IMG/VR virus record: IMGVR_UViG_3300025889_000815
Location: 1-26,527 of that record
Direction: 5' to 3' (one strand)
From: a virus
DNA: 26,527 nucleotides
The notes under the pieces were generated by a model. The model did not search any database, was not told the origin of the DNA, and worked only from the letters and a program-made list of their open reading frames with translations. Of this stretch, positions 1 to 26,527 are shown one piece after another. The first letter of the stretch is position 1; each line of letters begins with the position of its first letter. Position numbers and translations under genes: made by a program.

Positions 1-17
1 ATGTACTGACATATTGG

Positions 18-245
18 TTATACTTTTTCGCCCCCCCCCATTACATCTATATAGTCTTTAGTAATGGTCTCTAATTCTTCTTGTAAGTCTGCTAGTTGTT
101 TCTTTAGTAGTAGCTCATTAAGTTCTACTCCTTGCAGTCCTTGTTGCATTGTCTTTATTAAAGATTGTTGCATCACAATTAGTTGCTCTTGCTTGTCTAT
201 TATTCTTTTAGCTTCGTCAAATAAGTCTAGTAGTTCGCTTGTCAT
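18..245 (-). CDS. Small coiled-coil protein, unknown function
   Basis: This 75-residue protein is acidic, lacks cysteine and is almost entirely predicted helix. Regularly spaced Leu, Ile and Met residues from about residue 5 to 65 suggest a coiled coil and self-association. I do not recognise the family. Its ATG overlaps the end of the DUF3310-like gene by 4 bases, so the two are probably translationally coupled. It is the last complete gene of the early operon in the window. The C-terminal residues MGGGEKV are encoded by a run of nine G, which could make the last few codons and the stop prone to slippage. A further ATG lies just after the stop (positions 12-10), so another gene may begin at the edge. 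Confidence 0.6.
   Translation of the reverse strand: MTSELLDLFDEAKRIIDKQEQLIVMQQSLIKTMQQGLQGVELNELLLKKQLADLQEELETITKDYIDVMGGGEKV
31..39. repeat. Homopolymer of nine C (G on the coding strand)
   Basis: Nine consecutive C residues lie in the 3' end of the coiled-coil gene, five codons from its stop. In an AT-rich genome such a run stands out. It may be a slippage point in replication or simply a sequencing-prone site. Confidence 0.8.
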
Positions 246-529
246 TGTTCTCTATTGTTTAGTTTATCTAATTCAAAGTTAAGATGGTTTATAGCCTTCT
301 GTATGCAATCGTATGGGCTGTCGTGCTTGTAGCTACTTCTAAGTAGATAGGTTACTGCTGTGCCTATGTTATAGCTTAAATCCCAGTCCTCACACACTTT
401 CCTAGCTTCATAGCCATAAGTATTACCTACATAGTAGTTAGGTATAGGATTGCTCTTTAAGTCTTGTATAACTTCTTTTGCTTCATCTATGTTCCTTGTA
501 TAGTCGTAGTAGTATTTAGATTTGCTCAT
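242..529 (-). CDS. DUF3310-like phage protein
   Basis: This 95-residue protein has the pattern of DUF3310 proteins, small phage proteins of unknown function. The central and C-terminal part reads YNIGTAVTYLLRS, then K, then a segment like DCIQKAINHLNFEL. It matches the family signature of a Gly-Asn/Thr-containing helix, a Tyr-x-x-Arg motif, a Lys, and a final helix with KA and a conserved Leu. In the family this core follows a short region with Tyr, Gly and a Trp/Phe-rich helix, seen here as YGYEARKVCEDWDLSYN. The start is an ATG at 529. It overlaps the preceding gene by 14 bases and the following one by 4. The assignment rests on recalled family pattern only. Confidence 0.55.
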   Translation of the reverse strand: MSKSKYYYDYTRNIDEAKEVIQDLKSNPIPNYYVGNTYGYEARKVCEDWDLSYNIGTAVTYLLRSSYKHDSPYDCIQKAINHLNFELDKLNNREQ

Positions 530-710
530 AATATTTTATTCTTTCATCTATTAATTGTGCAACATAATCTTCTGTAAATTCTTTAATACCTTCCAGCTCA
601 TCTATTACTATTTGATTTGTATAATAATTTATAGATTGTAATAAATCTGTTGGAGTTAAAATATCTTCAGCTAATTCGTTTAACTCATACAATAGTTCTT
701 TCTCTGTCAT
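516..710 (-). CDS. Small acidic hypothetical protein
   Basis: This 64-residue, strongly acidic, helical protein contains many Glu, Asp, Leu and Tyr residues, with no cysteine, membrane segment or recognisable motif. The ATG overlaps the HNH gene's stop by 4 bases (ATGA arrangement), which supports it as a real translated cistron. It lies in a run of very small early genes of the kind phages often use to modify host functions, but nothing in the sequence identifies its target. Confidence 0.5.
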   Translation of the reverse strand: MTEKELLYELNELAEDILTPTDLLQSINYYTNQIVIDELEGIKEFTEDYVAQLIDERIKYYEQI

Positions 711-1039
711 TTCTTTTTCCTTTTAGCTTTTGCCCACGCTGTTTTCTGATTGTGATGTGGTAGACATAAAGTCATTAAGTTATCTTGGTCTAGTCTACTA
801 CCACCGTCTTTTATCTCTATTATGTGGTCAATGATTATCTTATCTTTATAATTTACTTTGCCTTCCTCAGTACACCATCTGCAATGTGGCTCTCGTTCTA
901 TGTGCCACTTCCTAAGGTTTCTCCAAGCTCTACTATTATAAAAGTCATAGTTCTCGCTCTTATGCTTCTCAGTAAAGCCAGTAGTCTTTTTACTACTTGC
1001 TATCCATTTCTTTTTCTTTCCCTTTGGTAGACTTGGCAT
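707..1039 (-). CDS. HNH endonuclease
   Basis: This 110-residue HNH nuclease has a zinc-knuckle pair C53-x2-C56, the catalytic DH at 71-72 within IIIDHIIEIKDGG, the central Asn at 87 in LDQDNLMTLC, and C92 with HHN at 95-97 in the closing helix. The first 20 residues and the last 8 are very rich in Lys, as expected of a DNA-binding protein. Phage HNH proteins of this size often sit next to terminase genes, where they cooperate in genome cleavage during packaging (for example HK97 gp74). Here the terminase is at the far end of the window; if the ends join, this gene lies about 2 kb upstream of the small terminase. An alternative is a free-standing homing-type nuclease. Confidence 0.88.
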   Translation of the reverse strand: MPSLPKGKKKKWIASSKKTTGFTEKHKSENYDFYNSRAWRNLRKWHIEREPHCRWCTEEGKVNYKDKIIIDHIIEIKDGGSRLDQDNLMTLCLPHHNQKTAWAKAKRKKK

Positions 1040-1236
1040 TAGTTTAAAAATTCTATATCGTTGTCATCGTATTCTGGTAGCTTATACTCAATAGATATTA
1101 TTGGAGGAATGCCATTGTTATTTAGCCAATCCTCTAAGTCATCTATCAAAGTATCTATAGCTCTATCTTTTGCATCGTCTAGTAGTTCTGTATCTTCTAC
1201 CTTTAATTCTATACTAATACTCGCAACTATCTTCAT
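1039..1236 (-). CDS. Small acidic hypothetical protein
   Basis: This 65-residue protein starts with a beta-strand-like segment (KIVASISIELKV), followed by an acidic helix with DD and ED pairs and a final strand region. This looks like a small alpha/beta fold. I do not recognise it. Its stop overlaps the HNH gene start by one base, and its start lies inside the tail of the small membrane-protein gene on the same strand, so it is part of the tight early operon. The net charge is strongly negative. Confidence 0.5.
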   Translation of the reverse strand: MKIVASISIELKVEDTELLDDAKDRAIDTLIDDLEDWLNNNGIPPIISIEYKLPEYDDNDIEFLN

Positions 1237-1369
1237 TTCTTTTATTTTCTTCTGCTATAAAGCCTACTATAAAATAGTGTATAAATATTACAGCAAATAT
1301 AGGTAAACAGCTTAATAGTATTATCAAGGCTATCAGCGTTCTAAATATACTTCTTAAAATCCTCAACAT
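1214..1369 (-). CDS. Very small membrane protein (51 aa)
   Basis: An ATG at 1369 opens a 51-codon frame ending in TAG at 1214-1216. The product begins with a basic stretch MLRILRSIFR. It then has about 28 consecutive mostly hydrophobic residues (LIALIILLSCLPIFAVIFIHYFIVGF, given here in part) and ends in a charged tail with EENKRNED. This basic, hydrophobic, charged pattern is typical of a small phage inner-membrane protein with one long or two short membrane segments. The frame fills what would otherwise be a 104-base gap between its neighbours and overlaps both (29 bases upstream, 23 downstream). No function can be assigned. Confidence 0.6.
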   Translation of the reverse strand: MLRILRSIFRTLIALIILLSCLPIFAVIFIHYFIVGFIAEENKRNEDSCEY

Positions 1370-1562
1370 CTAAATAGGTTTTAGTAAAGTATCTATCTGC
1401 ATTCCTTTCTATTCTTTTTTCTTCTACTCTGTAATCTTCTCTATGTCCGAACATTAATTGAAATCCTATGTCTGTTTTAATCTTTTTTGGTAATACAAGC
1501 TCTAGTCCGTTCTTCGTTCTTTTCCATATCTCTTGATGCCTGGTCGCCCTATTATTGCTCAA
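1341..1562 (-). CDS. Small basic hypothetical protein
   Basis: This 73-residue protein is rich in Arg, Lys and Glu. It starts at an ATG that overlaps the preceding gene by 11 bases. The centre (LVLPKKIKTDIGFQLMFG) looks like a strand-turn-strand unit, and the rest is helical. There is no membrane segment or metal site. It is a member of the early operon and I do not recognise the family. Confidence 0.5.
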   Translation of the reverse strand: MSNNRATRHQEIWKRTKNGLELVLPKKIKTDIGFQLMFGHREDYRVEEKRIERNADRYFTKTYLDVEDFKKYI

Positions 1563-1917
1563 GTGTTGTTTTATACTTATTTATTATCCTCTCCATCTGT
1601 GACTCATACCATATTGGAAAATCGTAGGCTTGTTCGCTTTGCTCCCATACTCTATACAAGACAGCTCTTAATCTTTGTGATGCTGTCTTAGTCTTACCTA
1701 CTTCAAAGTCTGTGGTAAACTTCTCGACTTCCTCTTGTTCTGCCTTGCTTATATCGTCAGAGCTTATTAGAACCATTCCAGGAGATTTACGTAAGCTAAA
1801 CACTCTCATCATTGTTTCCTCTGGTAGCTCTTGTGTATGTATGTTAATACTAAGAGTTCCGTCTGCTAGAGTGCTTACTTTGTTCACTCCTCCCTCGAAT
1901 ATTACTGTCTTTTTCAT
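1552..1917 (-). CDS. Hypothetical protein with OB/beta-like N-terminus
   Basis: I place the start at the ATG at 1917, giving 121 residues beginning MKKTVIFEGGVNKV. The longer frame upstream would need a TTG start. The first half contains several predicted strands and reads like a substrate-modulating beta fold (LADGTLSINIHTQEL, then MRVFSL and GMVLIS). The second half is helical, with RLRAVLYRVWEQ and a Tyr/Trp-rich tail. The pattern of an N-terminal beta half and a helix containing LR-x-V-x-Y recalls phage proteins found beside NinG-type nucleases, but I cannot name the family. It follows ninG after a 68-base gap, one of the few gaps in this operon. A weak promoter-like pair (TTG, 19 bases, TATATTTA) lies immediately upstream. 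Confidence 0.55.
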   Translation of the reverse strand: MKKTVIFEGGVNKVSTLADGTLSINIHTQELPEETMMRVFSLRKSPGMVLISSDDISKAEQEEVEKFTTDFEVGKTKTASQRLRAVLYRVWEQSEQAYDFPIWYESQMERIINKYKTTLEQ

Positions 1918-1985
1918 TATTGTAAATATATAAAATAGATTCAATTTCCCAATCTTTTGGGTCTAAAGTTTTAAACAATCGATTG

Positions 1986-2381
1986 TTAATCCAGCTCTTT
2001 AATCTTTTGCTTATACCTTTCGATTGCTTCTTCATAGTCTACTCTTGTTAATTTTACTACTATGTGCATTCTACTTTCTAGCTCATCAACTGTACCCTTA
2101 CCCCATTTATTTTCTACTCCTCTTGCTGCGAGAATCTGGTTACCGTTCAAGAAAGTATTACAATAATTACACTGACTATTAACATTTTTTTCATCGTATC
2201 GAATGCTGAGGTAACGTCTGCTGAATAGATGCCCAGCGTGAGTACTACCTCCAAAAGCTGGATATTCTTTACCACAACTGATACACTTGCAATTACCTTT
2301 ATAATCGCTGTCACGCTTTCTAATGTACTCGCTAAATACTTTGTCTAGCTTTTTCTTTAGTTTACTTATTGTAGTTGGCAT
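1986..2381 (-). CDS. ninG: NinG/Rap-like recombination nuclease
   Basis: This 131-residue protein matches the NinG (Rap) family of phage Holliday-junction and branched-DNA nucleases. The N-terminal helix KVFSEYIRKRD is followed by a zinc cluster CKCISC (C31, C33, C36). Next come H48 and H51 in THAGHLFSR, the signature RYDEKNVNSQCNYCN (C71 and C74) and an NG-N motif. The order Cys pair, AGH-x-x-SR, DE-x-NV, C-x2-C and GN is the diagnostic pattern, and the length is typical for short family members. In lambda the protein resolves recombination intermediates made by the phage recombinase. The start overlaps the cytosine methyltransferase gene by 20 bases. No phage recombinase is seen in the window, so it may act on host-generated joints or replication forks. 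Confidence 0.85.
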   Translation of the reverse strand: MPTTISKLKKKLDKVFSEYIRKRDSDYKGNCKCISCGKEYPAFGGSTHAGHLFSRRYLSIRYDEKNVNSQCNYCNTFLNGNQILAARGVENKWGKGTVDELESRMHIVVKLTRVDYEEAIERYKQKIKELD

Positions 2382-3684
2382 ATATCTTTTTAAATAGTTC
2401 CATTAATACATTTACTGTTATTGAGTTTCCAGCTTGTTTGTATAGTTGAGTATCTGATACATCTTTAACACTAAAAAAGTCCTCATCTTTAAATCCTTGC
2501 AACCTCCAACATTCAAGAGGAGTTAATCTTCTTATTTTATTTTGTTTTTTAATTAAAGTATTTTTAGTTAAATCTTCACCTCCAGTCTTACAGGCTGCTA
2601 AACAAGGTGCGTTACCATCTTTTCTAATTCTTAAACCCTCGTCATTTCTATAATCTGCAACCCATTCAATAGCTTGAGTATTACTTGTATCTAAGCAGTA
2701 AGAAGTTCCATCATTTTTCGCTTCATCTGTTCTAACTTCTTTTGAAACTTCTATTGTGTTGTCGGTCGGACATAGACTAGCGTTTGCTCTCAAACAATTA
2801 GCAACATCATCTTTTTTCTTTACTTCCCATTTAAATCCAGTTCCTTTTTCAGTATGCCTTTCCTTATGCTTAGTAAAAGATTGTATTAATTTATCACTTA
2901 AATAATATTTATCTTTTACCTCAATATATGTTCCATCACTAGGAATTTTATTATATCCAGCAACTAAACATCCACTATATTCAGAATCTTGATTTTTAAA
3001 TTTTGTTTTGTTTCTGCTGTTACAAATTCTTTTAATAGAATTTTCACTCAAACAATATTTACTTTTAGTATTATCTTGTAGCATATCTCCTAGCCTTAAC
3101 TTTAACTCGATAGGTTTAGGAAAGCTAAACTCTCTAAAGTCTTTAAAACCTAATATAAAAATTCTTTCTCTATTTTGTGGTATCCCATAGTCCTTAGTGT
3201 TTAATACTTGCCAATAGATGTGATAGCCTAAACCATCTTCAAAAACATCTAAGCTAATTTGTCCGTTTTGTGTGCCTCCACCATTACTAAGAATATCTAC
3301 AATAGTTTGGAATGTGTTACCCTTATCGTGACTTAATAATCCTTTGACATTTTCTAAAACAAATACTTTAGGTTGATTAATTTGTATAAACTCTGCAACA
3401 TTAAAGAACAATGTACCTCGAGCCTCCTCAAAACCTTTACGCTTACCAGCCATAGAAAATGATTGACAAGGAAATCCAGCAACATATAAGTCTAATTGTT
3501 CTACTTCTTTATGATTTCTAGTAGTTATGTCATTGTAGAATTTTTTTGGTTTATGTAATTGTCCAAATGATTGTCTTGCATACTTATCTATTTCACAAGC
3601 AAACAAAGATTCAAAGTCAATACCTAAATACTTTAAAGCCATCTCTGGAGCTCCAATACCACTAAAATCAGTTCCTACTTTCAT
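2362..3684 (-). CDS. DNA (cytosine-5) methyltransferase
   Basis: This complete 440-residue C5-MTase transfers a methyl group from S-adenosylmethionine to cytosine. Motif I is GTDFSGIGAP (about residues 4-13). Motif IV is GFPCQSFS with catalytic C73. Motif VI is ENV at 111-113, motif VIII is QNRERIFILG (170-179), motif IX is RLTPLECWRLQGF (386-398) and motif X is YKQAGNSI (415-422). The segment of about 190 residues between VIII and IX is a long target-recognition region, so the recognised sequence cannot be read from it. No restriction enzyme is adjacent, so this is an orphan enzyme, most likely protecting phage DNA from host restriction. Its ATG overlaps the preceding gene by 4 bases. Confidence 0.95.
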   Translation of the reverse strand: MKVGTDFSGIGAPEMALKYLGIDFESLFACEIDKYARQSFGQLHKPKKFYNDITTRNHKEVEQLDLYVAGFPCQSFSMAGKRKGFEEARGTLFFNVAEFIQINQPKVFVLENVKGLLSHDKGNTFQTIVDILSNGGGTQNGQISLDVFEDGLGYHIYWQVLNTKDYGIPQNRERIFILGFKDFREFSFPKPIELKLRLGDMLQDNTKSKYCLSENSIKRICNSRNKTKFKNQDSEYSGCLVAGYNKIPSDGTYIEVKDKYYLSDKLIQSFTKHKERHTEKGTGFKWEVKKKDDVANCLRANASLCPTDNTIEVSKEVRTDEAKNDGTSYCLDTSNTQAIEWVADYRNDEGLRIRKDGNAPCLAACKTGGEDLTKNTLIKKQNKIRRLTPLECWRLQGFKDEDFFSVKDVSDTQLYKQAGNSITVNVLMELFKKIYANYNK

Positions 3685-4088
3685 TTGCCTATCTTTTTTA
3701 TCTCTCTCTTATCTATTGCCTTACTAAATGACTCAACACGCTTTTTATAGAGTTCATATTGGTCTATTTGATTAGTCTGTCTTTTTAATGCTTTTGACAT
3801 TTTGTAACTTCTTAGAGCCTCGTTCCACATTGGTACGTTTACAAAGTGTGGTCCGTCATTCTCTCTTATGTGTTTATTTAATGCAAATCTTACCTCCTCT
3901 AATTCCATAGAGCCATAGTTAGTTGCTAAATCGTTGCAAAATAGATTAGTCATCTGTACTATTATCTCAGCTTCTGGAGCTTGTCCTAGCTGAACATAAA
4001 GCGTAGATATAACGTCATAGCATTGTCTTTTTAGTTCTTTAATGTTGTGTGCGTATAGATACCACACTTGTTTACTTTTGTCTTTCAT
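3681..4088 (-). CDS. Replication-module protein of unknown function
   Basis: This 135-residue, mostly helical protein has a basic C-terminal 40 residues rich in Lys and Arg. The central pattern is EAEIIVQMTNLFCNDLATNYG, then MELEEVRFALNKHIREN, then FVNVPMWNEALRSYK. It resembles small phage proteins that sit beside replication initiators and end in a Trp-containing helix. A helicase-loader role is conceivable, but I see no Walker motif and cannot claim it. It lies between the initiator region and the cytosine methyltransferase, overlapping the latter by 4 bases and the upstream 55-residue gene by 17. Confidence 0.5.
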   Translation of the reverse strand: MKDKSKQVWYLYAHNIKELKRQCYDVISTLYVQLGQAPEAEIIVQMTNLFCNDLATNYGSMELEEVRFALNKHIRENDGPHFVNVPMWNEALRSYKMSKALKRQTNQIDQYELYKKRVESFSKAIDKREIKKIGK

Positions 4089-4239
4089 CTTTAGTTTGTT
4101 GTATGTGTTTCCACCCAGTTATTAAATAGTGAGCATCCCAAGTTATTCTATTTCTGTATTTATTGTCAGTCTTGTAAATCTCAAACATCTTTTTTACAGT
4201 AACATCTTTGCGCTCTTTTATATCTAAATAATTAATCAT
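4072..4239 (-). CDS. Small basic protein (55 aa), unknown
   Basis: An ATG at 4239 opens a 55-codon frame closed by TAA at 4072-4074. The product, beginning MINYLDIKERKDVTVKK, is basic and has the aromatic motif ITWDAHYLITGWKH near its end. The frame exactly fills the gap between two larger genes, overlapping the upstream one by 8 bases and the downstream one by 17. That is the spacing seen throughout this operon, so I consider it real. No family is recognised. Confidence 0.6.
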   Translation of the reverse strand: MINYLDIKERKDVTVKKMFEIYKTDNKYRNRITWDAHYLITGWKHIQQTKDERQK

Positions 4240-4480
4240 TAACTTGCTTTTTTACTTCTATTAGTACTTCCATAAGGCTATCATATATCAGCTCTAGTTC
4301 CTTACTTTCCTCAGTCCATTGGAGTATCTCTCTCTCATATTGTGCAGCTACTTTTAAAAGTCTGTTAAACTTTAGTTTTACTATTCCAGAATGTGCGCCT
4401 TTCAAGTTGTATAGCTGCTCATTAAAGCATCTAAACGTAGCTATCAATAGATTTAGTTCTGCTGTTTGTTCTTTAGTCAT
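4232..4480 (-). CDS. Small helical hypothetical protein
   Basis: This 82-residue protein is predicted to be nearly all helical, with heptad-like Leu/Ile spacing (LNLLIATFRCFNEQLYNL and, later, ELELIYDSLMEVLIEV), suggesting a helical bundle or coiled coil. It overlaps the winged-helix initiator gene by 8 bases and follows it directly, so it is probably co-translated and may assist replication. It contains one cysteine and no metal site or membrane segment. I do not recognise the family. Confidence 0.5.
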   Translation of the reverse strand: MTKEQTAELNLLIATFRCFNEQLYNLKGAHSGIVKLKFNRLLKVAAQYEREILQWTEESKELELIYDSLMEVLIEVKKQVND

Positions 4481-5177
4481 TGTGTTCTTTGTTTATCATT
4501 TCTAGTCCTTTGTGATAGTTGCTAAGTATCTTTTGGACTTTAGTTTGTTTTTCTGTTTTAAGCTCAAACAATCCCTTCCATCCATTCTCAATAGACTGTT
4601 GGATAATTTGCGCCTGGTTTTCTTTGTTGTTGTTGGAGATTCTTAATAGCTTAGAAATGGCTGCTGCTTCGCCTAATGGTTTATAAGTAGTTCTAAATTG
4701 CTCTTTCCTAAATTCTTTCCATAAACTCCAAGCCTCTAAATTCAATTCAAAAGGATAATCCCCTTCTGTTTTAGTATTATTAGTATTTAGTTTATTTAAG
4801 TATTTAGTATTATTAGTATTTAGTAGTGGTCGATTTTCAACATCTAGAATTTCTACATCTTGATTTTCTATTTCTTGAAAATCGGTATGTGGTTTTTCAA
4901 AGACTATATAATCCCAGCTAACTATCTTCCCTTTTACACGTTTTTGCTCTCGTTTCATATAGCCATTAGAAGTCAGCTCTTTAAACGCTGAGTAGATAGC
5001 AGACTTGCCATCTGTACTCCATTTTTCTACCTCCTCAACGTATAGCTTCCAGTCGTTAGGCAAAGCCAAGAGATGGCATAGCAATCCCTTAGCTTTTAAC
5101 GACAAGTTCTTGTTAAAAATAAATTCATTGTTGATTGTGGTAAAGTTCTTTGACTTCTCTACTCTAATACGCTTCAT
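4473..5177 (-). CDS. Winged-helix replication initiator-like protein
   Basis: This 234-residue protein has an N-terminal winged-helix domain (about residues 10-80). The signature NFTTINNEFIFNKNLSLKAKGLL is followed by a segment on DWKLYVEEVEKWSTDGKSAIYSAF and the wing around YMKREQ. This is the pattern of phage replisome organisers and helix-turn-helix initiators that bind the phage origin and recruit the host helicase loader. A low-complexity Asn/Thr linker (about 118-137), encoded by a direct DNA repeat, separates it from a C-terminal helical domain with a WSLWKEFRKEQF motif (from 150). Its context fits: it is clustered with DnaA-like, SSB-like and recombination genes, and the start overlaps the upstream gene by 14 bases. 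A simple transcription regulator is the main alternative. Confidence 0.7.
   Translation of the reverse strand: MKRIRVEKSKNFTTINNEFIFNKNLSLKAKGLLCHLLALPNDWKLYVEEVEKWSTDGKSAIYSAFKELTSNGYMKREQKRVKGKIVSWDYIVFEKPHTDFQEIENQDVEILDVENRPLLNTNNTKYLNKLNTNNTKTEGDYPFELNLEAWSLWKEFRKEQFRTTYKPLGEAAAISKLLRISNNNKENQAQIIQQSIENGWKGLFELKTEKQTKVQKILSNYHKGLEMINKEHND
4770..4824. repeat. Two 22-bp direct repeats in initiator gene, candidate origin
   Basis: The same 22 bases, beginning TTTAGTATTATTAGTATT on the plus strand, occur at 4770-4791 and 4803-4824. They are in register at 33 bp, so they encode the residue repeat NTNNTK twice, 11 residues apart. Each unit is itself built from TAGTATT steps and is entirely A/T except for G at TAG. 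Repeats of this kind inside the initiator gene are where lambda O-type initiators bind, so this is a candidate origin. A purely protein-level linker repeat is the alternative. Confidence 0.55.
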
Positions 5178-5472
5178 ATCCTAATTCCTTTCTAACTTTG
5201 TTTTGAATTGTTGTCTTTCTAAGATTGTATTTCTTACCTCTCAGCTCAATGTGTTGCTCTTGCAACTTTGCTCTCATTCGTCTTATTGACTCTGCATTAG
5301 TTAATCTACTATCTGCATAGTATTTAAGCAAATCAAAAGCACTAAGCTGGTGTAAATCTACACCTTTTTTATTTAATTCATAATACCAGTAGTTAGCTAT
5401 TAGTTTACTATCAGAATCTCTATTAGATGGATTATCCAATAAAAGTTGTTTCACTTTGTCCTTTACCTTCAT
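5164..5472 (-). CDS. Conserved phage replication-module protein, unknown
   Basis: This 102-residue protein has an N-terminal helix VKQLLLDNPSNRDSD. It then has an aromatic helix IANYWYYEL, a middle helix FDLLKYYADSRLTNAESIRRMRAKLQE and an ending LRGKKYNLR with a basic helix. The stretch combining S/T-N-x-ESIRR-x-R-x-K-x-Q with LRG-x-x-Y is a layout I recall from small proteins encoded beside phage replication initiators. No biochemical function is known to me. It overlaps the DnaA-like gene by 41 bases, the longest overlap in this operon, so a later start is possible, although the N-terminal residues look like an integral part of the fold. Confidence 0.6.
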   Translation of the reverse strand: MKVKDKVKQLLLDNPSNRDSDSKLIANYWYYELNKKGVDLHQLSAFDLLKYYADSRLTNAESIRRMRAKLQEQHIELRGKKYNLRKTTIQNKVRKELGYEAY

Positions 5473-5854
5473 TCTCTCTTAGTTTTTGTTTTAAATAATC
5501 GTTATATCGTTGCTTTTTAATATTAACTATCTCTCTTATAAGCTCTTTAGGCTCAACATAGTCAATCTGTAACTTAAAGACTTCTAGAATGTCGTTGTAT
5601 TTGTTTTTATAATACTCATCGTAAGCCATTAAGTCTTGATGCTTTTTGTAGTGGTGCATTATACTAGCGTGGTTTAAATTAAACTCTCTAGCTATCTTAG
5701 ACCAGCCTAGTTCTAATATATCTCTACAAATTACAAAAGCCATACGTCTGTTGTCCACTATGTAACGTTCTCTGCTTTTAGATAGTAGTTGCTTTCTACT
5801 TATCTTACTAACGTAGCAGACTACGTTCTTAACTCTTTCTACTTTATCCATCAA
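5432..5854 (-). CDS. Stand-alone DnaA domain IV-like DNA-binding protein
   Basis: Residues 8-78 of this 140-residue protein match the C-terminal DNA-binding domain of DnaA. There is a first helix VCYVSKISRKQLLSKSR, then IVDNRRMAFVICRDILELGWSKIAREFNL, and NHASIMHHYKKH (61-72), equivalent to the DnaA signature motif RDHTTVxHAxxKI that reads the major groove of DnaA boxes. Two positions of that signature differ (Asn for Asp, and Ser for Thr). There is no AAA+ ATPase part, so it cannot unwind an origin by itself. It may recruit or displace host DnaA or bind phage origin sites. The C-terminal half (80-140) is a charged helix. Confidence 0.75.
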   Translation of the reverse strand: MMDKVERVKNVVCYVSKISRKQLLSKSRERYIVDNRRMAFVICRDILELGWSKIAREFNLNHASIMHHYKKHQDLMAYDEYYKNKYNDILEVFKLQIDYVEPKELIREIVNIKKQRYNDYLKQKLRENEGKGQSETTFIG

Positions 5855-6032
5855 ATTCTGGTTTTACTCGTTCATAAATCTCTGGAGCTATTTCTTTTAG
5901 CTTCCTAAGTACTTTCCTAGATTCTCTCCTAGCGTTCTCTCTGCACGTCTTACTAATGTCAGTTCCAGTAGCAGAGTTTATTATTAGATGAGATTCTTTA
6001 AGTATCTTATCTATTCGCTCTTTCTTTCTCAT
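5844..6032 (-). CDS. Small basic hypothetical protein
   Basis: This 62-residue, strongly basic protein has a helix KKERIDKILKESHLIINSA, a short TGTDISKTCREN turn and a final helix rich in Arg and Lys (RRESRKVLRKLKEIAPEIYER). It has one cysteine and no recognisable motif. The charge suggests nucleic-acid or acidic-protein contact. It overlaps both neighbours (26 bases upstream, 11 downstream). I do not recognise the family. Confidence 0.5.
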   Translation of the reverse strand: MRKKERIDKILKESHLIINSATGTDISKTCRENARRESRKVLRKLKEIAPEIYERVKPEFDG

Positions 6033-6300
6033 ATTCTTTCTGTTTTAAATACCATTCTTGAAGCTCTTCACATTGCTCTTGTCTTAATATTCTTTGAGAT
6101 ATAAATTTACCAGAATGATATACGCTTATGTACCAATCTTGTAGAATTACTTCATAATGGTCATCGTGTTCAACCAGCTTTGTAGCTTTTTTGTTCAAAT
6201 GCATCCAACCCTTGCCTCTCCTTAATTTAAAGCAGTAGGCAGTCTCGTGGTCATACACTTCTTCTCGTGATTTTTTACTAAAAAGGTAAGTCTGTGCCAT
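6007..6300 (-). CDS. Hypothetical protein, beta-rich
   Basis: This protein is 97 residues from the ATG at 6300; an ATG at 6324 would add 8 residues. I prefer 6300 because its leader, AACAAACAATG, matches the leader shared by several early genes. The centre has alternating strands (HYEVILQDWYISVYHSGKFI), and the C-terminus is a Glu/Lys-rich helix with ELQEWYLKQKEYEKER. No motif points to a function. It overlaps the SSB-like gene by 23 bases. Confidence 0.5.
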   Translation of the reverse strand: MAQTYLFSKKSREEVYDHETAYCFKLRRGKGWMHLNKKATKLVEHDDHYEVILQDWYISVYHSGKFISQRILRQEQCEELQEWYLKQKEYEKERANR

Positions 6301-6712
6301 TGTTTGTTGATTTTGGTTTAACATCGTTTAAAACGTATTCTTTGAATGCGTCAGCTATTTCTATTATCTTAGGTATATCAGCCTCTCCTACTATATTACA
6401 AGCGTTAGTTAAAGCGTTCTGCTTGATAATGTACTCTTGTGTCTTATTGTCTTTTGGAGCTGGTGTATAGCTCTTACCTCCACCTTGAAAAGTTGAAGCT
6501 GGTTTAATCTTGTTGATTGTAGTACCGTTGTACTCTCTTGTAGTTACTTCTATTGAAGCTGTCTGACCTTCAATGAATTTATTTTGAGTTTCTGTCTTAG
6601 AAAGGTATTCTCCCTTAAATCCATCTTCAAACTCTAATAGCCACTTATAAAAGTGTCCGTATTGAGATACAAAATCATCTACTAGTTTTACTGATTTTAC
6701 TACTTTTTCCAT
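6278..6712 (-). CDS. Putative single-stranded DNA-binding protein (OB-fold, DLPF tail)
   Basis: This is a 144-residue protein. Residues about 20-75 alternate strands (FYKWLLEFEDGFKGEYL, then FIEGQTASIEVTTREYNGTTINKI), as in an OB fold. A low-complexity Gly/Pro/Ser linker and a helical segment follow. It ends in STNNGTDLPF; an acidic-hydrophobic tip ending in Asp-Leu-Pro-Phe is the hallmark of bacterial and phage SSBs, which use it to contact partner proteins. The position at the head of the replication block supports this. The OB domain is divergent and I cannot match it residue by residue, so the call rests on the tail, size and context. Confidence 0.55.
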   Translation of the reverse strand: MEKVVKSVKLVDDFVSQYGHFYKWLLEFEDGFKGEYLSKTETQNKFIEGQTASIEVTTREYNGTTINKIKPASTFQGGGKSYTPAPKDNKTQEYIIKQNALTNACNIVGEADIPKIIEIADAFKEYVLNDVKPKSTNNGTDLPF

Positions 6713-6726
6713 AATATTTATTGATT

Positions 6727-6957
6727 TTAATTAGTTCCGTATTTAATATAGAATACTACCATAGTAACAAAAGAGCCACTATAAAGGCTTAATACCTCTG
6801 TGTAGTATGTTGGTATCAAATTCAATAGAAGTAGCGTTAGAAACGCTAAAACCATTAAATAAGAGCATAATTGAGTTAATGTAAAGCTAAAGAATTGTAC
6901 TTGTGTTCCAAGCTCCATCTTAGCATCTAAGTAATTTGGTTTGTGTAAATCTTGCAT
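6727..6957 (-). CDS. Small membrane protein with two predicted membrane segments
   Basis: This 76-residue protein has a polar N-terminus (MQDLHKPNYLDAKMELG). Two hydrophobic segments follow, around residues 30-50 (LCSYLMVLAFLTLLLLNLI) and 57-72 (LYSGSFVTMVVFYIKYG), and the tail is short. The layout resembles phage inner-membrane proteins encoded early, far from the lysis genes, so a holin role is unlikely. Its leader AACTAACAATG is identical to that of the gene upstream. Function unknown. Confidence 0.55.
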   Translation of the reverse strand: MQDLHKPNYLDAKMELGTQVQFFSFTLTQLCSYLMVLAFLTLLLLNLIPTYYTEVLSLYSGSFVTMVVFYIKYGTN

Positions 6958-6959
6958 TG

Positions 6960-7166
6960 TTAGTTATTTAAGTTATTTGCGTGTTCTACGCAAGTTTTTT
7001 TATTTTTATATATTTTATGACTAAAACTTTTTGAATGTGATTTATTAAAATGGTCTTGTATTATTAATACCCATTCTTTTTGAATAAATTGATAAATAAT
7101 ATTAAAAGTATATCTGTCATTTTTTGCCTCATAATGTCCAGAAAATCTTTTTTTAAACTTTAACAT
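6960..7166 (-). CDS. Small basic hypothetical protein
   Basis: This 68-residue protein is rich in Lys, Phe, Tyr and His, with a beta-like N-terminus (LKFKKRFSGHYEAK, RYTFNIIYQF, WVLIIQDH) and a short helix with a cysteine at the end. Its leader sequence AACTAACAATG (minus strand) is shared with the next gene. It follows the 7184-7201 hairpin, so its expression may be reduced relative to the gene before it. It is not recognised. Confidence 0.5.
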   Translation of the reverse strand: MLKFKKRFSGHYEAKNDRYTFNIIYQFIQKEWVLIIQDHFNKSHSKSFSHKIYKNKKTCVEHANNLNN

Positions 7167-7183
7167 TGTTAGTTGTTTTAAAA

Positions 7184-7201
7184 GGGGGGATTGCTCCCCC
7201 C
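7184..7201 (-). terminator. G/C hairpin with GCAA tetraloop, possible attenuator
   Basis: The minus-strand RNA reads GGGGGGAGCAATCCCCCC, a perfect 7-bp stem closed by a GCAA (GNRA) tetraloop, followed by UUUU and then AAAA. It lies between the first two genes of the early operon. With only four U it is either a leaky terminator or an mRNA-stabilising element. Confidence 0.65.
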
Positions 7202-7217
7202 ATTGATATTTTTTATA

Positions 7218-7514
7218 TTAATATTCTACTTTTTGATTTTCTGAAAGTTTGTGTAACCTTTTCATCCATTTGTCTTCTAAAAAACAATTACCAGCGTTAG
7301 TATAACAGTTATAAATCAAACTGCCAATATCTATACCACTTTCAAAATCTATTGTTTCGTCTTCAAAATCTATTTTTACATTTTCACAATACTGAACATT
7401 AAAAGCAGTGACATTTGCAATATACGCATACCATATAGCTCTTTGGTCATCTTCATTAGTTTGTTCGTTTATTAATTTGTTAATTTCTTGTTTGTTGTAA
7501 ATAAATACGCTCAT
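7218..7514 (-). CDS. First gene of the early operon, unknown function
   Basis: The start is the ATG at 7514, giving 98 residues (MSVFIYNKQEINKLINEQ and on). The frame continues upstream only to a TTG that lies inside the promoter, so I reject that start. The protein is acidic (IDFEDETIDFESGIDIG). It is mostly helical and has three cysteines in the second half (residues about 42, 73 and 77), but no clear metal-binding pattern. Being first after an early promoter and followed by a strong hairpin, it is likely the most highly expressed early product. I do not recognise the family. Confidence 0.6.
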   Translation of the reverse strand: MSVFIYNKQEINKLINEQTNEDDQRAIWYAYIANVTAFNVQYCENVKIDFEDETIDFESGIDIGSLIYNCYTNAGNCFLEDKWMKRLHKLSENQKVEY

Positions 7515-7545
7515 TGTTTTGTGTTTTAGTTTGTTAATTATGGTG

Positions 7546-7577
7546 CTAATATACAACGCTTTTTTAAACTGTGCAAA
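7546..7577 (-). promoter_or_regulatory. Bacteroidota-type promoter for the early operon
   Basis: On the minus strand TTTG (7577-7574) is followed after 20 bases by TATATTAG (7553-7546). It matches the Bacteroidota pattern TTTG, 19-21 bases, TAnnTTTG with one mismatch. Predicted transcription start is near 7540, giving an A-rich leader of about 25 bases without a Shine-Dalgarno motif before the ATG at 7514. Confidence 0.5.
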
Positions 7578-7651
7578 CTTTTTAACAAAAAAAGTGTATT
7601 TTTTTTCATTTACTAGAGTAAAAAAATGTTAAAGTTTTTTAAATATAGGCA

Positions 7652-7684
7652 TAAAAAAAGAGGATATTCGCTAAAATATCCCCT
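7652..7684 (-). terminator. Intrinsic terminator of the late block
   Basis: In minus-strand RNA AGGGGAUAUU pairs with AAUAUCCUCU (10 bp including one G-U) around the loop UUAGCG, followed at once by a run of at least six U. It is the only terminator in a non-coding gap of this size and lies about 70 bases after the last late gene. Confidence 0.85.
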
Positions 7685-7737
7685 AAAAACAAACTAATAA
7701 TTTCACTTATCACGATTATTTCTAACCAAAAACGTTG

Positions 7738-7745
7738 CAAATATA
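7738..7745 (-). promoter_or_regulatory. Weak promoter-like -7 box before the late terminator
   Basis: TATATTTG on the minus strand fits TAnnTTTG exactly, but no TTG is found at the right distance upstream. If used, it would make an RNA of about 80 bases ending at the terminator at 7652-7684. It may be chance in an AT-rich gap. The rest of the 237-base gap 7515-7751 shows no coding frame. Confidence 0.2.
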
Positions 7746-7751
7746 TAAAAA

Positions 7752-8489
7752 TTATAGTTGCATCATAACATTTATTGGTGTTTTTCCATTGTTTAGGATT
7801 ACACCACAAGCAATAGCTGGTTTCTTTCCAGCCTTAGCATAAGCCATAGCATAAGATTCGTGGTCAATACCACAACCTACTTGCATTCCAAAGATTCTAT
7901 ATTTAGCACCTACATAGTTCTCTGTGTAACATTGAGTATGTAAGTGACCTTGTACTGTGTTCATCATATCAGCTCTACACTTTGTTCTAGCTGTTCCAGC
8001 TTCTCCGTGTATATACTGAACATCATTTAAGACATATCTTTCTAGAAACTCCCAGTTAGGCACTTCTAATACATCTTGATAACTTTTTATCCATTTACTA
8101 GGTATAGCTGATGTTTGTGCCTTTCTCATAATCATTCTATCGTGATTACCTATCAAAACCTTAGCCTCTGGAAAAGCCTTATACCAATGTGCTATCTTGC
8201 TTACTGCTAGTTCTAGCTCATCTCCACCACCTAAACCATCTGCATCAGTCTCGTGATAGCTCGAATAGTGATTGTCTATTATATCTCCTATAAAGATTAC
8301 GTCAGTACACTTATAATGATGGTAGGTATCGAGACAAAACTCCAAGTATCCCTCAAGACAGAAAGGCTCGTGTAAATCTCCAATAACAAGAACATTGCTT
8401 TCTTCATTGTTTTGCTTTTTATAATGTCTATATTTATCTATCAGACTCCATTCGTCTGGTTTAAGTCTATACCTTTTAAAGTCTTTCAT
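7752..8489 (-). CDS. Calcineurin-like metallophosphoesterase
   Basis: This 245-residue protein has the full set of metallophosphoesterase motifs: GDLH (37-40) with LVIGDLHEPF, GDIID (68-72), GNHD (114-117) in VLIGNHDRMI, H161 in IHGEAG, and GHLH (181-184). These residues coordinate two metal ions and hydrolyse phosphomono- or diesters. There is no signal peptide or membrane segment, so a cytoplasmic enzyme is expected. Substrate is not readable. Phage members include Ser/Thr phosphatases such as lambda NinI as well as phosphodiesterases and nucleases. It is the last gene of the late block, overlapping the holin gene by 4 bases, an odd place for a DNA-metabolism enzyme. Confidence 0.85.
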   Translation of the reverse strand: MKDFKRYRLKPDEWSLIDKYRHYKKQNNEESNVLVIGDLHEPFCLEGYLEFCLDTYHHYKCTDVIFIGDIIDNHYSSYHETDADGLGGGDELELAVSKIAHWYKAFPEAKVLIGNHDRMIMRKAQTSAIPSKWIKSYQDVLEVPNWEFLERYVLNDVQYIHGEAGTARTKCRADMMNTVQGHLHTQCYTENYVGAKYRIFGMQVGCGIDHESYAMAYAKAGKKPAIACGVILNNGKTPINVMMQL

Positions 8490-8869
8490 TTATTTTTGAT
8501 TTTCTCTAATCCTCTCGAACCGAAATAAGCTCCAATCGTTATAGTTAAGATTGCAGTTATTGTGCTTTTCCATTCGTCATCTACTACAAAATCTATAGCT
8601 CCAGCATCTATAAATATAAGCAAAGTAGTTGAAACAACAAGCCAAGCTAAAACTAATGGTCTGATGTTACGAGGAAGCCAACTAGATTGTAAGTTATCTG
8701 ACTCCCATCGTTTAGTAACTTCTTGTTCTATTAAAGCCTCTTGCTCTTGTATAATCTTTTGCAGCTCGTTTTTTAACTGCATTTTTTCTTCTGTGCTTGT
8801 GATACATTCGTCAATAATTGTATCAGCTTTGCTTAATAAATTACCTAATATATTTCCTAGTATAGCCAT
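8486..8869 (-). CDS. Holin of the GTA-type 3TM superfamily
   Basis: This 127-residue protein has an amphipathic N-terminal segment and a charged helix (EEKMQLKNELQKIIQEQEAL). It then has WLPRNIRPLVLAWLVVS starting a membrane segment (about 70-92) and a second segment TITAILTITIGAYFGSRGLEKI (103-124). The W-x-x-R-x-x-R-P-x-x-x-x-W motif and the ending GAYFGSRG-x-E-K are typical of the holin family named for gene-transfer-agent release. It would permeabilise the inner membrane so that the adjacent endolysin reaches the peptidoglycan. It overlaps the endolysin gene by 13 bases and the phosphoesterase by 4. Confidence 0.8.
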   Translation of the reverse strand: MAILGNILGNLLSKADTIIDECITSTEEKMQLKNELQKIIQEQEALIEQEVTKRWESDNLQSSWLPRNIRPLVLAWLVVSTTLLIFIDAGAIDFVVDDEWKSTITAILTITIGAYFGSRGLEKIKNK

Positions 8870-9264
8870 ATAGCGTCAGTCTTTTGTGAGTCGTCAGTAT
8901 GTATAAATGATTTTGCAATGCCAAGTCTCCTTGTTAAGCCAACCTCAGCTAAAGCTCTTATAATCTTTTGTCTATTTATGCTATTATCACAAGCTATATC
9001 TACAGCTTTACAAGGTATTAATGTATGTGCTGAATCTTGAACTCCTCCAACATCTAAATTATGTTGTGGACTTCTATAACCACTTGTAATGAAAAAAGGT
9101 ATACCAGCTATTGCCCTAGCTTTATCTAATTTTTTTAAGAATTTAGGACACATATTATTAACATTAGGTAAGTCAGGTGACTCAAACTCACTTAGCTTAA
9201 AATATTTCAATGCCATTTCTTTCTCTATGTTTTCTACGCTTTTCTTCCAAATATTTAGATTCAT
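8857..9264 (-). CDS. Endolysin, peptidase M15-like
   Basis: This is a 135-residue zinc peptidase of the M15 (D-Ala-D-Ala carboxypeptidase-like) family, which cuts peptide cross-links in peptidoglycan. The core starts YFKLSEFESPD (21-31). Then come ITSGYRSPQHN (59-69), SAH with zinc ligand H80, KAVDI with D89, and FIHTDD (H122, D124). The gap between the His and Asp ligands is two residues longer than the usual SxHxxGxAxD form. There is no signal peptide, so release depends on the holin. The ATG at 9264 overlaps the stop of the 37-residue gene (ATGA), which supports it; an ATG at residue 17 would still keep the whole domain. Confidence 0.88.
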   Translation of the reverse strand: MNLNIWKKSVENIEKEMALKYFKLSEFESPDLPNVNNMCPKFLKKLDKARAIAGIPFFITSGYRSPQHNLDVGGVQDSAHTLIPCKAVDIACDNSINRQKIIRALAEVGLTRRLGIAKSFIHTDDSQKTDAIWLY

Positions 9265-9374
9265 CCTTGTCCTCTGCTTGGTTTTTTTCTTTGTGATTTA
9301 CTAAGATTCTTTGAGTGTACCTTACGTTTTACTTTAGGTTTCTTTCTAAAGTTATTACTTATTACCTTTGCCAT
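9261..9374 (-). CDS. Very small basic protein (37 aa) in lysis cassette
   Basis: An ATG at 9374 opens a 37-codon frame that ends at the TGA at 9261-9263, inside the ATGA overlap with the endolysin start. The product begins MAKVISNNFRKKPKVKRK and ends KKPSRGQG, with about 15 Lys or Arg. The combination of PKVKRK, a Ser/Lys-rich middle and an ending RGQG recalls tiny basic proteins found near tail and lysis genes of other marine phages, though I cannot name a function. It fills the gap between its neighbours, overlapping the upstream membrane-protein gene by 20 bases. The charge suggests nucleic-acid binding. Confidence 0.65.
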   Translation of the reverse strand: MAKVISNNFRKKPKVKRKVHSKNLSKSQRKKPSRGQG

Positions 9375-9537
9375 TCTTTCTCTTGTTTCTGTAATACATA
9401 AATCTATCTATAGTATATATAATAGAGACAACTAATAGAGTTATCTGTAGCATCTCGTGTAATGTTGTAAAGCTGATTGATAGAGATACGCTATTTAAAC
9501 CTAAAACGTCAGCATTTTCTTTTATCATATTTTTCAT
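9355..9537 (-). CDS. Small single-pass membrane protein, possible lysis accessory
   Basis: This is a 60-residue protein. A polar N-terminus is followed by one membrane segment around residues 26-46 (LHEMLQITLLVVSIIYTI) and a strongly basic tail RFMYYRNKRKNGKGNK, predicted cytoplasmic by the positive-inside rule. It lies directly before the endolysin and holin genes. It could be a second holin, an antiholin or a spanin-like accessory, but the lack of a lipobox argues against an outer-membrane spanin. Its ATG overlaps the stop of the preceding virion gene by one base. Confidence 0.6.
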   Translation of the reverse strand: MKNMIKENADVLGLNSVSLSISFTTLHEMLQITLLVVSIIYTIDRFMYYRNKRKNGKGNK

Positions 9538-10334
9538 TATTGTCGTGGGTCTGTGCTTATTAAAAGCGTTAATGTTGCATAAAATTTATCACTACTAGAT
9601 GCGCTTCCAGTTTTTCTAAAAGCTGGTATAAGACATTCAGTATTAGCAAGTGTAGTTGTTAGTTCTACATCTCTGTTGAATACATAGTTTACATCGTTTT
9701 GAGATGTAAAAGCAAAATCATCTACTAATGATATTACAGATGCAGTATTTCCGTTCTCTGTTATCCTCTTCTGCCATAACTCAAATACTCCGTTATGACC
9801 AGTAGTAGAATCTGTGTTAATATCCCAAGTAATTCTCTCTATTTTACATCCATTGTGTGGACTTCTAAAAATGCTATTATTGACGTATGAATTAGCTAAG
9901 GAATCTAAATTAGACCAAGTACTACCACCATCAATATCCATTATACTAGGGTATCTAGGATTTATTAAAGATGTATTACCGTGTGTATTACCAGACTCAA
10001 AAAGTTTATGAGTTACTATAGTATAGTCTCTAAATAGTGAGTCATATTTATTTTCTCTGTCTAATATAACAACACTACCTCCAGGAATTAATTGACTGAC
10101 TGTAGTAGAAGCAAATGTAATACGAGTTGAATTGTAACTTATATCAGCATCTAAAGTTAATTCTATACTAGAGCCAGTATCAGCACATATAACATAAACC
10201 TTATCTCCATTTTTTAAAAGTGTATTAGTGCTAGTAGTTGGTATTATATTGATGAAAGTCAATGTCAAGCTGGTAGTCTGTTGTGATACTACTGCTACAC
10301 TTTCTCCTCTTAAATAATTTACTAAATTTCCCAT
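9537..10334 (-). CDS. Putative tail adhesion or fibre protein
   Basis: This is a 265-residue protein with very high Ser, Thr and Asn content and few charged residues. It is predicted all beta, as virion surface proteins often are. The first third has a strand-rich domain with LKNGDKVYVICADTG and ITFASTTVSQLIPGG, similar in flavour to a small barrel on a tail-tip protein. The C-terminal part (from about 150) has the pattern HNGCKIERITWDINTDSTTGHNGVFE, then FYATLTLLIST, consistent with a jelly-roll receptor-binding or accessory domain. It lies directly after the tail-tip gene and before lysis genes, the usual place for a receptor-binding protein. No catalytic motif is seen. The assignment is by composition and position. 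Confidence 0.5.
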   Translation of the reverse strand: MGNLVNYLRGESVAVVSQQTTSLTLTFINIIPTTSTNTLLKNGDKVYVICADTGSSIELTLDADISYNSTRITFASTTVSQLIPGGSVVILDRENKYDSLFRDYTIVTHKLFESGNTHGNTSLINPRYPSIMDIDGGSTWSNLDSLANSYVNNSIFRSPHNGCKIERITWDINTDSTTGHNGVFELWQKRITENGNTASVISLVDDFAFTSQNDVNYVFNRDVELTTTLANTECLIPAFRKTGSASSSDKFYATLTLLISTDPRQ

Positions 10335-10335
10335 T

Positions 10336-12486
10336 TTACCAAGGTGTAAATTCGTTTGCTACTGGTATATCTGAAATCACACCAGTCACTAAACTTAATG
10401 TATTACTACTTAAATCAATTCCATACCACTCTCCAGACCAAGTATCTTCGTTAGCATTATAACTAACTTGATAAGGTATAAAAGCAGTTCCATCTATTTC
10501 TATTCCTTCAAAATAATTAAGCTCTCCACTTGTTAGCTTTAGACTTCCGTTAAATACTCTTGCTCCACTAGCTTGTCCTTTCATAACTTCCTCAACTAAA
10601 AGCTGTGTAATTTCTTTACCAGTACCAGTATTATATGCTTTCCAAGTGTCATTCATTCCATCAGTCTCCCAAGATGAAGTAGTGTAATTAAATGTCTCTA
10701 TTCTACCTACTGCTCCACTTGTTGGTCCAGTTCCTATAAACAATTCTGGTATCTCAAACTTTACACCATTTTGAATAGTTGAGCCACCCTCTTGGTTAAA
10801 TGCTCTGAAAAACTTTTTTATAGATAATTCATTATCTAATAAATATCTAATCCCTTGTTGGTCATCTGCAAAGAATTGTGGAGGAGAAAATATATATAAA
10901 TATGTAGGGTCAATAATTGTAGTAGATTCTGTTATCTCTGTACCTACTGATTGATATTGTACTGTATCATAGTAAGCTCTAGCATATATTGATAAATATA
11001 AATCTCCATCAACTGGAATCTGAGTAGTTTGTGCAGTTATATTAGTCAAGAATTGGCTATATATAGGAAATGAATCAGCAATTTGTAATGCTTCAGTAAC
11101 TGCTGAGATTGTAAAGACTGGTGTTGTTGACCAATCTAAAACTAATTCATTTGCTAACGGATAATAATAAGTATCAGAAGCTCCCTCTAATTCAAATCTA
11201 GCGTAAAAATATATCTTAATTTTTTTTGCATCTTCACTTATATCTGGAGTAAATATAATAGTTGGATTAGGATAATAAGCAAAATCTCTACTAAAATATA
11301 AGGCACTATTTGTAGCTGCTCCTACTGTTCCTAATGATACTCTAAGATTATCTCCAGAACTATTATTAATAGAATATACTTGAGTAGCTGGAGGAGCTGG
11401 ATTTACATACAGTTGATTACTTTGCCTAAACCCATTCCATATAGGTAACTCAGTAGATAGAGTCTGAAATTCAGCACTTGTATTAGCTGGATAATCATTA
11501 ACATAATTAAAGAAAGGTATATCATAAGTTTTTAGATGATTGTAGAAAGTTTCTACACTTCTAAAAATAGGTAAGAAATCAAACGAGCCTCCATATCTTT
11601 TTATGTTTGTTCCCTCTGTTGTAGTGTAACTTGTGCTTCCACTAGCTGCTATAGTTGTGCCACTATTCTTATAATATATTCTGTAGTAGTGTGTGTTAGG
11701 TGCTTTCCAATTGTCATAGTTATTTACTTGTATTAAATGCCATTTACCATCAGATAAAAAGCATCTCATACCAAAAGCCTTACAAACGTTATCTAATAAC
11801 TCAAAAGAGCTTTTAAATTTCTTTATACCATTCTCCTCATCTACATCAACATAAGCCATAAAGTTAAACCTACTAGCTACTAATGGGTCTCTATATTCTA
11901 CGCTTGTCATAGTGTCCGTAGTCCAATCTACAGATGTTAAAATATAGTCATCAGATACACCCCAGTAATAGTCTTGTAAACCTATTTGATTGTTAAATAT
12001 ATTTTGAAAGTATGTTAAAGTTTGGTAACTAGAAGGAGTACTATATCCAGTATCTACATTAAAATCTATGTCTTTTAAAGGAGCTAAACCGCATACAGCA
12101 GTTAATTTAACTCTAGTTGGTCTAGAAATGTCTTGCTCTGGAGATATATCGTTTAATAACAAACCAGCCCAATAAAGCTCATAAGTTACATCATCAGAGC
12201 TTTTCCATATAGACATATCAAAGCCACCATAAACAGAGTTTCTAATATCATTAACTACTGCTTGTTCTCCATCTTCCGTAACTAATATATCAAAGCTAAC
12301 TTCACTTGGAATTAGACCAGTAAAACGATTGTCATTGTCAGTCTGATAGGTTAAAGTAAAACCATCAGCACCTAACTTAGGAGTGTATTTAGTTGAAGAA
12401 ATAGCGTTATTGTTATAAACGTCTATTCTATAGTAAGTGCCATTGTCACTCTGTAAACTTAATTCTAGTTTCTTTTCTCTGCTCAT
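10336..12486 (-). CDS. Putative tail tip / hub protein
   Basis: This is a 716-residue beta-rich protein directly after the tape measure gene, the place of the distal tail or hub protein in siphophages. The N-terminal 130 residues (LELSLQSDNGTYYRIDVYN, then GFTLTYQTDNDNRFTGLIPSEVSFDI) look like a Dit-type barrel. They are followed by RPTRVKLTAVCGLAPLKDIDF, a motif I associate with hub proteins that begin a gp27-like domain. At about 230-260, LLDNVCKAFGMRCFLSDGKWHLIQV again resembles hub proteins. The remainder is Ser/Thr/Tyr-rich beta sheet. I see no peptidase or glycosidase motif. The stop overlaps nothing and is 1 base from the next gene. The exact place in the tip is inferred. Confidence 0.6.
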   Translation of the reverse strand: MSREKKLELSLQSDNGTYYRIDVYNNNAISSTKYTPKLGADGFTLTYQTDNDNRFTGLIPSEVSFDILVTEDGEQAVVNDIRNSVYGGFDMSIWKSSDDVTYELYWAGLLLNDISPEQDISRPTRVKLTAVCGLAPLKDIDFNVDTGYSTPSSYQTLTYFQNIFNNQIGLQDYYWGVSDDYILTSVDWTTDTMTSVEYRDPLVASRFNFMAYVDVDEENGIKKFKSSFELLDNVCKAFGMRCFLSDGKWHLIQVNNYDNWKAPNTHYYRIYYKNSGTTIAASGSTSYTTTEGTNIKRYGGSFDFLPIFRSVETFYNHLKTYDIPFFNYVNDYPANTSAEFQTLSTELPIWNGFRQSNQLYVNPAPPATQVYSINNSSGDNLRVSLGTVGAATNSALYFSRDFAYYPNPTIIFTPDISEDAKKIKIYFYARFELEGASDTYYYPLANELVLDWSTTPVFTISAVTEALQIADSFPIYSQFLTNITAQTTQIPVDGDLYLSIYARAYYDTVQYQSVGTEITESTTIIDPTYLYIFSPPQFFADDQQGIRYLLDNELSIKKFFRAFNQEGGSTIQNGVKFEIPELFIGTGPTSGAVGRIETFNYTTSSWETDGMNDTWKAYNTGTGKEITQLLVEEVMKGQASGARVFNGSLKLTSGELNYFEGIEIDGTAFIPYQVSYNANEDTWSGEWYGIDLSSNTLSLVTGVISDIPVANEFTPW

Positions 12487-14432
12487 TAGTAACCTCTTGT
12501 TCTATTTCTATTTGCTTGCGCTCTATCTGAGCTTAGTAATATATCAGCTCCACTTATTACACCAAATACTTCAGTTGTGCCTCCGTTTGTTCCTATCATA
12601 GATTTTAATTTATCTAATGGAGCGATGACTTCTGGATTTGTATTAGCACCAGCATACTCTCCCATCAGACCTAAAGTTGGTCCACTAACAATACCTCCAT
12701 TTCCAAAGGCTGGTATAGCCTTATCAAATAAAGCACCTACAGCAGTTCCAGCACCAGCAGCGATAGCAAGATTAAATGGAAATGGTACATTAGCAATTAT
12801 CTTAGCTATCTGTTGTGCTATAGCTTGACCAATAGCAGCTTTTATAACATCTCTAGCTGAATTTAATGCAGCCTTACCAATGTCAGCAAATGTTGTTTCA
12901 GCACTAACTTTCATAGAATTAAAAGAACTTGAAAAAACATTAGCAGTTTGCAAAATAGCGTTTTGTATTGTATTCAAATTTTCAACTACTTTAGCAGTAT
13001 CAAATCCCATTTCTTCTAGTTCTTCTTTTTCTCCTATATCTAAATCTATATCAGTTAATACTCCAAAAGTTTTAGATGCATCAGCTAAATTTGCATCAGC
13101 AATAGCATCAGCAATATTATTTACTCTAGTTTCTAAAGCTAATAACTCTCCAAAAGTTAAACTTCTAACTTCATTCTTATAGTCCTTAAATCCTTTTATT
13201 GAATCTTCTAGTGATTTTATTTGATTATCATTAGCTTCAATAGTTTTTTCTATAGACTTTATATAATCTTTATCTATTTTATTTGATAGCTTATGAGTAT
13301 CAATTAAATTTTGTAGATTTTTATTTTCATTTTCTAAAGTTTTTATACTTTCTTTTGCTGCGTTTATTTTATCTAAATCTTTTTCAGCAGATGTTTTTGT
13401 TGCCTCGTTTAATTCTGTAACAAGTTTTTCTTGAGTAGACAGCTCTTTATTAGTATCTTCTGTAGATTTTTTCATATCTTCTTGAGAAGAATTGAACTCT
13501 TTAGATTCTAAACCAAAAGCAACTAAAGCAGCAGTAGCTAAACTTAATATAGTCAAAAATGCTCCTATTGGACTTCTAACAAGTGCAGCCGATAGTAATC
13601 TTATAGACTTAGCTATCGCTCCAATACTTGTAGCTAATTGTCCTAGTATAAAAATTAACGGACCAATTATTAAAGCATACTTAGAAAATTCTACTATATT
13701 TTTCTTTTGTGTATCAGTTAAATTAGATAGCCTATCAGCTAAACCTTGTAGAGAGTTTTTAAAAGGCTCTATATTTTCTAGTACTATTTTACCAAATTCT
13801 TCAGCTACATCTCCTAATTGATTTTTTAGCTGTGTAAGTGGTCCTAGACCTTCCTTTGCTATTGCTTCAGACTGACCACCAAATGCAGTAGATAATGCAT
13901 TAACTGCACTTTCTAATCTGTCTTGACTGCCTACAGCACCACTTATAGAAATACCATAACGACTCAATGCGTTAGTACTAGAGCCTACTGACTTAGCAAC
14001 TAATTTAGCAGCATCTGTTAATTTAATACCTTGTGCAGATGCAAAGTCTTGAATCAATGGAGTTAGTCTGAATATAGCTTCCTCATTTAATCCTAACTGT
14101 GCTAAAAAAGATTGTGCCTCTATAGTAGCCTCATCGCCAAACAAAGTAACTTTTTGTAATTCTTTTGCTTGGTTTACAAGTCTAGAGTATGCTTCAGCAT
14201 TACCACCTAGAGCAGTTCTTAGTTTTGTTTCAGCTTTTACTTGGTCATCAAAAGCCTTAACACTAGCTGCACCAAAAGCAACAATAGGAAGCGTTAAATT
14301 ACGAGTTAAATTTTGACCAGTCTTTTGTAAGTTACGTCCAAACTTTTTCATAGTTGAGGATGCTTTCCTCAAACCAGTCATAAATTGCTTGTCGTTTAAT
14401 GTTAATTTTACGCTAAGAGTTTTCTGTGCCAT
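12486..14432 (-). CDS. Tail tape measure protein
   Basis: This 648-residue protein sets tail length and is ejected during infection. It starts with the usual N-terminus of this family (KTLSVKLTLNDKQFMTGLRKASSTMKKFGRN in part), followed by a helical region with AFGAASVKAFDDQVKAETKL. It has hydrophobic membrane-like segments at about 250-310 (LIIGPLIFILGQLATSIGAI, then PIGAFLTILSLATAALVAFG) and a long coiled coil at about 315-425 rich in Glu, Lys and Asn. The C-terminus is Gly/Ala-rich, with GNGGIVSGPTLGLMGEYAG. At about 1.5 angstrom per residue the tail would be near 95-100 nm. The ATG overlaps the end of the frameshifted chaperone frame by 20 bases. Confidence 0.92.
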   Translation of the reverse strand: MAQKTLSVKLTLNDKQFMTGLRKASSTMKKFGRNLQKTGQNLTRNLTLPIVAFGAASVKAFDDQVKAETKLRTALGGNAEAYSRLVNQAKELQKVTLFGDEATIEAQSFLAQLGLNEEAIFRLTPLIQDFASAQGIKLTDAAKLVAKSVGSSTNALSRYGISISGAVGSQDRLESAVNALSTAFGGQSEAIAKEGLGPLTQLKNQLGDVAEEFGKIVLENIEPFKNSLQGLADRLSNLTDTQKKNIVEFSKYALIIGPLIFILGQLATSIGAIAKSIRLLSAALVRSPIGAFLTILSLATAALVAFGLESKEFNSSQEDMKKSTEDTNKELSTQEKLVTELNEATKTSAEKDLDKINAAKESIKTLENENKNLQNLIDTHKLSNKIDKDYIKSIEKTIEANDNQIKSLEDSIKGFKDYKNEVRSLTFGELLALETRVNNIADAIADANLADASKTFGVLTDIDLDIGEKEELEEMGFDTAKVVENLNTIQNAILQTANVFSSSFNSMKVSAETTFADIGKAALNSARDVIKAAIGQAIAQQIAKIIANVPFPFNLAIAAGAGTAVGALFDKAIPAFGNGGIVSGPTLGLMGEYAGANTNPEVIAPLDKLKSMIGTNGGTTEVFGVISGADILLSSDRAQANRNRTRGY

Positions 14433-15101
14433 TGTCTTTATTTAGCAATTCGTATTTCTTTTTAATATATTCTGCTCTTTTCTTTTGTTTCTCGATGTCG
14501 GTCTTAACTTTCTTTTTCTCCCATTCAAACTTCATCAGCTTTTGAGGAGTTAGGTTTTGTCCTTTCTTAGTGTGTGGCTGTAAATTAACACAAGCCAACC
14601 ATCTTACTCGTTCCCATTCCCATTGTTGTTCTTTCTCTACTCTATCGTTTACGCCTTTCTGCATACAGAGAAACTCGTGGAAAGTTAAACTCCAAAAGTC
14701 TTTAGGTAGTAATCCGAAGCCATAACCTATAGCTTCTAACTTATCCCAAGTTACTTCTTTTTCTTCGCCACTTTCTTCGTGGCTTTGTCGTTTCCCTCCG
14801 TTTCAAATTTAGCAGAGAATTGGTTAGAGAATATCTCTAGCACTTTATTTAGTGCGTCAAAATCTTCATCTAAAAAGTCTGCGACATCATCAACATTTAA
14901 AGAACATTCTTGACCACTCACTCTAGAGCCATCTTTTATTCCGTTTAGGATTAGATAACAAGCATCGTCTAAGCTCATACCATCTCCTAGCTTATCTAAG
15001 TCAGCTAAACTTCTTCCAGTATCTTTACAGAATAACCTCAACGAGTTCATTCCAAATCTTACTGGGTAATCCGTGCCATTTATTATAACTACTTCGTACA
15101 T
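14413..15101 (-). CDS. Tail assembly chaperone GT-like fusion made by -1 frameshift
   Basis: A -1 shift at the heptamer 14790-14796 joins residues 1-104 of the G-like frame to 125 residues read in the -1 frame down to the stop at 14413, giving about 229 residues. The shifted part begins RQSHEESGEEKEVTWDK and contains GYGFGLLPKDFWSLTFHEFL, a pattern characteristic of T-domains (Gly, Leu, Pro then a Phe-Trp and Leu-Thr-x-x-Glu-Phe). It ends in a basic helical tail. In lambda the GT product carries the tape measure protein to the tail tube protein, while G alone coats the tape. The tape measure gene follows at once. The lower part (from the ATG at 14664) has no likely start of its own. Confidence 0.85.
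14751..15101 (-). CDS. Tail assembly chaperone, G-like (unshifted product)
   Basis: This is the 116-residue product of the zero frame. It begins YEVVIINGTDYPVRFGMNSL, with a helical core LADLDKLGDGMSLDDACYLILNGIKDG and a DVADFLDEDFDALNKVLEIF helix. The tail is very basic (ATKKVAKKKK). This size and fold outline match tail chaperones of siphophages with TP901-1-like tubes. It follows the major tail protein gene after a hairpin. The last 12 codons are only present in the unshifted form, because the slip occurs at residue 104. Confidence 0.85.
   Translation of the reverse strand: MYEVVIINGTDYPVRFGMNSLRLFCKDTGRSLADLDKLGDGMSLDDACYLILNGIKDGSRVSGQECSLNVDDVADFLDEDFDALNKVLEIFSNQFSAKFETEGNDKATKKVAKKKK
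14767..14796 (-). promoter_or_regulatory. -1 ribosomal frameshift signal
   Basis: In coding orientation the heptamer G GGA AAC (GGGAAAC, 14796-14790) is in the correct frame, and is the same slip type as lambda's GGGAAAG. After a 6-base spacer comes a hairpin GCCAC-GAAGAAA-GUGGC (14783-14767). The -1 frame is open only from a TGA just upstream, and the zero frame stops at 14751, so the slip must occur in this window. Confidence 0.9.
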
Positions 15102-15127
15102 ATCTTTGTTAGTTTAAGTTATTGCTA

Positions 15128-15159
15128 GTTGGGAGACGTGCCGTAGCACAATCCCCAAC
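15128..15159 (-). other. Stable hairpin with UACG tetraloop after major tail gene
   Basis: In minus-strand RNA GUUGGG pairs with CCCAAC, enclosing an internal loop and a GUGC-UACG-GCAC top stem. The C(UACG)G loop belongs to the very stable UNCG class. No U-run follows, so it is not a classical terminator; it may protect the major tail mRNA end or slow translation coupling. Confidence 0.7.
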
Positions 15160-15174
15160 CAACAAAGAAATCAA

Positions 15175-15606
15175 TTATGACTTAGTTAAAGCTCCAGTTC
15201 CCTCTATTGTGCAAGAGTAAGTTGGAGCATCTTCTGTACCTCCAGAAATTTCTAAACTAGTAAGGTAGCCGTTACCACTTATAGTATAACCAGCAGCATC
15301 ACTCAAACCAAATACAAAAGAAACATCGTCTCTGTCAAACATTTGGTCAAATAATTCAGCTACATCAGTATCTCCAGCAGCAGCTTGAAAGTCCATAAGA
15401 CCATCAGCACTAAGGCTAAAAGATTTTTGTCCACCTAACAAATCTCTCCAACCACTAGAGTCTTTAGTTGAGATGTCTATTGTATCTACATTCATTGAAA
15501 TTGAAACATTCTGAGAATGCATCAACTTTACTGGTGTATCTGGAGTACCAGCAGTACTACTAGGAGACACCTTTAGGATTAAATCCGTTCCGTTAAAAAT
15601 TGCCAT
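15175..15606 (-). CDS. Major tail protein (tube), TP901-1 family
   Basis: This 143-residue tail tube subunit is predicted nearly all beta. The start is MAIFNGTDLILKVSPSS, then VKLMHSQNVSISMNVDTIDISTKDSSGWRDLLGGQKSFSLSADGL in parts, and the ending is GNGYLTSLEISGGTEDAPTYSCTIEGTG. The W-x-x-x-L-x-G-x-x-x-x-S-x-S motif and the C-terminal GxGxLTSLE...T-F/Y-S-x-x-x-x-G-x-G are typical of TP901-1-type major tail proteins. Its leader is A-rich without a Shine-Dalgarno motif even though it should be one of the most abundant late proteins. A strong hairpin follows it. Confidence 0.88.
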   Translation of the reverse strand: MAIFNGTDLILKVSPSSTAGTPDTPVKLMHSQNVSISMNVDTIDISTKDSSGWRDLLGGQKSFSLSADGLMDFQAAAGDTDVAELFDQMFDRDDVSFVFGLSDAAGYTISGNGYLTSLEISGGTEDAPTYSCTIEGTGALTKS

Positions 15607-15630
15607 TTTCTTTTAATTTTAAATTTATAA

Positions 15631-15816
15631 TTAGCTAATATCTAAATCCTCAGAAGATTCTTCTTTCTTCTTAGACTTTTTCTTTGTTGTATCTATTGCA
15701 TCGTTATGCTGTAAGAAGTTAAAGACTGCTCTTACTACTTTGTAAGATTCGCCTTCTACATATTCTACTCCTCTACACTCAATGTTCTTTTTTATCTTTA
15801 CTTTATAGGTTTCCAT
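15631..15816 (-). CDS. Small head-tail region protein, unknown
   Basis: This 61-residue protein has a small beta-like first half (YKVKIKKNIECRGVEYVEGESYKVV) and a strongly charged tail with a run of Lys and Ser followed by acidic residues (KKKSKKKEESSEDLDIS). Phages often carry a small gene like this between tail completion and tube genes, and the first half has the look of small SH3-like folds used there. I do not recognise it further. It starts 2 bases after the DUF3168-like gene. Confidence 0.5.
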   Translation of the reverse strand: METYKVKIKKNIECRGVEYVEGESYKVVRAVFNFLQHNDAIDTTKKKSKKKEESSEDLDIS

Positions 15817-15818
15817 AT

Positions 15819-16235
15819 CTATCTATTTATGTTAAATCTGTAATCTTGTGCTATACCATATAAACCAATAGAACCAGCAGAATCATCGTATAGCTCGTTC
15901 TGGTCTTGGTAAAATATCTTATCTACTACTACACCACTATATGTTCCACTAACGTAGTCTAGAGCTGTTCTAACGTGACCAGCTAGAGTTATCATATCAG
16001 CGTAGCTATTATGATAAATGCTTATCTGTACTCTAACATAGTCATATGTACTTACTCCGTTCTTAGTGTTGTTAGGCTCATCTGCAAACATCTGATAAGT
16101 AATATAAGGTAGCTTAACGTCAGTAGGGAAATTGTAACGACTAGGAAAGATTCTTAAGTTGCCACTTGTAGTAACTAAAGGAGCAACATTTGAGTCGTTG
16201 CTTAAAATATTATATATTACTTTTCCTATCTCCAT
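15819..16235 (-). CDS. Tail completion protein, DUF3168 / gp17-like
   Basis: This is a 138-residue protein. The N-terminal helix is IGKVIYNILSNDSNVAPLV, followed by NLRIFPSRYNFPTDVKLPYITYQMF. The centre is YDYVRVQISIYHNSYADMITLAGHVRTALDYVSG, and near the end comes a short strand with YGIAQDYRFNI. This order matches the DUF3168 family, the tail-completion proteins (SPP1 gp17) that bind the end of the tail tube next to the head connector. The start overlaps the gp10-like stop by one base. Position immediately before the tube gene fits. Confidence 0.85.
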   Translation of the reverse strand: MEIGKVIYNILSNDSNVAPLVTTSGNLRIFPSRYNFPTDVKLPYITYQMFADEPNNTKNGVSTYDYVRVQISIYHNSYADMITLAGHVRTALDYVSGTYSGVVVDKIFYQDQNELYDDSAGSIGLYGIAQDYRFNINR

Positions 16236-16663
16236 TACTTCATTCTTTTGTCAATGAGTTTTTTTATTTCTCCTATAACACTATTGATAGCTGTGTTACC
16301 TTTACTAGCAGCAGTCTTATCTAACATTCTAAGTCCTGGTATTCCTCTAAATCCATACTCTAAAAAGTAAAAATAAAATCCAGACTTCTCTTTACTAGCA
16401 AATGATTTTTTTACTCTTGGTCCTACATATACTGTAGGTGGTTTACCTTTTACGTTCTTACCATTTATAACAGCTAAAGACTTTTTAAGTTGTTTAGTTT
16501 CAACTGGCACAATAGACTTAAGCTCTTGTAAAATAGGCTTAGCAGCTTTTCGCATACCTTGTCTCAATAGTGTCTTATTTTTACTATCAGACATATTAAG
16601 TTTCTCTAAGTCCTTAATCAAAGAATTTAGCTCTCTCTCATCTATTTGCGCTGATACTATCAT
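16235..16663 (-). CDS. HK97 gp10-family tail/neck protein
   Basis: This 142-residue protein has the gp10-like pattern of phage neck proteins. It contains an N-terminal ISA-type strand (IVSAQIDERELNSLIKDLEKL), a helix LLRQGMRKAAKPILQELKSIVPVETKQLKKSL, and then YVGPRVKKSFASKEKSGFYFYFLEYG with a conserved FLEYGF-like element. The ending is basic and helical. The family joins the head connector to the tail. It lies between the connector genes and the DUF3168 gene, as in HK97 and SPP1. It overlaps both neighbours by 4 and 1 bases. Confidence 0.85.
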   Translation of the reverse strand: MIVSAQIDERELNSLIKDLEKLNMSDSKNKTLLRQGMRKAAKPILQELKSIVPVETKQLKKSLAVINGKNVKGKPPTVYVGPRVKKSFASKEKSGFYFYFLEYGFRGIPGLRMLDKTAASKGNTAINSVIGEIKKLIDKRMK

Positions 16664-16869
16664 TGCTCTGGAAAAGGGTTAATACCGTTATCTATTAATA
16701 TATTTATCCAATCTATTTCCTTAGTATATAAGTCTACATTGTCCCACTTAGTCTCTAAGCATTGATAGGTTTCTAGCACTCCATACGATACTATCGCATC
16801 ACTATCGTTCCATACGATGTAGTAACTCTTTACCTCTGGGTAGCATATTTCTGTTAATCTTAAACTCAT
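16660..16869 (-). CDS. Small unknown protein next to the spike gene
   Basis: This 69-residue protein begins MSLRLTEICYPEVKSYYIVWN and has two Cys (about 9 and 36), five Ile and three Trp in a fold that looks alpha/beta. The segment ETKWDNVDLYTKEIDWINILIDNGINPFPEQ ends it. I do not recognise the family. It sits between the spike-like and gp10-like genes with 1- and 4-base overlaps, so it is co-translated. It may chaperone the spike, as small genes after fibres often do, but this is only inferred. Confidence 0.5.
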   Translation of the reverse strand: MSLRLTEICYPEVKSYYIVWNDSDAIVSYGVLETYQCLETKWDNVDLYTKEIDWINILIDNGINPFPEQ

Positions 16870-18020
16870 TACGTTGTTAGTTGTGTTAGTTCGCTATCAC
16901 TCAAAGACTCATCAAATACTGCAAGTGATTTAAGTTTACCTTTAACATTTTTATCGGTCAGTAAATTGGATAAGTTCAAAACATTTAAACCAACTGGAAG
17001 ATTTGGACTAGCGACAGATGTACCTACTTCTTGACCATTGACAAATAATTTTAAATATGAAGAATTATAAGACAAAGCTATCTTATTGTATTGCTTAAAA
17101 TTAGATATGGTATGTGTTATTGAACTAGCATTTGTTGAATTTATTGTAAATGCTGTTAATTGATTATCAATAGCGTCTGAAAATTTAATTATTACTCTAT
17201 TGTTATTAGTGCCATCATTCATAGAGATAAAAAAATCAGGTTGAACTTCAAAAGCAGCTATCTCTGCATATAACACACCCTCTGTTGAGTTTATTAAGTC
17301 AGCACTACCAGCACCAGTTGCAGTCTCTGTAGCTCTTGTAACTGTACTACCCGTTAGTGAAGGTATGTACGATGTAGCGTAGGGTAAGTTTTCAACTTGT
17401 GCGCCAAATATATAAACACCACTTAAAGGAATATCATCTATCCATATTCCTTGTGTAGATGTGCCATTATCTCCCGACAAATAAAATCTTTGCCATTCTG
17501 TTGTTACTGTTAAAGTTTCAGTACCTATATCAATATTACTATCTTTTAATTTTACATTGATTGTACCTGATACACTTTTTAAATAAACTGACCTTGTTAC
17601 ATCTCCCGTTATGTTTAAACTACCATCAAATATACCATCAGTTCCATTACCTACTAATTTTGTAGCGTTATAAGTTCCATCAGGACTAAGAGTTTCTGTT
17701 GTATTATATGTAGGAGTTATGTTAGTTTGTTTTACCCAATCACTTTGACTAAAATCCTCACTATAAGGAAGAAAATTAGTAGAAGTAGGCTCTAACAATA
17801 TATGACCATTATCTCCATTACTATCATAGCTTATTCTTGGTACTCCAGTAGCTACATTAGAAACTAATCCACTAGAGTTAATTCTTGTAGCAGTTGAAGT
17901 TCTAGCAAAGTCAAAGTCCTCATAAGGCTCGTCTATTGGTGCTACGTTGTAAAGCTTACCAGCCTTGTAACCAGTAGGAGTTAAGATTATACTTGCTTTA
18001 TTTAATAGTCCGTCTGCCAT
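16869..18020 (-). CDS. Head/neck spike-like protein with LamG-like C-terminus
   Basis: This is a 383-residue virion surface protein. Residues 1-100 carry a motif known from phage spike and fibre proteins: FARTSTATRINSSGLVSNVATGVPR (positions about 38-62, shown in part), then LLEPTSTNFLPYSEDFSQSDW. A carbohydrate-binding-like beta domain follows (about 100-220) and ends in the repeat of the bait-like YIPSLTGSTVTRATETATG. The last 150 residues look like a LamG/concanavalin A-like fold (LYAEIAAFEVQPDFFIS, then YNKIALSYNSSYLKLFVNGQEVG, GKLKSLAVFDESLSDSELTQL). The gene is inside the connector block rather than at the tail tip, so it probably decorates the neck or head and may bind glycans. Confidence 0.65.
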   Translation of the reverse strand: MADGLLNKASIILTPTGYKAGKLYNVAPIDEPYEDFDFARTSTATRINSSGLVSNVATGVPRISYDSNGDNGHILLEPTSTNFLPYSEDFSQSDWVKQTNITPTYNTTETLSPDGTYNATKLVGNGTDGIFDGSLNITGDVTRSVYLKSVSGTINVKLKDSNIDIGTETLTVTTEWQRFYLSGDNGTSTQGIWIDDIPLSGVYIFGAQVENLPYATSYIPSLTGSTVTRATETATGAGSADLINSTEGVLYAEIAAFEVQPDFFISMNDGTNNNRVIIKFSDAIDNQLTAFTINSTNASSITHTISNFKQYNKIALSYNSSYLKLFVNGQEVGTSVASPNLPVGLNVLNLSNLLTDKNVKGKLKSLAVFDESLSDSELTQLTT

Positions 18021-19426
18021 TAGCTTATGTCGTTTAATGTTTGTAAGAATGCTTGGCTATCAGTAGTGTTCTCAACTACTCCTCCAGCAGCTACTACTCT
18101 TGTGTTTAATACGCTTATGTAATCGGCTGGTGTTGGGTCAAAGATACCACCATCAACAATAGTCCAACCATCGTCCTCTATTAAGCTAAATCTTGAAGCA
18201 TATGCAGACTCTGTAAATTGTGAGCCACCGAAGTTTATACTTATACCAGTATCTACTACACCAGCAGCCCAAGCTATTAGCGTTGCATCGTAGTTAGAAG
18301 TGCTTAGACCAGTAGCGTTCTGCATAAAGTTAGTAAAGTTAGAAACATTTGCAATAATCCAATCTGCTAGTGATTGGTCGAATAGGTCGCAGTTGTAAAA
18401 CATTTGTTGCATATTCTCAACGTTAGTAGTGTCCCAACTATATATGTCTCCGTTGAATTGATTACAATCATAGAACATCTGATACATTGTTTCTACATTA
18501 GAAGTATCCCAAGAATTTAAATCTTGGTCAAAACTTTTAGCCCCTCTAAATGTTCTATAGAAAGTCGTAACATTACTTACATCCCAACTATTTAAAGATT
18601 TATTAAATGTAAAAGAATTATAAAAGCATTGATATAAATTTGTCACAGTACTTATATCCCAATTACCTATCTCTCCATTAAAATTAGTACAGCTTAAAAA
18701 CATTGAACTAAAAGAAGTAGTAGATATAGTAGGAGCATCTGTAGCACTAGCATCTAAATTAGTACATCCATAGAAAGCAGCGTTAGTAGATAAGTCTAAA
18801 ACTCCCCATTGTTTTACGTCAAGCATTTTAAGCTTATCTCCAGCGTTATTAAATTGCCATCCTTGTAATGTTCCCTCTATGCTTATTTCGTATTGTCCAG
18901 CACTTGTATAAGTGTGTGTGACCTCTTGCTGATTGTAACTTGTTATTGTATCACTAGAGCCATCTCCCCAGTTTACTGTAGCGTTATAACTACCACCACT
19001 AACCAATGGCATCATAAATTGAGTATTTAAGCTAGAGCCACTAGAAGTGTTCTCTGTGTCAATAGTAAAGACAAATTGATTAGGAGCTGTCTGTGATAAA
19101 TCTACTACGTCATTCTTCTCTAATAAAAGCACCATAGCATCTTTACGACCTACTTCCTTTATGCTCTTAATAGAATAATTAGTAGAGCCATTAGAGATAA
19201 AGTATTGTGGACTTACTCCAATGTTTGTTCTGTATCTTATTAAGCATTCTATACGCTCGTCATTGATTAAGGCATCAGCATCGAAGTTAGTATTACCACC
19301 TTTGAAGTCAAAGTCTGCATAAATGGTAACGTAACTATTGTCAGATACTACTCTCTCGCCATAAGCGTTAGTCGAGTAAGTCTGTGTATATAGTTTTAAC
19401 TTTCTATCTAGTTTGCCTATAATCAT
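18020..19426 (-). CDS. Head-tail adaptor fused to DUF285/BspA-like repeat domain
   Basis: This 468-residue protein has three parts. Residues 1-106 are a head-tail adaptor domain of the SPP1 gp16 / head-tail joining family (IGKLDRKLKLYTQTYS, then AYGERV and YADFDFKGG, ending MVLLLEK), about the full length of a stand-alone member. Residues 115-200 contain a PKD-like beta domain with VNWGDGSSDTI and VTHTYTSAGQYEI. From about 215 to 365 come BspA/DUF285 repeats with Trp at 256, 281, 306, 331 and 356, an exact 25-residue period in the W-D-x-S-N-V form. A short C-terminal part with PADYISVLN follows. A single uninterrupted frame encodes all of it. It overlaps the connector gene by 4 bases. Confidence 0.75.
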   Translation of the reverse strand: MIIGKLDRKLKLYTQTYSTNAYGERVVSDNSYVTIYADFDFKGGNTNFDADALINDERIECLIRYRTNIGVSPQYFISNGSTNYSIKSIKEVGRKDAMVLLLEKNDVVDLSQTAPNQFVFTIDTENTSSGSSLNTQFMMPLVSGGSYNATVNWGDGSSDTITSYNQQEVTHTYTSAGQYEISIEGTLQGWQFNNAGDKLKMLDVKQWGVLDLSTNAAFYGCTNLDASATDAPTISTTSFSSMFLSCTNFNGEIGNWDISTVTNLYQCFYNSFTFNKSLNSWDVSNVTTFYRTFRGAKSFDQDLNSWDTSNVETMYQMFYDCNQFNGDIYSWDTTNVENMQQMFYNCDLFDQSLADWIIANVSNFTNFMQNATGLSTSNYDATLIAWAAGVVDTGISINFGGSQFTESAYASRFSLIEDDGWTIVDGGIFDPTPADYISVLNTRVVAAGGVVENTTDSQAFLQTLNDIS

Positions 19427-20052
19427 AGTTCAAGCAATCGGTAAGGAGTTAATAAGTGGTCTACCATTAAAGGTAATTCATTTACTTGAGTTCCCATAAC
19501 AACGTCCTGGCGATTTTCGAAGTAACGCCCTACAATTATGTAAATGCTTTGAATTATTGGAGCTGGAACGTCACTAGCTGTGCCACCTACTATAAACTCA
19601 ACCTCTACAGCGTTTGGTCTTTCGTAAGTGTTTGGAAAGTCTCCATCCTCCGATTCATATATCCTTCCTGGTCTTACCTTAGTATCTACATCGTATTGGT
19701 CAGTAGCTAAAGTTTGTAATGTATTGTCGGCATCGTAATACTTAATATGTGTAACACTAGCAACATCTCCCACTTGTAAGTCAATGTAAGGAGGAAACTC
19801 ATCGTAAAATATATTGTACGTCTGAGTCATTAGTCTACGTCTAGTGAACTCTTCTACAACTTGCGTAGCAACATTAATCAAAGACGTAATATAAGTATTG
19901 TCATCGTCATAGTCTGAGTCTATTCTTAAAAATGCTTTAGCCTCTGATAATGATATTACCGTAGACGTTGGAGCAGTCTTTAGAACTAACTTACCATAAG
20001 GCACATAGTCAGAGCCTCTTAATGTGTTAAAGTTGTAGTTATAGTATTCCAT
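19423..20052 (-). CDS. Head-tail connector protein, HK97 gp6-like
   Basis: This 209-residue protein contains the gp6/gp15-type connector fold. The segment LSEAKAFLRIDSDYDDDNTYITSLINVATQVVEEFTRRRL (given in part) is a long-helix region typical of adaptor proteins that bind the portal. It is followed by beta segments around VASVTHIKYYDADNTLQTL and a C-terminal helix. The N-terminus is extended by about 30 residues. Its position after the major capsid gene and before the adaptor fusion matches HK97-type order. The leader is separated from the capsid gene by a terminator-like hairpin, which may keep its level well below that of the capsid protein. Confidence 0.8.
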   Translation of the reverse strand: MEYYNYNFNTLRGSDYVPYGKLVLKTAPTSTVISLSEAKAFLRIDSDYDDDNTYITSLINVATQVVEEFTRRRLMTQTYNIFYDEFPPYIDLQVGDVASVTHIKYYDADNTLQTLATDQYDVDTKVRPGRIYESEDGDFPNTYERPNAVEVEFIVGGTASDVPAPIIQSIYIIVGRYFENRQDVVMGTQVNELPLMVDHLLTPYRLLEL

Positions 20053-20054
20053 TT

Positions 20055-20096
20055 AAAAAAAATTAATGGAGAGAGTGTTTCCACTCCCTCCGTTAA
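20055..20096 (-). terminator. Strong hairpin with GAAA loop and U-run after capsid gene
   Basis: In minus-strand RNA UUAACGGAGGGAGUG pairs with CACUCUCUCCAUUAA (15 positions, with one mismatch and one G-U) around a GAAA tetraloop, followed by eight U. It fits an intrinsic terminator located only 11 bases after the capsid gene and 3 bases before the next start. Since more than 10 essential late genes follow, read-through must be common, so it is likely an attenuator. Confidence 0.8.
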
Positions 20097-20106
20097 AATA
20101 AACAAA

Positions 20107-21312
20107 TTATGCTTCAATCAAATTAACAAAAGCAGTATCATTTTGAACGCAATCGCCATCCACAAGTGATTGAACTATCATTCTTGTCTGGCCGATTCCA
20201 GCATCAGTAAAGCTATCCACGATTAATGAGATACCTCCGAAGGTCGCTAGATGACATTTAGAGAAGTCTCCGAATAGAGCGTGGTCTTTACCAGCAGTTC
20301 CACCGTTACCTACGTTAGGAGATACGAAAGCGAAGTAGCCATTAAGCTCTTTTCTAGCGTTGTCCCAAATAGGAGAAACATTAGAAACTTGTGCTAAACC
20401 TTTTACAGTAGCATAAGCAGATGGGTCTAATAAGTAAGCCATTCTAGCTCCTTGTAAAGATACACCATTAGCAATCAAGTCAGTTTCCATTTCAATCCAA
20501 TCAGCAGCAGTAACCGTAGTTGGTCCAGTAGCAGCATCAGCAAAGATAGAAGTTGGAGCGTTAGATACATCACCAGTACCTAATAATGCAGCCTCTAAAG
20601 TAGAAGCAACAGATGCAGCCATATTTCTTCTTAAAGCACCTTCAATACCAGCGTTCTGAGTTAAAGCCTCTTGTGAAACATTAACGATAGAGATAAGTTT
20701 CTTAGGAGATAAAGTTACGCTAGAAGCAGTACCATTAGCTGCTGGAGCAGAGCCACCAGCTTCTGGAACGAAGCCAGAGTTGATTGCACTAAATACTGGG
20801 AACTTTGCGTTATTTACACCAAAGTATGTATTTGCACCAGCAGAAGCTAAAACTAAGTTTGCTTCTAATTGGTCAGTCCAAGCCATAACTTCTGTTGCAT
20901 TACCAGCAGCAGTACCTACAGCAGCACGAGATAAAACAGAAGAAGGTATAGCAATACCGTTATATGTTTGACCAGTATAACGAGCCTCATTACGTGCTTC
21001 TTCGTCCATTTCCTTAACTAAGCCTTCTACTTTACCAGAGTAAGCAGCTTTCATAGCTTCTTGGAAAGAATACTCTCTAATTTCTTTAGGAGTGTTTGTT
21101 CTTTCTTCTTTAACAGCTTTAGTTGCTTGAAGTTTCTCAAAAGATTCAGCACGAACTGCCATCTTGTTTAACTCCTCAACTTTTTCATTTAAAGAGTCAA
21201 AGTTGCTTTGTTCATCAGAAGATAAGTCACGACCTTCAGCAGATGCTACTAGTCCTTCCATCTTTTCGATAACCTCAGCTCTTTCCTCTTTGTAAGATTT
21301 TGAGTTTTTCAT
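20107..21312 (-). CDS. Major capsid protein, HK97 fold
   Basis: This 401-residue protein has a charged helical N-terminal region of about 90-100 residues (EERAEVIEKMEGLVASAEGRDLSSDEQ and on), which acts as the scaffold domain cut off by the prohead protease in HK97-type phages. The mature part starts around residue 105-115 (RYTGQTYNGIAIPSS). It contains the typical core FPVFSAINSGFVPEAGG, LSPKKLISIVNVSQEAL, and later GARMAYLLDPSAYATVKGLA and DGDCVQNDTAFV. The protease gene directly upstream supports processing. The leader has no Shine-Dalgarno motif and is A/T-rich, as is usual in Bacteroidota. It is expected to be the most abundant late protein. Confidence 0.93.
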   Translation of the reverse strand: MKNSKSYKEERAEVIEKMEGLVASAEGRDLSSDEQSNFDSLNEKVEELNKMAVRAESFEKLQATKAVKEERTNTPKEIREYSFQEAMKAAYSGKVEGLVKEMDEEARNEARYTGQTYNGIAIPSSVLSRAAVGTAAGNATEVMAWTDQLEANLVLASAGANTYFGVNNAKFPVFSAINSGFVPEAGGSAPAANGTASSVTLSPKKLISIVNVSQEALTQNAGIEGALRRNMAASVASTLEAALLGTGDVSNAPTSIFADAATGPTTVTAADWIEMETDLIANGVSLQGARMAYLLDPSAYATVKGLAQVSNVSPIWDNARKELNGYFAFVSPNVGNGGTAGKDHALFGDFSKCHLATFGGISLIVDSFTDAGIGQTRMIVQSLVDGDCVQNDTAFVNLIEA

Positions 21313-21329
21313 TTTATAGAAAATTAATA

Positions 21330-22523
21330 TTAATATTTATTTTTTAAGATTCTTAAACGCATTTCATTGAGGGAGCGTTGTTTCAAATCTTCTTCTTCTT
21401 TTATACCCTCTAATTTTTCAGCCTCTAAACTTTCTTCTAGTTTTTTAGCTTCTTCTTTTTCTTGCCATTCTTGCATAGAACGTAAAGCAACTGAACTACT
21501 AGCAGCATCATAAGCTGGATATGTTACACTCGAGACATCGTAAAGCCTAGATACTTTGTTAATAGTTCTGTAGTTTGTTCCGTCTTTTACCTCCCAAGAG
21601 TCATCCTCTACAATAAATGCAAAAGATGATTGGTTAATAGTACCGTCTTTTAGTAATTCAATTAAGTCTCTTGACGTTGATACATTAGGATTTAATTTAG
21701 CTTCGTACTTTAAACCTTTCTCATCAACAGATAGTCTTAGCGTTCCGTTAGTCGTTCTAGCTAATGGTAAACCATCGTGATTAATTAAGAAACGTACATC
21801 GTCCTCTAAACGTCCTTCAAAAGCACCAGGAGCTATAAACTCTCTAAAGCCTCCTAAGTCATTAGACTCACTATTAAAGACTGCTCCGTAGCCTACTACT
21901 ACTGGATTCTCTCCGTCCATTCTTAGCTCTAAGTCTTGAACATTAAATGTTCTTATTTCTTTATTTTTCATATTTATAAATTTATCTTCTTTATTATCTA
22001 TCTTTTTTTTCAGTACAGAGATAACTTCTTTCATTCCACTTTCTCCTAGTGTTCCTATTACTCCCCATTTAATCTGAGCAACTACACCACCTACGTTAGA
22101 TAGATTAGGCTCTTTATCTCCTTTAAATTGTTTGCCATCTTCATAATGTCTAGCTATCCAAGCCTCTCGTTCTTTTATCCATTCAGTAATAGCTTCTGTC
22201 TCTTGACCATCTCTAGCTCTACCCCATAACATAAAAGCATCGTTTCCTCTTATGTTACCACCAGCTTTCCAAATGCTAGGATAATCTTCTTTTAGTTTTA
22301 AAGCGTAGTCATAATCAAACTGAGGATAGTTACTATTCTTTAAACTTACTTTTTTATCTTCATCCTTTGTAGGAAAGTTAGTGTCTCTTTCTTCTTCTAA
22401 TTGTAAAGAACAGATTGCTAACCTTTGGTCATCTTCATACTCCTCTACCATAGTATCATCAGCCATACATCTTTCGATGAACTCCTCGTTAGTCTCGTCT
22501 ATATTTTTAGTAGGTATCGGCAT
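21330..22523 (-). CDS. Prohead protease with long N-terminal extension
   Basis: Residues 185-397 are an HK97-type prohead protease: VVGYGAVFNSESNDLGGF, FLINHDGLPLARTTNGTLRL with the likely catalytic His, and INQSSFAFIVEDD with the likely catalytic Ser. Such proteases are usually about 200 residues. Here an extra 184 residues precede it. Residues 1-46 carry a motif with an F-I-E-R-C and ending in QRLAIC, which recurs at the start of phage head proteins. Residues about 68-175 carry PSIWKAGGNIRGNDAF, then TEWIKEREAWIARHYEDG and VAQIKWGVIGTLGESGM, also recurrent in phages. An in-frame ATG at 21971 (M185) stands exactly at the protease domain, so a shorter product may also be made. Confidence 0.85.
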   Translation of the reverse strand: MPIPTKNIDETNEEFIERCMADDTMVEEYEDDQRLAICSLQLEEERDTNFPTKDEDKKVSLKNSNYPQFDYDYALKLKEDYPSIWKAGGNIRGNDAFMLWGRARDGQETEAITEWIKEREAWIARHYEDGKQFKGDKEPNLSNVGGVVAQIKWGVIGTLGESGMKEVISVLKKKIDNKEDKFINMKNKEIRTFNVQDLELRMDGENPVVVGYGAVFNSESNDLGGFREFIAPGAFEGRLEDDVRFLINHDGLPLARTTNGTLRLSVDEKGLKYEAKLNPNVSTSRDLIELLKDGTINQSSFAFIVEDDSWEVKDGTNYRTINKVSRLYDVSSVTYPAYDAASSSVALRSMQEWQEKEEAKKLEESLEAEKLEGIKEEEDLKQRSLNEMRLRILKNKY

Positions 22524-23714
22524 CTATTCTTTGTCCTCCTCTTCTACGTCTCCAACTGGAGCAAAGTTTAACGGCATAAATAACTGGTCGCCTTCTGGTC
22601 CTACTCTATTCAAGTCCTCCATTCGTCTAATCTCATTAATAGACAAAGCACCTATACTAGCCATCTCTCTGTAATAGGTAGCACGTGAGGAACTATCTCC
22701 TCTTAGTAAAGCATTAGCATTTAGCTTAATAGTAAACGAGCCGAACTCTGTTTCTCTAAATAGCTTTCTGTTAAGTTCTTGCTCTATCATTACCATATAT
22801 GGCATCAATGTAAACCTAACAAAGTCAATACTTAATGCTTCTATACTTGAGTAGTTAGCTGCCTTTTCGAGATGACCAATCATCGATAATGGCACTTTGA
22901 ACGCTCTCGCCACTTCTTCAATCTGAAATCTACGAGTCTCTAAAAGTTGATACTTGTTAGCATCAATGTTAGTTTGCTCGAATGTCATACCCTCCTCAAG
23001 GATAGCGGTCTTACCAGCTACAAATGAGCCAGAGTAATTCTGATTCCAAGAGTTCTTTAATCTTGCTACAGCTTCCTTACTTAGTTTACCTGGATGTTTA
23101 ATAACTCCACCAACTTGAGCAGAGTTACCAAGATAACTATTTGCTGTATCGTTAGCAGCTATAGAAGTTGCTATTGTTGTGTTCTGTGCTTTCAATACGC
23201 TTACTCCCTCACAACCATTAAACGATAAGTTGAAAAAGTGTAGCATATCCTCTTTCATTACTCCTATCTCATAGTCTTTAATGTCGTAGTATATTTGTCC
23301 TTCGTGCTTAATTACTTTAACATCTTCTGGATTGATAGGAATTAACTCTATGGGTCTAGCGTTAGAATCTCTAGAAATGTAGTAATACGCATTCCCCTCT
23401 AGCAATAAGTTGGTCATTAGAGTATCTAGGAATGTGTATGGTGTCATATAGCTATTAGGATTTCTAGCTAGTAGTCGGTAGATTGGATGGCTGACGTCAG
23501 TTATCTTATCGTCATCCTCCTCGACTCTGTAAACTTTTATGGGTAGACTTGCTATTGATTCACTAATAACTCTAACACAAGCAAATACTGCACTAAATGT
23601 TAAAGATGTATCTCTAGTAACTGCTGTTCTGTTGGCTGCACCATAGCCACCAAATACAGCCTTTAAAAAATTATCTCCACGCTTTTCTGAACGTAGGAAG
23701 TCAAATAGTCCCAT
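22524..23714 (-). CDS. Portal protein, HK97 family
   Basis: This is a 396-residue portal (dodecameric DNA gate at one head vertex). The N-terminus SAVFACVRVISESIASLPIKVYR is the diagnostic start. It is followed by HPIYRLLARNPNSYMTPYTFLDTLMTNLLLEGNAYYYISR in part, and by a long helical stem region around AKAANYSSIEALSIDFVRFTLMPYMVMIEQELNRKL. The gene order terminase, portal, protease, capsid supports the call. It follows TerL after a 42-base gap, one of the largest in the late block, which may carry a promoter. The stop abuts the protease start. Confidence 0.93.
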   Translation of the reverse strand: MGLFDFLRSEKRGDNFLKAVFGGYGAANRTAVTRDTSLTFSAVFACVRVISESIASLPIKVYRVEEDDDKITDVSHPIYRLLARNPNSYMTPYTFLDTLMTNLLLEGNAYYYISRDSNARPIELIPINPEDVKVIKHEGQIYYDIKDYEIGVMKEDMLHFFNLSFNGCEGVSVLKAQNTTIATSIAANDTANSYLGNSAQVGGVIKHPGKLSKEAVARLKNSWNQNYSGSFVAGKTAILEEGMTFEQTNIDANKYQLLETRRFQIEEVARAFKVPLSMIGHLEKAANYSSIEALSIDFVRFTLMPYMVMIEQELNRKLFRETEFGSFTIKLNANALLRGDSSSRATYYREMASIGALSINEIRRMEDLNRVGPEGDQLFMPLNFAPVGDVEEEDKE

Positions 23715-23732
23715 AAATCTGTAATTACATTA

Positions 23733-23740
23733 CAAAGATA
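23733..23740 (-). promoter_or_regulatory. Promoter-like -7 box before portal gene
   Basis: The minus strand reads TATCTTTG, an exact TAnnTTTG, in the 42-base gap between TerL and portal. A good TTG at 19-21 bases upstream is not seen; the nearest is TGG 22 bases upstream. A perfect palindrome TGTAATTACA lies just downstream. It could provide a second transcript for the head genes. Confidence 0.3.
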
Positions 23741-23756
23741 AGAGAAATCGCAAAAG

Positions 23757-25325
23757 TTAAATCCATACTATTCCCCTATCATCATAGGTAGATGAGTCGC
23801 TAGAATCATCATTCATATAACAGCCTAGAGCCATAACAAGTGCAACCATTCCATCAATCTTCTCTGTTGATTTACTCTTATCCATTTTTATATTTCCAGC
23901 TGGGTCTGTTTTCATAGCTAAGTTAGAACACATCCACCTCAACACTTTGTTACCAGCGTGGTTAATTTGTTTGCCTAGTATTAGCTTTTCAAGTTCTTTA
24001 GTTGGTGCTGACATACTAGCAAAGCCTTGACCATAGCTCTCCATCGGCAATCCATCTTCTGATAAATCAATAACTAACTGACTTGAGTTCCATCTATCGT
24101 ATGCAATAGACTTTATGTTTACAACCTCAGCCACTTCTTTTATTCTACGCTTAATGTAGTTATAGTCTGTTACATCGCCCTCTGTTAGCTCCATCAATCC
24201 CTCTTTCTCCCAAGAAATATAATCAACTTGGTCACGCCTTGAACGAATAAAAGCATTTTCTTTAGGAGCAAAGAAGTAAGGGATAACCGTAAACCTATCA
24301 TCTTCTGGAATGATTAAAACAAAAGCTGATATATCTCTAACACTCGCTAAGTCAAGTCCAGCATAAGCCGTCATACCTTTATAATCCTCTAAGTGTATTG
24401 GAGCTTTGTTGCACTCCATAAATTGAGCGTCTGATAACCAGAGAACATTTGAGTTCATCCATTGATTAAGATGGAGCATTCTGAAGGTATTGGTAAAACT
24501 TGGTAACTTTATTGCTCTCGCTTGTTCTCTTTTTAAATAGTCTAATTTAACTACACCACTATCAAGACCAGGATTAGCTAATCTTAACGCTTCTTCTGTA
24601 GTCCAATCAACATCATCTGGACAATAATATTTTACATAATAGAACGAATCATCCTTAATAATATTCTCTGAAACTTTGCGACCGTATTCCTCTAGGCGAT
24701 AACAGAAAGACTCTCTGTTGTAACCAGCAGTAGTAATAGCGATATTCAAAGGTTGCCTACGAGATGCTACACTTGTCGTTAGTGCATCCCATAAACTTGA
24801 ATCACGCTGAGTAAATGCCTCATCCATTATACAACAACTAGCATTATATCCATACTTACTAGAAGCCTCACTTGATAATGCTTTGAAAGATGAATTACTT
24901 TTTTCGTGAACTATACTATTCTTAAATACTTTTAAATTCTTTTCTAGTTGTTTGTCAGCTCTAACCATACCACTAGCCACGTCGAAGATTATCCCAGCTT
25001 GTGACCTATCAAATGCACACACATAAGTTTCTGCTGATGGCTCTCCGTCGGCAACAGTCATATAGAGTGCGAGAGCTGAGATAAGTGTACTCTTACCGTT
25101 CTTTCTTGGTAGACAAATGTAAGCAGTTCTGAATCTCCTTAGTCCACTATCTCTATATTTCCAACCAAATAAATCTCTTACAATTGTTTTCTGAAATGGC
25201 TCTAACTTAAATGGCTGACCTCCTAACTCTCCTTTGATATGCTTAATGTGATTCTCTATAAAGTAGACTACTCTATCTGCTGCTTTGTCATCAAAGTAAA
25301 AAGTCTTGTCCTCCTTAAGTTTCAT
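23757..25325 (-). CDS. Terminase large subunit
   Basis: This 522-residue ATPase-nuclease drives DNA packaging. The ATPase part has a Walker A-like CLPRKNGKST (71-80) of the Terminase_1 type and Walker B CCIMDEA (164-170). An FQKTIVRDLFGWK-type start (44-56) is present. The nuclease part shows acidic residues in AYAGLDLASVRDISAF (about 310-325) and AYDRWNSSQLVIDL (about 408-421). Its length is typical. The start overlaps the small subunit stop by one base. HK97-type terminases usually cut at cos sites, which suits a small genome, but the packaging mode cannot be seen here. Confidence 0.95.
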   Translation of the reverse strand: MKLKEDKTFYFDDKAADRVVYFIENHIKHIKGELGGQPFKLEPFQKTIVRDLFGWKYRDSGLRRFRTAYICLPRKNGKSTLISALALYMTVADGEPSAETYVCAFDRSQAGIIFDVASGMVRADKQLEKNLKVFKNSIVHEKSNSSFKALSSEASSKYGYNASCCIMDEAFTQRDSSLWDALTTSVASRRQPLNIAITTAGYNRESFCYRLEEYGRKVSENIIKDDSFYYVKYYCPDDVDWTTEEALRLANPGLDSGVVKLDYLKREQARAIKLPSFTNTFRMLHLNQWMNSNVLWLSDAQFMECNKAPIHLEDYKGMTAYAGLDLASVRDISAFVLIIPEDDRFTVIPYFFAPKENAFIRSRRDQVDYISWEKEGLMELTEGDVTDYNYIKRRIKEVAEVVNIKSIAYDRWNSSQLVIDLSEDGLPMESYGQGFASMSAPTKELEKLILGKQINHAGNKVLRWMCSNLAMKTDPAGNIKMDKSKSTEKIDGMVALVMALGCYMNDDSSDSSTYDDRGIVWI

Positions 25326-25798
25326 TAGTCAAAGAAATTAAAATCGTCAGTCCTTTCCTCATCTTGTTCTGGCATACTAAGAGATGCCCTTGAGCTTGGA
25401 GTAAATCCAAATTGCGTAGCAATTTTCATTGCATTCTGTAAAGCGTTTTGCATTACCTTGTACTTTGGTGCAATCTTACTAGACCTCAACCTACCATCTT
25501 TGTCAACTGTCTGCTCTGTAAAGTTGCCTTGTAACTCTTGAGCTATCTCTCGGTAAATACCTATCTCATTACAATAGGCTGCTAAGATTGATAAGTCAGT
25601 TAGATGCAACATCTTAATATTGGCTAGTTCGTTAGTGACTAAGTTCCATTCATCAGCACCTTGTTTATTGAGAAAGGAGGGAGCCGAAGGCATACTAACA
25701 ACTTGAGAAGTTTCCATTTCATTTCCCACTAACCTGGATTTCTCTAGTGTGCCTTTTAGCTCCTTTACTTTTGTTGGTATTTTTTTTCTCCCTCTCAA
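25325..25798 (-). CDS. Terminase small subunit, P27 family
   Basis: This 157-residue DNA-binding protein recognises the packaging site. The start MRGRKKIPTKVKELKGTLEKSR is typical of P27-type small terminases (RGRKP-x-P...K-x-L-x-G). It is followed by a helical core SAPSFLNKQGADEWNLVTNELA, then LHLTDLSILAAYCNEIG. The C-terminus contains IATQFGFTPSSRASL, also characteristic (G-F/L-T-P-x-S-R). It overlaps the methyltransferase by 4 bases and the large subunit by 1 base. Confidence 0.92.
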   Translation of the reverse strand: MRGRKKIPTKVKELKGTLEKSRLVGNEMETSQVVSMPSAPSFLNKQGADEWNLVTNELANIKMLHLTDLSILAAYCNEIGIYREIAQELQGNFTEQTVDKDGRLRSSKIAPKYKVMQNALQNAMKIATQFGFTPSSRASLSMPEQDEERTDDFNFFD

Positions 25799-26448
25799 AA
25801 TATTCTAGTTTGTGCTTGGTGGTTTTTTATTCTCTTGATAGCGTTGTCGTAGTATTCTTTGTCAAGCTCATAGCCAGTTAAATCGTAACCTAAGTTGTGA
25901 CAAGCTATGGCTATTGAGCCACTACCTAAGTGCGTGTCAAGTATCTTATCTCCTTCCTTTGCATAGTTCATTAGTAGCCACTCGTATAACTTGACTGGTT
26001 TCTGTGTTGGGTGTATTCTTATGCTAGGCTTACCAACTCCTTGTATTTTTTGACTTTTAAATCCGTATCTATTGCCATCCCACATATACTCAAAATGTTT
26101 AGCTAATCCATTTATACTACAATAAGCTAACTCTCCACTACTTCTATTATCGTGGTGATTTAATTTGTTCCAATATATAAAACCTTTACAAGTAGGTAAT
26201 TTATCAGTCATATAATTCCATCCCCATATTATTTGATTTTTACTTATTCTTTGTAATTCATCAAAATACTCTTGGGTTGGTGTTTGTGTATCCCAATTTT
26301 TTTTTGAAAATTTATCCCTACCCAAACTACCAGTCTTTGCTATATTTAAACCATAAGGAGGGTCTACTATAGCAAGGTCAAATTGATTGTCTTGCATTAG
26401 CTTCATAGCTTCCAAACAATCTTGGTTATGTATTTTATTTATATCCAT
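25795..26448 (-). CDS. DNA adenine-type methyltransferase (N6/N4, beta order)
   Basis: This is a 217-residue S-adenosylmethionine-dependent DNA methyltransferase. The catalytic motif DPPYGLN is at 29-35. The AdoMet-binding motif LDTHLGSGSIAIAC and the following GYDLTGYELDKEYYDNAIKRI lie near the C-terminus (about 170-205). The order catalytic motif, variable region, FxGxG-like motif is the beta class. DPPY rather than SPPY points to N6-adenine. The glycine motif is HLGSG instead of FxGSG. It overlaps the small terminase gene by 4 bases, so it is part of the packaging operon. Target sequence is unknown. Its role is probably protection from host restriction or marking of packaged DNA. Confidence 0.88.
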   Translation of the reverse strand: MDINKIHNQDCLEAMKLMQDNQFDLAIVDPPYGLNIAKTGSLGRDKFSKKNWDTQTPTQEYFDELQRISKNQIIWGWNYMTDKLPTCKGFIYWNKLNHHDNRSSGELAYCSINGLAKHFEYMWDGNRYGFKSQKIQGVGKPSIRIHPTQKPVKLYEWLLMNYAKEGDKILDTHLGSGSIAIACHNLGYDLTGYELDKEYYDNAIKRIKNHQAQTRIF

Positions 26449-26472
26449 CTGAACTTAAACTGGTTTTAGTTT

Positions 26473-26486
26473 GGTATATCTATACC
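26473..26486. promoter_or_regulatory. Small perfect inverted repeat upstream of the methyltransferase
   Basis: GGTATA, two bases, TATACC form a perfect 6-bp dyad 25 bases upstream of the methyltransferase start. It could be an operator for a dimeric regulator or a weak hairpin. The rest of 26449-26527 shows no gene or clear promoter. Confidence 0.3.
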
Positions 26487-26527
26487 CACACGATTTAGAT
26501 TTAATTATGCGTATAAAAAATCGATAC

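Follow-up and report, generated by a model that had tools for sequence, protein, structure and literature searches.

A phage head-closure gene fused in frame to a PKD and DUF285 repeat extension that belongs to an optional cassette

The window (the whole stretch of DNA that was analysed, 26,527 nucleotides of the IMG/VR record IMGVR_UViG_3300025889_000815) contains genes for terminase, portal, prohead protease, capsid, adaptor, the fusion protein studied here, a LamG protein, a 69-aa protein, an HK97-gp10-like protein, terminator, tail tube and tape measure, in an order that, judged from the sequence, is that of a canonical siphophage structural operon. The genes around the fusion gene overlap by 1-4 nt and are therefore probably translationally coupled. 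The fusion gene itself is a 468-aa ORF without internal stop on the minus strand (19426..18020), encoding, from the N-terminus, a head-closure domain followed by a PKD domain, by a DUF285 solenoid of 25-residue repeats and by a helical tail of 41 aa. The single-frame fusion proposed in a preliminary description, made from the letters of the DNA, was confirmed in this way, coordinates included. The features of the locus are:

19423-20052, minus strand: adaptor (gp15/gp6-type), context gene; PF05135, PHROG head-tail adaptor
19109..19426, minus strand: stopper (head-closure) domain, fusion residues 1-106; PF05521, PHROG Hc1, Foldseek, standalone 112-aa homologues
19052..19108, minus strand: flexible linker, residues 107-125; pLDDT <50 at 106-114
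18869..19051, minus strand: PKD-like spacer domain, residues 126-186; PF00801 at 133-185, pLDDT ~94
18284..18733, minus strand: DUF285/BspA-like 25-residue solenoid repeats with a hypervariable face, residues 232-381; PF03382, lag-25 period
18146..18283, minus strand: solenoid C-terminal cap, residues 382-427; pLDDT mostly 94-98
18023..18145, minus strand: C-terminal helical tail of two helices, residues 428-468, a probable LamG socket; model, co-occurrence, motif
16869..18020, minus strand: LamG adhesin gene, 383 aa, with a conserved N-terminal anchor and a hypervariable body; PF13385, 34.1 bits
16660..16869, minus strand: 69-aa partner protein that accompanies the DUF285 cassette, found with every complete cassette; model pLDDT 90
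16235..16663, minus strand: HK97-gp10-like tail completion protein, context gene beyond the cassette; PF04883, PHROG 5

The domains of the fusion protein were matched with very different strength. The DUF285 profile PF03382 covered residues 223-375 with 143.5 bits (E 3e-42), and self-identity at a lag of 25 residues reached 37% (residues 232-380), whereas 2000 shuffles gave no more than 22% at any lag. The 25-residue BspA-like repeats of the preliminary description are thus well founded, and the Trp positions that it gave (256, 281, 306, 331 and 356) are exact. Its PKD-like segment was also recovered, at residues 133-185, with a PF00801 score barely over the cut-off (23.6 vs 23.5). At the N-terminus, Phage_HCP (PF05521) matched residues 1-97 with 27.7 bits, barely above the cut-off of 25, and the same domain matched the PHROG head closure family Hc1 (PHROG 25, E 9e-6). 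An AlphaFold model of the 468-aa protein, built with an alignment of 72 rows taken from the window and the loci, had a mean pLDDT of 86, with values of ~50-80 for the stopper, mostly >90 for the PKD domain and the solenoid, <50 for the linker at 106-114 and ~70 for the two C-terminal helices. No long helix was found in this model between residues 107 and 375.

When the model was compared with the PDB by Foldseek, the leading matches of the N-terminal domain were the T1 stopper, the Pam3 neck, FCWL1 and SPP1 gp16 (7z4w), followed by GTA, R4C and lambda neck proteins, with probabilities of 0.9-1.0 (near 1 for the top ones) and E-values of only 0.06-2. Residues 1-106 were read as a stopper because neck and stopper proteins came first in this search. 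A connector fold, as the preliminary description had predicted for these 106 residues, was therefore found through matches to solved stoppers. Gene order agrees with it, as the series adaptor, stopper, gp10-like, terminator matches that of SPP1 gp16-type stoppers, with the cassette as its sole interruption, and runs uninterrupted in one relative (L080) and in a sister clade. The N-terminal domain is thus a gp16-type stopper and not a gp15-type adaptor. Of the name "gp16-type head-tail adaptor" used before, the first part was upheld by PF05521 and Hc1, whereas the second belongs to the separate PF05135 gene at 19423-20052. The domain shares its family, gene position and predicted fold with SPP1 gp16, and in the sister clade the protein has, at 112 aa, the length usual for stoppers; short stoppers differ in having no equivalent of the 356-residue C-terminal extension. 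The view that a complete connector subunit has been joined to a BspA-like arm is supported, and exactly this domain has natural homologues that stand alone. PHROG 10356, a virion protein of 852 aa that can be aligned to the stopper, raises the possibility that this is not the only extended stopper. When 50,697 phage records were searched by tblastn with just the stopper domain, no match was obtained.

The copy number proposed before, about 12 subunits and up to 12 rods, had to be abandoned. The SPP1 connector has the stoichiometry gp6_12 gp15_12 gp16_6 (PMC9701221), and the stoppers of R4C (PMC10276861) and JBD30 (PMC11445458) are hexameric too. As the homologous structures are hexamers, six arms are to be expected and not twelve, so by analogy the fusion protein would form a hexameric ring with up to six arms.

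The fusion was found in ~90 other IMG/VR contigs, with full-length products of 468-470 or 429-436 aa and identities of 50-100%; on these grounds a frameshift or a sequencing or assembly artefact was rejected as its source. The phages that carry it are uncultured and probably marine, and no cultured member was found. Three architectures were distinguished. In the first, a fusion of 468-470 aa is followed by one or two LamG genes and the 69-aa gene. In the second, a fusion of 429-436 aa without the last ~40 residues is followed by a small gene of 75-81 aa and no LamG gene. In the third, found in a sister group of 23 contigs (L153-L174, L193) and in L080, a bare 112-aa stopper is followed directly by gp10, with no small gene. 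The last part of the solenoid cap is common to all fusion architectures. The extension therefore belongs to a three-gene unit that the preliminary description had missed: an optional cassette composed of fusion residues 113-468 and the two downstream genes, for the lectin-like LamG adhesin and the small partner protein.

A sister-clade record of 26,492 bp (L175/L176) is colinear with the window across the structural region, the cassette being the only part absent there. Its identity to the window is 87% for TerL, 95% for the portal, 87% for the adaptor, 62% for the stopper and 85% for gp10, compared to 34-40% for the hub, 33% for the tail-tip protein and 99% for a phosphoesterase. Twelve sister-clade records and that of L080 were searched for DUF285 and LamG elsewhere in the sequence, and no match was found. 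That a tail-tip receptor-binding protein had been relocated to the neck was rejected, since the cassette-less relatives keep the same hub and tail-tip genes; for the same reason the cassette is regarded as an addition.

In the tree, L080 sits within the cassette-bearing clade and yet lacks exactly the cassette, in frame, between flanks up to 96% (upstream) and 94% (downstream) identical to those of cassette-bearing relatives. Comparison with it places the cassette boundary at fusion residues 110-112. Its stopper ends in VVDLEQ; here GAGCAATGATAG is identical to the final codons of the 69-aa gene plus the gp10 start, so that both the reading frame and the overlap survive. The junction shows no long repeat, and its pattern was found in no other IMG/VR contig. 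L080 is thus an apparent precise deletion of the cassette, known from a single contig that could conceivably be misassembled. The tree is unrooted, and one gain plus one loss fits it as well as two losses; it is equally compatible with a sister group that never had the cassette and with one that lost it.

Other differences were seen among these genomes. Alleles of the gp10-like gene (window 16235-16663, and relatives) encode 142, 159 or ~175-177 aa and differ at the N-terminus; both clades contain a mixture of them. In the prohead protease, the region N-terminal to the conserved S78 protease domain is variable, the protein being 397 aa long in the window (21330-22523), 373 aa in L080 (1040-2161) and 560 aa in L175 (4815-6497). 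The phosphoesterase, a calcineurin-like protein encoded beside the lysis genes (window 7752-8489; L176 3775-4512), is 99% identical between the clades, compared to 33-60% for its neighbours. The window has two DNA methyltransferase genes (2362-3684 and 25795-26448), and different methylase-like ORFs occupy the matching regions in L175, L176, L177 and L178. In L022 (12223-12650), two ORFs of 63 and 75 aa take the place of a single major tail tube gene, probably through a sequencing error or a disruption of the gene.

The tail of the fusion and the LamG gene go together. In every complete case, the tail is present if and only if a LamG gene follows, and five apparent exceptions proved to be 5'-truncated ORFs with intact tails. 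LamG proteins range from 326 to 800 aa, and their first 36 residues have a mean identity of 90%, compared to 32% for the body, which falls to 21% identity between pairs with identical stoppers. Near the C-terminus of the tail, a motif R[VI]xx[DA][GSN]Gx[FMVI]E was recognized. It was present in 68 of the 1454 distinct ORFs of the gathered loci, a LamG start lying within 8 nt after 63 of them, a count biased by the gathering of the loci partly through LamG genes; in the other five, the contig ends there or the LamG start is called slightly upstream. None of the 1454 ORFs combined the motif with a non-LamG neighbour. A profile of the C-terminal tail was too narrow for distant sockets, which were found by a search based on the anchor. 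Two further carriers of the motif bear no relation to the stopper: one is a protein of 199 aa in the cultured Nonlabens phage P12024L, the other a family of 76-82 aa (L221-L225). At the sites in the window (18023-18145), L141 (5953-6552), L221, L223, L224 and L225, the N-terminus of the next LamG protein reads LILTPNGYKAGKLYS. In L057, L059 and L060, the fusion gene is separated from the 69-aa gene by two LamG genes in a row (775-800 and 390-406 aa), of which the second differs at its N-terminus. As judged from this co-occurrence, the tail and the LamG protein are probably a portable docking pair, in which the tail would bind the LamG product.

The 69-aa protein was found in every complete cassette and in no cassette-less genome or locus. 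Its fold was modelled with confidence, and the model had no informative structural match. Relatives supported by BLAST lie directly after DUF285 genes twice in L077. In unrelated phages, DUF285 genes are followed by small ORFs that resemble it in a Y-I-x-W-x-D ... YG pattern (L077 7680-7901 and 9728-10072; L226 1758-1964), the likeness of the one in L226 having been judged by eye only. The simplest guess is that the 69-aa protein helps the solenoid to fold or caps it.

Selection statistics were pooled over 40 distinct 468-aa genes. The stopper had a pN/pS of 0.11, and the linker and PKD domain were similarly constrained (dN/dS 0.07). Within the solenoid, entropy was concentrated at repeat positions 7, 9, 10, 11, 13, 14 and 16 (means of 1.2-2.7 bits) on a nearly invariant framework of Trp, Phe and Asn (position-mean permutation p ~5e-5). 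When the variable positions were chosen on two repeats and pN/pS was measured on the other two, values of 0.91-0.94 were obtained for the variable face compared to 0.23-0.28 for the framework. In 72 pairs with zero amino-acid change in the stopper, the mean dN of DUF285 was 0.167. These data suggest positive selection on the solenoid face, and no more than suggest it, because pN/pS was not above 1 in the ten least-diverged gene pairs. The evolutionary signatures support an exposed binding arm. A diversity-generating retroelement behind the variable face was rejected, as no reverse transcriptase domain was present among the window ORFs scanned.

The reading that we prefer, with a probability of roughly two in three, is a neck-mounted adhesion device that works like the neck passage structure (NPS) of lactococcal phages and is anchored by fusion to the stopper. 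The stopper would grow an adhesion arm from its C-terminus, six copies forming a ring between adaptor and tail, and each arm would consist of a flexible linker, a PKD spacer, a short DUF285 solenoid with a variable face and the helical tail. The LamG protein, whose gene comes next and overlaps, would be captured by the tail, with the 69-aa protein assisting in folding or capping, and from the neck the arms would attach to glycans or proteins on the bacterial surface, supplementing the tail-tip machinery. We infer that the arm is displayed outwards and binds a ligand; outward display is argued for by the ~360 residues per subunit, which are unlikely to fit in the DNA channel, and by phage 812, in which both stopper termini touch proteins on the outer side of the neck (PMC12886913). 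For adhesion there is the precedent of the lactococcal NPS, an optional device that carries variable CBMs and binds host cells (PMC6669499). Against it, the neck-fibre CBM of A-1(L) failed to bind its host (PMC10966104), and the NPS of TP901-1 is non-essential (PMC4493119).

By its solenoid geometry, such an arm would be short, of the order of 10 nm, and not a long whisker, so that its reach from the neck would be limited. In a more specific version, which we hold only tentatively and at somewhat under even odds, the ring would be a plug-in adhesin port of six LRR-like arms, each with a single hypervariable face as its diversified binding surface on a fixed scaffold and, at its end, a portable helical socket for interchangeable LamG adhesins from the neighbouring gene, a socket reused in other phages by unrelated virion proteins.

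An arm displayed at the neck could instead be mainly structural, bracing the junction of stopper, adaptor and tail or aiding assembly. The A-1(L) result would fit such a role, as would the neck decoration proteins of phage 812, which probably reinforce junctions (PMC12886913), and the Ig domain of the R4C adaptor, judged by its authors as unlikely to act in adsorption (PMC10276861). However, the sister clade and L080 manage without the arm, and a brace needs neither a variable solenoid face nor a variable LamG body, so we consider this role unlikely. Slightly less likely still is an adhesive arm whose target is not the host receptor, and which would bind particles, mucus-like polysaccharide or algal surfaces where the hosts live; DUF285, PKD and LamG are generic surface and glycan-binding folds, and the cassette is optional while the tail tip is retained, but the strong variation of the face between phages with identical stoppers looks more like the tracking of varying host surfaces. 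A product split by linker proteolysis or internal initiation, with stopper and adhesin acting apart, would find some basis in the predicted flexibility of residues 106-114 and in the 112-aa stoppers found elsewhere, but is very improbable given a frame kept in ~90 contigs, the lack of any stop or start near the junction except M137/M138 within the PKD domain, and the stopper-like constraint on linker and PKD.

The proposed adhesion device was compared with known systems. Like it, the NPS of lactococcal 936/P335 phages sits at the neck, is optional, only some phages of a group having it, and combines a conserved base with ends that vary and bind carbohydrate (PMC6669499, PMC4493119, PMC10747895). 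In contrast, the NPS is a protein of its own at portal/adaptor level, in which the N-terminal collar domain is BppU-like and a trimeric coiled-coil fibre lies between base and CBM, whereas the base of the fusion is the stopper itself, followed by PKD and solenoid without predicted coiled coil. As the base domain differs and the coiled coil is absent, the device is not an NPS, although by analogy it probably works like one. Outward accessory domains on neck connectors are also found in the stopper and neck decorations of phage 812 and in the Ig-like domain of the R4C adaptor (PMC12886913, PMC10276861), but these have neither variable-face repeat adhesins nor a link to a LamG gene. The neck fibres or whiskers of T4, phi29, XM1 and A-1(L) also radiate from the neck (PMC10966104, PMC10491603), but are separate proteins on the collar or neck and not stopper fusions. 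BspA/DUF285 proteins of phages and Bacteroidota share the repeat family, and those of L077 the small gene that follows.

The statement that BspA repeats were not known from connectors agrees with the literature found, but DUF285 proteins themselves are common in phages (113 records); residues 1-92 of the fusion were covered by none of the phage DUF285 matches listed. A stopper fused to a repeat adhesin was not found in the open-access literature. Of the "new class of neck whisker" envisaged at first, the anchoring by the stopper would be the new part, whereas a neck adhesion device is of a known kind.

In the phages compared, neck appendages are separate proteins; here, an obligate and usually minimal connector subunit would be the base of the arm. 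The pair of tail and LamG protein, if real, would provide a reusable docking rule for the annotation of adhesins in these phages. Nature has supplied matched relatives with and without the cassette, one of them by an apparent precise deletion, and therefore two questions become testable in this family: the part that neck appendages play in adsorption, and the way in which a phage gains a receptor-binding site while its tail tip stays as it is.
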